A stretch of 64,000 bases of DNA, from assembly GCA_028819845.1 (NCBI GenBank), contig JAPPKS010000029.1, positions 199,332 through 263,331 on the forward strand. Reading direction: 5' to 3'. The stretch comes from Candidatus Poribacteria bacterium (GTDB taxonomy: Bacteria > Poribacteria > WGA-4E > PCPOR2b). Each line of letters begins with the position of its first letter. The stretch's first letter is position 1. This document shows positions 1 through 64,000 of this stretch, one piece after another. The notes beneath the pieces were generated by a model that saw nothing but the letters and a program-made list of their open reading frames with translations, was not told where the DNA came from and ran no database searches. Made by a program: the position numbers and the translations under genes.

Positions 1-77
1 CTCCTACTTTTGCACGGTTTACGACACCTAAACCGGTTTCGGATAGTGCGCGCGTGAAACTACGTGACCCCCTCTAG

Positions 78-98
78 CTCCCCCTTAGCAAGAGGGAG
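78..98. repeat. CCCCTT/AAGGGG-type intergenic hairpin
   Basis: CTCCCCCTT, a three-base loop AGC, then AAGAGGGAG: an inverted repeat with one mismatch. It resembles hairpins near 28.1 kb and 48.5 kb that also consist of a C-rich arm ending in CTT and a G-rich arm beginning with AAG. No T-run follows it. Confidence 0.5.
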
Positions 99-140
99 AA
101 ACAATACGTGTGCATCTACTCTTAACTACCCCAAAATACA

Positions 141-170
141 AAAAAAGCCCCGCTTGATGACGAGGCTTTG
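141..170 (-). terminator. Rho-independent terminator of rplU-rpmA
   Basis: Read on the minus strand, a GC-rich stem (AAAGCCTCG against CGGGGCTTT, one mismatch) closes a loop of about eight bases and is followed by a run of T. It lies about 30 bases past the rpmA stop codon, where the end of this operon is expected. Confidence 0.85.
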
Positions 171-200
171 AGTTTGGACCAATCCGATTGAAATACGCGG

Positions 201-467
201 TTAGAAATCTGGGCGATCTGCGTAGACGCTGACCTTTCTGCGGTACTTGTCCTTCCGTTCGAACCAGACGTAGCCGTCAATCTTTGAGAAGAGCGTATAG
301 TCGCTCCCAAGCCCGACGTTCGTGCCCGGATGAAGGTGCGTCCCGCGCTGCCGGACGAGGATGCTTCCTGCTGTCACGTGGTTTCCAGCGAAACGCTTCA
401 CGCCAAGTCGTTTGCCGCAGCTATCCCGCCCATTACTTGTACTTCCGCCGCCTTTTTTATGTGCCAT
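201..467 (-). CDS. rpmA: 50S ribosomal protein L27
   Basis: This 88-residue protein is bacterial ribosomal protein L27 of the large subunit, whose N-terminus reaches the peptidyl transferase centre. The start [16 protein letters not shown] and the following [22 protein letters not shown] are hallmark L27 sequences, and the length is normal. The N-terminus begins directly with MAHKKGGG, so there is no Firmicutes-type cleavable leader. The ATG lies 11 bases inside the end of rplU, and the ribosome binding site (GAGG) lies within rplU, so translation of the two is probably coupled. A terminator follows the stop codon. Confidence 0.98.
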
Positions 468-810
468 TTTCTGTTGCCTCCTCGGGACTTTGTTCTTGTT
501 GAATTTCAGTGATTCGTAATCGAGTCAATCTCTGCCGGTGTCCGAGCTTACGTTTGTAGCCTTTTCGTCTCTTTGATTTGAAAACTACCATCTTCTTCGC
601 TTTGCCCTGCTCAACAACCTCTCCAATTACGGCGGCTTTTTCCAGATAAGGCTCCCCAACCTGCAGATCGCCTTCGCCGTCTCCAATCGCTAATACTTCC
701 GGGAAGGTAATAGTCTCGCCTACGGGAACTTCAACCTTTTCCACATCAATCAGAGTCCCCACTTCAACGCGATGCTGTTTTCCACCGGCGGCAAATACAG
801 CGTACATCAC
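457..810 (-). CDS. rplU: 50S ribosomal protein L21
   Basis: L21 binds 23S rRNA in the large subunit. The start [17 protein letters not shown] and the C-terminal [21 protein letters not shown] are diagnostic. The ORF begins MMYAV, so the second ATG at 807 is an equally good start. The protein carries an acidic tail of about 20 residues ([12 protein letters not shown] at the end) beyond the usual L21 end, and the last codons overlap the rpmA start. A strong promoter lies in the gap to rng, so rplU-rpmA can be transcribed separately from rng. Confidence 0.97.
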
Positions 811-881
811 TTTCTCCTTTAAAACAAACAGTTATGAATGCGAGCCTACATTATCGGAATTACGGGTAGGCACGATCGAAA

Positions 882-911
882 AGTATACCAAACCAGTACT
901 TCTGCTGTCAA
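882..911 (-). promoter_or_regulatory. Sigma-70-type promoter of rplU-rpmA
   Basis: On the minus strand TTGACA (906-911) and TATACT (882-887) are separated by 18 bases, close to the housekeeping consensus. The -35 box lies just past the rng stop codon, and the predicted start leaves a leader of about 65 bases before rplU. Confidence 0.75.
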
Positions 912-914
912 TAC

Positions 915-2462
915 TTAATCTACATAGATTTCACGATTTGTGTCTTGGGCGAATATCCGATAGTCTTCGAGGTGCATATCGGGATCTCCCTTAAACCGAA
1001 TGGTCAGTTTCATTGATTCTTCAAGTTGGCGAACCTTGCCGGCTTTCTCATTGAGAAGATGCGACACAATCATCTCATTGGCCACGATTTCCAATCTTCT
1101 TTTTCGCGATTTCTGGTGGGCTTTCTTTACGGTTCGAAGTAAGCCGATTGTAACCGTGTCCACCGAAAACACAGTGCCGTGTCCTTCGCAGTAGGGGCAC
1201 GGCTCAGTGAGCAGCGTTGGCAGACTCGGTTTGGTTCTCTGCCGGGTCATTTCGACGAGGCCGATTTCAGAAAAGTGGAGGATATTCGTTCGGGCGCGGT
1301 CCTTTTTCAATGCCTGCTGCAACAGCTTGTACACCATCTTTCGGTGTTCGGACTGGTCCATATCAATAAAATCAATAACTATAATCCCGCCAATGTCTCT
1401 CAATCGGATTTGCCGAACCACCTCCTCAACGGCTTCAAGGTTTGCGCTCAGAATGGTATCATCCGGATCGCCTTTGCCGACGAATTTTCCCGTATTGACA
1501 TCAACGGAAAACATCGCCTCCGTTTTTTGGATGACGATATGTCCGCCGCATTTTAGCCAGATTTTCTCGGTTAATGCCTTCTTAAGCTCTTTTTCAATAC
1601 CGTAGGATTCAAAGATAGGGCTGGGTTTGTCGTAGAGTTTGACGCGTGATCGAAGTTCCGGCAGTGCGGAGGATAGGTAATTGAGGGTTTCTCGGTATTT
1701 TTCTTTGGAATCAATGAAGATTTGGCTGACTTCGTTCGTCAAATAGTCACGGATCATTCGGGCGGTGAAGCCGAGATCTTTATGCACCAAGTGGGGTGCG
1801 GACATTTTTTCAGACCGTTCGCAGATTCCCTTCCATTGATTAATCAAGTATCGAATTTCCGTCGCAAGTTCCTCTTCCGAAGCCCCTTCGGCCGCTGTGC
1901 GAATAATAAAGCCGCCTTCAACATCGGAACGCAGCGATTGCGCGATGTCTTTGAGGCGCTGCCGCTCTTCCGCGGATTCAATCCGCCGTGAAACGCCGAT
2001 GCTTGATGAAGTGGATAAATAAACAATGAATCTGCCCGGCAGGGTAACACAAGCGGTGACGCGCGGCCCTTTTGTTCCAATGGGTTCTTTTACGACTTGG
2101 ACGAGGATTTCCTGGTTCTTGCGAAGCAGATTGCTTATCGAATAGAAACTCCCCCTGCCGCCTCTTGGCGAATCTTTAGCGTTTGCGTCAAGACTCTCCT
2201 TCGTCGTATCCTTTTCTATGTCCTCCGCCTCGAAATCGTAATGAATATCCGAGGCATGGAGGAAGGCATGCCGATCCAATCCGATATCGACGAAGGCAAT
2301 TTGCATACCGGGGAGTACGTTTTCAACGCGCCCCTTATAGACATTTCCGAGAGACTGCTCATCATCCTTGCGTTCAATTTCAATCTCGCTAAGAACACGA
2401 TCTTCTACGATAGCGCATCTGGACTCATATTCATCGTCAGAGATTAAAATCTCTTTTTGCAT
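915..2462 (-). CDS. rng: Ribonuclease G/E family endoribonuclease
   Basis: This is an RNase E/G-type endonuclease of rRNA and mRNA processing, 515 residues from the chosen start, which is RNase G length without the RNase E scaffold tail. An S1-like domain lies near residues 35-120 (GNVYKGRVENVLPGMQIAFVD). The catalytic DNase I-like part carries SVDVNTGK and IDFIDM, which hold the two metal-binding aspartates. CPYCEGHG matches the Zn-link motif. An ATG twelve bases upstream (2474) forms part of the Shine-Dalgarno sequence itself (ATGGAGG), so the ATG at 2462, six bases after GGAGG, is the better start. The rng-rplU-rpmA order is widely conserved. Confidence 0.93.
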   Translation of the reverse strand: MQKEILISDDEYESRCAIVEDRVLSEIEIERKDDEQSLGNVYKGRVENVLPGMQIAFVDIGLDRHAFLHASDIHYDFEAEDIEKDTTKESLDANAKDSPRGGRGSFYSISNLLRKNQEILVQVVKEPIGTKGPRVTACVTLPGRFIVYLSTSSSIGVSRRIESAEERQRLKDIAQSLRSDVEGGFIIRTAAEGASEEELATEIRYLINQWKGICERSEKMSAPHLVHKDLGFTARMIRDYLTNEVSQIFIDSKEKYRETLNYLSSALPELRSRVKLYDKPSPIFESYGIEKELKKALTEKIWLKCGGHIVIQKTEAMFSVDVNTGKFVGKGDPDDTILSANLEAVEEVVRQIRLRDIGGIIVIDFIDMDQSEHRKMVYKLLQQALKKDRARTNILHFSEIGLVEMTRQRTKPSLPTLLTEPCPYCEGHGTVFSVDTVTIGLLRTVKKAHQKSRKRRLEIVANEMIVSHLLNEKAGKVRQLEESMKLTIRFKGDPDMHLEDYRIFAQDTNREIYVD

Positions 2463-3087
2463 TGTCGCCTCCATTCTTAAGTCGCTAATGCGTTGTCAGT
2501 CATATTTCGCGGTGCCACCGTGGCAACTGCTACTGTGCGCGGCGGCGCAAAAGCGGGAGAAGGTACCCGCTTTTATGTTCAATTTGACAATGCACTAGGA
2601 GGTTTTAAAGTAACAAAATTATGGAGGCAACGAGCCCAACATCAAGTTTAGAATTTGTTCAAGAATTATCTTCCTATTAAAGATATATGAACGCACACGT
2701 CCGCACTGGATTTCGCTGTGGCGCGGAATCTTCGACTCACGTAAATCCATTGCCTTGAATATCCATGCACAACCATGTGCTGTAAAATTCTCTTCATACA
2801 ATCATGTCTTTTTATCTTAAGTCAATATCCCGCTTGTATAACTCCCGATCTGACACCGATTCTGAATGTCAGAAATCCAAACGTCGGTAAGGATTACGGA
2901 TGTATTTGCTAAACCAACTTGTTCAAACTCGGCTTAAATACATCGCACATTCAGAATCTACACCTGGATTCAATGTTGTAAAACCCATGTGTCGGGATTT
3001 TCATACAACGGTGACATTGATTTTTTTTCATTGAATGAAAGGTTGTCGGCCGCTTTTATCCGCGTGACAACACTCGCTCAAAACCCA
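2463..3087. other. Intergenic, no gene recognised
   Basis: About 600 AT-rich bases between the start of rng and the end of the PorX-like gene. Short ORFs here lack a plausible ribosome binding site and have no family signature. It should hold the rng promoter, but no convincing -35/-10 pair was found. Confidence 0.5.
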
Positions 3088-4656
3088 TTAAGTTCCTTTG
3101 CGCGGCGTCATTGTGATTACCGGAATGATTAACTCGCTAGGTGAAATCCCTCCGTGCTGGAAGCCGCCGCGAAACTGTCGCGTATATTCATGATACTGAT
3201 TTGGATAGACAAAATAGTAATCTTCCTTCGTTATAATATAGTTTTTACTTGAACCTTCAGCGGGTAACCTATATTCATTCGGATGCGCGATGTGTATGGC
3301 TTGATCTCTATTGCACCCGAGGTTCGTACCGACTTTGAAACGAAGGCTTGTGGACGTTTCGCGATTTCCAAGCGCTTTTGTAGGCCGATTACAAAGAACG
3401 GAACCGTGGTCAGAGGTTAGGACGACGGTGGCGTCTCGGGTTGCAATAATCTTCAAGACCTCAAAGAGCGCGGAATGGGCGAACCATGATTTTGCCAGTG
3501 AACGAAAGGCAGATTCATCCGGTGCTATTTGCTGAAGTACATTTGACTGTGAACGTTGATGGGTTAATATATCAATGAAGTTGACGACCAGAGCAGATAA
3601 ACTGATTTGGTCGAAAGACGAAACTTGACGTAAAAACTCGTTGCCTCCCTTGGCGTCGAATATCTTGAAATACCTAATTCCTGGTTTAAGGTTCAGCCCG
3701 GCTCTTTGCAGCTTTTGTTGAAGGAGCTGTTTTTCATACCGATTCGTACTGGTTTCGTCTTCTGAGTTTTCCTGCCAATATTGCGGGAATTTCTTTGCAA
3801 TCTCTTGAGGAAATAAACCGCTAAATAGTGCGTTGCGAGAGTAGAGCGTTGCACTAGGCAAGATTGAGAAGTAAAAATCCCGATTGGTATAAAAATAGGG
3901 CCGAATCAGCGGCTCAATCGCCATCCAATGGTCGAGCCTGAGACAATCAACAACAATAAAATAGGTGGGTCGTTTTTCGCGTAGATGCGGGATGACAAAA
4001 TTATCTAACACATCCACAGATAAAATTGGCGAGTTTTCCCCTTTTAACCAGCGGGTATAGTCTCGCGAAACATAGTCTGAAAATGAAGCATTACACTCTT
4101 TTTTTAGCTCTACGTGAGTTTCTTCAAGGCCTGTTTGTCCCAATTGATCGAATTCGAGATCCCATTCGACCAATTTCAGATAAATTTCAATCCACTTGCG
4201 CCAATCCGGGGCGGTCTCTTTTATGTGTCGAATCTGATCGAAATCGTGCGTGTAGTTGCGAGGTACCTGTCCTTCTGCAATCTTTGTCTGGTCTAAAACA
4301 CGCTTCAATGTAAGAGCGACCTGCGCTGCCCCGATTGGTTTCACCAGAAAATCGCTAATCCGTTTCCCCAACGCCTCATTAACTACCTGATCATCATGGC
4401 ATTGTGTTAGCATGACCACGGGCAACGTCGGGTCAATCGCGCGGATGCGGTCCAATGCTGCTAAGCCGTCCTGCCCAGGCATCATCTGGTCAAGTAAAAC
4501 CACATCATACCGCTGATTATTGAGCAGTGAAATTGCATCGTCCCCGTTGGACACAGAGGTGACATCATAAGACTTTTCATTCAGAAAAAGGATGTGGGGT
4601 TTCAGGGCATCAATTTCATCATCAACCCATAAAATTTTGTGAGCGATATTTTGCAT
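3088..4656 (-). CDS. porX: PorX-like response regulator with PglZ domain
   Basis: 522 residues from ATG 4656, chosen over 4680 because GGGGTGAG precedes it. Residues 1-125 are a CheY-like receiver: acidic pocket VDDE at 11-14, phosphoacceptor D56 in LLDQMMPG, conserved lysine K106. Residues from about 205 form a PglZ/alkaline-phosphatase-superfamily domain, with metal-site aspartate D237 in VVDCLRLDHW, a candidate nucleophile T270 in LPSATLYSRN, and TSDHGSVLCNRPTKA near the C-terminus. The architecture and length match PorX, which in Bacteroidota regulates the type IX secretion system and whose PglZ domain is a zinc phosphodiesterase. The kinase just upstream is the likely partner (13 bases to its stop from the in-frame ATG at 4680). 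The function here is inferred from architecture. Confidence 0.88.
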   Translation of the reverse strand: MQNIAHKILWVDDEIDALKPHILFLNEKSYDVTSVSNGDDAISLLNNQRYDVVLLDQMMPGQDGLAALDRIRAIDPTLPVVMLTQCHDDQVVNEALGKRISDFLVKPIGAAQVALTLKRVLDQTKIAEGQVPRNYTHDFDQIRHIKETAPDWRKWIEIYLKLVEWDLEFDQLGQTGLEETHVELKKECNASFSDYVSRDYTRWLKGENSPILSVDVLDNFVIPHLREKRPTYFIVVDCLRLDHWMAIEPLIRPYFYTNRDFYFSILPSATLYSRNALFSGLFPQEIAKKFPQYWQENSEDETSTNRYEKQLLQQKLQRAGLNLKPGIRYFKIFDAKGGNEFLRQVSSFDQISLSALVVNFIDILTHQRSQSNVLQQIAPDESAFRSLAKSWFAHSALFEVLKIIATRDATVVLTSDHGSVLCNRPTKALGNRETSTSLRFKVGTNLGCNRDQAIHIAHPNEYRLPAEGSSKNYIITKEDYYFVYPNQYHEYTRQFRGGFQHGGISPSELIIPVITMTPRKGT

Positions 4657-4693
4657 TAACAACTCACCCCTTTTGCCCATTTATCCTTCAAAT

Positions 4694-6223
4694 TTAGGGA
4701 TGCCTCAACTCGATTTCTTTTCGTTTCTCGCCGGATATTGTCCCGATTGGCAGTACAATTTCGAAGCTTGTCCCATTAGGACCTGTGTCGACTAACCGGA
4801 TTTTCCCATGATGGTGCGTCTCGACAATACGCTTGACAAGTGTTAATCCAAGCCCCCAACCGTGTTTCTTGGTTGTTACGCCGGGGTGAAAAATTTTTCG
4901 GCGGTCTTTCCGCACAATCCCCTTACCGTTGTCCGTGTATCGAATAATGATACGACGGTTCTTCTCATCAAATCTCGGATCGATTTCGATTAAACCGTTC
5001 GGTTTGTCGAGGGCGTCGAGCGAATTGCGAATCAGGTTCTCAAAAACCCATTGCATAAGTTCTGCATTGGCGAAGACGTATGGAAGTTCGCCAGCCGTGA
5101 CCCTAATGTCAACCGATTTGTTGCGATTGGGCAACCGTTTTTGATAGTAGGAAACGACATCGCCAATCACTTCGTTGACGTTGACTTCCGTTTTTTGCGG
5201 TTCCGATCCAATCTCCCCAAAGCGTGCCGTGATTTTCTGCAACCGGACGATATCATTATGCACATTTTCATAGATGCCGCTAACCGTAGCGTCGTCCACT
5301 TCACGATTTCGAGTGGTCAACAACTCCAACCAGCCCATCAATGAGGATATTGGCGTTCCCAGTTGGTGTGCGGTTTCTTTGGCGAGACCGCCCCAGAGCG
5401 CCGCCTGTTCACTAAATCTTATACGCCGATAAGTCAGAAATCCAACACCCAAGAAGGTTGCAAACACAGTTATTAAGACTATCGGCATAATCATAATGCC
5501 AAGATAACGCGTCGCTTCGTAATAAAAATAGCCCTTACGCAAGTCAGGTGTGGTCTGCAGCGGCACCTCGCGTCCCAATACTTTGGAGCTCTGCACCAGT
5601 TTTTCAGCCCGTGCCAACTGTTCCGGTGTAGCATGCTTGGCAGTAACTAGGTCGCCGCCCCAGATTCGCCACATCTGCGGTTTCCCGTTCAAATCCGTCA
5701 CGACAAAGGGAACCTGTTCTATCGCTGTTACATCGGCGTCGCCATGAAAAAAATAGGCAGAAAGTTCGCGATTTTCTAAGCTGTATTGAATGGACACCGG
5801 TCCATTCTTCCTCTCCATCCGGTCCAATGCGTCTTTGAGTTTGACTTGCTCGACGGGAGATAACGCAATTGACGGCTCGGTGTTGACTTTTTGGTCAATT
5901 GCTTCATCAACGCCCTTGGCAATGACAACTTGCCCGTTATCTGCATCTGTAATGATGAACGATAGACGGCTTACCGTCAATAACTGCTTAACTATTTGCG
6001 TCAATCCATCTTGAAGTTCTCTGTCCTTCACCTCTGGTAATGTCGCCGCAAGGTGTGCCAACGGTCCGACCTGTTCATCCAACGCCCGATCTAGCTGGAG
6101 AATCTGTCTGGTATAATACACGAAGGCGAGCGACAGAATGAGTAGCCCAACGATAAAGTACGCTAACAGGAATCTCGTCGTGGCGTACCCAGTCGGCACA
6201 ATTCTTTTGCGCTTGAACAGCAT
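4694..6223 (-). CDS. PorY-like membrane sensor histidine kinase
   Basis: 509 residues. A transmembrane helix at about 17-38, an extracytoplasmic sensor region at about 40-240 and a second helix at about 242-265 precede the kinase core. The phosphoacceptor is H286 in AKETAHQLGTP, a variant H-box shared with PorY-type kinases. The ATPase domain has N400 (ENLIRNSLDAL), TDNGKGI and GWGLGLTLVKRIVE. No HAMP domain is evident between the second helix and the H-box. AGAGGA precedes the ATG. It is the first gene of a pair with the PorX-like regulator and its presumed phosphodonor. The stimulus cannot be told from the sequence. Confidence 0.9.
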   Translation of the reverse strand: MLFKRKRIVPTGYATTRFLLAYFIVGLLILSLAFVYYTRQILQLDRALDEQVGPLAHLAATLPEVKDRELQDGLTQIVKQLLTVSRLSFIITDADNGQVVIAKGVDEAIDQKVNTEPSIALSPVEQVKLKDALDRMERKNGPVSIQYSLENRELSAYFFHGDADVTAIEQVPFVVTDLNGKPQMWRIWGGDLVTAKHATPEQLARAEKLVQSSKVLGREVPLQTTPDLRKGYFYYEATRYLGIMIMPIVLITVFATFLGVGFLTYRRIRFSEQAALWGGLAKETAHQLGTPISSLMGWLELLTTRNREVDDATVSGIYENVHNDIVRLQKITARFGEIGSEPQKTEVNVNEVIGDVVSYYQKRLPNRNKSVDIRVTAGELPYVFANAELMQWVFENLIRNSLDALDKPNGLIEIDPRFDEKNRRIIIRYTDNGKGIVRKDRRKIFHPGVTTKKHGWGLGLTLVKRIVETHHHGKIRLVDTGPNGTSFEIVLPIGTISGEKRKEIELRHP

Positions 6224-6552
6224 TAATCTTCCTCTATCCGACGAACAAAAACTCCCAAGTTATTCTATCAGAAAACCCGTTTTAAGTCAAGAATTGTTTA
6301 GTCGGGATAGGGAGTGGAATCATGCCGTGATTTTGATTTGACAGACGCAACTGTGCGGTTAGGCGGCACCAGTATATGCACTCACCCGAACGAATTGTGA
6401 GCGCGATAGTGTTCACAAGTTTGGGGATTGGCACACCGTGTCCTGACGCCAAGATTGAGCGGACGAGTGAATTTTTTTTCCGATGTGAATTCAATTCCTA
6501 GCTATGTATTATTGACGCAATTAATCCCTGTACGGTTTATCAATTTTTGGTC
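6224..6552. other. Intergenic, no gene recognised
   Basis: About 330 bases between the kinase start and the end of the vWA gene, all neighbours on the minus strand. No convincing gene, terminator or promoter was recognised. Confidence 0.4.
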
Positions 6553-8103
6553 TCAAGGCATTTCGAACGTTCTGCGTAGAATGCTTTGGTGGCCGAGGTC
6601 ATTTTCGAGATGGTAGATAACCGTATGAGTGCCGGCAATTGCGTCGAGTTGGCTAACGTTGATTGTTGGGCTAAGTGTGATAACCTCAGCGTCGTCACTG
6701 GAGATTGTCTCTTGGTGAGAATATGGGCCGGAGCATCTTTCTCCAAGGGGATTTAGGATTTTCCACGAGACCTTAATCCATTTTGGGCGCGGATTGAGCT
6801 TGATATAAACCACTAATTTATCCGCGAGCGAATTCTCATTAAATCCGAGCACACCAAATTCAGAGAGCATTTTGGCTGTCATAGTTATCGGCGGAACGTA
6901 CTCCAAATAGCCCTTGCCGGGAATTGCTCGCCAGACCCCCTGCGTGCCCCAAGCAATCTGTTTAACAGGCAAATAGTCCAGGCCGAGGACGTTCACACGT
7001 ACGCGTTCGCGCTGCAACGTTTCGATGACCTGATCTAGGCTATACTCGGACTTGCCGTCGTAATCTGCATCATGGAATGCAGCGTCACTCGCGAATACGA
7101 AGAACCGCTGCCGTCCCGTGCGGAATTTTATCCTGTCCACCGCTGTCATTAGCCCGTCTAAACCGGATTCGAGCAGATCGCCCCCGCCCTCAAATTCAAT
7201 CTCGTGAAGCCAAGTTTTAAACTTACTGCGTTCGGCCGTAACACCGCGCGCATTTGGTTTTTCTTCCGCGGCATCGGAAAAAGTGACGAGGCCAACCGCT
7301 GCGTTGTGTCCCGTTCGCGCTAAATGATCCAGAAATTCATCGGTATAAGCCCGAATTCCACGAACATTGTCTTTCATGCTCCCCGTCTTGTCGACGATAA
7401 ATACGATATCAACTTCGGGTGTGGTTGCCGCCTCCGCAATGTCTAGTGCGAGATCGGTCATCAGCTTGATGTAATTTCCTTGCGGTCGCGATGCCCCGCC
7501 GCTGCCGTAAGAGTTTCCTACAGGCGCCCCGCGCAGGACTGCGCCGCGCGTGTGCCAATACCGCATCTCGGCTGGATTAACCTCCAGAGAATTTGCTTTC
7601 AAACCCCTTCCCGACTCACTTATGCTGATATTTTCGTTTTCGGTTGGAGCGGTAACATCATCCGAACGCGTCGGTTGTAATGGCACAGCTGCGGCAGCAA
7701 TTGGTTGAGGTATCGGATAGGCAGAATTTGGCAAGCGGGAATGAGGATTCAGTCTAATCTGGTTAGATTTTGTTGACCGTTCCCCAATTTTGGAAGTTGT
7801 CTCGCGGTGCGCTGGGTTGTCGAATGAGGGTTCAACCTGCCATTCTGCATCAGAAGTGGGCGTTGGCTTGGGCGGATCAAACTTCTTTGCCTCTTCCGTG
7901 GGCTTAGCAGGAGGCGGCGGCTTTTGAGGCTTACTAGGACGGTCTTCTATACGGGGTAAATACGAGATATCAATCGCAATCTCATCATGAACGGGTCGAG
8001 TCTGATAACGTTCATGCCAAAGCCGGGATAAGATAAGCAGGATAAGGAGGTGAACCATGAGCGAGTACATTAGAAAGGAGTAAGAATGTCTGCGCGGCTG
8101 CAC
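6553..8103 (-). CDS. Membrane-anchored vWA-domain protein with proline-rich stalk
   Basis: 516 residues from a GTG at 8103, preceded five bases earlier by AGGTG. A TTG ten codons upstream (8133) lacks a ribosome binding site. A single helix at about 10-28 (FLMYSLMVHLLILLILS) is followed by IDISYLP and a proline/lysine-rich stretch near 57-82, an arrangement like the N-terminus of TonB, which suggests an inner-membrane anchor with a periplasmic stalk. Residues about 230-420 form a von Willebrand A domain with a MIDAS of the DxTxS type (D238, T240, S242 in VDKTGSM) and FASDAAFHD further on. The C-terminal 100 residues are probably a beta-sandwich. No TonB C-terminal domain is present. It lies between a PorX/PorY-like pair and two exported HEAT proteins; the function is unknown. 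Confidence 0.8.
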   Translation of the reverse strand: MQPRRHSYSFLMYSLMVHLLILLILSRLWHERYQTRPVHDEIAIDISYLPRIEDRPSKPQKPPPPAKPTEEAKKFDPPKPTPTSDAEWQVEPSFDNPAHRETTSKIGERSTKSNQIRLNPHSRLPNSAYPIPQPIAAAAVPLQPTRSDDVTAPTENENISISESGRGLKANSLEVNPAEMRYWHTRGAVLRGAPVGNSYGSGGASRPQGNYIKLMTDLALDIAEAATTPEVDIVFIVDKTGSMKDNVRGIRAYTDEFLDHLARTGHNAAVGLVTFSDAAEEKPNARGVTAERSKFKTWLHEIEFEGGGDLLESGLDGLMTAVDRIKFRTGRQRFFVFASDAAFHDADYDGKSEYSLDQVIETLQRERVRVNVLGLDYLPVKQIAWGTQGVWRAIPGKGYLEYVPPITMTAKMLSEFGVLGFNENSLADKLVVYIKLNPRPKWIKVSWKILNPLGERCSGPYSHQETISSDDAEVITLSPTINVSQLDAIAGTHTVIYHLENDLGHQSILRRTFEMP

Positions 8104-8247
8104 GGTATCACCTGCTTTGAAAGTGGAAGGCAAATAGTAGGTAAGATTAAGTCATCCCCTCCACAAAATTCACCGACGAGCGTCAATCGCAATCTGTATT
8201 ATCGGGCGGCAAACCTTAATTCATGGCTAGTTAGTTTGAAATTCCTG

Positions 8248-9999
8248 TCATTGGCTGAGGAGTCGTTGGAATTCGAGATTGTTGCGAATTCCGTCTAACG
8301 CCCTATCAGTCTTTGCCGTTTCCTGATAGGATTTATCAAGCGAAAATGCAGTTTCAAATGCATCCAGCGCTTTTTCGAGGTTATCGGTTTTTACGTACGT
8401 GAGACCCAAATGATAATGGGCAGACGCCAAATAATCACCTAACGCCACAGCCTTTTCCAAGGCGGCCGCCGCTTCCCTATACTCGCCGCGTTTGTAGAGC
8501 ACCCATCCAAGTGTGTCGTGAAATGTCGCGTTATTTGGTTCGCTCAGTAACGTTTTCCTTGCGATGGATTCCGCTTTCTCCAAATGTACACCTGCATCCG
8601 CGAATGACCAAGCTAACGAGTCGAGACTAGCGATTGCGTACTCACGTACGTGGGCGTCAGGATCTTTTTCAGCCAATCGTTCAAGTCCCGGAAGTGCTCG
8701 AATGTCTCCGAGATCGCCAAGCGCGAACGCAGCGCTGCGGCGGACATTTTCAGCCTCCGAATTGAGCGCCGCAATGAGCGGCTTTACGGCTTGTCGGCTG
8801 CCAACGCGGCCTAATGCAATCACGGCAGTACTGCGAATGAAATCTTTTTCGTCTTTTAGCATCGCAATTAACGGTTGCACTGCGCGTTTGTCTTCAAGTG
8901 CGCCCAAGGCAACGACAGCACTCACACGAACGGAACTATTTTCGTCCTGGAGGGCATCAATGAGCGGCGCCACTGCCCGTTGCTCGCCAAGCCGTCCCAA
9001 TATGCTCGCTATTTCAGCACGGATAGGATTATTTTCAACTTCGAAAAGTGTAAGCAATGGCTCCACCGCTGCGGGACCAAGCTTCTCCAACGCTGAAGCC
9101 GCAGTGGCGCGCACCAGAAGATTTTCGTTGTTCAGGACCGGAATCAACAGCGCGATCGCCGGTTCACCGAGCGCTACCAGTGCCTCCGCAGCTTTGTCGC
9201 GGATTGAAGGCTCATCGTTAAGTGCGGCAACCAAGGGAATTCCTGCTCGCATATCGCCAAGCTGCCCTAAAACAGAAGTTGCAGCCTCACGAACCAACGG
9301 GCTCTCATCTTTTAACGCCTCAATTAGCGGCTCGACAGCGCGTTTATCGCCAAGTTGCCCAAGTGCTAAGGCAGCAAATGGGCGGGTATAGCTGTCCTGA
9401 TTGATGGCAGTAAGCAGCGGCTCCACTGCTTGTTTATCCCCAAGATGCCCTAACGCAACCGCAGCCGAAAGGCGGACATCATTCTTCTTGTCCATAAGCG
9501 CCGCGATTAACGGTTCTGTGGCGCGCGCGTCCCCAAGTTGGCCCAACGCGAAGGCAGTGCTGCTGCGTACTCTACTGTTTTTGTCCTTCAGTACATCAAG
9601 CAGCGGTTCAACGACTCGTCTGTCGCCAAGTTGCCCAAGTGCAATGGCAGCACTTTCGCGGACATTACGCCTCTCTTTCTTGTCCTTAAGGGCAGCTAGC
9701 AACGGCTCGACTGCCTGTATGTCGCCAAGATGACCCAACGCAACCGCAGCACTCTCGCGGACATCACGCTTCTCGCTTTTGTCATTGAGGCGATCCAACA
9801 GTGGAACTACTGCTCGCGAATCCCCAAGCCTACCCAATGCTTCCGACGCTTCTATGCGAGCATCCTTATCTGCACTCATCAGTTTTTGGGAATACTTGGC
9901 GAATTCATCCAGTTTTTCCTCGGGCGATGCAGGTTGAAAAAATCCAAGTGACATCGCGGCAATGAGGATTAAAACAGAAATCGACTTGTAGTTTTTCAT
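8248..9999 (-). CDS. Exported HEAT-repeat/TPR protein
   Basis: 583 residues with a signal peptide (SVLILIAAMSLGFFQPASP). About thirteen PBS-lyase-type HEAT repeats of roughly 31 residues, each with a version of ALGQLGDKRAVEPLI, run from about 40 to 450, plus a capping half repeat. The C-terminal 120 residues hold TPR-like helices (DTLGWVLYKRGEYREAAAAL, SAHYHLGLTYVKTDNLEKAL). Such proteins are binding scaffolds, and no catalytic residues are visible. The gene is six bases downstream of a larger paralogue with the same architecture, so the pair is a tandem duplication. Cytoplasmic HEAT proteins of this type can be phycobilin lyases, but an exported one with TPRs is unlikely to be. Confidence 0.85.
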   Translation of the reverse strand: MKNYKSISVLILIAAMSLGFFQPASPEEKLDEFAKYSQKLMSADKDARIEASEALGRLGDSRAVVPLLDRLNDKSEKRDVRESAAVALGHLGDIQAVEPLLAALKDKKERRNVRESAAIALGQLGDRRVVEPLLDVLKDKNSRVRSSTAFALGQLGDARATEPLIAALMDKKNDVRLSAAVALGHLGDKQAVEPLLTAINQDSYTRPFAALALGQLGDKRAVEPLIEALKDESPLVREAATSVLGQLGDMRAGIPLVAALNDEPSIRDKAAEALVALGEPAIALLIPVLNNENLLVRATAASALEKLGPAAVEPLLTLFEVENNPIRAEIASILGRLGEQRAVAPLIDALQDENSSVRVSAVVALGALEDKRAVQPLIAMLKDEKDFIRSTAVIALGRVGSRQAVKPLIAALNSEAENVRRSAAFALGDLGDIRALPGLERLAEKDPDAHVREYAIASLDSLAWSFADAGVHLEKAESIARKTLLSEPNNATFHDTLGWVLYKRGEYREAAAALEKAVALGDYLASAHYHLGLTYVKTDNLEKALDAFETAFSLDKSYQETAKTDRALDGIRNNLEFQRLLSQ

Positions 10000-10005
10000 G
10001 TTATT

Positions 10006-12789
10006 TTACTCCACCTTTCCTCGCAATTCCGACACCTTCAATTGTTCAACTCGTTCAAGGTATGTATCGTCCAACTCGAAAGCAGTGTCGAATTTCTCCT
10101 GCGCTTTCGCTTGCTGATTGTCCTTAAGGTATGCCAATCCCAAATGATAATGCGCCGAGGCTGATCCAAATCGTCCTTGGATTGCTTTCTCGAAGGCGGA
10201 AATCGCGTCTGTAAACTTGCCCTGTTTGTAGAGCACCCAACCGAGAGTCTCATAAGAGGTTTGGGCATCGACGCGAAGCGCTATCGCATTCTTCACGAGA
10301 GATTCTGCTTCATCCAATCTGTTACCCGCGTTGGCAAAAGACCACGCGCGAATATTCTGCAAACTAGCTGTCGCAGAATTGCAGATTTGTTCATCAGCCT
10401 CTCTCTTTATGAGTTTTTCCAAGTCAAGAACCGCCCGTTCATCGCGAAGTTGCCCCAATGATTTCGCAGCAATACGGCGTACCCTTCTGCTTTCATCTCT
10501 CAGTGCAGCAATCAATGGCGCAACGGCTCGACCATCTCCCATACGCCCTAAAACAGAACCTGCCATACAGCGCATCGCTTCATCGTCGTCCTTTAGCGCA
10601 TTTAACAACAATCCCATGCCGTGTTTGTCCCCAAGCTGTCCCAACCCGATGGCGGCAATATATTTTGCTTCATCATCTTTGAGTGCGTTAAGCAGCGGTT
10701 CAATTGCCCGCTTGTCGCCCAAAAGCGCTAACCCAACCGCGGCCATAACCCGTACTTCATCATCTTTGAGCGCATTGAGTAGCGGTTCAACCGCCCGCTC
10801 GTCACCTAGCTGTCCTAGCGCTATGGCAGCATTTTTGCGAACGTAACTGTAGCTCTCTCCTGTGTCGCTATTGTAGTAACTATTTTTGTTTCTGAGAACC
10901 GCAATCAGAGGTTGCACCGCTCGATTGTCATCAAGTTGGCCTAAGGTAGACACAAGCATATTTCTGAAATTTCCTTCTTCCGAATTGCGGATCTGGCCGC
11001 TATTCAAGACGTTGATGAGCGGCGTTGTTGCCCGTTTGTCTCCAAGCACTCCCAACGCAACGGCGGCATTCCAACGAACCTGCCAATTTTCATCATTAAG
11101 TGCCGCGGCTAACGGTTTCATCGCGCGTCGGACGCCGAGATACCCTAATGCAAAAGTAGCTTCAAGGCGGAATTGCGAATTCTCGTCTTCAAGCGCATCA
11201 ACGAGTGATTGCACCGAGCGCTTGTCTCCTAGCCGACCCAGTGCATAAGCAGCGCCGCGGCGGACGATTTTATCCTGGCTTTCGTCCTTTAACACGGCAA
11301 TCAGTGGCTTTGCCGCCGGTTTGCCACACTGCCCTAAAGCACGGGCAGCGTGCCAACAAAACCCCCAATCTGTATATTTGAGCGCGGCAATCAGTGGCTC
11401 TATCGCGCGCTTATCACCAAGACGGCCTAACGCTTTGGCAGCTTCAAAGCGAACTGCCCAATCTTGATTCTCAAGTGCGGCAATCAGTGGTTCTACTGCA
11501 CGCCCGTCGCCAAGCTGGCCTAACGCTTTTGCGGCTTGCTGATGGACCTTCGCATCCCCGTCCTGGAGCGAAACGAGGAGAGGTTCGACGGCCCGCCTGT
11601 CCCCAAGTGTACCTAGGGCGCGTGCGGCGTTCGCGCGGCCTCCCCAATTCTTATCTTGAAGTGCAACAATCAACTCATCTACCGCTCGATTATCATTTAG
11701 CTGTTCCAACGCAGCTACAGCGCTGTTACGAATGGAACCCTGCTCGTCCTTCAGCGCGGCGATTAGGATATCAACCGCTCGCTTATCACCAAGCTGTCCC
11801 AACGCGGCTAGGGCATTATTGCGGACTACACCATCACTATCGTTGGAAAGTACGATGAGCGGTTCTACTGCTTGCGGGTCTCCAATTCGACCGAGTATTC
11901 GCGCCGCGTCGGCGCGGACAGAACTATTTCCACGCTTGAGTATAGACAGTAAGGGAACTACTGCCGGTTCACCTATCCGCCCTAGCGTCGAGACAGCGGC
12001 GGCGTGAACCAAAACATCCGTCTCTCCAAGCGCAGAAATCAGCGCCGCAACCGCGGGTTCGCCAAGCAGCTCCAATGCGTTCGCGGCTCTTTCGCGTACA
12101 GAAATTTCATTGTCGCGAAAAGCGGCGATTAGCGGTTCTACTGCTCGCGTGTCGTCAAGTTTTCCAAGCACCGATGCAGCAGCGTCGCGGACAAATGGAG
12201 TTCCATCTCTGAGTGCTGCAATCAGCGGTTCAACCGCCCGCTTATCGTTAAGCTGCCCCAACGCAAGCGCAGCAAAAGGGCGCGAAAGGTCATCTTCCTC
12301 AATCACTGCAAGCAGCGCCTCTGATGCCCGCGCATCGCCAAGATGGCCCAACGCAATTGCAGCACTATTTCGCACGGTGCGCTGGTCATCTTTCAATGCC
12401 GCAATTAAGGGTTCTAACGATTGCGGCCCGCCAAGTTGCCCCAATGCAAATGCGGCGCTGCTCCTTACACTGTCACCCGTAACTTTCAAAACCGCAATCA
12501 ACGGTTCCACTGCACGGTCGTCACCCAATTTACCCAAAGCAATCGCGGCACTCTCACGGACAGTACAATCTTCCGCCTGATCCTGGAGGACATCCACTAG
12601 CGGCATAACCGCCCGCACATCGCCATATAGTCCCAATTCCGCCGCAGCTTCCTTGCGGAGAAGTTTATCCTCTCCTTCTAACTGCTTGATGTAAACTGCT
12701 ACTTCATCTTTGTGGTTATGGCTATCACAGCCGCATAACGCTGCAAAACCAATCGCAATGAAGACAGACATCGTCCTGTGTTTTCGCAT
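10006..12789 (-). CDS. HEAT-repeat/TPR lipoprotein
   Basis: 927 residues. The signal sequence ends in a lipobox (AALCGC), which predicts a lipid-anchored protein. About twenty-four HEAT repeats with the ALGxLGDxRAVEPLI consensus follow, then a cap and two TPR-like helical pairs at the C-terminus (YETLGWVLYKQGKFTDAISAF; SAHYHLGLAYLKDNQQAKAQ). AAGGAA lies just before the ATG. The TPR tail is clearly homologous to that of the downstream paralogue, while the repeat number is nearly double, as expected when HEAT arrays grow by internal duplication. Repeat 15 (ALGQCGKPAAKPLI) and a segment near 590-620 with extra residues break the regular spacing. Role inferred: a large envelope scaffold working with its neighbours. 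Confidence 0.85.
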   Translation of the reverse strand: MRKHRTMSVFIAIGFAALCGCDSHNHKDEVAVYIKQLEGEDKLLRKEAAAELGLYGDVRAVMPLVDVLQDQAEDCTVRESAAIALGKLGDDRAVEPLIAVLKVTGDSVRSSAAFALGQLGGPQSLEPLIAALKDDQRTVRNSAAIALGHLGDARASEALLAVIEEDDLSRPFAALALGQLNDKRAVEPLIAALRDGTPFVRDAAASVLGKLDDTRAVEPLIAAFRDNEISVRERAANALELLGEPAVAALISALGETDVLVHAAAVSTLGRIGEPAVVPLLSILKRGNSSVRADAARILGRIGDPQAVEPLIVLSNDSDGVVRNNALAALGQLGDKRAVDILIAALKDEQGSIRNSAVAALEQLNDNRAVDELIVALQDKNWGGRANAARALGTLGDRRAVEPLLVSLQDGDAKVHQQAAKALGQLGDGRAVEPLIAALENQDWAVRFEAAKALGRLGDKRAIEPLIAALKYTDWGFCWHAARALGQCGKPAAKPLIAVLKDESQDKIVRRGAAYALGRLGDKRSVQSLVDALEDENSQFRLEATFALGYLGVRRAMKPLAAALNDENWQVRWNAAVALGVLGDKRATTPLINVLNSGQIRNSEEGNFRNMLVSTLGQLDDNRAVQPLIAVLRNKNSYYNSDTGESYSYVRKNAAIALGQLGDERAVEPLLNALKDDEVRVMAAVGLALLGDKRAIEPLLNALKDDEAKYIAAIGLGQLGDKHGMGLLLNALKDDDEAMRCMAGSVLGRMGDGRAVAPLIAALRDESRRVRRIAAKSLGQLRDERAVLDLEKLIKREADEQICNSATASLQNIRAWSFANAGNRLDEAESLVKNAIALRVDAQTSYETLGWVLYKQGKFTDAISAFEKAIQGRFGSASAHYHLGLAYLKDNQQAKAQEKFDTAFELDDTYLERVEQLKVSELRGKVE

Positions 12790-12882
12790 TTCCTTCGTTT
12801 ACTTCAACGTGTCAGCCAACGACTAATGCAAACATTACGCTGGAACGACATGCATTCTGAATTCGCAGGTACGGGACTTGAG

Positions 12883-13914
12883 CTAATGCATATGAAATTC
12901 CAAAACGTCTCCATCGTGGACAATGTCATCACGGCTAACGGTCTGTCCGTCATGCCAGTTGACTCCCCAGATTCGCGCGTACTTAAAGTTCTCCGCAAAA
13001 TCTTTGTGCAGCGACATGGCAGCATCAATTACGGTGCCATAAATTGGAAGCACAATTGGATCTTCGGGGTCAACTGGTTTTCCCGGCGATTTGGTGTAAA
13101 CGCGTAAAATCTCCATTTGCTCATACATCGCTTTCTGCAACACATCAATTCCATCGCCCGTTATCGCAGAAAGGGGAAAGATTGGAAAATCGTCGGTGTA
13201 AAACTCGCGCAGAATCTCCAAGCGATCGGTTGCATCTACATTGTCCATCTGGTTCGCAGCGATTAATGCACGTTTAGTAAATTTGGCGGAGAAGGAGCCC
13301 ATACTGTTGACATCATTACTCGATATCTCGTCGTTGTCCAGCGGGTTAGGGTAAATTTGACCGGCAATTTGAATATTTGCTTGCATCAATACAGACTTTA
13401 CACTTTCAACCTGGTCGAGTACATCATCGCTTGCAAGGCTTAGCACTAGCAACAACAGATCGGCATTTCTTACGATGTCGAACACCCAAGGTTGCACGAA
13501 ATCCTCCGTGATTGGCGGCATGTCAATCAGTTGAAACTGAATATTTTCATACTCTAGCATTCCGACGGCTGGTTCAAACGTCGTATGGGGAGATGGTGAG
13601 ACAACCGGATTAGCGTTTGTGAACCTAGCGACGATTTGTGACTTTCCAACGTTTGGTGCGCCGATCAGGGCAATTTGGCCTGCTCCGTGTTTTGGAACAT
13701 GATAGCTGTGTCCTTTCTTTGCCTGTTTTTTTCCTTCCCCCTTTTTAACCTTTGTAATTCGCCGACGGAGATCTACACGAACCTTCTCTGTACCCTTGTG
13801 TTTCGGAGTAATGCGCAGCATCTCCTCTAACAGTGGGAGCCGTTCATCATCAGTCCTTGCTGCCTCAAGTTGGTGCTTGAGTTTATAGTATTCGGGAGGG
13901 AGGTTTGCTGGCAT
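12883..13914 (-). CDS. DRG/Obg-like GTPase with TGS domain
   Basis: 343 residues. A helical N-terminus (1-75, with a lysine-rich segment at 54-68) precedes a G domain with G1 GAPNVGKS (85-92) and a C-terminal TGS domain from about 285. This order resembles DRG and Obg-type translation-associated GTPases. Two nucleotide motifs deviate: G3 reads DMPP (131-134) rather than DxPG, and G4 reads NQMD (221-224) rather than NKxD. Either GTP binding is altered or this is a divergent subfamily. No good ribosome binding site precedes the ATG. It is the most upstream gene of the minus-strand block but may be unrelated to the HEAT genes. Confidence 0.8.
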   Translation of the reverse strand: MPANLPPEYYKLKHQLEAARTDDERLPLLEEMLRITPKHKGTEKVRVDLRRRITKVKKGEGKKQAKKGHSYHVPKHGAGQIALIGAPNVGKSQIVARFTNANPVVSPSPHTTFEPAVGMLEYENIQFQLIDMPPITEDFVQPWVFDIVRNADLLLLVLSLASDDVLDQVESVKSVLMQANIQIAGQIYPNPLDNDEISSNDVNSMGSFSAKFTKRALIAANQMDNVDATDRLEILREFYTDDFPIFPLSAITGDGIDVLQKAMYEQMEILRVYTKSPGKPVDPEDPIVLPIYGTVIDAAMSLHKDFAENFKYARIWGVNWHDGQTVSRDDIVHDGDVLEFHMH

Positions 13915-13983
13915 TTTACCGGTAAATTTTAGTTCGATGAGAGTTTAGAATAAAAATTATCAACATCACCGCTGACGTATCCT

Positions 13984-14002
13984 ACGGTCGCTAAACGACC
14001 GT
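13984..14002. repeat. Short perfect hairpin ACGGTCG-CTAAA-CGACCGT
   Basis: A seven-base perfect inverted repeat with a five-base loop between the PhyH and GTPase genes. No T-run follows, so a terminator role is uncertain. Confidence 0.4.
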
Positions 14003-14052
14003 CAATTTGCGATTAGGGTCAAGAAATCAAGAGAATCATCTGTCACTAGTGA

Positions 14053-14916
14053 TTATGACTTTTGACCCGGTGCGTAGCGCGGCGGAATTGGCTGAATAAT
14101 CTCACGCTGCTCATCATTCAAGCTTGCCATGAGAGCCTCGCTGGGCACGTAATTGAAGCGGCACCGCAATAATCTTGAGGAATAGCGGTACAGCGCGATT
14201 CGCCGATACCCCGGATTGGTTCTGGCGGCAGATCCGTGCGTGAGCGCATCGGCAAACATCAGCACATCCCCGGATTCAAGATAGATTTCCTTCATACCCA
14301 CCTGCGCGCCGGCAGTAACGTCACTTCGGTAACCTTCCTGCAGTAGCATGGGATGTTTCATAGCCGATTTGTGGCTTCCTGGGATAATGGTTGTCGCCCC
14401 ATCGCCGGGGCCAACGTCCTGCAGCGCAATGATAACATCAATCTGGCCGACCATCCATTCGCCCGTGTTTTCTTGCCGGAATGTCAGATAACAGAGTGGG
14501 ATCGCGCCGCCGCCGTGAATACCGATATACCCGCCCTGCCCCCTTATATTCAGCAGATTTTCATGGAGGGAGAGGCCGTTTGTCGGGTTGATAAAGCGGC
14601 GGCAGTGATCGATCCAGACTGGATAATTAATCATTCTCCGAAATACTGAACCTCCCTCAATGATATTCTGGAAGTTGCATCCATCTGCGCCGCTGTAAGT
14701 GTGAGTTTCCACATGACCGATCCAGTTGCCGGAATCTTCGTCGGTTCTGCGGCATTTGCCATCAACAAAATTCCAATGGTCGTCAACCCACAGGTTCATC
14801 TCCTCAAGGTCTTGTTTCTGTACCGCCTTTTTCACGACGATGTATCCGTTCAAATCAAAAAGATAATCAATTAGATATTCATCCGTTTGGTCGGCGTCAA
14901 CCCAATCACGTGACAT
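14053..14916 (-). CDS. Phytanoyl-CoA dioxygenase family protein (HxG variant)
   Basis: 287 residues of the PhyH superfamily of Fe(II)/2-oxoglutarate oxygenases. The proximal motif reads H134-G-G136 where most members have HxD, so the carboxylate ligand is missing. The distal histidine is H227 (DALTHGSA), and the arginines of YRRIALYRY (about 238-245) could bind 2-oxoglutarate. GDGATTIIPGSHKS is typical of the family. GGAG precedes the ATG. The substrate is unknown. Absence of the aspartate is known from Fe/2OG halogenases, but also from non-catalytic members. Confidence 0.85.
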   Translation of the reverse strand: MSRDWVDADQTDEYLIDYLFDLNGYIVVKKAVQKQDLEEMNLWVDDHWNFVDGKCRRTDEDSGNWIGHVETHTYSGADGCNFQNIIEGGSVFRRMINYPVWIDHCRRFINPTNGLSLHENLLNIRGQGGYIGIHGGGAIPLCYLTFRQENTGEWMVGQIDVIIALQDVGPGDGATTIIPGSHKSAMKHPMLLQEGYRSDVTAGAQVGMKEIYLESGDVLMFADALTHGSAARTNPGYRRIALYRYSSRLLRCRFNYVPSEALMASLNDEQREIIQPIPPRYAPGQKS

Positions 14917-15358
14917 AACGGGTCTCCTTCTGTTCCCGATTTCTTGAGCGGTGCTGTATCAAAACTGCGGTCTTCATATACCGGTCAACCATCTACAGCG
15001 CAAATCCCTTCGACCCAACCGGTTAAATCCCCAGCCTTCTGTTTGACGTTGCATCTAACGTAACCGGTTTAGTGTTTTGCCCGCACGCTCGGGCTTTGGG
15101 ACAGACTTGCAATTGTTATGTATTTATTGTATTATCCTAGCAAAATTCCAATATTGAGTCAACGGAAATTCAATCCCGATTACGTTGATTTAAGATATGT
15201 CCCTAGCGAAACTATGTTTGACGATATCGCGCGATTCAGAACGCCATCGGATTCCAGCCTAGCGTTTTCTGCACCCTCTAAACTCATAAAACCGTATCAT
15301 ACGTCGAAAAATGGTGAGTAACTTTGACATCTAACCGCATCACGCACCGTCTCTAATC
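14917..15358. other. Intergenic between divergent genes
   Basis: About 440 bases that should hold the promoters of the PhyH gene (leftward) and of the helicase gene (rightward). A 67-codon ORF at 15118-15321 has no family signature. Three short ACCGGT/AACCGGTT palindromes lie between 14980 and 15070, without a recognised function. Confidence 0.4.
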
Positions 15359-18300
15359 TTGACGATGGTGTCTAGTCAATCGTTTGACGACGCCAACGTA
15401 AGAGCAGCACAAATGAGCATGCCAACTACCTCTCGATTTCACCCTCTAGTTGCAAAATGGTTTACCCGCAAAATTGGTGAACCCACCGACGTACAAGCAC
15501 AGGCTTGGCCGAAGATAGCTGAAGGCAATCACGTTTTGATTACTGCGCCGACAGGGAGTGGAAAGACCTTGACGGCGTTTTTATGGTCAATTAATCAATT
15601 GGTGACGGGAACATTGCCCACTGGACACACAAGCGTCCTCTATATTTCGCCGCTCAAGGCACTCAACAATGACATTCGGCGTAACCTGCTTGAACCGCTT
15701 CGTGGTTTGAGACAGGTCTTTGAAGCGTCGGGACAACCATTCCCCAACCTCCGCGTATTGACCCGCAGCGGGGACACGCCTAAGTCGGATCGGCGCCGTA
15801 TGCAGCGCCACCCGCCCGAGATTCTTATAACTACCCCTGAAAGTCTGAATCTGTTGCTCAGTTCGAATAGCGGCCGGTCCATTCTAACGAAGATTGCCAC
15901 CGTAATTCTTGACGAGATTCACGCTGTCGTCGGTACGAAGCGGGGGACACATCTGATTACGGCTGTAGACCGGCTAGTGCGTCTTTCCGGTGAATTTCAA
16001 CGAATCGCGCTGTCTGCTACTATCCGGCCCATGGATACCGTCGCCGAGTTTGTAGGCGGATATACAACTGATGGAAACGTGCATGACCCGCAGTATTCAG
16101 CGAGGATTGTTTCGACGGTGTGCTCAATTGCCAACAAACAATACGATGTACAGGTACGGTTTCCACAAGAAGCAGCGGAAGACCCGAATCGCGAGTCGTT
16201 TTGGGACCCGCTCATTGATGCTTTTAAAGAAATTATCGTCCGGAACCGCTCAACCCTACTTTTCGCCAACAGCAGGAGGCTATGCGAGCGGTTGACGTTG
16301 AAGATTAACACCGACGAAGAGCAACCTATCGCTTACGCACACCACGGCTCGCTGTCTCGCGAAATCCGGGAAACGGTTGAGGCAAAACTCAAAGCGGGTG
16401 AATTGAAAGCCATTATCGCAACAAGTTCGCTGGAGATGGGCATAGACATCGGTGCGCTGGATGAAGTGGTGCTTATCCAATCCCCATTCTCAATATCCTC
16501 GGCGATTCAGCGAATCGGCCGCGCAGGCCATCAGGTTGGGGAGGTGAGTCGCGCCACGGTGTTCCCGACTCATTCGCGCGACTTTCTTGATGCCGCTGTC
16601 CTATCCGAAGCCATTAACAGTCACGCAATTGAAGCCGTTAAACCTGTCAAATGTCCCCTTGATGTGTTATCACAGATTGTCATTTCAATGGCGGCAATGG
16701 AGACTTGGGACATTGATGAGCTGTATATGCAACTGAGAACGAGTTACCCATACCGATTCCTCGGCCGCGAACAGTTTGACCAAGTGCTGAATATGTTGGC
16801 AGGGCGGTACGCCGATAGCCGCATCCGCGAACTCAAACCGCGTGTGTCAATTGACCGGCTTGATAATACAGTTTCGTCCAGAAAGGGAGCCATACAAGCG
16901 GTTTACGCATACGGCGGGACGATTCCTGACCGCGGGTATTTTCATATGCGCCACCATGAGACTAACGCCCGGATCGGCGAACTTGACGAAGAGTTTGTCT
17001 GGGAAAACGGAGAGGGAAGCGTATTCACACTAGGTACACAATCGTGGAGAGTTGAGCGCGTAAGCCACAGCGACGTATTTGTCCTGCCAAATAAGTCTCA
17101 CCAGAAGGAAACGCCATTTTGGCGGGCAGAAGACCATGGGCGCGACTTCCACTATTCGGAACGCGTCGGTCTTTTCCTCGAAACCGCTAATGATCGGCTG
17201 GAAGACCCTGGCTTTGCTGAAAACCTGCAACGCGAAAATTGCATGGACGAAACAGCGGCATTACAACTGATTGACTTTCTCAAAAGGCAAAAGGGTGCAA
17301 CGGGATGCGGCCTGCCGCATCGGCATCATGTCTTGGTCGAAAACGTCCCAACCGGTTACGATGGAGGCCCGGGAAATCAAGTCGTGATTCACACCTTCTG
17401 GGGTGCTAAAGTTAATCGGCCGTTTGGTCTGGCGCTTTCGTCCGCATGGGCAACCAGATTCGGTTATCAACTAGAAATTCATGCCACTGACGATTGTATT
17501 GTCTTAATGCTGCCGGAAGATTTGCCCGCGGAAGAACTGATGTCGATGGTAACAAGTGCCGCTCTTCAACCACTCCTTCGAAAACAGCTCGAAGGATCAG
17601 GTTATTTTAGCGCTAGGTTTCGGGAGTGCGCCGGGAGGTCATTGCTGTTAACGTCCGGCAAGATGAACCAACGGATGCCCCTGTGGTTAAGCCGCTTACG
17701 CTCTCAAAAATTAATGACAGCCGTGATGAAATACGAGGATTTCCCCATACTGCTTGAGACGTGGCGCACCTGCTTACAAGACGAGTTTGATTTGGAAAGC
17801 CTACAGCAGGTGCTCACAGAGCTTGAATCAGGTTCTATTTCTTGGACAGCAGTCAATACCCGCTACGCCAGCCCGATGGCGCAAAATGCTTCTTGGCGCC
17901 AGATAAACGAGTATATGTATATGGTCGATTATGCAAAATCGAAACACACTTCAATGCTTCGGAATGATCTCCTTCGCGATGTCGTGTTTATGCCGGGATT
18001 ACGTCCCACGGTCACGCAAGCGCTAGTTCAAGAGTTTGAACACAAACGCCAGCGGTTGAGTCCGGGTTACTCGCCGCAGTCTGCACGTGACCTGGTTGAT
18101 TGGGTAAAGGAACGGCTCATCATTCCTGAGCCGGAGTGGGAATCGCTCCTAAACGCCATTCATCACGACCACCAGCTCGAATTAGGCGAACTTTTCCGCG
18201 CCTTAAACGATAAACTTGTTCGCGTAACACTCCCTCGAACCTCCAAAGGGTCAATCGTTGCCATCGAAACGATGCCCCGTATCTGCAGTTTGTACAGCGA

Positions 18301-19972
18301 TAAAGAGGTTATTGATGTTGAGCCATTCATCCAATCAACAGTTAGTACCCAAGAACAGATGTGCTCAAATGTCAACGGCGGTGCACAGGCCGGCGAGTTA
18401 GACATGCAAGCCCTTACATCGGTGCTGGAGGAGTGGTTGCAGTTCTATGGCCCTAAAACTGCCGAATTCATTCAAGATACGCTTGGTATCGAAAGCGGAC
18501 AATTGCAGTTGTTGGTCGAAGACCTCGTCGATTCGCAAAGCATTGTCATCGGGAAACTCGTAGCAGATGACAACCATCAATCCGTCTGCGACAGTGAAAA
18601 CTTCGAAATTCTTCTGCGCCTGACGCGGCGAGACGCGATTCCGGCATTTGAACCGCTTGAATTTGAATGGTTACCAGTCTTTCTTGCCGAAAACCAACGG
18701 CTCGCAACGCCCGAAAACGACGTAAACGACGTAGGCGGACTGTTCGATTGCATCGAACAATTGGCTTGTTTTCCGGCACAAGCGGGACTCTGGGAGTCGG
18801 AAATCCTCCCTGCGAGGCTCTACCCATATTCCACATCGTGGCTCGACACTATCATGATGGAAGGCGGCCTCCGGTGGGTCGGCATGGAAAACCGGCGTGT
18901 GGCTTTCTGCTTTGATTCGGATCGAGACCTCATGCAAGAAAAAAGCAGCAACGGCGGCAATGAGTTACCGGACGCTAAAAGTGAGAACAGGGAAGAGACG
19001 GACGCGCCGATGCCGCGTATGAATAAGCGCCCCGCAGAAGAAATTTACAATCTGTTTCCTGACGAAACCGGGCGTTACGATTTTGCATCCATGTTACGAA
19101 CGTCCTCGCTCAGCGCGAGCCAATTGACGGAGCAGATATGGAATTTCGTCTGGGCGGGCATGGTAACGAACGACACATTCATGTCACTGCGAAGAGGCGT
19201 GCAGAGTAAGTTCAAACATCCGGAAGTTGGGGTGTCCAGAGAACACAATAGGCATCGTCGTTTAAGCCGCCGCACCGAATTTGGCAGATGGAAAAATTCA
19301 AGTTCTTACATCGGTAATTGGTACCGGCTGCCGTCACTAAATCTTTCCGACGACCCCATTGAGGCGGAAGAGCTAAAGAAAGATCGCGCGAGGTTGTTGC
19401 TAAACCGGTACGGAATAGTCTTTCGGGAGTTGCTCCAGAGAGAACTAGCTACGTTCCGTTGGTCGGATATCTTTCGATCTTTGCGTATCATGGAGCTGTC
19501 CGGCGAGGTTTTGGCCGGTTGTTTCTTCCATGGAATCCCTGGTCCGCAGTTTATCTCACATCAGGCGTTCCGGCGGTTAAGCCGGCATCTCCCGATAGAT
19601 AAAATTTTCTGGATAAATGCAGCTGATCCGGCGTCCTTGTGCGGCCTTCAACTCGATGCCGTCAAAGGGAAAATGCCGAAGCGAGTTCCTAGCACTCATT
19701 TGGTCTTTCGTGGACGCAATATTGTAATGATTTCAGAGCGCAATGGCAAAGCGCTTAAGTTTAATGTGCCGCACGACGACCGGCAGATACAGTTGTATCT
19801 CGGAGTCCTGCACCATCTGATCAGGCGCGAATTTCAACCAATTCCCCGAATCACAATCGAGACTATCAACGGCGAGGACGCGGCGCGGAGTCCATACGCC
19901 GATATGTTGCGGACCGCTTTTGAGGTGACAATCGATTACAAGCATCTAATTCTCTATCGCAAATCGGTTTGA
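15359..19972 (+). CDS. lhr: Lhr-type DEAD/DEAH-box ATP-dependent helicase
   Basis: 1537 residues, the size of Lhr (large helicase-related) proteins, a superfamily 2 group implicated in DNA repair. Walker A is APTGSGKT at about 62-69, Walker B/motif II is DEIH near 185, motif III is SAT, and the second RecA domain has SSLEMGIDIGALDEVVLIQSP and QRIGRAGH. A winged-helix and Lhr-core region follows. The last 600 or so residues correspond to the long Lhr C-terminal extension. The start may be this TTG or the ATG at 15365. The gene stands alone on the plus strand with no repair partners beside it. Confidence 0.9.
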   Translation: MTMVSSQSFDDANVRAAQMSMPTTSRFHPLVAKWFTRKIGEPTDVQAQAWPKIAEGNHVLITAPTGSGKTLTAFLWSINQLVTGTLPTGHTSVLYISPLKALNNDIRRNLLEPLRGLRQVFEASGQPFPNLRVLTRSGDTPKSDRRRMQRHPPEILITTPESLNLLLSSNSGRSILTKIATVILDEIHAVVGTKRGTHLITAVDRLVRLSGEFQRIALSATIRPMDTVAEFVGGYTTDGNVHDPQYSARIVSTVCSIANKQYDVQVRFPQEAAEDPNRESFWDPLIDAFKEIIVRNRSTLLFANSRRLCERLTLKINTDEEQPIAYAHHGSLSREIRETVEAKLKAGELKAIIATSSLEMGIDIGALDEVVLIQSPFSISSAIQRIGRAGHQVGEVSRATVFPTHSRDFLDAAVLSEAINSHAIEAVKPVKCPLDVLSQIVISMAAMETWDIDELYMQLRTSYPYRFLGREQFDQVLNMLAGRYADSRIRELKPRVSIDRLDNTVSSRKGAIQAVYAYGGTIPDRGYFHMRHHETNARIGELDEEFVWENGEGSVFTLGTQSWRVERVSHSDVFVLPNKSHQKETPFWRAEDHGRDFHYSERVGLFLETANDRLEDPGFAENLQRENCMDETAALQLIDFLKRQKGATGCGLPHRHHVLVENVPTGYDGGPGNQVVIHTFWGAKVNRPFGLALSSAWATRFGYQLEIHATDDCIVLMLPEDLPAEELMSMVTSAALQPLLRKQLEGSGYFSARFRECAGRSLLLTSGKMNQRMPLWLSRLRSQKLMTAVMKYEDFPILLETWRTCLQDEFDLESLQQVLTELESGSISWTAVNTRYASPMAQNASWRQINEYMYMVDYAKSKHTSMLRNDLLRDVVFMPGLRPTVTQALVQEFEHKRQRLSPGYSPQSARDLVDWVKERLIIPEPEWESLLNAIHHDHQLELGELFRALNDKLVRVTLPRTSKGSIVAIETMPRICSLYSDKEVIDVEPFIQSTVSTQEQMCSNVNGGAQAGELDMQALTSVLEEWLQFYGPKTAEFIQDTLGIESGQLQLLVEDLVDSQSIVIGKLVADDNHQSVCDSENFEILLRLTRRDAIPAFEPLEFEWLPVFLAENQRLATPENDVNDVGGLFDCIEQLACFPAQAGLWESEILPARLYPYSTSWLDTIMMEGGLRWVGMENRRVAFCFDSDRDLMQEKSSNGGNELPDAKSENREETDAPMPRMNKRPAEEIYNLFPDETGRYDFASMLRTSSLSASQLTEQIWNFVWAGMVTNDTFMSLRRGVQSKFKHPEVGVSREHNRHRRLSRRTEFGRWKNSSSYIGNWYRLPSLNLSDDPIEAEELKKDRARLLLNRYGIVFRELLQRELATFRWSDIFRSLRIMELSGEVLAGCFFHGIPGPQFISHQAFRRLSRHLPIDKIFWINAADPASLCGLQLDAVKGKMPKRVPSTHLVFRGRNIVMISERNGKALKFNVPHDDRQIQLYLGVLHHLIRREFQPIPRITIETINGEDAARSPYADMLRTAFEVTIDYKHLILYRKSV

Positions 19973-20143
19973 ATACAAATTAACAATTGCGCCGCTATGA
20001 GAGTATGAAAAAGGCATTCTCAATGTCATTTCAGATTCGACTGCGCTGTCAGCACTACCATTGAGTACAAAACCTACCGTATTCCACAGCAAATCGTGGG
20101 TTGCGAGAAACCCGTTGTGTCCTCGGAAAGCCTTCCTATGTAC

Positions 20144-21040
20144 ATGAAAAAATTAATGATTGTGATTGCGATTGTGTTGATCGTTATGGTAAACGGTGTT
20201 GTGTCTGCTCAGGATGCTGGCGGGAAATTGGTCTTTGCCATCCGCAATCCATTCTTGCATCGAGATGGGTTCCGGGCAGACACGGGCACGCTGGAGAAAG
20301 GCAGAAGTACGACGAAATGGTGGGAGTTCTACGAGTATAATATCTGCACCATGCATCCAGCCGGAACCGATTTTCGCTAACTCACAGACGACGGGGTTTC
20401 GCGCCGGCCGCGATGGTCTCCGGACAGACAGCGAATCGCTTACATCTCTGGAGTTGATGGCGGTGAATCGCTGCATGTGATGGCGGGCGACGGCACTGAG
20501 AATAAACGGCTCGCCAAGGAACAACATCGCATTCACGATATCTGGTGGTCACCGTCAAGTGATGCCATTCTAGTTGCGCTGGAAATTGAGCAAGCAAGGA
20601 ACCAATTGGAAAACTGGATCGTGGCGATCGGTGGAAAATCAACAAAGCGCTGGCGAACCAGCCGATGGGCAAAGGGATGGCGGCACTGGGATGTAAACGG
20701 CGCGAAAGTCAATGAACCGAGAAACAGATTGATGGAAGCGCTGCCGGAAGGGACGAAATGGCCGGTGTGGTCGCCGGATGGAAAGCAGATTCTTTTTTAC
20801 ACAGCGGGAAAAATCTGCGTTGCCGCGGTAGAGAACGGCAGTTTCACAAAATATCGGAATCTTAGCCCTTACAGCGGGTGGGACGCTGCATGGAGTCCGG
20901 ATGGTAGTCGTATTGCATTCGTTGGGCGCGATTCAGCCGGGCGCGACACTAGCGAAATCTTCCTATTAGATGTTGAGACGGGAAATATGCGTCAGATTAC
21001 TCCAAGCCCCCACGGTTATTTGGATTTGCATTGGCGGTAA
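20144..21040 (+). pseudogene. TolB-like beta-propeller protein interrupted by an in-frame stop
   Basis: From ATG 20144 the protein begins with a signal peptide (MKKLMIVIAIVLIVMVNGVVSA) and reads to CTMHPAGTDFR, where a TAA occurs at 20378-20380. The same frame continues at once with LTDDGVSRRPRWSPDRQRIAY and runs to 21040 without another stop. TolB/WD40-like PD40 motifs usually read GTDxRQLT, so the stop replaces the expected glutamine, consistent with one CAA-to-TAA change. Several PD40 blades are visible downstream (WSPDGKQILF, WSPDGSRIAFVG). The intact product would be an exported propeller of about 298 residues. It is either a recent pseudogene or a sequencing error. Confidence 0.8.
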
Positions 21041-21140
21041 AAGTACGAAAAATTACCGATGCTTTTCCGATTCCCTTCCGAATTTCATGCAAGCTTCATT
21101 GACTTGCAGCCACAGGCGCGGTACATAGACTTAAAATCAG

Positions 21141-23000
21141 CTAATTGTCATCGTCGCGCTCACTGAGTAACTCACCTCGCGCGAGGCGTTCGGCATTCTC
21201 CGTTGACCAAAGGATGTTCTTCATCAACTTCTGTGCAGTAATGTACCGGGTTGCCGCCAAAATGTGTATTCGCTTCTCCTCCGGATCGCCTGACAGGTCG
21301 AAGTGTCTCAAGGCGGCTTCAAGCACCTGGAACATGTGGAGCTCTGCATCTTCACGAAGCAAGATGTGGCAGAGCGCCTGCCTAAGATTTTTGATGTCGT
21401 GTCCCTCCTCAAGGTATTGATTTACTAAAATCTCCGCTTCATAAACCTTCTGGAAATCCGCCATTTCTTGAAGGCGGTCCAACATCTGTTTGGAGGAATC
21501 ATAGGTTTCGTCAAGTCGCTGTCCGGGTTTTGGTACGCGTGCGGCGGGCATATTGAGCCAACGGAGATAGGTTAGGAACACTACACCGTGAAAGATTCCA
21601 CGTAATAGCTCCGCGCTCGGTGCGTAATGGAACGCGCAATAAAGGGCATGGGCGTACGAGTAGATGTTTGCCACATCGTGCCAATCTCCTTCATTTTTTA
21701 GGTGAAACTGCACAATGCGAATTGCAGCCGCATAAGTCATCGCACGGCAGACGTCGTCCGGTCTGACGCCTGCACGGAGTTTCTCTTCCACCGCCGCAAC
21801 AATCGGTCTGAAATCCTCACCGAGTAGGACCTGCGAAAATGCGGATACATCAAGCGATGCCTCGTTTGCGGCATTTTCTTCCCAAATATCGTGAATTCGA
21901 GAAAAGACCGAATCCAGCACGGAAATAGAATCAGCCCAGCGCGACGTTTCCTCATGCCGAGTTCGGGTAACCAAATCGACGATTATCGGACGTAAGATTT
22001 CATGTGCCCCTTCCCACTCGACGTAATCCAATGCCTCAAACATCTTATTGGCGAAATCGAGTGCGTGGCCGTCGCCGGTGAAGTAGAAGTCGGTCGCCGC
22101 AGTAAAGACGAAATCAGCGATGACTGACTTTGCGTATCCGCGGTCGTTGAGCGTCAATAAAATACGTTCCGCCGCGCCGCGGTGCCGTTTTTCCACAAAA
22201 TAGCGGAACCACCGTTTGAGTGTTGTAAGGTCATGCTCTTCGGCTGTGCGCGGAAAAGGTGCGCGGTATGGGCGTGAACTCCCTGTTGTTCTACGGCTAA
22301 CCTGAGCCAGGCCATGCACCAGAAACAAATTGTGGTCTTTGGGGTCAACTTCGTTCCACAGGTTGCCCGCAAGTGCGAGGATTGTAACACCGGACGACCA
22401 ACCTTCGCTGCTTTTGTGCGCCCCGTAGTAAAGTCCTTGTTGAATTATTTCCTGCGGTGATGCTCCTGCGCCTTGTATAGCGGTAACCGCTTTCGCAATG
22501 AAAAAGGAACTCTGGTCTTTGAGCCCTCGCTCCAGCGCACGCTTGCCACGTTCAATAGCGCGGCGTTGGGCTGCTTCCTTCTCCCCGTGGGCAACGCCAA
22601 CGTAGAGATAACCGTCATCACGCGACTCGACCGGGAATGCCTTTAAATCATCCCCGAACGCTTGAAAACAGCCGCCCGATTTGAGGTCGAATTCCCAGTG
22701 ATGCCAATGGCAGATCAACACACCATCGCGGAGGCTGCCCTTGGACATCGGATAACCCATGTGCGGACAGCGATTATCAACCGCGTAAAATTTACCCTCA
22801 AATTTGAAGATGGCGAGGTGAGTGCCGTTGACATGAAACGGTTTGCCTTCAAGCTCTGCAAAGTCATCAGCGCGGCACAGTTGGTGGTAGACGAGATCGG
22901 CTCCCGCCGCATATTCAACAGGCGGGCTCTCGACGTGGACTGAACCAGCTGCCTGCTCTTGCGGAATAGATGTTGTAACGCTCACGTTGAGTACCTCCAT
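21141..23000 (-). CDS. Rieske [2Fe-2S] domain fused to a large helical domain
   Basis: 619 residues. Residues about 36-135 form a Rieske ferredoxin domain, with cluster ligands C78/H80 (RCPHMGYP) and C97/H100 (CHWHHWEF). Residues about 140-619 are predominantly helical and match no domain I can name with confidence. Histidine-rich stretches (IVQFHLKNEGDWHDVANIY, YSYAHALYCAFHYAP) could form a metal or cofactor site, distantly recalling questin-oxidase-like proteins. A fused Rieske domain usually feeds electrons to an oxygenase, but the C-terminal part lacks the usual ring-hydroxylase signature. It is transcribed alone, and no reductase is adjacent. Confidence 0.8.
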   Translation of the reverse strand: MEVLNVSVTTSIPQEQAAGSVHVESPPVEYAAGADLVYHQLCRADDFAELEGKPFHVNGTHLAIFKFEGKFYAVDNRCPHMGYPMSKGSLRDGVLICHWHHWEFDLKSGGCFQAFGDDLKAFPVESRDDGYLYVGVAHGEKEAAQRRAIERGKRALERGLKDQSSFFIAKAVTAIQGAGASPQEIIQQGLYYGAHKSSEGWSSGVTILALAGNLWNEVDPKDHNLFLVHGLAQVSRRTTGSSRPYRAPFPRTAEEHDLTTLKRWFRYFVEKRHRGAAERILLTLNDRGYAKSVIADFVFTAATDFYFTGDGHALDFANKMFEALDYVEWEGAHEILRPIIVDLVTRTRHEETSRWADSISVLDSVFSRIHDIWEENAANEASLDVSAFSQVLLGEDFRPIVAAVEEKLRAGVRPDDVCRAMTYAAAIRIVQFHLKNEGDWHDVANIYSYAHALYCAFHYAPSAELLRGIFHGVVFLTYLRWLNMPAARVPKPGQRLDETYDSSKQMLDRLQEMADFQKVYEAEILVNQYLEEGHDIKNLRQALCHILLREDAELHMFQVLEAALRHFDLSGDPEEKRIHILAATRYITAQKLMKNILWSTENAERLARGELLSERDDDN

Positions 23001-23503
23001 GCTTTGTAACGTGATTCAAAATTGAACGTCTTGTATCATCGGTTGCAATGTCCCACATTTGCCTTGATTGCGAACTGTTTCGATACATCGCCGGCCCCCG
23101 TTTCACTACAAATGGGTACCAACCGATTTACCCATCCCGATATCGTCCCTCTAGCGCCAAATCCGCGGCAATTTATCCCAACATCTTGGAGATCGGGGCT
23201 TGTGGCACATGGTCGTTTTGTCTAAAGATGAGCAAGTGTCGTTATTGGATTTCAACTTAGCTCCGGGGCAAACATCAACGATAATTGTAAATTAACCCCA
23301 GCCAAATGTCCAGCTTTTTGCGGACAGCGATTGGAATAAAATGCAGGCGCCTAATTGGTCGATTTTTGGGATGACAAACGAAGGACGTTCTGATAAAATC
23401 TGCCAATGCAACGCATACAAGTATTCGCAAGAAAAACGGGCAAAATATGCGCTGGACGCCAACGATTGACTCCACAATCTTAGGGCTTGTTGAGAGGTCG
23501 TAG
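23001..23503. other. Intergenic, no gene recognised
   Basis: About 500 bases between the Rieske-fusion gene and the small acidic protein, which are divergent. Short ORFs on both strands look accidental. No repeat or RNA gene was recognised. Confidence 0.4.
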
Positions 23504-23752
23504 ATGAATCAGAAGATTTTTCGACTCGTCGATCTTGAACATGACCAAGAGATTGGAATAATCACTGAAAATCAGGTTCAATTTTTGATTGAGAATCTTG
23601 AGGAGGGAGGTATTGAAGATCAAGACTATTACATTAATGAAGAAACATACGACTTTCTTGCCGAGAACGGATGCGAAGTAGAATTGCTCGAAATGCTCGC
23701 CGAAGCCCTCGAGCGCCGAGATGAAATCGACATTCGATACGAAATGATTTAA
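23504..23752 (+). CDS. Small acidic protein of unknown function
   Basis: 82 residues, very acidic, with a regular pattern (VDLEHDQEIGIITENQVQFLIENLEEGG) suggesting a short alpha/beta fold. GAGAGG lies just upstream of the ATG, and codon use looks normal, so it is probably a real gene. I do not recognise a named family with certainty. It stands alone upstream of tRNA-Ala. Confidence 0.7.
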   Translation: MNQKIFRLVDLEHDQEIGIITENQVQFLIENLEEGGIEDQDYYINEETYDFLAENGCEVELLEMLAEALERRDEIDIRYEMI

Positions 23753-23828
23753 TTAGCACTTATACACTTCAGATTGAAGTTGCCAGACTCATAAGGTGTC
23801 GAAGGGCATTGTCAACGCTTTACCCGAC

Positions 23829-23850
23829 GTAGGCGGACATCTTGCCCCGC
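23829..23850. repeat. Dispersed GTAGGCGG...CTTGCCCCGC repeat, copy 1
   Basis: 22 bases nearly identical to the unit at 54149-54171, with one base missing and one changed in the left arm (GCGGAC against GCGGGGC), so its hairpin is weaker here. Confidence 0.6.
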
Positions 23851-24063
23851 ATTCTTGATGAAGCATCGAATTACGGCGCTTCATCCTTCCACTGTGTAAG
23901 TCCTGATAATGAGAATTACGCAAATCATTAGGTCCGAATCAGTATGTTGGATACAACTGTTTGTCTTGACGCATAATTTGAAGTCCCTTGCTGACTGCAT
24001 TTCACACTCCGCTCAATTGGCAAGGATTAAGGCGTAGAAACGTCAAAACAGTGGAAATTTCTC

Positions 24064-24092
24064 TTGCGTTTTTAGCATAATGATGTTAAAAT
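24064..24092 (+). promoter_or_regulatory. Promoter of tRNA-Ala
   Basis: TTGCGT (24064-24069) and TAAAAT (24087-24092) are separated by 17 bases. The -10 box ends 16 bases before the mature tRNA. Confidence 0.7.
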
Positions 24093-24108
24093 CTATGCTT
24101 GTTCAAGT

Positions 24109-24184
<76 letters not shown>

Positions 24185-24249
24185 TTTTTTTGCCCGCCCC
24201 ATGCGTTGCACATTTTCGCCAATGGCATTTTTTTGCGTTTTCCCGGCCG

Positions 24250-24726
24250 CTATTGTTTGGCGCCGTCTGTTTTCTTGTCTTTAGGCGAGGTTGTCCCTAA
24301 GCGTCGGGGTGTTAATCCGTTTTCTAACACCCCCAAGATTGTCAAGTGCAATTGCGCACGATACGGCAATTCTTCGATGAGTTTATCTTCCGTTGATTTT
24401 ATCTTCGACTCTTCGTCTAAACGACTCTGACGTAGTTTTTTCAACGTCTCCCCAATTTCATCTTCCGATACGACTAAATCCTTGGCAAGTCGATTTAGTA
24501 GGCGTAGATTTTCGACAGCCTTAATGCGTTTTTGGCGTTTGAGTTCCCAAAGCGCTTTTATCTTCTTCGTTTGGTCAGTTGACACCCCGAGCTCTGCCAA
24601 CGTTACCCCTCTGCTTTCGTTCGTTTCCTCTGCCATTAGTGCCCACGCCCACATGCCAACCAGTACGGTAAAGGCAGTGATTGATATGAGCAAACTCACG
24701 AAGAAGGGTGTATGGTCTCTTCGCAT
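24250..24726 (-). CDS. Exported helical protein of unknown function
   Basis: 158 residues. An N-terminal hydrophobic segment (FFVSLLISITAFTVLVGMWAWALMA) is a signal peptide or anchor. The rest is charged and helical (LWELKRQKRIKAVENLRLLNRL, EIGETLKKLRQSRLDEE), with an arrangement reminiscent of periplasmic Spy/CpxP-like or heavy-metal resistance helical proteins, but without a diagnostic motif. GGAGGTG lies seven bases before the ATG. It converges on the tRNA-Ala gene and has no operon partner. Confidence 0.7.
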   Translation of the reverse strand: MRRDHTPFFVSLLISITAFTVLVGMWAWALMAEETNESRGVTLAELGVSTDQTKKIKALWELKRQKRIKAVENLRLLNRLAKDLVVSEDEIGETLKKLRQSRLDEESKIKSTEDKLIEELPYRAQLHLTILGVLENGLTPRRLGTTSPKDKKTDGAKQ

Positions 24727-24996
24727 ATTTCACCTCCAGTCGGTCGTCAAAACCGAGAAATCCCTTTCACCCTGATGTGCGCCAACGTTGATTAAGCGTG
24801 TTTTCAACCTGCCCCCTTAAGCGCTGCAGCAATGCGCTGGCAACTCATGCGGTGTAAGTAGCATACCACAGTTGTCCTGAACAGTCAAGCGGCGAGAAAT
24901 GTAGTGCCGGATAAACATTGCATCGCACAAGTCGATATGAGATAATGTTAACCTGCGGAAGGTTCAATTGTATCCCGAGTCAATAAGGAGACAGAC

Positions 24997-25275
24997 GTGT
25001 TGGAGAAGATTCGCGAATTAATCATTTTACTTCAAACTGGAATTGAGGACTACGAAGGACAGTTAAAGACACTACAGGAAGAACGGTTGAAATTTATTCG
25101 CCTATCCCAATCAAACGGATTTGGCACGGATGAAAACTCCTCAAACGAATCTTGGCTGCTCCATCTAAAACAGCTTGAGGATTCACTGGAACTCCGCGTT
25201 AATGCACTCAAACAGGCAATCAAAGAAACCGCAGATGATATTACGTCAACGGAAAAATCAAATACGGATTCCTGA
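24997..25275 (+). CDS. Small coiled-coil protein of unknown function
   Basis: 92 residues from GTG 24997 (the next codon, TTG, could also start), with AAGGAG seven bases upstream. Two amphipathic helices (IRELIILLQTGIEDYEGQLKTL and LKQLEDSLELRVNALKQAIKE) separated by a polar linker suggest a helical hairpin. No family recognised. It lies 86 bases before trmB on the same strand and may be co-transcribed with it. Confidence 0.65.
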   Translation: MLEKIRELIILLQTGIEDYEGQLKTLQEERLKFIRLSQSNGFGTDENSSNESWLLHLKQLEDSLELRVNALKQAIKETADDITSTEKSNTDS

Positions 25276-25361
25276 CAGGTGTGCCGTGAGCAAAGGATTA
25301 TCGCGGCTAATGATGCATGAAAGCATTCTAACACATTTCTACTGCGGCACCGTAAAACCGA

Positions 25362-26051
25362 ATGGTGGATTTTAGCATGAACGCCGAACCACGTTATAAC
25401 GACACATATTACAAATTCACCCAGGTCGAATCACGGATAATAAATCTGAGAGCGGGCACTGAAATTAATCTGAAAGATGTTGCCCCTCCGCTCGATTGGA
25501 ATCAGGTCTTTGGTAATGGTAATCCCGTCGAAATTGAAATTGGGTGCGGCAAGGGGCGTTTTCTGGGAAAATCCGCAAAGCAGCATCCTGACATAAATTA
25601 TGTTGGCGTAGAGAGAGCTCCAAAATATGTTCAGCGTACAAAGGAACACCTCCTGAAACAGAACGTTACGAGGACGCTTCTTGTGTGGAGCGACGCGTCC
25701 TATTTTGTGAATCGCTATGTTGCGCGGGAATCGGTCAAGACCTATCATGTCTACTTTCCCGATCCCTGGCCGAAAAAACGTCAGCACAAACGCCGGATCT
25801 TTAACAACGAACTTTTCATCAAAGGTTTAATTCGGACCCTCGATTCAACAGTAGGGTGCATACAACTCGCTACCGATATTCAGGAGTGTTATTCTGAAAT
25901 TTGTTTAAGATTAAATCAGTTCCCGTCTCTAGTGTCTGTACCATTTGAAGCAGTAAGAGCCGATCGCATTCGAACATGTTTTGAGATAAAGTACCTTGCC
26001 GAAGGGCGGAATATCTATCGGGCAGCGTACCGCAGGCGGCACCTAAATTAA
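25362..26051 (+). CDS. trmB: tRNA (guanine-N7-)-methyltransferase
   Basis: 229 residues. TrmB methylates N7 of G46 in the tRNA variable loop using S-adenosylmethionine. The SAM-binding motif is EIEIGCGKGRFLG (about 58-70), followed by NYVGVERAPKYV. The signature FPDPWPKKRQHKRR (about 130-143) is specific for TrmB. The length is normal. A second ATG five codons in (MNAEP) is also possible; neither start has a strong ribosome binding site. Confidence 0.95.
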   Translation: MVDFSMNAEPRYNDTYYKFTQVESRIINLRAGTEINLKDVAPPLDWNQVFGNGNPVEIEIGCGKGRFLGKSAKQHPDINYVGVERAPKYVQRTKEHLLKQNVTRTLLVWSDASYFVNRYVARESVKTYHVYFPDPWPKKRQHKRRIFNNELFIKGLIRTLDSTVGCIQLATDIQECYSEICLRLNQFPSLVSVPFEAVRADRIRTCFEIKYLAEGRNIYRAAYRRRHLN

Positions 26052-26140
26052 AAGTTTGCAGGTTTTCCGCACGCGGAACAGCAACATTCGGAATACCGCA
26101 CTGCAAGCGATTATTGCCAAGAGTACCAAGAAAGTCGAAC

Positions 26141-27254
26141 ATGAGCAACTGGACGCTATGGCGAGGACAGTTTCCCGTAACGCAAAAGTATATCCGCCGG
26201 AGTGTCACCTTTATCCCTGCGCGTGCGAAAGGCGATGCACGATTTCTTGGACGACGCTTCCGATAACGGCGCGGTCAATGTGGCTAACTGGACCGCGGCA
26301 GCGGAATCCTGCCGACGTTCAGCCGCTCAGCTAATCAATGCCGATACAAGCGAAATTGCGTTCATGAAGAACACGACGCAAGGGCTCATCATCGCTGCAA
26401 ACGGGATAGATTGGCGGCAAGGCGATAATGTCGTGACCACGTCCGTAGAATTTCCCGCTAATGTTTATCCTTGGTGGAACTTGAAGGAGCGTTACGGCGT
26501 AGAGATGCGCATGGTGCAGGAAAAGCACGGGCAGATTTTTATTGAGGACATTGAGGCAGCAATTGACGCCCGCACCCGCGCCGTAACAATTAGTCATGTT
26601 GAGTTTGCATCGGGGTTTCGGAACGACATCGCAGCAATTGGTGAAATTTGCCGGAGGAAAGACATCTGGTTTGTCGTGGATGCGATTCAAAGCCTTGGCG
26701 TGATTGATTTAGACGTGAGGGTTTGCAATATCGACATTCTGTCCGCTGACGGGCACAAATGGTTGCTCGCTCCCGAAGGTGCGGCGATTTTCTATTGCGC
26801 CAAGGAGAAATTGGATAGATTAATTAATACCAATGTCGGATGGGCAAGCGTGGTAAACCCTAGGGATTTCCTAAATTACGATTTCACGCAGAAACCGGAT
26901 GCCACTCGGTTTGAAGAGGGATCTTACAATACCGTTGGATTATATGGACTGTATGCAGCCATTGAACTTCTGTTGGAGGTTGGCATCGCAAGCATTGAAG
27001 CGCGTGTATTGAATCTGACGCAACGGCTAATCGACGGACTCCAATCTAAGGCGTATAGAGTCATTACGCCAGGACTTGAATCCAAACGATCCGGAATCGT
27101 CGCGTTTGAAAGCGGCGCATATTCAACAACTGAACTTTGTAACCGCCTTCAGCGTGAAAACGTGATTGTTGCTGAACGCGGCGGCGTGCGAGTGTCCCCG
27201 CATTTCTATAACTCCGAAGCGGAAATTGACCGTGTGCTGGAGTTGTTACCGTGA
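26141..27254 (+). pseudogene. Class V (PLP) aminotransferase with a frameshift near the N-terminus
   Basis: The main frame from 26202 (GTG) encodes a 350-residue fold-type I PLP enzyme related to cysteine desulphurases and isopenicillin N epimerase-like proteins. DAIQSLG precedes the PLP-lysine motif SADGHKWLL, and EEGSYNTVG follows. It starts abruptly at VSPLSLRVRKAM. In another frame from ATG 26141 lies MSNWTLWRGQFPVTQKYI, which is the expected family N-terminus. Joining the two needs the segment YLNN, so about 11 bases appear to be missing at 26195. Such loss removes a substrate-pocket strand. A GTG start at 26202 could still make a shortened protein. Confidence 0.75.
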
Positions 27255-27305
27255 GAGATTTGCTCGAACCAGAATCCTGCGCGTTGTGAATAAGGGAAGG
27301 GGGCA

Positions 27306-27338
27306 GAAACCAAGTTTTTTTCTTGGAAACTCGGTTTC
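27306..27338. repeat. Dispersed GAAACYRAG palindrome, copy 1
   Basis: GAAACCAAGTTT and AAACTCGGTTTC form an inverted repeat (one mismatch) around a T-rich centre. It is followed by TTT and, some bases later, ATCGCCGT. Related copies lie at 30312 and 41129. Confidence 0.75.
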
Positions 27339-27414
27339 TTTACAAGCGCCCTGGCTATCGCCGTCTCTCTAACTCCAAAATTAAAAACCACTTAAACGAT
27401 AAAGGAATTTTTAA

Positions 27415-27852
27415 ATGATTAAAACAAAGATATTTGCCGTGTTACTAATCGCTTGGATTTCAGTTTCGTTTTTGGGATGCGGTGATAGTGAGGACGGTCC
27501 AGTCAATCCGGTTGAGCCAGACGTTGAACTTGAGCTGATGTACGACGATCCAGCACAGGCTGGCAGGCCCGTTCCTTCATTCTCGAACGATATTCTGCCT
27601 ATCCTCACTCAACGGTGTGCATTGTCCGGTTGCCACGTTGCCGGCGGACCGCACGGCGTCGATCTCAGGACGTATGAGTCCGTCCAAAAGGGAGGAGAAC
27701 ACGGCGCAATCGTCGTTGCGGGCAATGCGGCCGAAAGCGAGATGGTCGAAGAAATAGTAGAGGGCAATATGCCGCTGGGCGGGCCGCGGCTGAAAACCGC
27801 TCAAATTCAACTCATTATTGACTGGGTCAACTCGGGCGCAAATAACGATTGA
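27415..27852 (+). CDS. Lipoprotein with CX4CH cytochrome-like motif
   Basis: 145 residues. A lipoprotein signal (VSFLGC lipobox) is followed by an acidic linker and a domain starting PSFSNDILPILTQRCALSGCH. The haem-type motif is C-A-L-S-G-C-H, a CX4CH spacing seen in cytochrome-like domains of lipoproteins from Planctomycetes and Bacteroidota. A later methionine in NMPLGGPRL could be the distal ligand. The domain ends TAQIQLIIDWVNSGA, as is usual for these proteins. No partner gene is adjacent. Confidence 0.8.
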   Translation: MIKTKIFAVLLIAWISVSFLGCGDSEDGPVNPVEPDVELELMYDDPAQAGRPVPSFSNDILPILTQRCALSGCHVAGGPHGVDLRTYESVQKGGEHGAIVVAGNAAESEMVEEIVEGNMPLGGPRLKTAQIQLIIDWVNSGANND

Positions 27853-28188
27853 ATCCGAAACGCTTCCGAGTACGTTGTTACGAGTGCGTAATCATTCCGC
27901 TCCTTAGCAAGCTAACTATTGCCCGCAAGTCTCTGGAGTTAGACGCCGTCTATGTTTGGGCTAAGAACGATTGTTCCTTTCGGTATGTTGTAAACTGTGG
28001 GAGGGACATCCCTGTCCCGATAATCAGGGCTAGGAAGCCTTTCCCACATGTGTTTTAAAACATTGTTACGTCAAGAATGAGGGGCGGCAAAACTCATTCC
28101 CCTCCTTACCAAGGAGGGGCAAGGGGAGGTTAACCGAAATACCACCCTTTGTCTATTCGCCAAATTATCAAAAAGAGAACTTTAACCC
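27853..28188. other. Intergenic with two hairpin repeats
   Basis: About 335 bases. It holds GGGACA-TCCC-TGTCCC at 28003-28018 and CCCCTCCTT-ACC-AAGGAGGGG at 28099-28119. No gene was recognised. Confidence 0.5.
28099..28119. repeat. CCCCTT/AAGGGG-type intergenic hairpin
   Basis: A perfect nine-base inverted repeat with a three-base loop, followed by a further partial copy (GGGGCAAGGGGAGG). Same type as at 78-98 and 48530-48544. Confidence 0.65.
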
Positions 28189-28989
28189 ATGAACGACGCC
28201 GAAAAATATCTCTTTGACCTAAACGGTTATCTCGTCGTCGAGGGCGTGCTCCCACCCGACGAAGTCGCCCGCGCCAACGAAGCCATCGACCGTCATTGGC
28301 ATCGGAATAAAATTCGTTCCCGCGAGGAGACATTAGACGGCGGCTCAACGTCGCTCCGGGGTGAGCAGGGACGCGGCGAACTGGGCAATATGCTTGATTG
28401 GGAAGAGCCGTGGTGCAACCCTTTCCGAGAAATGTTGGCGCATCCACGGATTGTCCCTTATCTTCATCAACTCCTCGGCAAAGGTTTTCGGATGGATCAT
28501 CCGATGATTCTTTTGTCGATGGAAAAAGGAGCGGAAGGCTTTCTGTTTCACGGGTCTTCAGGTCCCGGCTTCGATCCAAACCAATATTACATCGTCCGTG
28601 ACGGCAAGATACATAACGGGCTGACAGTTGTGGCATTTCAACTCATGGATGTGAATCCGGGTGACGGGGGGTTGATTGTCATCCCCGGTAGCCACAAGAG
28701 CAATTTCCCATGCCCCGAAGAGATACGCCGCTACAAAAACTATCAAGAACACGTTCGGCAGGTTGTCTGCAAAGCCGGAGATGTGGTTATCTTCACTGAA
28801 GCCGTCACGCACGGGACGCTGCCTTGGACTTCGGATCGTCCGCGCCGGTCGATATTGATGCGGTACACCACCGGAAACATGGCGTATGTTCCCGCCTACC
28901 CCATCCCTGAATGGGCAAATGAGCGGGAGCGAACCGTGATGGAACCGCCGTACCATACGCGCCTAAACCGCCCAGTGTTGGACGAATAG
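28189..28989 (+). CDS. Phytanoyl-CoA dioxygenase family protein (HxS variant)
   Basis: 266 residues of the PhyH superfamily. The N-terminus (YLFDLNGYLVVEGVLPPDEV) and GDGGLIVIPGSHKSNFP are typical. The first metal motif reads H121-G-S123 instead of HxD. The distal histidine is H208 (EAVTHGTLPW), and RPRRSILMRY may bind 2-oxoglutarate. It resembles the 14.0 kb paralogue in lacking the aspartate. It stands alone, flanked by repeats. The substrate is unknown. Confidence 0.85.
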   Translation: MNDAEKYLFDLNGYLVVEGVLPPDEVARANEAIDRHWHRNKIRSREETLDGGSTSLRGEQGRGELGNMLDWEEPWCNPFREMLAHPRIVPYLHQLLGKGFRMDHPMILLSMEKGAEGFLFHGSSGPGFDPNQYYIVRDGKIHNGLTVVAFQLMDVNPGDGGLIVIPGSHKSNFPCPEEIRRYKNYQEHVRQVVCKAGDVVIFTEAVTHGTLPWTSDRPRRSILMRYTTGNMAYVPAYPIPEWANERERTVMEPPYHTRLNRPVLDE

Positions 28990-29162
28990 AACTAACAGAT
29001 CGACATTTCTCGAAATACTTCTGTCTAACAGTCGGGTGTATTGGCATTTTGGGGTTGCCAATTCAAAAAAGCGGCCGTGTAAATTGCCAAAAACCCTAGT
29101 TGGGTGAGACGCGCGGCCTATAAGCGTAACCACGAGGATTGCCCCTACAAGGATGATGTGGG

Positions 29163-29181
29163 GGCAGGTCTTGTGCCTGCC
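29163..29181. repeat. GGCAGG...CCTGCC hairpin
   Basis: A six-base perfect inverted repeat with a seven-base loop TCTTGTG, between convergent genes. Confidence 0.4.
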
Positions 29182-29206
29182 TAAAAACTCTGGCCGGTGG
29201 TAAAAG

Positions 29207-30079
29207 CTAGTCATCGTCGATGTTCATTGAGAACCGCGCCCAAACCGGGCGGCGGTCGCTCACCGCTTGTGATGCGGCCAGGTCGTTATTCGCCCAATCC
29301 TTTTCATCGAACTTATCAATCCCGCATTCGCCTGTGTACTCGGATGTATGCCCGCTCTGGAAAAAGATGTTGTCGAATAGGCTGGTATCTTCGATATGAG
29401 ATGCTAACGGTAAGTCAAACAGATTCATCATCGAGGGAATTGACTCGAGCCGCGCAAAGGCCCGGCTGTCGTCCGGATTGCGGTTGAAGTCTCCGAGAAG
29501 AATTACGTCATTTTCGTTTGCGTCCGCATGTTGAACCTGCCGGTAAACATCTGCAAGGCTTTGTATTTCTCGCTGCCTCTCCTCCACCTTCCCCCAAACC
29601 ACCCGCACTACAATTACCGTGAAATCGAAACTACCAGCACGGAACGTAGCGAAGTACGGATCGCGGATAAAGTCTTCCTCACCGTCCGCACCATCGTCAT
29701 ACAACTGCCCCGGTGCGGAAACTGTAGCGAATTGCGGGTCATAAAGGAACGCAAACCGCTCCGTCATGTGACGCCCTACCGCGGGGCTGATGAGATACTC
29801 GTATCTTCGTCCCATCTCCTCCAACTGTGTTACAGTACGCTTCAACACCTGTTCATCGCGTAACTCCACCAGCGCCGCAATGTCATAGCCGATAAGCACG
29901 TCCGCAATACGTTTCACCTCGGCGGCATCCCGGCTTTTATCGCTAAAGACGCGGACGTTCCACGCAGCCACATCAACCGTGTGCTTCTCAACCTGCTTTT
30001 CGCAACCCAAACTCAACACTGCCATCGTCGCGCCAAGAAGAATGATGTGAATCCTGCCCCATTGGAAAAACTTTAACAT
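29207..30079 (-). CDS. Endonuclease/exonuclease/phosphatase family lipoprotein
   Basis: 290 residues with a lipoprotein signal (VLSLGC lipobox). The EEP fold is shown by VAAWNVRVFS near the start of the domain, ALVELRDE (metal glutamate), ILLGDFNRNPDD (catalytic GDFN motif) and a C-terminal SDRRPVWARF in place of the usual SDHxP. The penultimate catalytic histidine is therefore arginine, an unusual change in this superfamily. Probably an exported nuclease or phosphodiesterase, perhaps with altered activity. Confidence 0.85.
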   Translation of the reverse strand: MLKFFQWGRIHIILLGATMAVLSLGCEKQVEKHTVDVAAWNVRVFSDKSRDAAEVKRIADVLIGYDIAALVELRDEQVLKRTVTQLEEMGRRYEYLISPAVGRHMTERFAFLYDPQFATVSAPGQLYDDGADGEEDFIRDPYFATFRAGSFDFTVIVVRVVWGKVEERQREIQSLADVYRQVQHADANENDVILLGDFNRNPDDSRAFARLESIPSMMNLFDLPLASHIEDTSLFDNIFFQSGHTSEYTGECGIDKFDEKDWANNDLAASQAVSDRRPVWARFSMNIDDD

Positions 30080-30311
30080 TGCTATAATATTGCCTTAACT
30101 ATGTGATATAATTGAGAGCGGTTTAGCTTTCGCTCAATAAGAGTGCGCACCGCCGATTGTATATCTTATACATGGTCAAATAACGAATGTCAAGGACTTA
30201 TTTCGGGGATATTTTCAGACATCTGAGGTTGAAATCACAGGTGCGTTTTGCAACTATTGCGGACACGCGCAACGCTTCTCGCATACATGCCGGCGGCGAA
30301 GAAATTGACTA

Positions 30312-30343
30312 AAAACCAAGTTTTTTCTTCAAAACTCGGTTTC
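30312..30343. repeat. Dispersed GAAACYRAG palindrome, copy 2
   Basis: AAAACCAAGTTTT and AAAACTCGGTTTC, an inverted repeat with two mismatches around TTCTTC. Same family as 27306 and 41129. Confidence 0.75.
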
Positions 30344-30532
30344 TTAACGCAACGGTTTTAACGGCGAAATTCCTTTGAGATTTGATGTGTCTTGTGCTAC
30401 TATAAGACGCCATTCCTGCAAACTCACGCTCGGCAATGGGGAGGCGGTGTAGAGTGAATCCCTTATCAAAAAGGCGAAGGTGTGTGGTGAAGAAGATGAA
30501 TCAACCTTTATTCTTAACTCAAATGACCACAA

Positions 30533-30607
30533 AAAGCCCCAGCGGGGCGATAGGTGTATAGAAAAAAGAGCAAAACCTCCCCTAAAGCCCCAGCGGGGCG
30601 ACAGGTG
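30533..30607. repeat. Two copies of a 24-base GCCCC-AGC-GGGGC repeat
   Basis: Units at 30533-30556 and 30584-30607, starting 51 bases apart, differ by one base (GATAGGTG against GACAGGTG). Each can fold a five-base perfect stem with an AGC loop. The left half recurs at 45866-45880. Confidence 0.75.
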
Positions 30608-30751
30608 GGTTTCATTGAGTTGGTGCTCAACAAACTTAATTAATTGTCATTGGTTTCGAGATTCCTAGTTGAATAGAGTCCTGCAATTGAATACCTACCT
30701 TTAGAAATTCAACTGCGTAAGTCCTATTTAGCGATCAGAAGGAGTAACATC

Positions 30752-33463
30752 ATGTCCAAGTCTATGCACAATCTGTGGAATACGCTTTGTTCATTTGAAT
30801 GCGGTGCGGTGCAACGCCAATACTACTCGATTTCAGTGTTAGAGGAACAGGGGATTGGTCCAATTTCTCGGTTGCCCGTGAGTCTGCGGATTGTGCTTGA
30901 ATCGCTGTTGAGAAATTATGATAACCAGCAGATTACAGAACAAGATGTCGAAAATCTGGCAAATTGGGACGCGAAAACGCCTAAACCTGTCGAAATCCCC
31001 TTTAAACCTGCGCGCGTCATAGCTCAAGATTTCACGGGCGTACCGCTTCTCGTTGATCTCGCCGCGATGCGATCGGCTGTCGATGAACTCAACAGCAATC
31101 CGCAAATTATCGAACCGGTCATTCCGGTCGATCTGGTGATAGATCATTCTGTGCAAGTCGATGCTTACCGCTCTGAAAACGCCCTGCAAATCAATACCAG
31201 AATCGAATTTGAACGGAACAAAGAGCGGTACGAATTTCTTAAGTGGGGGCAGGGCGCATTTAACAGTTTCAAGATAGTTCCGCCGTCAATCGGCATCGTG
31301 CATCAGGTGAATCTGGAATATCTGGCGAGGCTCGTCGTAGATAGCCGCCTTAACGGAAGTGGCGTGGCTTACCCGGACACCTTGGTAGGAACTGATTCCC
31401 ACACAACCATGATCAACGGTTTGGGAATCGTCGGTTGGGGGGTCGGCGGTATTGAAGCCGAAGCCGCCATGTTAGGTCAGCCGGTATACATCTTAACGCC
31501 GGAGGTGGTCGGGGTAAACTTGAGCGGCTCGCTGCATGATGGCGTCACGGCGACGGACCTTGTCTTAACGGTCACACAGAGGTTGCGTGAGACCAAAGTT
31601 GTCGGAAAGTTCGTCGAATTCTTCGGTGAAGGCGTCGAAGCCCTCTCTCTGCCGGATCGTGCGACCATCTCAAACATGTGTCCCGAATACGGCGCGACAA
31701 TCGGCTTTTTCCCCCCTGACGCCGAAACCATGCGTTACCTCAACCAAACCGGCAGAGAAGAATCACAGGTTGCGCTGGTGGAAGAGTATCTCAAACGGCA
31801 GCAGTTGTTCGGTATTCCCAAGACCGGAGATATAGATTATTCTTCCGTGTTGACCATCGAACTCGATGCCATTGAACCGAGCATTTCGGGGCCCAAGCGG
31901 CCGCAGGATCGCATTGTTATCTCAAAAGTCAAAGACACCTTCTCCAATCTCTTGAAGCAGCCGATTACGGATGGCGGATACGGACTTTCTGAATCCGACT
32001 TTCATCTGCATGGAAGCGTACCTACTCAAGGCGAGCAAATAACGCACGGTTCAGTCGTCATTGCCGCCATCACCAGTTGCACCAACACTAGTAATCCTTC
32101 CGTGATGATCGGCGCCGGACTACTGGCAAAGAAAGCCGTCGAGCACGGTCTCCGAGTTCCCGATTATGTCAAAACCAGCCTCGCGCCCGGTTCGCGGGTT
32201 GTCACGGAGTATCTAAACCAAACCGGATTGCTCGGTTATCTTGAAAAATTGGGGTTCGGGCTCGTGGGATACGGTTGCACCACCTGCATCGGAAACAGCG
32301 GCCCTTTAGATGAGACTGTCCAACGCAGAATTGACGAGGAAAACTTAGTTACCGCCAGCGTTCTCAGCGGCAACCGCAATTTTGAAGCGCGCGTCCACCG
32401 AGATGTCAAAGCCAATTTCCTAATGTCCCCGCCGCTTGTTGTCGCTTACGCGCTGGCTGGCACCATTGATATTGACCTTAATGGCGAACCGTTGGGATAT
32501 TCTGATGCGGGTGCGCCCGTATACCTCGCCGATGTCTGGCCCGCGAGTCGTGAGATTGCCGAATTGGTGAGCCAGTCGGTTGATCCAGCCTCGTTTAAAC
32601 GTCTGTACGCAAAGATTGACGACCAGAGCCCGGAATGGGACAAGTTAGAACCGCCCGAAGGCGGAATTTATCGTTGGAGCGAGGCAAGTACATACATTCA
32701 GAAGCCGCCGTTTTTTGAAACTTTTAAACTCCAACCCGAATCCATTACCGATATTAGGGGCGCGCGCGTCCTCGCCCTGCTTGGCGATTCGGTGACGACC
32801 GACCACATCTCTCCGGCTGGCGCAATTGGTGCCGATAGCCCGGCTGGAAAATACCTGGTGAGTCGGAACATCCCGGTCAAAGACTTCAACACATACGGGT
32901 CGCGGCGCGGAAACGACCGCGTGATGACGCGCGGAACGTTTGCGAACAATCGCGTCAAGAACTTGATGCTGCCCGGCGTCGAAGGCGGTTATACGCTCAA
33001 ATTTCCCTCTAAAGAAAAGACTTCAATCTATGACGCCGCGCAATATTATGCCGAGCAGGGCACGTCGCTCGTCGTGTTTGCGGGCGCAGAATACGGTTCC
33101 GGAAGTTCTCGGGATTGGGCGGCTAAAGGTGTTGCCCTGTTAGGTGTCCGGGCTGTCGTCGCCGAGAGTTTTGAGCGGATCCATCGGAGCAACCTGATTG
33201 GTATGGGGGTGCTGCCGTTACAGTTTCAGGGCGGCGAGAGCATTCAGTCTCTGAACCTAGACGGAAGTGAAATCATCAATATCACCGGTATTGAAACCAA
33301 TCTTGAACCCGGACAGACAGTCAACATGGCATATATTGACGAATCTGGCGCGCAGTGCCAGACACAATTGCTAGTTCGAATAGATACCCCGGTCGAAGTC
33401 GAATATTACCGGCACGGCGGAATCCTCAACTACGTCTTGAGAAATCTAATGGCATCAGAATAA
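30752..33463 (+). CDS. acnA: Aconitate hydratase (AcnA type)
   Basis: 903 residues. Aconitase interconverts citrate and isocitrate in the TCA cycle with a [4Fe-4S] cluster. Cluster cysteines are C443 (TSCTNTSNP), C509 and C512 ([12 protein letters not shown]). [21 protein letters not shown] and the swivel-domain motif [10 protein letters not shown] are those of the AcnA/IRP1 class, as are the length and domain order. GAAGGAG precedes the ATG. It stands alone, with no other TCA gene adjacent. Confidence 0.97.
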
Positions 33464-33959
33464 ACCGCGGAACGCCAAGCAACAACTAATGAGAATCGAG
33501 TTTCGAGGTGAGGACTTACGCAATTCGGTTTGAAATAGCGCAATTCATTTCGTGTCGGCAGGTCGTTCACTTACTAGGGCGTGTTGACATTTATGTAAAA
33601 CGGCCTGTAATCGTAGGGGCGAGGTTGCCTCGCCCATTGACCAACGCGGGCAGGGAACTTCCAACCATACAGATTGAGTCGAATTTGGTCAAACAACCTA
33701 CAGCAGTCGGAAATCGTATCTGATTGTGAAAAAAGGGTTGGGGGACCCAACCCCTACGAAGCGTCATGTGTCTGTGCACCGTTCTTGATTGTCCGGTTGC
33801 GATGAAATGTCAACAAAACCTAATACACCGCCTGACACGCTGTTTTGTGTAGAGGCGGGCAAAATAGAGGATTCCTATCGCAGTCGCTATTCGCTCCCTT
33901 AATTCCTACTACGAACCATTGGCTGTTCACCCGCGTAAATCCTAAAGGAGTAGACTAGA
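33464..33959. other. Intergenic, largely a MITE-like element
   Basis: About 495 bases between aconitase and the DUF2007 gene. Half is the 244-base element described separately. The rest shows no gene. Confidence 0.6.
33577..33820. mobile_element. MITE-like element, 244 bp, with terminal inverted repeats and TA flanks
   Basis: Both ends are 16-base inverted repeats with three mismatches (left GGGCGTGTTGACATTT; the right end, reverse-complemented, reads GGTTTTGTTGACATTT). Each end is flanked directly by TA (33575-33576 and 33821-33822), as expected of a TA target duplication of the IS630/Tc1-mariner type. Inside are two perfect hairpins, GGGCGAGG-TTG-CCTCGCCC (33617-33635) and GGGTTGGG-GGA-CCCAACCC (33735-33753). 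No transposase is encoded, so it would move only with a transposase supplied elsewhere. Confidence 0.65.
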
Positions 33960-34334
33960 ATGCCGTTCTGCCCGGAATGCAACGCTGAATATCTTGAAAG
34001 TGTTTCGGTATGTGCGGACTGTCAGGTCGCGCTAGTCCCTGAGCGCCAATCCGAAGACACCGTTGAATACATCAATTGGGAGGTTGTCCACCAAGTCCCC
34101 AATGAAGTAGTTGGAAACATCATCAAGGGCGTGTTGGAGTCGGCTGGTTTCGATGTCCTGTTGCGGTCGTATGAAGTCGTCGCTCACGGCGGACTCAGCC
34201 CAAAACCTCAATGGGGCGATATTCTCGTTCGCGGTGACGATGTGGAACGTGCGGAAGCCATTGTCGATTCGTACATTTCCTCCTTATCGGAAGATGACGC
34301 CGAGAGTCGCGAATCTGAACTCGAAAACGTGTGA
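33960..34334 (+). CDS. Zinc-ribbon and DUF2007-domain protein
   Basis: 124 residues. The N-terminus has two CxxC pairs (FCPECNAEY, VCADCQVAL), a zinc ribbon. Residues about 38-105 fit DUF2007, a small ferredoxin-like domain called a putative signal-transducing protein (VVHQVPNEVVGNIIKGVLES, DILVRGDDVERAEAIVDSYI). AAGGAG precedes the ATG. It ends 24 bases before the SLBB gene and may be co-transcribed with it. The function is unknown. Confidence 0.8.
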   Translation: MPFCPECNAEYLESVSVCADCQVALVPERQSEDTVEYINWEVVHQVPNEVVGNIIKGVLESAGFDVLLRSYEVVAHGGLSPKPQWGDILVRGDDVERAEAIVDSYISSLSEDDAESRESELENV

Positions 34335-34358
34335 ACTTAATGCGGAGGAATTGCTTTA

Positions 34359-35729
34359 ATGATTTACTTACGCTTGATTTGCGCCGTATGCCTTCTTATT
34401 GGTGTAAATTTTACCGCTTTTGCCGATTATCGAATCGAGCCGGGGGATACCCTCCAAATTGTTGTCATCGGTCAAGCTGATTACTCTCAGACGGTAAAAG
34501 TCAGAGCGGACGGGATGATAAGCTACGTTGACGGCGATCTGCCGGTTTCCGGCAAGACGCCGGAGGAGGTTAGGCTGCAAATCTTGGAACACCTGCGTCA
34601 ACAAAAGCAGCTTTTGAGTCCGAATATCATGGTTTCACCGCTGCCCGCGGAGGACGAAATTTTTGTCGGCGGTGCGGTTAACTTGCCAAACCGTTACCCG
34701 CTTCAGTTGCAGGATGAAATTGGGTTGGACCACGCCATCGCAATGGCGGGTGGCGCTGACGCCAAAGCAGATCTCACCCGCGTCCAAATATATCGCCAAG
34801 ATGGCACCGTCGAGCAATATGACCGCTCTCTAGGGGCTGATTATGAATACATCCTCGTCCGCGGAGGCGATTTGGTGCGCGTACTGGCGCAAGGCGTCGT
34901 TGATGTGCAGGGGCAGGTCAACAAACCCGGAAGAATCCTGATTCAGGATGGCATCCAAATTGGCGACGCACTCGCCCGCGCGGGCGGTCCTGATAATAGG
35001 GCGGACCTTTCCAAATTAGTCATTGTCAGACGCGGAAGCGAGCCAATCGAAGTCAACCGCGCTGAGCCGTTTTGGCGGAGTGCCAAGGAATCCGGCGGTA
35101 AGTATCTGCTGGTAGACGGTGACACGCTGTATGTCCCGCCGCTCGGCGTGGTCGAAGTGCAGGGTCAAGTCAACGTCCCGGGCAGTAGAATAGCGATTCG
35201 CGACCGAATTCGGGTAGCCGATGCCATCTCGCGGGCGGGAGGCGCAGATGATAGAGCCGACCTTTCCGAATTGGTTATCACCAGAACCGATGGCGAAAGG
35301 GTCGAAATTAGCATCCCAGATCGATTTTGGGAAGAACCCAGCGATGGCGAAACGGAGCACTATTTGTATGATGGAGATTCACTGTATGTTCCCAACGCCT
35401 ATGAGGTCGAAACCATATATGTGCTCGGTTATGTACGTAATCCCGGCGCCTACAAGATTCGCGATCCGATTACACCGGCGCAAGCCATCGCTCACGCTGG
35501 CGGAGAAGAGGCGGAGGCGAATCTCGGAGATATAGAAATCATTCGAAAAGACGGAAGCGTCGAAAAAATCAATCTTAAAGAACACAAGAAACAGATGCAA
35601 GAAACCAAGATTTTACTGCATCCAGGCGACTCCATGCGGGTCAATAAGGGGTTTCAGATTAACTGGGGATTGGTTCTGAATTTCCTCTCGGTCACAACGG
35701 TCACAATAGGCCTCATCATCAGCAACTAA
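34359..35729 (+). CDS. Polysaccharide export protein with SLBB repeats
   Basis: 456 residues. The signal peptide ends AFA-D. A Poly_export domain begins DYRIEPGDTLQIVVIG (22-100), followed by four SLBB-type domains, each with a version of GQVNxPGxxxIxDxIxxxDAIxRAGG, near residues 110, 185, 265 and 358. A C-terminal hydrophobic segment (LVLNFLSVTTVTIGLIISN) could be the outer-membrane helix. This matches Wza-like outer-membrane exporters, although no lipobox is present. GGAGG precedes the ATG. The neighbouring polytopic protein suggests an exopolysaccharide locus. Confidence 0.88.
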   Translation: MIYLRLICAVCLLIGVNFTAFADYRIEPGDTLQIVVIGQADYSQTVKVRADGMISYVDGDLPVSGKTPEEVRLQILEHLRQQKQLLSPNIMVSPLPAEDEIFVGGAVNLPNRYPLQLQDEIGLDHAIAMAGGADAKADLTRVQIYRQDGTVEQYDRSLGADYEYILVRGGDLVRVLAQGVVDVQGQVNKPGRILIQDGIQIGDALARAGGPDNRADLSKLVIVRRGSEPIEVNRAEPFWRSAKESGGKYLLVDGDTLYVPPLGVVEVQGQVNVPGSRIAIRDRIRVADAISRAGGADDRADLSELVITRTDGERVEISIPDRFWEEPSDGETEHYLYDGDSLYVPNAYEVETIYVLGYVRNPGAYKIRDPITPAQAIAHAGGEEAEANLGDIEIIRKDGSVEKINLKEHKKQMQETKILLHPGDSMRVNKGFQINWGLVLNFLSVTTVTIGLIISN

Positions 35730-35806
35730 TCTCGCCTTTCGTACATTCTCTTCGCCCAAGGTTTATTAAAAATTGGACGAAGAAAAGAGTCGCTCACATA
35801 CTAATC

Positions 35807-38062
35807 ATGGACGACACACCAAATAAGCCACCTCGGTTTTCAGACAAACAATTCGCATTAACGCTCTCGGCAATTTTCTTGGTTGCCGGTGCAGTCGTCG
35901 CATGGAATCATGAGATGTGGCGGGACGAGATGCAAGCCTGGTTGATTGCGCGGGATGCGCCGTCCGTGTTTGAGCTCTTCAATATTCTAAAGAGATATGA
36001 AGGGCATCCCAGCGTATGGCACCTCGGGCTATATGTGCTCCAGTTCTTCACCAGCTCGCCGATAATTATGCAGCCCTACCATCTGCTGATCGCCGCAACG
36101 ACAATCTTTGTGCTTGCGAGTTACTCACCCTTCACGCGCCTGCAAAAGACACTCTTCGCGTTCGGCTATTTTCCTTTCTATGAGTATGGCATCATCTGTA
36201 GAAATTACGCAATCGGCATATTGTTGCTGTTCCTCTTCTGCACACTCTTCACCCGCTGGAAGAAAAAATTCCCGCTTGTCGCCTTAATTCTTTTTGTGCT
36301 CGCGCACACCAGCGTTCACGCCCTAATCATCGTAATATCCATCGCGCTGCTCTTATTTTTGGAATTACTCGTTAACTCGGACCGTCCGAATCGATTGCAC
36401 ATCGGCATCGGCTTTGCATTGATACTAACTGGAATAATCACCGCCATTTACCAGATCGCGCCCGCCGCGGACCAAGGCACTCGGCCCGGATGGACGACCA
36501 ATTTCGACTGGCATCACCTGCAGAACACCCTAAATTTAATTCCAAGGGCTTTTTACGCTATACCCCGCTCTATGCTGCATTTTTGGAATACCAATTTCTT
36601 AGATCCAATTCCGTCGTCAGCCCAAGTAAAACTTGCCCTGTCGCTGCTCACATTGCTTTTCCTCTTTTTACTGTTACTCCGAAAACCGACGGTGCTTATG
36701 ATGTATCTTTGCGGGACGACCGGGCTATTGGCGTTCTTTTATACCAAATATTTCGGATCAGTCAGGCATCACGGCTTCCTTTTTATGCTGTTTATCGCCG
36801 CCGTATGGATATCGCATTATAGCTACGAAGCCAAACGGCTGCCGAATGCATTGAAGACAATCAGTTGGGGGTTGGCGAAGGCTTTCAACATTGTGTTCGT
36901 ATTCATCCTCATCATTCATTGTGTTGGCGGCGTTACTGCAGCCAGGCTTGAGTTAATCCATCCCTTCTCCAACGGCAAGGCTGTCGCCGAATTCATCATA
37001 GATGAAGAGCTGGATGACATGTTAATCGCGGGCGTCGCGCCGGACGACCTGACACTGGAAGTTCTCGGATATCTGGAGAAGGACGAGTTTTTCTATCCCC
37101 GCAGCGAGCGGTTTGGTTCTTTTGGCGTTTGGGACATGGCATGGCGGAACGGGAGAAGTCTGCAAATCGGCGATGTGTTGCGAAGAGTTCAGCAGTTAGC
37201 GGAAGAAAAGGGAGAGGATATCTTGTTAGTCTCGGCTCGTCCGCTGCCCGATGAAATGCAGCGCAGTATTCCTATAGTATCGGCGCCCTTGGAGATTGGC
37301 AGAGCTGAAGCAGGCCACTATTTCATAGGAGGGGTAGATGAAATCTTCATCGCAAAACGAGTTCTTTCACAAGAGGAAATTGCCGCACACTATAATGGGG
37401 GTGTAGCCGCAATTGCAGCGGCGGGAGCCGAGGTCATTCTGGCGATGCCATTTGAAGAAGGCGAGGGGGCAGTAACCAAAGACCACTCGCCGCACGGCAA
37501 TCGCGGCGCACTGCATGGAGGCGCGAACTGGAGCAAAGGCAAGTTTGGCGGTGCACTCACCTTGGATGGTACCGCTTGGGTGGAAATCGGAAACAACCCG
37601 CAGCTAGAGTTAAATCACACAGATTTTACGATTGCGCTGTGGGCGTACTTTGCGTCGAATGGCGTGCACGGACTAATCGGAAAGTCTGAAGGCCCCGGTG
37701 AACGGAATAAATGGTGGCTCATGAACCGGCCTTCGGCGTCGCCGGGCGGCGAGATTTCGTTTCACCTCAATTGGCCCCACAGGACGGGACTCTGGATTGG
37801 AACACCCCGGCGTGGCGAGATTAACCGATGGCATCAGATTGTGCTCGTCAAGAGCGGTAACAAGTACAACTTCTATGTCGATGGTCAACTGATTGGCGCT
37901 GTTCCGGACCCCTTGGTACATATGCCGCCTCCGGGATATAAACTCACGCAAATCAAACGGTTCGCCCCAGCGGTAATCGGCGGTGAAGTGCCGCAATACT
38001 GCGTGTACCGATTGTCGTTACCCGCTAGACCAGAGAATCAAAAGGTAGGCGAGGGCGAATAA
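35807..38062 (+). CDS. Polytopic glycosyltransferase-like membrane protein fused to LamG pieces
   Basis: 751 residues. Residues 1-390 hold about nine to eleven hydrophobic helices. The RDEMQAWLIAR loop after the first helix is typical of GT-C-type, DUF2029-like membrane proteins of polysaccharide pathways. Residues about 400-495 are a soluble domain. From about 500 the sequence switches to LamG/concanavalin-type material: first a fragment that looks like the C-terminal edge of a LamG domain (FIGGVDEIFIAKRVLSQEEI), then a nearly complete LamG domain (VILAMPFEEGEGAVTKDHSP to VIGGEVPQYCVYRL) whose own end seems truncated. Adjacent to an SLBB exporter. Confidence 0.75.
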   Translation: MDDTPNKPPRFSDKQFALTLSAIFLVAGAVVAWNHEMWRDEMQAWLIARDAPSVFELFNILKRYEGHPSVWHLGLYVLQFFTSSPIIMQPYHLLIAATTIFVLASYSPFTRLQKTLFAFGYFPFYEYGIICRNYAIGILLLFLFCTLFTRWKKKFPLVALILFVLAHTSVHALIIVISIALLLFLELLVNSDRPNRLHIGIGFALILTGIITAIYQIAPAADQGTRPGWTTNFDWHHLQNTLNLIPRAFYAIPRSMLHFWNTNFLDPIPSSAQVKLALSLLTLLFLFLLLLRKPTVLMMYLCGTTGLLAFFYTKYFGSVRHHGFLFMLFIAAVWISHYSYEAKRLPNALKTISWGLAKAFNIVFVFILIIHCVGGVTAARLELIHPFSNGKAVAEFIIDEELDDMLIAGVAPDDLTLEVLGYLEKDEFFYPRSERFGSFGVWDMAWRNGRSLQIGDVLRRVQQLAEEKGEDILLVSARPLPDEMQRSIPIVSAPLEIGRAEAGHYFIGGVDEIFIAKRVLSQEEIAAHYNGGVAAIAAAGAEVILAMPFEEGEGAVTKDHSPHGNRGALHGGANWSKGKFGGALTLDGTAWVEIGNNPQLELNHTDFTIALWAYFASNGVHGLIGKSEGPGERNKWWLMNRPSASPGGEISFHLNWPHRTGLWIGTPRRGEINRWHQIVLVKSGNKYNFYVDGQLIGAVPDPLVHMPPPGYKLTQIKRFAPAVIGGEVPQYCVYRLSLPARPENQKVGEGE

Positions 38063-38084
38063 TTGAATCGGAAGAAGGGAGTTT

Positions 38085-38155
38085 CGGTAGGTGCGGTTTC
38101 CGACCGCACCGACGCACTGGGTACACAGCGTTCGGTTAGGAAACCGCACCAACCG
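38085..38155. repeat. Large inverted repeat between convergent genes
   Basis: A 17-base arm at 38085-38101 (CGGTAGGTGCGGTTTCC) pairs with 38139-38155 with one mismatch; the inner 12 bases are perfect. The centre holds a second partial ACCGCACC. No T-run follows, so it is more likely a repeat element than a terminator. Confidence 0.6.
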
Positions 38156-38228
38156 CAGCGCGCAAAATATTGTGGGATTTACTAGAGGGAATATTTGAAT
38201 CGGCGGGGAGAGCGTGGGGCAATGCTGT

Positions 38229-38516
38229 TTACTTTCGGTATCGAATCTCGCCGTGAACTTCGACGGAGTCCACAATTGCCATGATGACTGCGTCAACCGG
38301 TTTGTCTTGGGTCGTGTTTGTTTGACGCGCAGAACTGCCGGCAGCGGTGAGAACCGTTTCGCCGATGCCGGCGCCAACCGCATCAACAGCTACAGTATAG
38401 CGGCTGAGCAAATTGCCGTCAAGATTCGACTCTTGGACAATCAATAACTTGCTGCCGACTAATTTCTCATCTTTGCGCGTCGCAACCACCGTACCCACGA
38501 CTTTGCCGAGCGTCAT
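38229..38516 (-). CDS. EutN/CcmL-family microcompartment vertex protein
   Basis: 95 residues, the length of pentameric BMC-P shell proteins that cap bacterial microcompartment vertices. MTLGKVVGTVVATRKDEKLVGSKLLIVQ and VAVDAVGAGIGETVLTAAGSSAR are family hallmarks, followed by KPVDAVIMAIVDSVEV. AAAGGGA precedes the ATG. No BMC-H or BMC-T shell gene, encapsulated enzyme or other microcompartment gene lies in this window, so it is an orphan here. Confidence 0.93.
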   Translation of the reverse strand: MTLGKVVGTVVATRKDEKLVGSKLLIVQESNLDGNLLSRYTVAVDAVGAGIGETVLTAAGSSARQTNTTQDKPVDAVIMAIVDSVEVHGEIRYRK

Positions 38517-38764
38517 CCGAAAAATCCCTTTACGGCTAGTTGATACCGTCCGCAGAATTTTGAGGCAATTCTACTTGAGTATGTTAAACTGAATACGCCT
38601 AAAAGTCAAGTCTTATTATCGCTTCGCTCATTGCTAAATAACCCAAGTTCCGCTGCGTAATTTGCAACCCACTTGCTGCCGAAACCGGGTTGCAGTTAAC
38701 GCTTGAAAACATAGGTTTACGTATAATTTCGCACCAAAAAAACTTTACGTCAATAGGAGTTCTT

Positions 38765-39754
38765 ATGCAAAAACATACAGGCGTCATTTGTGGAATGTTA
38801 ATTTTTCTGATTGCACTGACAAGCTGGGGCGATGCTGCCGGTGAATTCAAAGTGGCGTTGCTCACACCGGGATCCATCAGCGACGCCGGGTGGAATGCGC
38901 TCGCATACGACGGCCTCAAACTGATTGAAACGGAGCTTGGCGCTGAAGTGAGTCACGTCGAAAGCAGAACACCTTCTGAATGGGAGGAACACTTCCGATT
39001 TTACGCCGAAAAGGGTTTCAATCTCGTCATCGGACACGGATTTGAGTATCAGGAAGCCGCGAAGGCGGTTTCCCCCGATTTCCCGAACGCCGTATTTGTC
39101 ACAACTTCCGGCAGTACTGTGCTGAAAAATGTCGCATCAATTGTCTTCGAGCTTGAAGAGGCGACCTATCTCTTGGGAATCATTTCCGGGATGATGACGC
39201 AAACCGGCAAAATTGGCCTGGTTGGGGGCATGAATATTCCGCCCATTAAGAGCACCTTTCTTGCGTTCGAGGAAGGAGCGAAATCCGTGAATCCCGACAT
39301 TAAAATCTCTCGCTCTTATGTGGGCGATTGGGAAAATATAAGCAAGGCAAAGGAGTTAGCGCTGTCTCAAATTGCGGAAGGCACCGACTTCATCTTCCAT
39401 AACGCCGACGCTGCCGGGCAGGGTGTTTTCCACGCTGTCGAAGAGAGCCGCAAAGCCGGTAAGGACATCTACGCTTACGGCTCTAACCGCAATCAAAACC
39501 ACATCGCTCCGGACGCGATTCTTGCAAGCGCTGTCATTGATACGAAGGTTTTTGTGCACGTCGCAAATCTTGTCAAAACCGGAAAATTTGAACCCAAGGT
39601 TATGCTCCTCGGAATGGCTGAAGATGAGATGGTGAAACTCGTTTACAATCCGAAGCTGAAAGATCGCGTGCCAAAAGCCGTTACTGACAAAGTTGAGGAA
39701 ACCCGGCAGATGATTCTCGCGGGATCATTCAAAGCGCCAAGAGTGAAGTTTTAG
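38765..39754 (+). CDS. BMP-family substrate-binding protein
   Basis: 329 residues from ATG 38765, with AGGAG seven bases upstream. A signal peptide (GMLIFLIALTSWGDAAG) is followed by a periplasmic-binding-protein fold of the basic membrane protein (PnrA/Med) family: FKVALLTPGSISDAGWNALAYDGL, GHGFEYQEAAKAVSPDFPN, IGLVGGMNIPPIKS. Such proteins deliver nucleosides or similar ligands to ABC importers. No permease or ATPase gene is adjacent, so the importer must be elsewhere or the protein acts as a sensor. Confidence 0.9.
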   Translation: MQKHTGVICGMLIFLIALTSWGDAAGEFKVALLTPGSISDAGWNALAYDGLKLIETELGAEVSHVESRTPSEWEEHFRFYAEKGFNLVIGHGFEYQEAAKAVSPDFPNAVFVTTSGSTVLKNVASIVFELEEATYLLGIISGMMTQTGKIGLVGGMNIPPIKSTFLAFEEGAKSVNPDIKISRSYVGDWENISKAKELALSQIAEGTDFIFHNADAAGQGVFHAVEESRKAGKDIYAYGSNRNQNHIAPDAILASAVIDTKVFVHVANLVKTGKFEPKVMLLGMAEDEMVKLVYNPKLKDRVPKAVTDKVEETRQMILAGSFKAPRVKF

Positions 39755-39827
39755 TTCATTGCCGCGTCCAAAAATTGGTTTAGCACCCTTCCTTCCGCTC
39801 AACTAGTCAATAAAAATCTGTGTGTCA

Positions 39828-40781
39828 TTAGAACCCAAGCTGTTTGTCCACGATATTCTTCAAGGGTTCACCATTCAGGTATCGCTTCAGGTTTTCGCAA
39901 AAGAACTCCGCTGCGCGGCGTACACGATGCTGCGACCTACCCGCTACATGCGGGGTAAGAAGTACACCGTCCATATCCCACAGCGGGCTGTCCTTTGGCA
40001 ACGGTTCAACTTCAGTTACATCCAACCCTGCGCCGGCAATCTTCCCCGCCTTGAGCGCCTTAATAAGTGCAGGCTCGTCAACAATCTTGCCGCGGGCGAC
40101 ATTGATAAGATAGGCGGTCGGCTTCATCAGCGCTAAGTTGTCCGCATTGATAAGGTGATAGGTCTCCTCGGTGAGCGGGCAAGCAATCATCACCACATCT
40201 GAGCGGCGCATCAACTCCGGGAGCTGGTCAATCGGCATCAATTCATCGACAAAATCCAGCTTATCCTGCCGGTATGCATCTACTGCAATGATACGCATGT
40301 CAAATCCTTTGCCGCGTTTCGCCATATGTATTCCAAATCCACCCAATCCAATGATACCGAGCGTTAATCCGCCAATCTCAATCAATTGATTTGGCTTACG
40401 CCATTCATGTTTGGTGTGGTTGACGGCGGCGCCCTTTATATCGCGCGTTAAACCGAGCAATAGCGCGAAAGCATGCTCTGCCGCATGCGATCCATACACG
40501 CCCGCCACGCTGGTCAAGACAACCTCACTATTTTTTAACGCGGGATACAGTTGAGCGTCCATCCCCGCGCTGTGGCTTTGAATCCATTTGAGTTGTGTCA
40601 AATAGGGGAATGTCTCTTCAAGACAGTTTCCAAAATAAACCTGCGCGTCCCCGCCCGTTTGGATAATCTCTTCTTGTGAACGTGGAAAGACAACAGTATG
40701 CTCTCCGCCGGCTGCCTCGCGGATGAGTTGGTGCAGCCGCTCGTTTAACACGTACACGCTAACATCAACAAGAATCTTCAT
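39828..40781 (-). CDS. D-2-hydroxyacid dehydrogenase family protein
   Basis: 317 residues. The Rossmann motif GLGGFG lies at 145-150 with D168 (IIAVDAY) to bind the NAD ribose. The catalytic triad is R230 (NVARGKIVDE), E259 (DVTEVEPLP) and H278 (LTPHVAG). This is the formate/glycerate dehydrogenase superfamily; the substrate (glyoxylate, glycerate or similar) cannot be told. It faces the BMP gene convergently. Confidence 0.9.
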   Translation of the reverse strand: MKILVDVSVYVLNERLHQLIREAAGGEHTVVFPRSQEEIIQTGGDAQVYFGNCLEETFPYLTQLKWIQSHSAGMDAQLYPALKNSEVVLTSVAGVYGSHAAEHAFALLLGLTRDIKGAAVNHTKHEWRKPNQLIEIGGLTLGIIGLGGFGIHMAKRGKGFDMRIIAVDAYRQDKLDFVDELMPIDQLPELMRRSDVVMIACPLTEETYHLINADNLALMKPTAYLINVARGKIVDEPALIKALKAGKIAGAGLDVTEVEPLPKDSPLWDMDGVLLTPHVAGRSQHRVRRAAEFFCENLKRYLNGEPLKNIVDKQLGF

Positions 40782-41420
40782 TCGGTTTAGTTCCTTTCAA
40801 AACTCAATAACGCCAAAAAACTTGGCAATCATAGCCTTTGCTGCCAGTGCTAATTTCACGCCCATATCTGCGATTGAGGGAATTGCGCGATTGCGTTGCC
40901 GACCGCATCTCGTCGAAAACACATACGATATTCCAAAAATTGAACTTTATGATAGCCGACCGATTCTATCACAAGCGCACGAATCCGTCAAGCCGTGAAA
41001 CCGCCCACATTAGCTGGCAACAAACCTGACTTATTTGACGGGATTAATGCATTTTTGCAAAGGTCAAGTTTAGCGCAGACTCTCTCGTTCCTTAGCTCCT
41101 TTTCCCCGGCGGCGCAGAAGGCAACTTGAAACTGAGTTTTTTCTTGAAAACTCAGTTTCTTTAACTGTGTCTAAACCATCGCCGTGACTGATAAAGGATA
41201 TTCGAATTTCCGCCTGCACCAAAGAGTGTAATTTCCAAGTGTGATTCTACGGTTTTCATTGCTAATTCACCCGGCATAGAGATATAATAGGAATCCTCGA
41301 GCGTTGAAAAATTTAACCGTTCCTCTTTCTCACCCGCGATGGAAAACGGTAGGAGTCAAGAAACTCCCTCTTAATTTTACAGAATTGGAAATGCTGTACT
41401 AACCACGGGAGATGACATAA
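40782..41420. other. Intergenic with one palindromic repeat
   Basis: About 640 bases between divergent genes. It holds copy 3 of the GAAACYRAG palindrome. No gene or RNA was recognised. Confidence 0.5.
41129..41160. repeat. Dispersed GAAACYRAG palindrome, copy 3
   Basis: GAAACTGAGTTTT and AAAACTCAGTTTC form a perfect 13-base inverted repeat around TTCTTG. Both arms differ from copies 1 and 2 at paired positions, and ATCGCCGT again follows downstream. Confidence 0.8.
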
Positions 41421-42221
41421 ATGAAACCCTCAACTAACATTCATGCATTTATCAGCGTTGCTATCCTATATGCCGCAATTCTCTCGGCACCCGGTAATGC
41501 CGCTATCGACCCAGAAACCACGGTGGCGGTCTGGCTCTTTAACGAGGGCGAGGGGAATGAAGTCAAGGACGAGACAGATAACCCTGCAAACCTGAAGGGA
41601 GTGTTAAAAGGCAGGGAAATTACGTGGATTAAAGGTGTCTACGGTAACGCGGTAAATCTCGGAGTAGATGGCGATGTCGTAGCTGTTTCCGCGGCTTTCG
41701 GCGACGAGGCTGCTCCCACGGAAGAGATTACAATCGTGGCATGGATTCGTTGGAATCCTAAAGCCAACACAGATCTCTTTTTCTTCGTTCCGCCTGAACC
41801 CTGGGATAACCGAATTGCAGTGCATTTTCCATGGGGCGCGGACGGTATTGCATGGCAGTTTGGCAGGCCAATGGCAAACTTAAACGCCCCGATGCCAAAA
41901 AACTTTGAGGATGATTGGCATCACGTTGCGTTTACCGGTTCCGGTAAGAAAATGGCGATTTGGATTGATGGCAAAATTGTCTCCGAAAGGGCCGGCGTGA
42001 CTCCCTTCGTACGCGGAAATAACCGCGCTTGGCATATCGGCGGTCGAGCCGGCACCACTTTCGAGGGCGGCGTTGACGAGGTGGCGGTTTTTAATGTGGT
42101 CTTAACCCAAGCAGATATCAAAGTAATAAAAGACAGGGGACTCAGTCATGCCGTCGGATTAGCCGTCGATCCATCAGGCAAACTCACGACAGCTTGGGGC
42201 AACATTAAATCACGCGATTAA
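41421..42221 (+). CDS. Exported LamG-domain protein
   Basis: 266 residues. A signal peptide (VAILYAAILSAPGNAA) is followed by one LamG_3/concanavalin-like domain: VAVWLFNEGEGNEVKDETDNP, YGNAVNLGVDG, ITIVAWIRW, DWHHVAFTGSGKKMAIWIDGK, GGVDEVAVFNVVLTQADIK. The tail ends PSGKLTTAWGNIKSRD. Such domains bind carbohydrate or protein. The gene stands alone, with GGGAG before the ATG. Confidence 0.88.
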   Translation: MKPSTNIHAFISVAILYAAILSAPGNAAIDPETTVAVWLFNEGEGNEVKDETDNPANLKGVLKGREITWIKGVYGNAVNLGVDGDVVAVSAAFGDEAAPTEEITIVAWIRWNPKANTDLFFFVPPEPWDNRIAVHFPWGADGIAWQFGRPMANLNAPMPKNFEDDWHHVAFTGSGKKMAIWIDGKIVSERAGVTPFVRGNNRAWHIGGRAGTTFEGGVDEVAVFNVVLTQADIKVIKDRGLSHAVGLAVDPSGKLTTAWGNIKSRD

Positions 42222-42331
42222 CCGTGCGAAATTCTTCTATGATGACGGATGCTTTCGTGCGAAAACCAGACAGAATAGACTTACTCCTAAAACTCATGCC
42301 TTGTTGGTTCTAGCTGCAGCAACATCATAAC

Positions 42332-43099
42332 ATGGACGTATTTGACGCAATCGCCCGCCGCAGGAGCTATCGCAAAGAGTTTCGGAAGGAACCCATCGCT
42401 CAATCCGATATGGATAGGCTCATTGAAGCTGCGCGGTGGGCGCCTTCCCCGTTTAATGTCCAACCGTGGGAGTTGCTCATAATCCGAGAAACGCAGGGCA
42501 AAAATGCGATCGCCGACCTTACCGAACGGTGCATCATTGAGCAGTTCAAGAATGCGAAGTTTCTTGATGACAACAGCCGCTGGATGCGCTTGACGGAGGA
42601 TGAGTGGCATGAACACGGCGACGGAATTCTCCTCGCAGATCATGTTGACCTGCCGCCAATCTTACTGGAAGATCCAAAAAAACTCGCGCCGCTCCTCAAG
42701 AACGCAAAACACTTGAGCGTCTTGGGGCATCTGGGCGCTGGGCGAAAACCTGCGGAAACAATCTCCAACCTCATTCGAAACTCCCCCCTGTTAATGCTGG
42801 TATTGATGGATTGTAGAAAACGTCCGCCGGGGGACGGCGGGCGGCGCTGGATGTCGCTGAGCATGGGAGCCATGATTCAAAACCTACTGTTAGCCGCGGC
42901 AGCGCTTGAAATTGGCACTCAGTTCATCAGCGCACCCCTGGAACGTCACGGGGATTGCGAACAGATTCGCCAGATTTTCAACATTCCTTCCAACTACGAA
43001 GTCGTCAGCCTATTGCGGCTGGGATATGCGGAGTCAATGCCTGCAAAGTCCGTACGTTTGGGTGCATCCGCATTTGTTAAACATGAAAAATTCAAGTGA
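42332..43099 (+). CDS. Nitroreductase family protein
   Basis: 255 residues. The FMN-binding N-terminus MDVFDAIARRRSYRKEFRKE with RWAPSPFNVQPWELLIIRE is characteristic of the nitroreductase superfamily. WMSLSMGAMIQNLLLAAAALEIGTQF is the family core helix. It is somewhat longer than typical members because of an insert near 75-125. The natural substrate is unknown. The next gene, encoding a rhodanese, begins 15 bases after the stop. Confidence 0.88.
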   Translation: MDVFDAIARRRSYRKEFRKEPIAQSDMDRLIEAARWAPSPFNVQPWELLIIRETQGKNAIADLTERCIIEQFKNAKFLDDNSRWMRLTEDEWHEHGDGILLADHVDLPPILLEDPKKLAPLLKNAKHLSVLGHLGAGRKPAETISNLIRNSPLLMLVLMDCRKRPPGDGGRRWMSLSMGAMIQNLLLAAAALEIGTQFISAPLERHGDCEQIRQIFNIPSNYEVVSLLRLGYAESMPAKSVRLGASAFVKHEKFK

Positions 43100-43114
43100 A
43101 AGGTAGAAACAAGC

Positions 43115-43516
43115 TTGAAAGATTCAATAAATCACGCGCAATCAACGCAATCCGCAGAAGCACAGACGTCCGAATCCGCACAGGGTTTTGAACCGGAAAA
43201 ACACGAAATCTCGGTTCATGAGCTCAAGCAGAAACGCGATCGAAATGAACCGATTGTGTTGCTTGATGTTCGCGAGCAGGACGAGTACGAAATTGTCCAT
43301 TTTGAAGACGCGCTTTTAATCCCCGTCAACGAGTTGCCCCAGCAGGCGCATCGGCTTGATAGAGACAGCGAAATCGTCATCCATTGCCATAAAGGGATGC
43401 GAAGCATGTACGCGGCGGCCTACTTATATCAACTCGGGTATCGGAACGTTAAGAGTTTAACCGGTGGGATAGATCAATGGGCGATTGAGATTGATTCGAC
43501 ACTGAACCGCTACTGA
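43115..43516 (+). CDS. Rhodanese-domain protein
   Basis: 133 residues from a TTG start, 15 bases after the nitroreductase gene, with AAAGGT upstream. A polar N-terminus of about 30 residues is followed by a single rhodanese domain: VHELKQKRDRNEPIVLLDVRE, then HFEDALLIPVNELP. The active-site loop is CHKGMRS with catalytic C91, and the C-terminus is SLTGGIDQWAIEID. It probably carries persulphide sulphur. Likely co-transcribed with the nitroreductase. Confidence 0.88.
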   Translation: MKDSINHAQSTQSAEAQTSESAQGFEPEKHEISVHELKQKRDRNEPIVLLDVREQDEYEIVHFEDALLIPVNELPQQAHRLDRDSEIVIHCHKGMRSMYAAAYLYQLGYRNVKSLTGGIDQWAIEIDSTLNRY

Positions 43517-43565
43517 ACTGAATGGCCTCCGGCATGCATCGCCGCCTTCGTCCAGTGCGCTGAAT

Positions 43566-44795
43566 CTATGCTGCTTGCGCATCATAACATACCCTCCCGC
43601 CGACTACGGTTAGCAGATTACAAGCGGATTCATCAAAAATTTGCGCCATGACAGGTTGCCCGCTGTTCGGAAGTTCGATGGCGATAAAGTCTGCCTGCCA
43701 CCCTTTTTCTAACTTCCCGACTTGATTCAATCGAAGCCCGCGTCCACCGTTAATTGTCGCCATGTTTAGAAGCGTTTCTGGTGGAAGGCATTCCCACGCT
43801 TTGCCCAAGAATCTAAGTTCATCAAGCATGCTTAAGGACCAGTTACTGGCGAGGCTGTCTGTTCCAATAGCCACGTTTACACCGGCTGCAAACAGTCGCA
43901 AAAGCGGATGATTGGTATGGTAAAAGTAGTGATGGCTGCGTGGGCAAAATACAACGGACGCACCGCTGTCCGCAAGCGTCCGAATATCTTCGTCTGTCAG
44001 GTAGTTACAATGCGCTAAAAGCGGACGCATTTCTAACACGCCAAGTGCCTTCATGTGCTGCACCGGTGTCCGATTCGGTGGCCGCCAGTCTTCCATTGAA
44101 ATCTGTAAAGCTTCGAGCAAATCAGCGAACACACCCGTCCCCGCCGCCAAAAACTCAATCTCCGATTCGGTTTCTGACAAATGCGTGCAAAACGGTAATT
44201 CGCGGGAAAACGCGAGTTCACAACAGTGTCGGTAAAGGGTGTCAGCCGAGGAATACGGGGCGTGAGGCGACACACCGTACGTTAAGATAGAATCCGGCTT
44301 CGGCGCAGTTTCGATATGTGAGTCAATCCGCCGAACTCCCATCCGCGACCGTTCCGGTGAAAATCCCGTCGTCTCAAAAAATAGCACTTTCCGGATGGGT
44401 GCGTCTTTGAGGGTTTGTACAGATTGTCCAAATCCATGAATGTCGCCGACGGTAGTTGTCCCTCCCGCCAAACTCATCTGCACGCCGCTTTGGATCGCAC
44501 GGTCAACCCATGCCTTGTCTGACTGCTGATTGCTAACAATTTGCAGCAGCCATTCCGTAAGCTGCGGCGTCCGCTCAACAAACGCACCGTGGTTGGTCAA
44601 CTCAAGATGGGTGTGGCTGTTTACCAATCCCGGTAGGATGGTTGCCTCGCCCAAATCTCGTATAGGGCCTGCTCCCGTGCGTCGAAGTGCTGAATACCTG
44701 CCTACATCCACAATCTCCGACCCGTGAATCGCAACGGCGCCGTTTTCGATAATCTGTCTGCTATTTGGTAGGATATACTTCGCACGGAAAATCAC
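43566..44795 (-). CDS. Amidohydrolase, TRZ/ATZ/MtaD-like deaminase
   Basis: 409 residues of the metal-dependent amidohydrolase superfamily. Metal ligands are seen in NSHTHLELT (H61, H63), GVSPHAPYSS (about 187), THLSETESEI (about 212) and GTDSLASN (aspartate near 308). These are the motifs of S-adenosylhomocysteine/5'-methylthioadenosine deaminases and aminodeoxyfutalosine deaminases. The exact substrate is uncertain. It is separated by 25 bases from the PhyH gene upstream and may share its transcript. Confidence 0.87.
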   Translation of the reverse strand: MIFRAKYILPNSRQIIENGAVAIHGSEIVDVGRYSALRRTGAGPIRDLGEATILPGLVNSHTHLELTNHGAFVERTPQLTEWLLQIVSNQQSDKAWVDRAIQSGVQMSLAGGTTTVGDIHGFGQSVQTLKDAPIRKVLFFETTGFSPERSRMGVRRIDSHIETAPKPDSILTYGVSPHAPYSSADTLYRHCCELAFSRELPFCTHLSETESEIEFLAAGTGVFADLLEALQISMEDWRPPNRTPVQHMKALGVLEMRPLLAHCNYLTDEDIRTLADSGASVVFCPRSHHYFYHTNHPLLRLFAAGVNVAIGTDSLASNWSLSMLDELRFLGKAWECLPPETLLNMATINGGRGLRLNQVGKLEKGWQADFIAIELPNSGQPVMAQIFDESACNLLTVVGGRVCYDAQAA

Positions 44796-44820
44796 CCGAT
44801 GTTCTTCACCCTAGTCTCTG

Positions 44821-45747
44821 TTACGGTTTATATAGCTGCTCAGGTTGCCAGCCGGGGGGATAACCCATCGGCCAATCTGAATAGCCAAACAATTCACGGA
44901 GTCCTTCCGGATTTCCACACAGCCAAAAGAACATCTCTGCTGTGTCAAACCAGTCCCTGAATTGCTGGCGCGGCGGCTGAAGGAAGGGGCCGTCAACGCT
45001 ATATTCGGCAGTAGCTGGGTCAAAGTCCGGTTCAACCACCCAGTCTCGCTCCGGTTGAACCGTCCGCCAATAGCAGTATTTCAGCATATTGCGGATTCCG
45101 TGAGCCGTGGATTCGGACCGGCGATGCCAAATTGAATATACGGTGATAAAAATGGTGCCGGCCGGTGCGGCAGTGTTGACCGAAGAACGAATGCTCGAAT
45201 AATGCCCCATGCACCTCGAAAGTGTAAAATAGAAATGCGATGTCGGTACCAGACCCGTCGGTCCGAGTTCTATAGGCGTGTCCTGCGGATAATAGAATAC
45301 CTGAAGGTGATTGAGTGCCGGTCCGTGGCGTGATCCGCCGTCTCTATGCCAGCCCTGTGCTGGTGCGGGACATTCGATTCGGTGATTAGCCACCCCTTTT
45401 GGAAGCATGAAGTTTTTGCCCAACAGCGACCGCACTGCACCTGCAGCCAGCGGGTTGAGAAGAACTTGTTCAATGAACCACTCTTCATTAAGCAGTTCGA
45501 TAGGTTGGCCCGTCGGATGTGCAGTCAAATATTCGTACGTCCTTCGGTTTATCTCGTCCGGAACGGCGTCCTCTAGCATCAGATACCCCATTTTGCAGAA
45601 TTCTACGACATGGTTGTCGGTCAGCGAAGGGGTAATTTCGCTCAAAACCACACCATCTTTCACTTGAAGACCGGGTTTGGAAAGTTCTACGGTATGTGTG
45701 TCAGTTCTCACTGGGTTAATTGCCCCTTTAATCGGCGGTCTTGCCAT
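44821..45747 (-). CDS. Phytanoyl-CoA dioxygenase family protein (canonical HxD)
   Basis: 308 residues of the PhyH superfamily. Unlike the two paralogues in this window it has the full metal triad: H134-R-D136 in GWHRDGG and distal H208 in YSIWHRRSES. The C-terminus is rich in aromatics (GYSDWPMGYPPGWQPEQLYKP). It lies upstream of the amidohydrolase gene on the same strand. It is the member most likely to hydroxylate a substrate in the standard way. Confidence 0.88.
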   Translation of the reverse strand: MARPPIKGAINPVRTDTHTVELSKPGLQVKDGVVLSEITPSLTDNHVVEFCKMGYLMLEDAVPDEINRRTYEYLTAHPTGQPIELLNEEWFIEQVLLNPLAAGAVRSLLGKNFMLPKGVANHRIECPAPAQGWHRDGGSRHGPALNHLQVFYYPQDTPIELGPTGLVPTSHFYFTLSRCMGHYSSIRSSVNTAAPAGTIFITVYSIWHRRSESTAHGIRNMLKYCYWRTVQPERDWVVEPDFDPATAEYSVDGPFLQPPRQQFRDWFDTAEMFFWLCGNPEGLRELFGYSDWPMGYPPGWQPEQLYKP

Positions 45748-46054
45748 CTTTCCATAGTCCCTTCAGTTTCTGTGTGTTACCAAATTATTGTCGTGTCTCA
45801 TTATCAGCGATTTCGTTAGAACTTGCTTAAAAATCCATCTATTTGAACATCAGCAGTCTTTTGCCAAAGCCCCAGAGGGGATCTTCGATCATCAAATCGA
45901 AGATAGTTTTTTCAGTAAAATAGAAACGTCAATTCACGGTACATCGAACACCCCAGCCGGGCGGCAGACTACTGTTGCAGAAATTCGCGCGCCGCTGTAT
46001 CCTTTCCAGAGGTTGAATTTAACAAAATGAAATGAGTGAACTGAATCCATGACG
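45748..46054. other. Intergenic with a repeat-derived hairpin
   Basis: About 305 bases. AAAGCCCCAGAGGGG (45866-45880), a relative of the 30.5 kb repeat, abuts a nine-base perfect hairpin ATCTTCGAT-CATCAA-ATCGAAGAT (45881-45904), followed by AGTTTTTTC. On the plus strand this looks like a terminator, but both flanking genes are on the minus strand. No gene was seen. Confidence 0.55.
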
Positions 46055-46495
46055 TCATCCGTCCCGATTTGAACGCTCCTGCGATTGTGAAGGCGTATGC
46101 TGATGGACGGAAGACACTCCTTCTGGGTGTGGGTCGGGCGGTTCGGCTGGATTTACAATGTAGTCAAAACTCAACCACAAACTGCGAGAATACCGGAAGA
46201 AGAAGATAGGAAAAAGTACACAGAAGACAGTCCAAAGAATAGCGTTTAGATAAAATGCGATAGGCGTCAAATAGTTCAACGCAAAAAAACCGGCAAATGC
46301 CATGATAATCGTCGCGCCGTAGTTAATATACATCGCCCCGACAAAATATCCCATCTCGCGCTCAAATTTGAAATGGCAGCGACTACACTCCGAGCACATT
46401 TTGAACATACCGGAAAACAAATTGCCTTCACCACAAGATGGACATTTAAGGCGCAGCCCCGCGCTAAAAATTCCGCGCACACTGTGTTTCCGCAT
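46055..46495 (-). CDS. DUF983 family membrane protein
   Basis: 146 residues. The N-terminal zinc-ribbon pattern (LKCPSCGEGNLF and CSECSRCHFKFE) followed by two hydrophobic helices (IIMAFAGFFALNYLTPIAF and ILWTVFCVLFPIFFF) is that of DUF983 proteins. GYFVGAMYINYG and RYSRSLWLSFDY are conserved family segments. The function is unknown. No operon partner. Confidence 0.88.
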   Translation of the reverse strand: MRKHSVRGIFSAGLRLKCPSCGEGNLFSGMFKMCSECSRCHFKFEREMGYFVGAMYINYGATIIMAFAGFFALNYLTPIAFYLNAILWTVFCVLFPIFFFRYSRSLWLSFDYIVNPAEPPDPHPEGVSSVHQHTPSQSQERSNRDG

Positions 46496-46809
46496 GTATT
46501 GTTCCGCCTCCTTGAACTCGCGCCTTCAATACGTTATAATTTGCGTTGCGACTGAATCCTTATTCTAGCACAGCTCGTCAGGGATGTCAATTCAGTCTTG
46601 ATACCGGGCGGCAATGAATTTTCCTGACGGGTCTCAATCAATTCCACGCCGACGCTACCCCGAAAATGAACCGTAGGCGCCCACGCACCTCCCGGCAAAT
46701 CTGTTCGGTATTCACGCGGTTAATGCGGTTCCATGATGTAGGCGTTCCAAAACGAGCGCAAACGTAGTTTACGGCATATTCCAAACACATTTTAGAACTC
46801 ATTGACTGA
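46496..46809. other. Intergenic, no gene recognised
   Basis: About 315 bases between the divergent DUF983 and lpxK genes; expected to hold both promoters, but none stands out. Confidence 0.4.
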
Positions 46810-47967
46810 ATGAATTACCTTCAACCGATTGCATTGCGGATTAACGCGTACGTCAATAACGTCATCACTGGAAGGCAAAAGGGTCCTGCGCCCGTCCTTA
46901 TCCAATTCGTGCTAACACCGATGAGTTGGCTTTACAGCGTTGTCGTCAGAGTTCGGAACAGACTCTACAGTTCAGGGATGCTCAAAGTAAAGCGGTTGCC
47001 CTGTCCTATTATCAGCGTGGGGAACATCGTTGCCGGCGGCACCGGTAAAACACCAACCGTAATCTGGATTGCCAAGCATCTTCAAACCAAGGGATACCCT
47101 GTAGCGGTGTTGCTGCGGGGATATGGGCGGCAATACCGGTCGGCAATGACAGTTGTCTCGGATGGGAATCAAATACTCGGTTGCGTTGAGGAATGCGGCG
47201 ATGAGGCGATGATGATTGCCCGAGCCGTGCCCGGATGCATCGTCATCGTCGGCAAAAACCGATACGATGCAGGGTGCGCTGCCATCCGGATGATGGGCGT
47301 CTCGACGGGGGTACTAATCTTGGACGACGGCTTTCAGCATCGCCGCCTGTATCGCGGCCTCGACATCGTCACGGTAGACAGCACACAACCGCTTGGTAGC
47401 GGTAAATTGCTGCCGGCAGGCACATTGAGAGAGACGAACGCTGCGTTGAAACGCGCTGACGTCGTTTTGCTCACGCGAACCGATCAGCAGTTAGCTCCAA
47501 CTTTTCAATCTACTAGACCCGCTGCTTCGAAGAGTGCCGCATTGGAAGGCATCGTTGATCCGGACAATTTTTACGAAAGCCGCCATTGTCCAACGGCGCT
47601 CTACGAATTGAAATCGAGGCAACCTATCCCGCTGGATTGGCTGAGCGGGAAGCGCATACTCGCCGTGTGCGGCATCGGTGCACCCGACGCATTTGCCGAA
47701 ACCCTTCGCCAACATGGCGCCGCGCAGGTTACTCTCATCGCATACCCCGATCACCATCGGTACCGCTTGGACGACTATAAGCAGATTAGCGCCCAATTCG
47801 GCGAGATCGGCGCGGATATGATAGTGACGACTGAAAAGGACGCCCAACGAATGGCCGGTTTCGAAGGGTTGAGGTGCTTTGTGTTAGCAGTTGCACTGGA
47901 GATTACCAAGAACCAAATCGGGTTCAGCCGCCGGCTGATGCACGCTATTCGCCCGACGCATTCTTAA
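46810..47967 (+). CDS. lpxK: Tetraacyldisaccharide 4'-kinase
   Basis: 385 residues. LpxK phosphorylates the 4' position of the lipid A precursor at the inner membrane. The Walker A region is GNIVAGGTGKTP (about 71-82), followed by LLRGYGRQYRSAM, GDEAMMIAR and LILDDGFQHRRLYRGLDIVTVD, all diagnostic. A hydrophobic N-terminal segment probably binds the membrane. Its presence argues for an LPS-containing outer membrane. No other lipid A gene is adjacent. Confidence 0.95.
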   Translation: MNYLQPIALRINAYVNNVITGRQKGPAPVLIQFVLTPMSWLYSVVVRVRNRLYSSGMLKVKRLPCPIISVGNIVAGGTGKTPTVIWIAKHLQTKGYPVAVLLRGYGRQYRSAMTVVSDGNQILGCVEECGDEAMMIARAVPGCIVIVGKNRYDAGCAAIRMMGVSTGVLILDDGFQHRRLYRGLDIVTVDSTQPLGSGKLLPAGTLRETNAALKRADVVLLTRTDQQLAPTFQSTRPAASKSAALEGIVDPDNFYESRHCPTALYELKSRQPIPLDWLSGKRILAVCGIGAPDAFAETLRQHGAAQVTLIAYPDHHRYRLDDYKQISAQFGEIGADMIVTTEKDAQRMAGFEGLRCFVLAVALEITKNQIGFSRRLMHAIRPTHS

Positions 47968-48070
47968 CACGCCTCGCACGTCTCATGTTTAAATTCGACA
48001 TTTGACACAAATTGTGGTAAACTACGGCGCAGGCGTCAACGGCGAATCACCCAAAAAGGAGAGGTACGGT

Positions 48071-48388
48071 ATGTACGTTATCATCGCACCAATTCAGATT
48101 AAGGATGGACACAGAGATGCCTTCATAGAAGCCATGCTGGACGATGCTAAAGGCTCAATGAAAAATGAGCCCGGCTGTCTGAGATTTGATGTGATTCAAG
48201 ACAGCGGCGACCCGAATCGCATATGGCTCTACGAGGTTTACGTAGATGAGGCAGCGTTTGAAGCCCATCGTCAAGCCCCCCACTTCATTAAGTGGCGTAA
48301 TACCGTTGAGGACTGGCGCGATGAAGGCCCCAAGGGCGCCGGTTTGGGTAGTTACAACATTTGGCCCTCGGACAGCGACTGGAAATAG
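48071..48388 (+). CDS. Antibiotic biosynthesis monooxygenase (ABM) domain protein
   Basis: 105 residues from ATG 48071, with AAAAAGGAGAGG just upstream; an ORF extending to 48002 lacks support. MYVIIAPIQIKDGHRDAFIEAM, EPGCLRFDVIQDSGDPNRIWLYEVYVDEAAFEAHRQAPHF is the ABM dimeric alpha-beta-barrel sequence, as in YgiN-like quinol monooxygenases. The histidine of FEAHRQAPHF is conserved. The substrate is unknown. Confidence 0.9.
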   Translation: MYVIIAPIQIKDGHRDAFIEAMLDDAKGSMKNEPGCLRFDVIQDSGDPNRIWLYEVYVDEAAFEAHRQAPHFIKWRNTVEDWRDEGPKGAGLGSYNIWPSDSDWK

Positions 48389-48529
48389 AACTTGTTAGTA
48401 ACATCACAATCCAACGCAGCACCACACGGTAGGAGCGATCTCCGAATCGTGACACCCTCCGGTCAATTAATTGTTCCAACCGCCCCTAACCCATCCTTTG
48501 TAAGGAGGGGAATAGCAACTAACATCCTC

Positions 48530-48544
48530 CCCCTTGCCAAGGGG
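48530..48544. repeat. CCCCTT/AAGGGG-type intergenic hairpin
   Basis: CCCCTT-GCC-AAGGGG, perfect, preceded at 48493-48510 by a partial relative (TCCTTTGTAAGGAGGGG). Same type as 78-98 and 28099-28119. Confidence 0.6.
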
Positions 48545-48632
48545 AATCAATTGAGTGAATAGGGAGGGATCAACCGACCGAAAAGGGAGGGCGATAGTTT
48601 TCTTATAGCCTTCACTTCTCCGCTCCCTATCG

Positions 48633-49283
48633 TCAAGCGTCGGTTGACGCAGCCACCCAGCGAATTGCTTGACTGACCAGCTTTCGGTAGTTTGGATTTC
48701 CGTACGCCATCGCGTCGTGCCCGTGTTGGATGTATACAATCGGGGAGTTTCCATAACGATGCGTCCAGCCTAGTACCGGCGCACTGTCCTGATGCTCTGT
48801 GCGAAGCAGGACATGTACCTTTGGGTCGACGGTATAACCCTTGTAAGTTTCGTCCTGTATCTCAAAATCCGCGATTCCCTTCGTCACAGGGTGATTGGGG
48901 TCGGCGATTTTTACACTGTATCGAACATCGTGCCTGACCGTATTTTCGCCCGTTGTCCAGACCCCGCCGACAATTCGATTGAATTCATCCCATTCCCGGA
49001 ACGAGATTAGCGCGTGGTGCAGTGAGACTATGCCAACGCCGTGATTTAACAGCTCCACGTATGCCGCACGCTGTGCGGGCGTGATTTCCTGCCACATGTC
49101 GTAAAATACAAGCGCATCATAATCCTTTGCGCCTTCTATACTCAGATGTTGGAACGCATTTGGAAAGGTCTCGGCTTCATAGCTGAGATTTTCAAAGCTG
49201 TCGAACATTTCCCAGAACGGTTCCGGTTGGAAATCGTGTCCGCCGGTAATCACTAACACGTGGTTGTTTTGCTTTGCGGTCAT
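48633..49283 (-). CDS. ThuA-domain protein
   Basis: 216 residues. The ThuA fold, related to class I glutamine amidotransferases, is shown by HVLVITGGHDFQPEPFWEMF, DALVFYDMWQEITPAQRAAYVELLNHGVGIVSLHHALISF and TYKGYTVDPKVHVLLRT. YIQHGHDAMAYGNP is the conserved C-terminal motif. ThuA-like proteins occur in sugar metabolism loci. It follows the TVP38-like, GDPD and TIM-barrel genes on the same strand. Confidence 0.9.
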   Translation of the reverse strand: MTAKQNNHVLVITGGHDFQPEPFWEMFDSFENLSYEAETFPNAFQHLSIEGAKDYDALVFYDMWQEITPAQRAAYVELLNHGVGIVSLHHALISFREWDEFNRIVGGVWTTGENTVRHDVRYSVKIADPNHPVTKGIADFEIQDETYKGYTVDPKVHVLLRTEHQDSAPVLGWTHRYGNSPIVYIQHGHDAMAYGNPNYRKLVSQAIRWVAASTDA

Positions 49284-49338
49284 TTTTTAGCTCCTGAGTT
49301 GATAACTATTGGAAAAATCCGTATGAAGTTCGATCCGC

Positions 49339-50058
49339 TTAAATTTTTTTTCGTTTGCGAATTAAAGCCGGTATAAGCGATATGAGAACGATGAAGACGC
49401 CTGCGCCCGCTAGGTACAGCAATGTCAACCTGATATTTCCTTCGCCGACGTTTACAGCAGCACCGAGTTGGACGAAAGCAACTGTACCGGGCAGCATGCA
49501 GATCCACGAAACCAGAATGTACGTGGAAAACCGGATCTGCGTGAGTCCGTATGCGTAATTCTGTAAATTGAAGGGAAAGATTGGAACGAGCCGCGTTATC
49601 ATCAACATGCGCCAGCCCTGTTCCTTAACCCCGTTGTCAATTTTCTGAAAATGCGCGTTGCCGGCAACCCAAGAGGCAACCATCTCACGGGCGGTATAAC
49701 GGGCAATCAGAAATGCACACGAGACCCCAATAGCCGATCCGATTGAGGCGTAGACCGTGCCCCAGAGCGGTCCAAACGCGAGCCCGGAAAGTGCGGTTAC
49801 GGGCAAGCCCGGCAAAAAGAACACAACTGCAGCCACATAAAAGCCGATAAAGGTCAGCGGTCCGATTGCGCCAAAACTGTCAATCTTTTCCTTAATTCTC
49901 GGGATATTTTCTAATCTTAGATATTCAGCCGCGCCCGAGAATCTCAAACCCCCGTACACAACACCAATTGCAGCCAAAGCGATAATCAGTTTGATTAGGT
50001 TTTTGTTCATCCTGCTATTCCATTTGAGAACGCCATTCTCAGAATCCAGCCATGTCAA
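49339..50058 (-). CDS. TVP38/TMEM64 (VTT-domain) membrane protein
   Basis: 239 residues from a TTG whose bases overlap the stop of the upstream GDPD gene (TTGA), implying translational coupling; ATG 50010 (MNKNLIKL) is the alternative start. A hydrophobic N-terminal helix, FFLPGLPVTALSGLAFGPLWGTVYASIGSAIGVSCAFLIARY and TRLVPIFPFNLQNYAYGLTQI are characteristic of the VTT/SNARE-associated family related to DedA. It probably acts in membrane lipid movement. Confidence 0.87.
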   Translation of the reverse strand: MTWLDSENGVLKWNSRMNKNLIKLIIALAAIGVVYGGLRFSGAAEYLRLENIPRIKEKIDSFGAIGPLTFIGFYVAAVVFFLPGLPVTALSGLAFGPLWGTVYASIGSAIGVSCAFLIARYTAREMVASWVAGNAHFQKIDNGVKEQGWRMLMITRLVPIFPFNLQNYAYGLTQIRFSTYILVSWICMLPGTVAFVQLGAAVNVGEGNIRLTLLYLAGAGVFIVLISLIPALIRKRKKI

Positions 50059-50852
50059 CGGTTTTCCAAGAACCCTCTGATTTTCGGGACATTATCCGTC
50101 CACATACCGCCAATCTCGTTCCGCAGCAACCACGCAACATCACGACGGGAGTGAACGAATCCGCCTTCAACCATAATGTTCCTCGCTTTGAGTTTCCTGA
50201 CGTTGCGTTTCAGGCAACGGATGAAAAAATCGCAGAGCGAGAAGTGATTCACCTTGTTCCATCCGATTATGATTCTGTTGGCGTTAATGGATGCCGCTGC
50301 CTTTAGGAGATTTGCCGCGGGATTAATAATGATTGCGCTTGTTTGAAGTGTTGGTTCAAGCTGTTTGGCTTGGACGAGGAGGTGTTTCCGAGAATAGAAT
50401 GTCAAAAGGCCAACTAGGTGGAGGAGGTTAAATCGCCGAATCCGTTCTACAACGATACCGATAAGTTCTACTGAATCCACCTTCGGTTCAATGTAACACG
50501 GCATTTGGGTTTCCGCGGCGAACGAGAGTGTCTGGTCGAGATGTGCGACAGGTTCATCGGAATCGAGCACCTTGAGCGTTTGCACATCGTGCCAAGTAAG
50601 TTCATTGAGCGGTGATGAACATCCTGTGACTTCCTGAATACTTCCGCGGTTAAAACCGGTATGGATGATAATCGGCTCTTTGTCTTTGGTCAATCGCACA
50701 TCGCACTCAAAAGCGTCAGCCCCGTCTTCAAACGCCTGCCTGAAGGCGGCTATTGTGTTCTCAGGCCCCCGTTCCAACCCGCCGCGGTGCGCCAGTATTC
50801 GGGGCGTTACAACGGAATTTCCACTGTTGAGTTCGTGATGGGTGTGGCGCAC
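50055..50852 (-). CDS. Glycerophosphodiester phosphodiesterase family protein
   Basis: 265 residues. The GDPD TIM barrel is shown by ILAHRGGLERGPENTIAAF and DAFECDVRLTKDKEPIIIHTGFNRG. The first catalytic histidine (AHRGG) and metal glutamate (PENT) are present, as is ECDV. The second catalytic motif reads HTGFNR instead of HDxxxxR, so an aspartate is replaced by threonine. It cleaves glycerophosphodiesters if active. Coupled to the TVP38-like gene downstream. Confidence 0.88.
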   Translation of the reverse strand: MRHTHHELNSGNSVVTPRILAHRGGLERGPENTIAAFRQAFEDGADAFECDVRLTKDKEPIIIHTGFNRGSIQEVTGCSSPLNELTWHDVQTLKVLDSDEPVAHLDQTLSFAAETQMPCYIEPKVDSVELIGIVVERIRRFNLLHLVGLLTFYSRKHLLVQAKQLEPTLQTSAIIINPAANLLKAAASINANRIIIGWNKVNHFSLCDFFIRCLKRNVRKLKARNIMVEGGFVHSRRDVAWLLRNEIGGMWTDNVPKIRGFLENR

Positions 50853-50894
50853 AGTTATTTACTTTCGGCGTGAGTTGAAGGTTCCCGTTTGGTG

Positions 50895-51686
50895 TCACAT
50901 CGCAACAATCCGCCGCATCCGTTCCGCAACATCAACCTGATGCGCCCAATCGCCGCCGACTTCGTGGATAACATATCCATCGTATTCGACTGCTCTTAAA
51001 TTGCGCATCACGGATGGCCAGTTCGTGTCCCCGTCAAGCAGGTTGACAAATTGATGGTGGTCGCGTTTAAAGTCCTTGAAATGCACGCGCACGATTCGAC
51101 CCCCAAGCTCGCGAATCCAATGTTCAGGGTACCCGTAAGCCATCATGTTGGCGGTGTCGAGGTAGGAGCGGACCCATTCGCTGTCAATTTCATCAATAAA
51201 GTCACACATCTCTCTGGAGCTAAGCAAGAATTTATTCCATACATTTTCCAAACCGATGACCGCCCCATGTGACTCGGCAATAGGCGCCAAATCGCTCAGA
51301 ACAGACGATAAGTTTTCCCAAACCCCCAGATATGTGCCTTCGTCGGTCAGTTGTCCCGGGTGCAACAGAATTGCTTCGACACCGAGCGCCTCGGCAATTT
51401 CAAGGCTTCGGACGACCGATTTGATGCCTTTCGCCCGTTGTCCGGAGTTCAGGCTGAGTAGGTTTCCACGATCTTGATAATTGGCGGCGACGCTGCTAAT
51501 TTCGATTCCCGCCGCGGCACAGCTTTCGCGAACCGCTTTTAGCTCAGATTCGCTCATATTGATGTCCATATCCCTGTCCTCTTCAAAGCACAGTTCAACT
51601 GCGTCATAACCCGCCTCTTGGCATAGCGCGAGCGTGTCGGCAAGTGGCATACTCCCAAGAATGATTTGGGTAACACCAATTTTCAT
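50895..51686 (-). CDS. Sugar phosphate isomerase/epimerase family TIM-barrel protein
   Basis: 263 residues of the xylose-isomerase-like AP endonuclease 2 superfamily. DAVELCFEEDRDMDINMSESE, GVEAILLHPGQ, VIGLENVWNKF, VRSYLDTANMMAYGYPEHWIRELGGRIVRVHFKDF and GYVIHEVGGDW carry the usual metal-binding E, D, H and E residues. The substrate is unknown. It starts the minus-strand group of GDPD, TVP38-like and ThuA genes. Confidence 0.88.
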   Translation of the reverse strand: MKIGVTQIILGSMPLADTLALCQEAGYDAVELCFEEDRDMDINMSESELKAVRESCAAAGIEISSVAANYQDRGNLLSLNSGQRAKGIKSVVRSLEIAEALGVEAILLHPGQLTDEGTYLGVWENLSSVLSDLAPIAESHGAVIGLENVWNKFLLSSREMCDFIDEIDSEWVRSYLDTANMMAYGYPEHWIRELGGRIVRVHFKDFKRDHHQFVNLLDGDTNWPSVMRNLRAVEYDGYVIHEVGGDWAHQVDVAERMRRIVAM

Positions 51687-51936
51687 CTTTTCTCCTAATT
51701 AAACCACATTGCGGCGCTTTATTGTGCGTCGTTATGACTGTCGCCGCCGCAGATTATATCACAGTCGGTGTCAATGCACAATAAAATCACAGACACGGAA
51801 CGCTCAACCTTCCGCATCTCAAACAACGCCGAAAATTCGGCTTGTCATTTGAAAATACATATGATATCGTTGGGACGATAATGAATGTGTTGTCATTCAC
51901 GTAGTTTAGAATATCTGATGTGGTCGGGTGGATACG

Positions 51937-52428
51937 ATGGCAAAGCAATCGGAAGAGGCAATCGCGCTCAAAGAGGTTCTCGCCAATCGAACCCGAGAGG
52001 GCATCCTTTACGAAAAACTCACCGGCAAAAAAGATTGGGTTCACTGTTTCGCTTGCGGGCACAACTGCAGAATTCCGCCCGGTAGAGATGGTATCTGCCG
52101 CGTTCGGTTTAATAGGGGCGGCGCGCTATACGTCCCGTGGGGTTACGTGGGCGGGCTGCAAATCGACCCCGTCGAGAAGAAGCCGTTCTTCCACGCTCAT
52201 CCGTGCGGCGGATATTGGATATGATGCTCGGCTACACTAGTGCACGCAGGCAATTTGCCCGGGCGCGTTGGGCGGTATGAGAATACCTATTGTCCGGGCT
52301 GTAATGCGTTGCTTATTCAGCGGTGGAGATTTAAGGTGCTGATGAATCGGGTGGAAGACGGTGCGTGCCCCAATTGTGAGACCAAGATTCGCGGTGTGTG
52401 GAACAAGGCAATGCTGAATTCCTCATGA
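51937..52428 (+). pseudogene. amrS: Remnant of an AmmeMemoRadiSam-type radical SAM gene with deleted core
   Basis: From ATG 51937 the sequence KDWVHCFACGHNCRIPPGRDG, then FNRGGALYVPWGYVGGLQIDPVEKKPFFHAHP, matches the N-terminal part of the radical SAM protein of the AmmeMemoRadiSam system. After PCGGYWI a TGA (52222-52224) follows. In the same frame the text resumes HAGNLPGRVGRYENTYCPGC, LIQRWRFKVLMNR, ACPNCETKIRGVW, which is the family C-terminal zinc-ribbon. The whole radical SAM core between them, including the CxxxCxxC cluster site and roughly 250 residues, is absent. An internal deletion is the simplest explanation. A 95-residue peptide could still be made. Confidence 0.82.
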
Positions 52429-52453
52429 GACAAATTCAGTCAGCTCGCGGGCA

Positions 52454-53689
52454 TCAAACATTGCGTAGTCCCTGCTGAATGACCTCCGCTGTCTCTTTAG
52501 CCACAATAATCTCCTCGTTCGCCGGTATAACGAGAATCTTTGCCCGGCTTTCAGGCGTGGAGACCTCACCTTCGCCGGTGTGCGCCTCGTTCTTTTGCGG
52601 ATCCAAATGAATGCCTTGCCATTCTAGCCCATCGCAGATTGCCCTGCGGGCACTTGCGCTTTTTTCGCCAATTCCGCCGGTGAACGCAATGATGTCAACC
52701 CCGCCGAGTGCGGCAATATATGCGCCGATGTACTTTTTGACGCCGTAATAATAGGTCTCCAGCGCCAAGCGGGCGTCATCGTTGCCCGCTTTTGCCGCTG
52801 CTTCAATGTCGCGAACGTCGCCGCTGACTCCGGAGATTCCAAGCAACCCGGATTCATCGATCAATTGGCGGCGAATCTCCGTTGTGTTCCACCCCTCCTC
52901 GTCCATGACATAAAGCATCGCGAACGGATCAAAATCACCGCTCCTTGTCGCCTGGATGAGTCCGTATTGAGTTGAAACCCCCATTGTTGTGTCAATAGAC
53001 CTGCCGTCGCGGATGGCGCATATTGAAGAACTCCCGCCGAGGTGGCAAGAGATGATTCGGGGGGAAGCGGTTTTTCGAGTCGGGTCGTCTCCGTTGAGCG
53101 ATGCACCAAGAAGCTGCGGCGCGCGCTCTGCGATGTAGCGGTGCGAGGCACCGTGAAACCCATAGCGGCGGATGTGGTGTTTCTCCACCCATGTACGTGG
53201 CACGCCGAATTCGTAAGCGTAGTCAGGGATGGTCTGGTGAAACCATGTCTCTAAAACGGCGACTAAAGGTGTATTTCGCGCCAATTCTTGAAACGCGCGG
53301 ATGGACGCGATGTATGCGGAATTGTGCAGCGGAACTAGCGGAACGTATGCCTCTAGCGCTTCCATTACCTGTTCCGTAATGAGGGCGGAACGCCGGATAC
53401 CCTTGGCAAAAACAGTTTTGAAGCCTACACCCCCCAAGGCACCAAGATTGCCAATCGCACCCGCTTTGGGATGGGCAATCATCTTGATGCTGTGTGCGAT
53501 GGCAGCGTCATGGTTCGGTGCCTCAATTGTGCCGCGCAAAACCAGTTTGTTAGGCGCGGTGTGCGTGAACGGCGACGGGGAATTGCCTATCCTTTCTACA
53601 ACTCCCTTGATAAGCGTCTCTGACGTTTTAACATCAATAATCTGGTATTTGAACGATGTGCTGCCAACGTTGGCGCAGAGTATCAGCAT
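52454..53689 (-). CDS. ackA: Acetate/propionate kinase family protein
   Basis: 411 residues. Family motifs are present: NVGSTSFKYQIID at the start, GFHGASHRYI, CHLGGSSSICAIRDGRSIDTTMGVSTQYGL, TRSGDFDP and IIAFTGGIGEKSASAR. Several depart from classical AckA (NAGSSSLK, HLGNGAS, DTSMGFTPLEG), so this is a divergent subfamily. It converts acetyl phosphate and ADP to acetate and ATP, or does the equivalent with another acyl group. No phosphotransacetylase is adjacent. Confidence 0.88.
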   Translation of the reverse strand: MLILCANVGSTSFKYQIIDVKTSETLIKGVVERIGNSPSPFTHTAPNKLVLRGTIEAPNHDAAIAHSIKMIAHPKAGAIGNLGALGGVGFKTVFAKGIRRSALITEQVMEALEAYVPLVPLHNSAYIASIRAFQELARNTPLVAVLETWFHQTIPDYAYEFGVPRTWVEKHHIRRYGFHGASHRYIAERAPQLLGASLNGDDPTRKTASPRIISCHLGGSSSICAIRDGRSIDTTMGVSTQYGLIQATRSGDFDPFAMLYVMDEEGWNTTEIRRQLIDESGLLGISGVSGDVRDIEAAAKAGNDDARLALETYYYGVKKYIGAYIAALGGVDIIAFTGGIGEKSASARRAICDGLEWQGIHLDPQKNEAHTGEGEVSTPESRAKILVIPANEEIIVAKETAEVIQQGLRNV

Positions 53690-54466
53690 AATGCGTCTCG
53701 CAAATCTGGATGTTGCCGCTTCGGCAACAGTTAAATCGTAATTGATTTTTTCGGAGTTGTTTCAATCGGGGAGGCGTCTGTGCGCGTCCGGTAGGGCCCT
53801 AAGTTGCGGCATGCGTGATTTATTTCAGCAGTTAATCGGCCCTGATTGATTCCACGAATCAAAATAATAACGCAGTATACATAGTTTATCAAGCCGAAAA
53901 TGCTGGCCAATCGTCTACGCAAAATCGACAGCTTTTTCCATAAAGTCGCGGCAATAGGTATTGCGAATTGTAGATGTGCTAGACCATGTTTACCAATAAA
54001 GAAAAAGCAACTTTTGTAAACCATTCAACATATCGTGTGAACCTGTTTGAAAATTCCTTTTATACAGTCCTAGCGGAGCAAAACGTATATATCACGCCGC
54101 CACCCTCCGTAGGCGTGGCATCTTTTCCTGCGTGCGTCACGACGTCCTGTAGGCGGGGCATCTTGCCCCGCACCATGCGGGAATATGGTATTTGGTGGGC
54201 TCAAACGACCGAATAGAATCAACTGTGCAAATAGCGAAAGCCATAGTGAATCCCGTGCGATAGAAGTTCCAACGAAAATTAGAAACTCAAAAGCCCAAGA
54301 ATGGTTTCGTCACCCATTATCCAAACAGGCTTTAAACCTTATCAGTAGAATTCAATCATTTTGTGGATTGGTTGAGATTCGATTCGGTTTGTGATAAAAT
54401 ACAGGGCGCAAATACGATTAAAGTCGCTTGGCGCCAAAATGCGGTACCAAGTTGGAAAATGCAGGC
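53690..54466. other. Intergenic with tandem hairpin repeats
   Basis: About 775 bases between divergent genes. It holds two copies of the GTAGGCGG repeat near 54.1 kb. A 97-codon minus-strand ORF (53731-54024) has one hydrophobic segment but no support as a gene. Confidence 0.5.
54109..54172. repeat. Two copies of the GTAGGCGG...CATCTTGCCCCGC repeat
   Basis: Units at 54109-54132 and 54149-54172 start 40 bases apart. The second contains a perfect GCGGGGC-ATCTT-GCCCCGC hairpin (54153-54171). The first is diverged (GTAGGCGTGGCATCTTTTCC). A third relative is at 23829-23850. Confidence 0.65.
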
Positions 54467-55417
54467 ATGACGGAGCAGCCAGAAAACGACACAATTACCG
54501 CTGTCGAAGGAATTAAAGTTGGTCACGTAACAGACCCAATCGCACGTACGGGTTGCACAGTTATTTTGTGCGAGTCCGGCGCTGTCGCGGGAGTAGATGT
54601 TCGCGGTTCTGCGCCGGGTACTAGGGAAACCGATGCAATCCGCCCGGGGAATTTGATTGAAAACGCTCACGCGGTGTTGCTCACCGGCGGCAGTGCGTTC
54701 GGCCTTGATGCGGCGGGAGGTGTGATGCAGTATCTTGCAGAACGCCGCATAGGATTTCCCGCCGGTCCGGTGCGCGTACCGATAGTTCCGGCCGCAGTGA
54801 TTTTTGATTTAGGAGTTGGTGATCCCGCTGCGTATCCGAATCGTGAGATGGGCTATCGCGCTTGTATGAACGCCGCCAGCGATTCGGTAAAGATGGGGCA
54901 ATTGGGCGCAGGTACTGGCGCAACAGTTGGTAAGATTCCAGGGTTTAAGCCATCAAATGGTGGCATTGGTTCTGCGTGCCGGGTACTCAAATCAGGGTTA
55001 ATTGTCGCCGCAATTGTCGTTGTCAACGCCTGGGGTAATATCGTCGACTCAACTTCCGGACGGATTGTGGCAGGAGCAAAAAATAAGGATACCGGCGAAT
55101 TTGTGGATTTGGTCGAACAATTATGTACTCAGGATAATGAGGTATGCCTTGCGAACCATGCACTAGGAACTAACACAACGGTCGGCGTCGTTGCGACGAA
55201 CGCCGCACTTAGTGCCGCAGAAGCGGCAAAGGTCGCACAGATGGCTCACGATGGCTTGGCGAGGGTGATTCGCCCGGTTCACACCATGTTCGACGGTGAT
55301 ACAGTCTTTGTGCTATCTCTGGCTACGAAGGAGGCGGCCGTAAACACCGTCGGAATCGTTGCTGTGGAAGTAGTGGTAGAGGCAATTTTGCGGGCAGTAA
55401 TTCCTGAAAGTGACTAA
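54467..55417 (+). CDS. P1 family peptidase (DmpA/NylC-like Ntn hydrolase)
   Basis: 316 residues from ATG 54467; a TTG at 54428 is less likely. GIKVGHVTDPIARTGCTVIL, AVLLTGGSAFGLDAAGGVMQYL, GAGTGATVGKIPG and GTNTTVGVVATNAALSAAEAAK are hallmarks of the S58 aminopeptidase/nylon-oligomer hydrolase group. These mature by self-cleavage before a Ser or Thr nucleophile; here the N236-T237 bond in GTNTTVG is the probable site. No signal peptide. Probably a cytoplasmic aminopeptidase or amidase. Confidence 0.9.
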   Translation: MTEQPENDTITAVEGIKVGHVTDPIARTGCTVILCESGAVAGVDVRGSAPGTRETDAIRPGNLIENAHAVLLTGGSAFGLDAAGGVMQYLAERRIGFPAGPVRVPIVPAAVIFDLGVGDPAAYPNREMGYRACMNAASDSVKMGQLGAGTGATVGKIPGFKPSNGGIGSACRVLKSGLIVAAIVVVNAWGNIVDSTSGRIVAGAKNKDTGEFVDLVEQLCTQDNEVCLANHALGTNTTVGVVATNAALSAAEAAKVAQMAHDGLARVIRPVHTMFDGDTVFVLSLATKEAAVNTVGIVAVEVVVEAILRAVIPESD

Positions 55418-55572
55418 ACTACGAAATGCTGCTGTAACCTATGATCAGCGTTTCGCGAGAGCGTGTAGAGAGGGATGTTATCCAATGAAATGCAAGCTCA
55501 CATGGATTCGACCTGCATCACGATGGAAATCGAAGCATCAAGCATTTGTTGTGTTTTTTTGATTTTATTAAT

Positions 55573-56070
55573 CTATGCTTCCTCAATGCTGATTGGTGAG
55601 TAGACTGAAACATCGGTTTTTAAGTTCCGTTTAGTCCGCAGAAAAGGAAGTTTGGATTTTAGTTGCCGAATTGCACCAGCGATGCCTTGGTAATCTTTTA
55701 GAATTTCGATGTGTTCAGCCTGGTTTTCAACCTGTTTGCTTAATTGCATTATAATCGCATCCGCACGCTTGCTTGATTCCTCGGATGCAGCTTGCATCTG
55801 CTCAATCAGAGCATCAGATTTTTTGATTCCGTCTTCACCTTGAGCGCGAAGTTGATCAAGTTCCGCGTAAAGATACTTGTTCTCTTGGGTCAACTGCTCA
55901 ATGCGGGCGTCCCTTACACAGATTAGGCTCTTTAAAGTAGTGATTTCTTTCTGGCGTGTGAATTCACCGGACGGTTCATTACTTGGAGTTTGCCGTGCAG
56001 TGTTTTCGCCTCTCATGAACGCCCTCGGAGGTTGAATTGACGTTTCTACGGACGAAATAAATGTCTCCAT
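55573..56070 (-). CDS. Coiled-coil protein of unknown function
   Basis: 165 residues. After a polar N-terminus, residues about 45-140 form a long amphipathic heptad-like region (IEQLTQENKYLYAELDQL; DAIIMQLSKQVENQAEHIEIL). The C-terminus is basic (KSKLPFLRTKRNLK). No signal peptide or membrane segment and no family recognised. The ATG follows AAAAAGGAGA at a good distance. Transcribed divergently from glnE. Confidence 0.75.
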   Translation of the reverse strand: METFISSVETSIQPPRAFMRGENTARQTPSNEPSGEFTRQKEITTLKSLICVRDARIEQLTQENKYLYAELDQLRAQGEDGIKKSDALIEQMQAASEESSKRADAIIMQLSKQVENQAEHIEILKDYQGIAGAIRQLKSKLPFLRTKRNLKTDVSVYSPISIEEA

Positions 56071-56334
56071 TTTATCTGTTCTCCTTTTTCACTCGATCAC
56101 GGTAGCGTTAAATCAAACCGATAGCAGTCCAGTACGCTGCGAGATTAAGCGCAGGCTGATATTTCGGTAGGCGATTTCGCTACAACCAAAACGTTATTGC
56201 AAATGATAGCGTTTCACCTTTTTCAATAAAACATGTTTTTGCTGTTGTCGCAATCAAGTCTACATAACGTACCCCGATAAGGGATTGAGATGGTTTAACT
56301 AACCGAAGTTGGAACCCTATAGGAGTACAAATCT

Positions 56335-59300
56335 ATGACATCAATTCTCAATCCAAAAGATTTGATTCTTGCGCATGATCTTGTGACGGATGACGTTGAA
56401 GATTTCCTCAAGATTTACGGTCTCCACGATCTTCCCCGCGCCAACCGTAATCTACACAGTCTGACAGGAGTATCGCCGGCGCGTGAAGCGTGTGCTGAGA
56501 TTATGGAAACTTTACTCGAATGCGTAGCAGATTCGGCTAATCCAGATTCTGCTTTGCACAATTTTGCACGGTTTGCCGATGCGGTATCCGATCCACTGCG
56601 GCTGTATCAGAATCTTCGTGACACGCCATTCTTGATTTCCATACTGGCGAAATCCTTTGGATCAAGCACCTATTTTTCAGATATCCTGATCCGCAATCCG
56701 GAGTATATTGATTGCCTCGTTGAGGACGGCAAAGTGGCACCTCGCAAGCCGCGAGAAGTTATGGACAGCGAATTATCTCAATATATGCGGCCGGTCGATT
56801 CCGTCGAACAAAAATTGGATGCGCTCCGGCGTTACAAACGGAAGGAGAGTTTACGCATTGGCGTCCGAGATCTCATCGGCGCCGCAGATTTGGAAACAAC
56901 TACCTTAGAGTTATCCAATCTGGCGGAAGCTGCGCTTCAGAAGTGCTGTGAAATTGGTGAGCATGAACTCACATCAAGATTTGGAACGCCGCAAGCTGAA
57001 GTGCACAACGGCGAGAAAAATGGGAGCACATTTGCCGTAATAGGAATGGGAAAATTTGGCGGCCGCGAATTAAATTTTAGCTCGGATATTGATGTGATGT
57101 TCGTTTATTCGAGAGACGGAACGACGAATCAGGGCGTTGAGAACCGCCAATACTTCAATAAACTATCCGAGTTCATCATTAACGGGCTTAGCGAGATTAC
57201 AGGGGAAGGGTATGTCTTTCGTGTTGACGCCCGCCTGCGGCCCGAAAGCAGTGCAGGAAGCATAGCGCGCTCCATAGATAGTTACGAAGCGTACTACGAG
57301 GGTTGGGGGGAAATTTGGGAACGCCAAGCGTTAATCAAGGCGCGTCCCGTAGCTGGAGATCTCCAACTCGGTAGACATTTCATTGACACCATTCAGCCGT
57401 TCGTATATCAACGATATCTTGATGAGTTTTCGATTGCTGAAATCAAGATGGATATACGGCAGACGAAATCGAGAATTGAGGATCGTATTCGTGAAAAAGG
57501 CTCGTTTGTGAATAACCACGTTAAACTCGGCATCGGCTGCATTCGCGATATCGAGTTCACGATTCAGTGTATGCAACTCATTTATGGCGGTCCAATTCCT
57601 GCCTTGCGGAACTGTAACTCGCTACAGACGATAGACCTCCTTCATCAACATAAATTTCTGAGCCCCAGGAATCGCGATGTTTTCGCGGACGCGTACCGGT
57701 TTTTGCGAATGGTCGAACATCGCCTCCAGATGGAAGCTGACCAGCAGCGGTATTCCCTTCCTTCGAAGACATCAGAGCTGGTTAAACTCGCTAGGTCCGC
57801 GGGGTATAGAGATACGAAATCTGTCTTGGCTTTGGAGGCGTTCCATGCCGATTATCGCCAGCACACGCACGCCGTGCGCTTAATCTTCGAAAAAATCTTG
57901 GAAATTCCTGTGCCGGATGGAGGAATAGATTTGGCATCTCTGTTCACCACAACGGATACCGGGGTGGTCCGCGAAATTTTGAATCCTTATGGATTTGCGG
58001 ATCCTCATGAAGCGCGAAGGCGATTAAAGACTATGGCGGAAGGATCTGATGGCGTGCGATTTTCGCCCACTGTGCGGCGGTTATTTGTCCAACTCGCGCC
58101 CGTCCTGTTACATTTTCTCGCCGAATCTCCGGATCCGGACATGGCAATCCGATACATTGACGTTTTTACGAGCAAAGTCGGAGCGCGCGCCTCATATTAC
58201 ACCCTGTTTCGTGACAATCCTTCGATTATTGAGATGCTGACGAAGATATGCGGCACCAGCCGGTTTTTGGCTGAATTGCTCATTGAGCACCCGGAGTCGT
58301 TCGATGTGTTGACCGTGTCCGCGGTCATGGCACGTCCCAAGACATTAGCCGAAAAGCAGCAAGAAACGCTTGAGATGGTCGCTAATACTACGCCCGATCG
58401 CATATTCGATAGACTGCGGCAATATAAAAACAGCGAAATCTTGCGTATCGGAATGCGTAGTATCCTTGCGCAAGCTGAACTTGAATCCGAGGATTGGGAC
58501 GAGAAGCCTAGCATCAAAGCCGATTTGTGGACGACAACCGCTGAACTCTCCGATCTCGCCGAGGCAACGCTTAAAGCGATGTATGCTCACGTCAAGGATA
58601 TTTTCAGTGCGGAACACGGAAGACCCATGGTGGACGATGGGAGTGAAGCCACCCTTACCATTATTGGAATGGGAAAATTCGGCGGCGGCGAATTAAACTT
58701 CAGCTCGGATTTGGACGTTATGTTAGTTTATTCAGCCGACGGTAAGACTACCAAAGGGGCAACCAATGCTGACTATTTCAGCGATTTTGGCTTGGCGTTA
58801 GTCAACCGGTTGAAAGGAAGCACCGGAAGTGGATCCATCTACGAACTCGATTTACGGTTGCGTCCGTTTGGCAACGGCGGGGCGATTGCCATGCCGTTAG
58901 CCGCATACCAAAACTACTACAACAAAAATGCCGAAACCTGGGAACGCCAAGCCTTAACCCGCGCCCGCCCGGTCGCAGGCGATATGGAACTGGGCGAACG
59001 GTTCATCGCCCAAGCGCACGCTTTCGCTTATCGCCATCCGTTGACCCCTGATGAAATTACTCAGATTGCGCATACCCGGAAACGAAAAGAGGCGCAAGCT
59101 ACCCGCCCCGCTGCAACACGGCGGCGAAGGAGGAGTCGGACGAAAGATGTGAAAGCCGGCTACGGCGGACTTGTCGATATTGAGTTTGCCGTGCAGATAA
59201 TCCAGTTAATTCATGGCACGGATTCGCCGCAGGTGAGGGTGCAGCACACGGTGGAAGCCATTAAGCAGTTACATGAAATCAACGCATTGTCAAAAATACA

Positions 59301-59541
59301 AAAAACTCAACTACTTGAAGCTTACGGATTTCTCAGACGCGTGGAAAACAGCCTTAGAATCGTCCATGATCGACCGCTGGATGCGCTGCCCGATAAAGCT
59401 GCGGAGTTGGAGAAACTCGCCAGACGGCTCGGTTACATCGATCAGAATGGGGAAGAGTCAAACCGGTTTTTAAAAGACTATCACGAATGTACAGAGCGCA
59501 CACGCAAGCTGTTTCATGAACTGCTAGGCTTTCAAAATTGA
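56335..59541 (+). CDS. glnE: Glutamine synthetase adenylyltransferase/deadenylylase family protein
   Basis: 1068 residues with two nucleotidyltransferase halves. The first has GMGKFGGRELNFSSDIDVMFVY (about 238-259), the second GMGKFGGGELNFSSDLDVMLVY (about 778-799), each with the G-x11-DxD type site and a downstream helical domain. This is the GlnE layout, in which one half adenylylates and the other deadenylylates glutamine synthetase in response to nitrogen status. It is somewhat longer than the Escherichia coli enzyme. A basic insert (KRKEAQATRPAATRRRRRS) near 920 is unusual. AGGAG precedes the ATG. No glnA or glnB is adjacent. Confidence 0.92.
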   Translation: MTSILNPKDLILAHDLVTDDVEDFLKIYGLHDLPRANRNLHSLTGVSPAREACAEIMETLLECVADSANPDSALHNFARFADAVSDPLRLYQNLRDTPFLISILAKSFGSSTYFSDILIRNPEYIDCLVEDGKVAPRKPREVMDSELSQYMRPVDSVEQKLDALRRYKRKESLRIGVRDLIGAADLETTTLELSNLAEAALQKCCEIGEHELTSRFGTPQAEVHNGEKNGSTFAVIGMGKFGGRELNFSSDIDVMFVYSRDGTTNQGVENRQYFNKLSEFIINGLSEITGEGYVFRVDARLRPESSAGSIARSIDSYEAYYEGWGEIWERQALIKARPVAGDLQLGRHFIDTIQPFVYQRYLDEFSIAEIKMDIRQTKSRIEDRIREKGSFVNNHVKLGIGCIRDIEFTIQCMQLIYGGPIPALRNCNSLQTIDLLHQHKFLSPRNRDVFADAYRFLRMVEHRLQMEADQQRYSLPSKTSELVKLARSAGYRDTKSVLALEAFHADYRQHTHAVRLIFEKILEIPVPDGGIDLASLFTTTDTGVVREILNPYGFADPHEARRRLKTMAEGSDGVRFSPTVRRLFVQLAPVLLHFLAESPDPDMAIRYIDVFTSKVGARASYYTLFRDNPSIIEMLTKICGTSRFLAELLIEHPESFDVLTVSAVMARPKTLAEKQQETLEMVANTTPDRIFDRLRQYKNSEILRIGMRSILAQAELESEDWDEKPSIKADLWTTTAELSDLAEATLKAMYAHVKDIFSAEHGRPMVDDGSEATLTIIGMGKFGGGELNFSSDLDVMLVYSADGKTTKGATNADYFSDFGLALVNRLKGSTGSGSIYELDLRLRPFGNGGAIAMPLAAYQNYYNKNAETWERQALTRARPVAGDMELGERFIAQAHAFAYRHPLTPDEITQIAHTRKRKEAQATRPAATRRRRRSRTKDVKAGYGGLVDIEFAVQIIQLIHGTDSPQVRVQHTVEAIKQLHEINALSKIQKTQLLEAYGFLRRVENSLRIVHDRPLDALPDKAAELEKLARRLGYIDQNGEESNRFLKDYHECTERTRKLFHELLGFQN

Positions 59542-59799
59542 AGGATTTTGAAACCAAATCGCAATACCGTGTGCGCCGGAGAAAATTCAGATCCTGAATC
59601 GTAGTTTAGTGCCCTAGGCATGGCGGTATGGCTTGCCTAATTCCTGTGAATTACTAATAATTTTTATAGTATTTTACCGGCATACGGCGGCAATCTCATC
59701 TGTAAAATCCGCACGGATAACCCCGGAATTAATCGGAAAACCAACCTGCATTTTGTGCTTGTACCTGAGTGTGCATCGGTCTCTGTTGGGAGATAAGAC

Positions 59800-60861
59800 A
59801 TGTCTGAAAAATATCGCCTCGGAATAATTGGCTGCGGTAGTATCGCCAATTTGCACGCCGACAGTTTCCGGAACGTGGACGAGATTGATGTCGTCGCAAT
59901 CTCTGACCCGGTGGACGAAGCGCGCAATGAATTTGGCGAACGCCACAATATCGCGAACCGGTATCATGAAGCCCGAGAAATGCTCGACAAAGAAAATTTG
60001 CGTATTGTTATCATTACGACTTGGCCCAAGCTGCACGCACCCATGACTGCAGCCGCATGTGCGCGGAAACCGTACGCCGTAATTTGCGAGAAGCCCATGG
60101 CAGCGACGCTCGGCGAATGCGATGAAATGTTGACCGTCGCTTCACGCTACAATGTAAAATTGGCGGTTGGCCACCAGCGGCGGTTCGTTTCAACCTGGAC
60201 AACGGCTCGCGGGCTAATCGCCAGCGGAACAATTGGTGAACCGCGGCAGATTGTCTGCAGAGGTGGTCAGGGGTTGCTGAACGACTGCTCTCACCTGATT
60301 GATATGATGCGGTACGTACTTGGCGATCCCAACGCGTCGTGGGTTATCGGAAACGTCGAACGCAAAACCGAACGGTATGAGCGCGATATACCGATTGAAG
60401 ATCGAAGCGCAGGGATAATTGGATTTGACAATGGCTGCGTCGGTTTATTGCTTCAGGAGATCGCTGGTCCCAACGAGTACGGCGGCTTAATCTACGGGTC
60501 AGAGGGAATGATTGATCTGACTGAGTCGCGGGTGCGCGTGCTCAACAGCCGGTCCGCGGAGTGGGAGGAGCGTCAGGCGGATGACGGAAATCCATGGGAG
60601 GCGCAAATTCGGGAGTTAATCTCATGGATTGAAGAGGGCACAGAGCATCGCGGCAATGCAAAACACGGACGTGCAGCCATTGAAATCATCATGGCGATTT
60701 ACGAATCTGCGCGGATGCACGAGGTAGTGCAGATGCCCGTCCGAACGCTCTGTTCACCGCTAGAATTGATGATTGAAAGTGGTGAACTACCAGTTGAACG
60801 CCCTGGGCGGTACGATATACGCGCATTTCTGCTTCGTGGGGAGGAGAGGAAATCTTCGTAA
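59800..60861 (+). CDS. Gfo/Idh/MocA family oxidoreductase
   Basis: 353 residues. The N-terminal Rossmann fold has GIIGCGSIANLHADSF. CEKPMAAT (about 96-103) is the conserved EKP catalytic motif, and DCSHLIDMMRYVLGDP carries the second catalytic helix with its DxxxH-type residues. The C-terminal substrate domain follows. The enzyme probably oxidises or epimerises a sugar or inositol derivative with NAD(P). Located upstream of uppP on the same strand. Confidence 0.9.
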   Translation: MSEKYRLGIIGCGSIANLHADSFRNVDEIDVVAISDPVDEARNEFGERHNIANRYHEAREMLDKENLRIVIITTWPKLHAPMTAAACARKPYAVICEKPMAATLGECDEMLTVASRYNVKLAVGHQRRFVSTWTTARGLIASGTIGEPRQIVCRGGQGLLNDCSHLIDMMRYVLGDPNASWVIGNVERKTERYERDIPIEDRSAGIIGFDNGCVGLLLQEIAGPNEYGGLIYGSEGMIDLTESRVRVLNSRSAEWEERQADDGNPWEAQIRELISWIEEGTEHRGNAKHGRAAIEIIMAIYESARMHEVVQMPVRTLCSPLELMIESGELPVERPGRYDIRAFLLRGEERKSS

Positions 60862-60946
60862 GGCAACGGCACCGGTGGTGGCTGATTCCGATTACAGAGA
60901 TTCATGGTGTATGCGTGAAAGCCAAACGTTCAAAAAAGGGCGTTGA

Positions 60947-61765
60947 ATGACCATTATTGATGCAATTTTGCTTGGCGTACTGCAAGGGTTGACCGAATTT
61001 TTGCCCGTAAGCAGTTCTGGGCATTTGGTGTTGATGCAGCATTTTCTCGGTATGGAGGAGCCGCAGGTCTTATTTGACGTGATGCTTCACCTGGGGACGC
61101 TCGGTGCCGTCGTGGTTGTGTATCGCCAATCGATTTGGTCGCTGGCACTTACTAGTATTTCTACTTCTGTAGACCGTAATTTCTACCGGCACCCAATTGG
61201 CGCAGTCAAAAGCAACATGAACCTCAAACTAGTCTGGCTTATCCTGGTCGGCTCGATACCAACTGGATTGATCGCCATTGCATTTAAAGATCAGTTCGAA
61301 GCGCTGTTTACAAAACCCGGGACTGTAGCCGCCATGCTAATCGTTACCGGCCTGATGCTGCAACTACCGCGTGTGCGTAGAGACAAGGCTAACGCCAATC
61401 TTCCGCTGCGGACCTGGCATACACCGCTCATCGGCATTGCTCAAGGATTCGCCGTTGCGCCGGGTATTTCCAGATCGGGGTCAACAATTTCCGTTTCTTT
61501 GATGCTAGGAATCTCTCCTCAGCTTGCAGCGCAGTATTCTTTTCTTCTTGCCATCCCCGCGATACTAGGCGCACTTGTTCTCAAGCTTAAGGACATAGCT
61601 GAAGTCACGCCCGCCGCCGCTATCGTCGGTACGCTGACTGCGTTTGTTGCGGGTTACATCGCTTTGCGCATCTTGCTTGCCATGCTAAATCGGGGAAAGT
61701 TTTACGTGTTTTCCTACTACTGCTTTGCGCTAGGCGGCGCAGTTCTCATTAAGATGGCGTGGTAA
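60947..61765 (+). CDS. uppP: Undecaprenyl-diphosphatase
   Basis: 272 residues. UppP (BacA) removes a phosphate from undecaprenyl pyrophosphate to recycle the lipid carrier for peptidoglycan and O-antigen. The signature GVLQGLTEFLPVSSSGHL at the N-terminus and GIAQGFAVAPGISRSGSTI midway are both present. About eight hydrophobic helices. It converges with ychF. Confidence 0.96.
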   Translation: MTIIDAILLGVLQGLTEFLPVSSSGHLVLMQHFLGMEEPQVLFDVMLHLGTLGAVVVVYRQSIWSLALTSISTSVDRNFYRHPIGAVKSNMNLKLVWLILVGSIPTGLIAIAFKDQFEALFTKPGTVAAMLIVTGLMLQLPRVRRDKANANLPLRTWHTPLIGIAQGFAVAPGISRSGSTISVSLMLGISPQLAAQYSFLLAIPAILGALVLKLKDIAEVTPAAAIVGTLTAFVAGYIALRILLAMLNRGKFYVFSYYCFALGGAVLIKMAW

Positions 61766-61813
61766 GTTGTAGTCGCTGGCGTATCGTGGCGGTGCCTCGA
61801 ATTTCCGCCATAT

Positions 61814-62902
61814 TTACACATTAAACCGAATTGTTAACACCTCTCCATCCTGGACGACGTAATCTCTCCCTTCCAGCCGCAGTAATCCAAGTGCCTTGGC
61901 TTTCGCCATATTCCCGCCGTGCACGAGCTTTTTCCAGTGGATTGTCTCCGCGCGGATGAAACCGCGCGCCATATCGGTGTGGATAGTGGCGGCGGCATCT
62001 ACTGCCGTATGACCTTGCCTAAGCGTCCAAGCCCGCAAATCCTTGGAGACGACAGTGAAAAAGGTAATCAACCCTAACAAGCGGTATGATGCCTGAATTA
62101 CTCGATTCAACGCGGATTCTTCTAAACCCATTTCAGCCAGAAAAATCCGTGCATCTTCCGCTTCCAACTGTGCGATTTCCATCTCGAGTTTTGCGGAAAT
62201 CGTGGTAAACTCAGTCTGGGTTTTGTCTCCATATTCTGCAAACCTGCCGTGTATCTGTTCTGCTTCATCCAATTGGTTTTCCCCGATATTTAAAATTACC
62301 AAAATCGGTTTCTGTGTCAAAAATCCGTATCCACGAATCATCTGTTTTTTTTCAGGCGTGATGTCAATCTCTCTAAGAGGGATGCCGCTCTCCAGCTCCG
62401 CCTTGCACTGTTCCAACACGCTGTGCTCATTTTCAAGGACTGGAGACTTTTTGGCGCGCAGTTCGCGGTTTAACCGCTCCAATCTTTTGTCGATAATGTG
62501 TAAGTCAGCAAGTGTTAGCTCTAAATCTAAAGTTTCAATGTCTCGCTTCGGATCAACGTTGCCATCGGTGTGCGGTACGGAATCATCTTCAAATACGCGC
62601 ACAATATGCGCGAGCGCATCGGCTTGACGAAGATCGGCAATGACCTCCGTTCCCAATCCATTCCGCTCAATTTCACCTTTGGAAAACCCGGCAACGTCGA
62701 CATAATCAATTCGCACTGGCGTTATCTGCTTCGGGTTAAATAGTTCAGCCAGCGAATTCAAGCGCTCGTCGGGCACGGTAACCGCGCTGATGTTTGATTG
62801 CTTTTTCCCAGTATAGGTTCCTGTCTCCGCCCCGGATTGTGTCAGTGCATTGAAAATAGATGTCTTTCCAACATAGGGTAGACCTACGATGCCAATTTTC
62901 AT
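61814..62902 (-). CDS. ychF: Redox-regulated ATPase YchF
   Basis: 362 residues from ATG 62902, with GGAG six bases upstream; an 11-codon upstream extension (to 62935) is unlikely. P-loop GLPYVGKTSIF; the G4 motif reads NIGE, as in YchF, where this change gives ATP rather than GTP preference. A coiled-coil insert lies between G4 and G3 regions. The C-terminal TGS domain is RAWTLRQGHTAVDAAATIHTDMARGF, and KALGLLRLEGRDYVVQDGE ends the protein. Broadly conserved, ribosome-associated. Confidence 0.96.
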   Translation of the reverse strand: MKIGIVGLPYVGKTSIFNALTQSGAETGTYTGKKQSNISAVTVPDERLNSLAELFNPKQITPVRIDYVDVAGFSKGEIERNGLGTEVIADLRQADALAHIVRVFEDDSVPHTDGNVDPKRDIETLDLELTLADLHIIDKRLERLNRELRAKKSPVLENEHSVLEQCKAELESGIPLREIDITPEKKQMIRGYGFLTQKPILVILNIGENQLDEAEQIHGRFAEYGDKTQTEFTTISAKLEMEIAQLEAEDARIFLAEMGLEESALNRVIQASYRLLGLITFFTVVSKDLRAWTLRQGHTAVDAAATIHTDMARGFIRAETIHWKKLVHGGNMAKAKALGLLRLEGRDYVVQDGEVLTIRFNV

Positions 62903-63142
62903 TGATTTCTCCAGCCGAAAATGTGCCACTAGCATAACACCTTGAAATAGATTGCGTCAACGGGATTTGTCTGAATAACACATGCGATAATGAACGGTGT
63001 AAAGGCTGTTCCCGTCGTTGCTCAAAGCGGAATATTGATCATCCGAATGCGTTGGATCGCGCCGTTTTACGGTCGGCATCCTCCGGTAACAAGTTATCGG
63101 GTTTCAGATTGTAAAGATTGTGCCGACGCGCCGAAAAAGTCC

Positions 63143-63172
63143 TTGACATCCGATTCTTTCCTTTGTTATCAT
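63143..63172 (+). promoter_or_regulatory. Promoter of tRNA-Phe/tRNA-Thr
   Basis: TTGACA (63143-63148) and TATCAT (63167-63172) are 18 bases apart, and the -10 box ends 17 bases before the tRNA. Confidence 0.75.
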
Positions 63173-63189
63173 TCTAGCCTAGTTAATCC

Positions 63190-63262
63190 GCCGAGGTAGC
63201 TCAGTTGGTAGAGCAGTGGACTGAAAATCCATGTGTCGGCAGTTCGATTCTGCCCTTCGGCA
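63190..63262 (+). tRNA. tRNA-Phe (anticodon GAA)
   Basis: The cloverleaf folds with acceptor GCCGAGG/CTTCGGC (one G-U pair), T-arm GGCAG/CTGCC, and anticodon loop CTGAAAA with GAA. The 3' CCA is not encoded (A73 is followed by CTT). Confidence 0.96.
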
Positions 63263-63275
63263 CTTGAAATCTCTA

Positions 63276-63301
63276 CAGCCCCATCATGCATGATGGGGCT
63301 G
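63276..63301. repeat. Perfect 26-base palindrome between tRNA genes
   Basis: CAGCCCCATCATG and its exact reverse complement adjoin directly with no loop. It folds a strong hairpin, but no T-run follows on either strand. Confidence 0.8.
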
Positions 63302-63314
63302 CATTCTATCGTAA

Positions 63315-63387
63315 GCCGGTGTAGCTCAGTGGTCAGAGCAACTGATTCGTAATCAGTAGGTCGGAGGTTCAAATCCCCTCACCGGCT
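63315..63387 (+). tRNA. tRNA-Thr (anticodon CGT)
   Basis: Acceptor GCCGGTG/CACCGGC and anticodon stem ACTGA/TCAGT are perfect; the loop TTCGTAA gives anticodon CGT. The T-stem GGAGG/CCCCT contains one A-C mismatch and one G-T pair. CCA is not encoded. Probably co-transcribed with tRNA-Phe, 52 bases upstream. Confidence 0.93.
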
Positions 63388-63537
63388 TTCCCAATAACAT
63401 CCTTCCAAAGCCGCGTTGAAATCCATTTTCTAATTTATCTCTTCAATCCAACCAAGGCATTCATTTATTCGTATATTTGCCTTTCGGCGCCCCTAAACCT
63501 TTTACAACTTGACACGTCTACAACCGAAGGATTGTTC

Positions 63538-64000
63538 ATGAAAGCCGACCCGGATCGATTTCTCATTCAGTGCGCACAGAATGGGGACATTGATGCCTTT
63601 GGAGAGCTCGTTCAGAAGTATCAGAAACGAATTTACGAGCTAGCCTATCGCTTTACACACCATCCAGAAGATGCCGCCGATCTTTGCCAAGAAATTTTTC
63701 TAAAAGCCTTCAATGCTTTGGGGAAATTTGAGAACAAATCGACGTTCTACACGTGGATTTATCAGATTGCGAAGAATCGATGCATTGATTATTCGCGGCG
63801 GAGATCAGGGCGCTACGATGTTTCCTTTGTTGAAGAAATTGCTCCGGACGATTCGCTGTTCCAATCTCATTACTCTGAGGATCAGGCGTCTCGTCGTTTG
63901 GAACAGGTTGAACTTGAAACTGAGATTAGGAAAGCCATTGAACAGTTATCCCCCCGCCAGAAACAGGTCTTTGTCTTGAGGCATTATGAGGGATTAGCCT
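63538..64000 (+). CDS. ECF-type sigma factor, partial at window edge
   Basis: Runs off the end of the window; 154 codons are visible from ATG 63538. Region 2 is seen in AFGELVQKYQKRIYELAYRFTHHPEDAADLCQEIFLKAF (about 21-59), with FYTWIYQIAKNRCIDYSRRR for DNA melting. Region 4 begins IRKAIEQLSPRQKQVFVLRHYEGL. The family directs RNA polymerase to stress or envelope regulons. An anti-sigma gene commonly follows, but is outside the window. No strong ribosome binding site (AAGGATTGTTC). Confidence 0.92.
   Translation, partial: MKADPDRFLIQCAQNGDIDAFGELVQKYQKRIYELAYRFTHHPEDAADLCQEIFLKAFNALGKFENKSTFYTWIYQIAKNRCIDYSRRRSGRYDVSFVEEIAPDDSLFQSHYSEDQASRRLEQVELETEIRKAIEQLSPRQKQVFVLRHYEGLA

Follow-up and report, generated by a model that had tools for sequence, protein, structure and literature searches.

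A vWA protein of TonB/TolA-like build in Candidatus Poribacteria, probably a force transducer, and the HEAT-TPR and PorX/PorY genes beside it

On contig C30 of a Candidatus Poribacteria draft genome (G000), a gene for a membrane-anchored vWA protein lies between two genes for HEAT-TPR repeat proteins and a PorX/PorY-like pair. The first-pass annotation proposed that the products of these genes form one new envelope complex, which raises the question of whether they belong together or are neighbors by chance. We compared the 64,000-nucleotide stretch of DNA that carries the locus (the window) with other Poribacteria genomes. The obtained results do not support the new complex, because the HEAT-TPR and PorX/PorY genes adjoin the vWA gene only in this genome, and a false complex is thereby kept from being recorded on one chance gene arrangement. 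The vWA protein itself is a genuine phylum-wide Poribacteria protein of TonB/TolA-like build.

The open reading frames of vWA, HT1, and HT2 were found to be intact and co-directional, all on the minus strand, as the first-pass annotation had stated (Table 1). In the direction of transcription, the gene order is TGS GTPase, HT1, HT2, vWA, PorY, PorX, and RNase G. The two solenoid genes had been described as the next two after vWA, one of them coding for a lipoprotein; their HEAT and TPR repeats, a lipobox-like motif, and a signal-peptide-like start were indeed recovered, but both genes precede vWA on the coding strand. For the vWA gene, the GTG codon at 8103 is, judged from the sequence context, a better start than TTG 8133 because it follows a good ribosome-binding site (AGGTGAT) and agrees with the aligned starts of the orthologs. 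The gap between vWA and PorY is probably a boundary of two transcription units. A sigma-70-like promoter with a 10/12 match and a TG ahead of the second hexamer was found in this gap; such sites are no commoner in the region than expected by chance (11 counted versus 9.7 expected), and the site is suggestive only.

Table 1. Features of the vWA locus in window coordinates
Feature	Coordinates	Strand	Basis or remark
TGS-domain GTPase (Obg/DRG-like)	12883..13914	-	domain search and neighbor comparison
HT1, HEAT repeats and C-terminal TPRs, 927 aa	10006..12789	-	ORF and domain search
HT2, exported HEAT-repeat protein with C-terminal TPRs, 583 aa	8248..9999	-	ORF and domain search
vWA force-transducer-like protein, 516 aa	6553..8103	-	GTG start at 8103
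vWA SxxxH codons, residues 14-18 (S14 to H18)	8050..8064	-	ortholog alignment
vWA-to-PorY gap, 329 bp	6224..6552	-	promoter-like site 6290..6262
PorY-like sensor histidine kinase	4694..6223	-	domain search and synteny
PorX ortholog, receiver and PglZ domain	3088..4680	-	NF052313
RNase E/G family protein (RNase G)	915..2474	-	domain search and synteny
Ribosomal protein L21- and L27-like ORFs, past RNase G			by sequence reading only

We assessed the proposed linkage on 31 vWA loci from Poribacteria genomes and on further loci from whole genomes, about 40 in all; the 31 close vWA relatives were all Ca. Poribacteria MAGs, as recovered by a contig scan that detects close relatives only. No HEAT-TPR gene lies beside vWA in the about 40 loci of other genomes, and neither PorX nor PorY was present in their fetched flanks. 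PorY, PorX, and RNase G formed a single block in 19 out of 19 relatives examined, with RNase G as the constant downstream neighbor of PorX and with vWA never within the block, and the upstream flanks of PorY in other genomes hold unrelated genes. The distances can be large: in G005, assembled as a single contig, 2.7 Mb separate vWA (764 kb) from PorX (3,510 kb), and in G019 they are at 2,945 and 4,064 kb. A conserved vWA-HEAT-TPR-PorXY operon was rejected on these about 40 vWA and 19 PorX loci, among which the proposed set as a whole is scattered. The gene neighborhoods point to three independent units that are side by side only in this genome, namely the HEAT-TPR pair, the vWA gene, and the PorY-PorX-RNase G block.

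A narrower version of the first-pass proposal would confine the complex to this lineage: vWA, HT1, and HT2 would assemble in the periplasm, the two solenoids serving as partners of the vWA head, and PorXY might or might not control them. The three genes are co-directional, with 6 bp between HT1 and HT2 and 144 bp between HT2 and vWA, and a periplasmic location is predicted for each of the three products; moreover, exported TPR proteins are true vWA neighbors in other families (see below), which makes a partner of the solenoid type plausible in principle. Against this stand the missing linkage in all other genomes examined, the constant association of PorXY with RNase G rather than with vWA, and the abundance of TPR proteins, of which one TPR query gave 39 matches in this genome; because of this abundance, a chance adjacency of HEAT-TPR and vWA genes is likely. 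We consider such a complex unlikely.

The history of the HEAT-TPR pair points the same way. The HEAT repeats of the two proteins were detected far above chance (E=4e-94 and 6e-139), and likewise their C-terminal TPRs. HT1 carries a lipobox-like LCGC motif with Cys21 and an Asp at +2, a position at which Asp acts as an inner-membrane retention signal in enterics, and HT2 has a signal-peptide-like N-terminus. HT1 and HT2 align over long stretches with about 41-53% identity, which identifies them as tandem duplicates (paralogs). Close orthologs of the pair were not found in sister genera; homologs with 40-45% identity occur in another family (G011, G014) as single genes distant from vWA, which counts against such a complex. 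The TGS GTPase is located just upstream of vWA in 26 of 31 related loci, and the same arrangement is obtained here once HT1-HT2 are set aside. HT1-HT2 therefore look inserted between the TGS GTPase and vWA, and the compared loci mark them as lineage-specific neighbors of vWA without conserved adjacency. The TGS GTPase was also considered as a functional partner of vWA and rejected, as it is a housekeeping-type cytoplasmic GTPase whose order is more likely inherited.

The presence of a PorX/PorY-like pair next to vWA was confirmed, and the PorX assignment is strong: the protein combines receiver and PglZ domains and scores 631 bits against NF052313 (cut-off 300). PorX is known as a response regulator of the type IX secretion system (T9SS). 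PorX exceeds the curated cut-off in 24 of 25 genomes. The PorY-PorX-RNase G block (window 915-6223, minus strand) is conserved across Poribacteria families, and many relatives encode a second, more divergent PorX elsewhere in their genomes. Separately, we observed a SprA_N-like frame of ~1,950-2,270 aa (about 2,200), one per genome in all 25 Poribacteria tested and in none of the 14 controls. The SprA_N match is above the Pfam cut-off in 11 of 25 genomes. The copy of this genome (G000:C12; L168:3439-10005) has 2188 aa and, with 160 bits against SprA (TIGR04189; E=5e-47), falls short of the cut-off of 200, and six SprA-like proteins are about 53-65% identical. A previous study found Por sorting domains in Poribacteria, yet no Por secretion genes (PMC3909097, 2014). 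Given these sorting domains and the wide occurrence of PorX, the SprA-like frame may be the missing Por translocon.

The vWA protein comprises a helix at residues 7-33, a strand-like segment at 42-49, a stalk at 68-208, a vWA domain at 208-390, and a beta-sandwich at 430-515. The vWA domain was detected far above chance (VWA_4, E=6e-13) and includes the MIDAS-like motif DKTGSM; Pfam searches of the whole protein matched vWA-type domains only and gave no TonB_C match. The AF2 monomer shows confident helix, vWA, and beta-sandwich regions, with pLDDT <50 throughout the Pro-rich stalk, which is predicted to be disordered over its ~140 residues; a KP pair at 79-80 of the stalk is conserved. The MIDAS-type head on a proline-rich stalk, predicted to be periplasmic, was thus upheld by domain search, alignment, and AF2. 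Fold and sequence comparisons of the vWA domain lead to integrin beta-I domains. Orthologs were detected in 56 of 59 order-level genomes (E below 1e-95); outside the order they occur in other classes and across the remainder of the phylum, with E 1e-67 to 1e-130. A viral-contig search found no relatives.

The most telling feature is the N-terminal helix. An alignment of 30-32 orthologs, the most distant at ~40% identity, leaves only S14 and H18 invariant in helix 7-33, all other columns being variable, and the pair was kept in all five full-length orthologs examined from outside the order. The invariance of S14 and H18 makes the TonB-like anchor stronger than the first-pass annotation had claimed. 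Nine distant vWA paralogs have SxxxH in seven cases and AxxxH in two. The position and spacing of S14/H18 are those of TonB and TolA, as in E. coli. In the TonB/TolA helix, the pair binds the ExbB/TolQ motors (PMC12204202); a literature search on the motif spelled SxxxH gave no match. In the orthologs the L of the SHLS motif is replaced by M/I/V and its second S (the H+11 column) is variable, neither being conserved. Columns 42, 44, 46, and 49 are alternately hydrophobic (0.90-1.00), like a motor box, and the AF2 monomer shows no strand there. The earlier remark that no described system with this set was known is out of date, as a 2025 study defined a class of vWA force transducers with TonB/TolA topology, in which the vWA protein has a motor-binding helix of the TonB/TolA type (PMC12204202).

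Could the helix instead be a plain anchor? The vWA protein might be an ordinary membrane-anchored binding or chaperone protein (BatA/YfbK-like), in which SxxxH is structural and contacts no motor. vWA proteins are common in this genome (22 matches, many Bat-like by layout), and no motor gene is adjacent. However, a structural role is not obvious for a His and a Ser that never vary within a hydrophobic helix whose other positions do, and the pair, placed and spaced as in TonB/TolA, recurs in divergent vWA paralogs but is absent, together with the Pro-rich stalk, from the Bat-like vWA proteins of this genome that were examined. We regard a plain anchor as quite improbable. The genome encodes at least six vWA proteins with an SxxxH-type helix (the protein of the locus and five more). 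Two 407-aa SxxxH-anchored vWA genes on different contigs (G000:C21:187000-191000 and G000:C10:348000-352500) have nearly identical N-termini, which suggests recent duplication or mobility.

The putative motor genes are encoded elsewhere. An ExbB-ExbD-ExbD set is present on another contig (G000:C20:44000-56000), unlinked to vWA, and each of the 25 genomes searched has ExbD. Beside vWA or its orthologs no motor gene was detected, and a vWA-motor operon was rejected, since nine ExbD loci (this genome and eight relatives) hold a large lipoprotein, ExbB, and ExbD without any vWA gene. The conserved ~1,100-aa lipoprotein-like frame precedes ExbB-ExbD-ExbD in this genome and the eight relatives; its copy in this genome has no Pfam or NCBIfam match. 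Another region (G000:C18:10000-22000) has a TolQ-like gene, ahead of which lie genes for a TPR protein of 1088 aa and a protein of 572 aa; the gene after it encodes a 299-aa protein with an N-terminal hydrophobic helix. No ExbD domain was found beside this TolQ-like gene, and the locus is a possible second motor set. In a second, transpore-type vWA family, the vWA protein replaces ExbD/TolR inside the TolQ pentamer, lacks the SHLS residues, and has a conserved helix Asp and a tolQ neighbor (PMC12204202); although this TolQ-like gene without an ExbD match might seem to invite such an arrangement, it is highly improbable for our protein, in which S and H are invariant, the membrane helix has no Asp, and no tolQ is adjacent.

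A better-supported partner candidate than HT1/HT2 emerged from the sister families. It is an exported TPR protein of ~750 aa with YbgF-like repeats, encoded in this genome at G000:C35:252391-254613, unlinked to vWA, and detected in 56 of the 59 genomes at order level as well as in 24 of 26 others. In 45 of 47 genomes of families f2-f4, its gene is located within 5.3 kb downstream of vWA on the same strand, and in the other two the genes are on different contigs. In three genomes from f2 and f4, no more than 22-49 bp separate the vWA match from the TPR match, and in one genome (G012) the two frames overlap by 4 bp. Within the window's own family, the TPR gene is unlinked to vWA except in one genome (8.5 kb), and it is also unlinked in other classes. 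Since vWA and the TPR gene each come near to being part of the phylum's core, their co-occurrence says little, whereas tight adjacency in separate families is informative. Three order-level genomes without vWA also have no TPR gene; this co-absence was rejected as independent evidence, as the genes are neighbors in the families of these genomes and one assembly gap could remove both. Three other genomes (G077, G080, and G083) have the TPR gene and no vWA ortholog. The TPR protein beside vWA in G060 differs from the linked TPR protein, the best match to which is on another contig of that genome. From this gene order, we infer that the exported TPR protein is the most likely long-term partner of vWA.

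Taken together, the vWA protein is probably a Poribacteria member of the vWA force transducer class. The membrane helix would dock via S14/H18 on an ExbB/TolQ-type proton-driven 5:2 motor, for which the ExbB-ExbD-ExbD set is the candidate, and the strand at 42-49 after the helix would contact the ExbD dimer. The ~140-residue stalk would span the periplasm and pass a pulling force to the vWA head, which would grip a protein ligand in a metal-dependent manner, either at the cell wall or at the outer membrane, most likely with the exported TPR protein as partner. This assignment would bring a class for which no phenotype has been reported into a phylum with many sponge symbionts, where almost every genome carries the gene along with several paralogs; S14 and H18 are its candidate key residues and the TPR protein its candidate partner. 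A wider picture, speculative and on balance doubtful, is a phylum-wide Tol-Pal-like force system with vWA in place of TolA, the long TPR protein in place of CpoB, and the vWA paralogs sharing one ExbB-ExbD-ExbD motor, to which the window's lineage would have added the HEAT-TPR pair, an auxiliary ligand of the vWA head or a scaffold for it.

Several known systems share parts of this build. In the Agl-Glt gliding machinery of Myxococcus (CglB/CglD), a vWA adhesin cooperates with a motor of the ExbBD type. As an adhesin, CglB sits on the surface of the outer membrane, whereas the vWA protein described here is predicted to be anchored in the inner membrane; the CglD match to the vWA stretch is weak (16 bits versus a cut-off of 400). 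The BatA-BatE proteins (Bacteroides aerotolerance) likewise link membrane vWA proteins with TPR proteins and differ in the helix and stalk noted above; the NCBIfam BatC match to our TPR protein is far below the cut-off. CpoB/YbgF of Tol-Pal resembles the linked exported TPR protein, which exceeds the cut-off of the YbgF domain (126-134 bits for TIGR02795 versus 90); this is a lead rather than a claim of membership, as TPR repeats cross-match easily and the TPR protein is much longer, with many repeats. With TonB/TolA, the vWA protein shares the SxxxH motor-binding helix, the periplasmic stalk, and a single globular C-terminal head. The head is a vWA domain instead of a TonB_C or TolA domain, and this genome encodes two separate TonB_C proteins on other contigs.

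The closest counterparts are the vWA force transducers of PMC12204202, the main text of which does not mention Poribacteria. Genes of this class in the PVC group often adjoin tolQ/tolR, and a TPR gene, tolQ, and a pair of tolR genes are frequent neighbors but not required (PMC12204202). In contrast, the motor genes are unlinked here; the linker is longer (~140 versus ~100 residues), an extra C-terminal beta-sandwich is present, each genome has several paralogs, and conservation of SHLS does not extend to its L and second S. A motor box like theirs may follow the helix here, as the alternating hydrophobic columns suggest. Both groups share the Ser/His helix, the Pro-rich disordered linker, a frequent TPR neighbor (here in sister families f2-f4 only), and a C-terminal vWA domain in place of the TonB/TolA domain.
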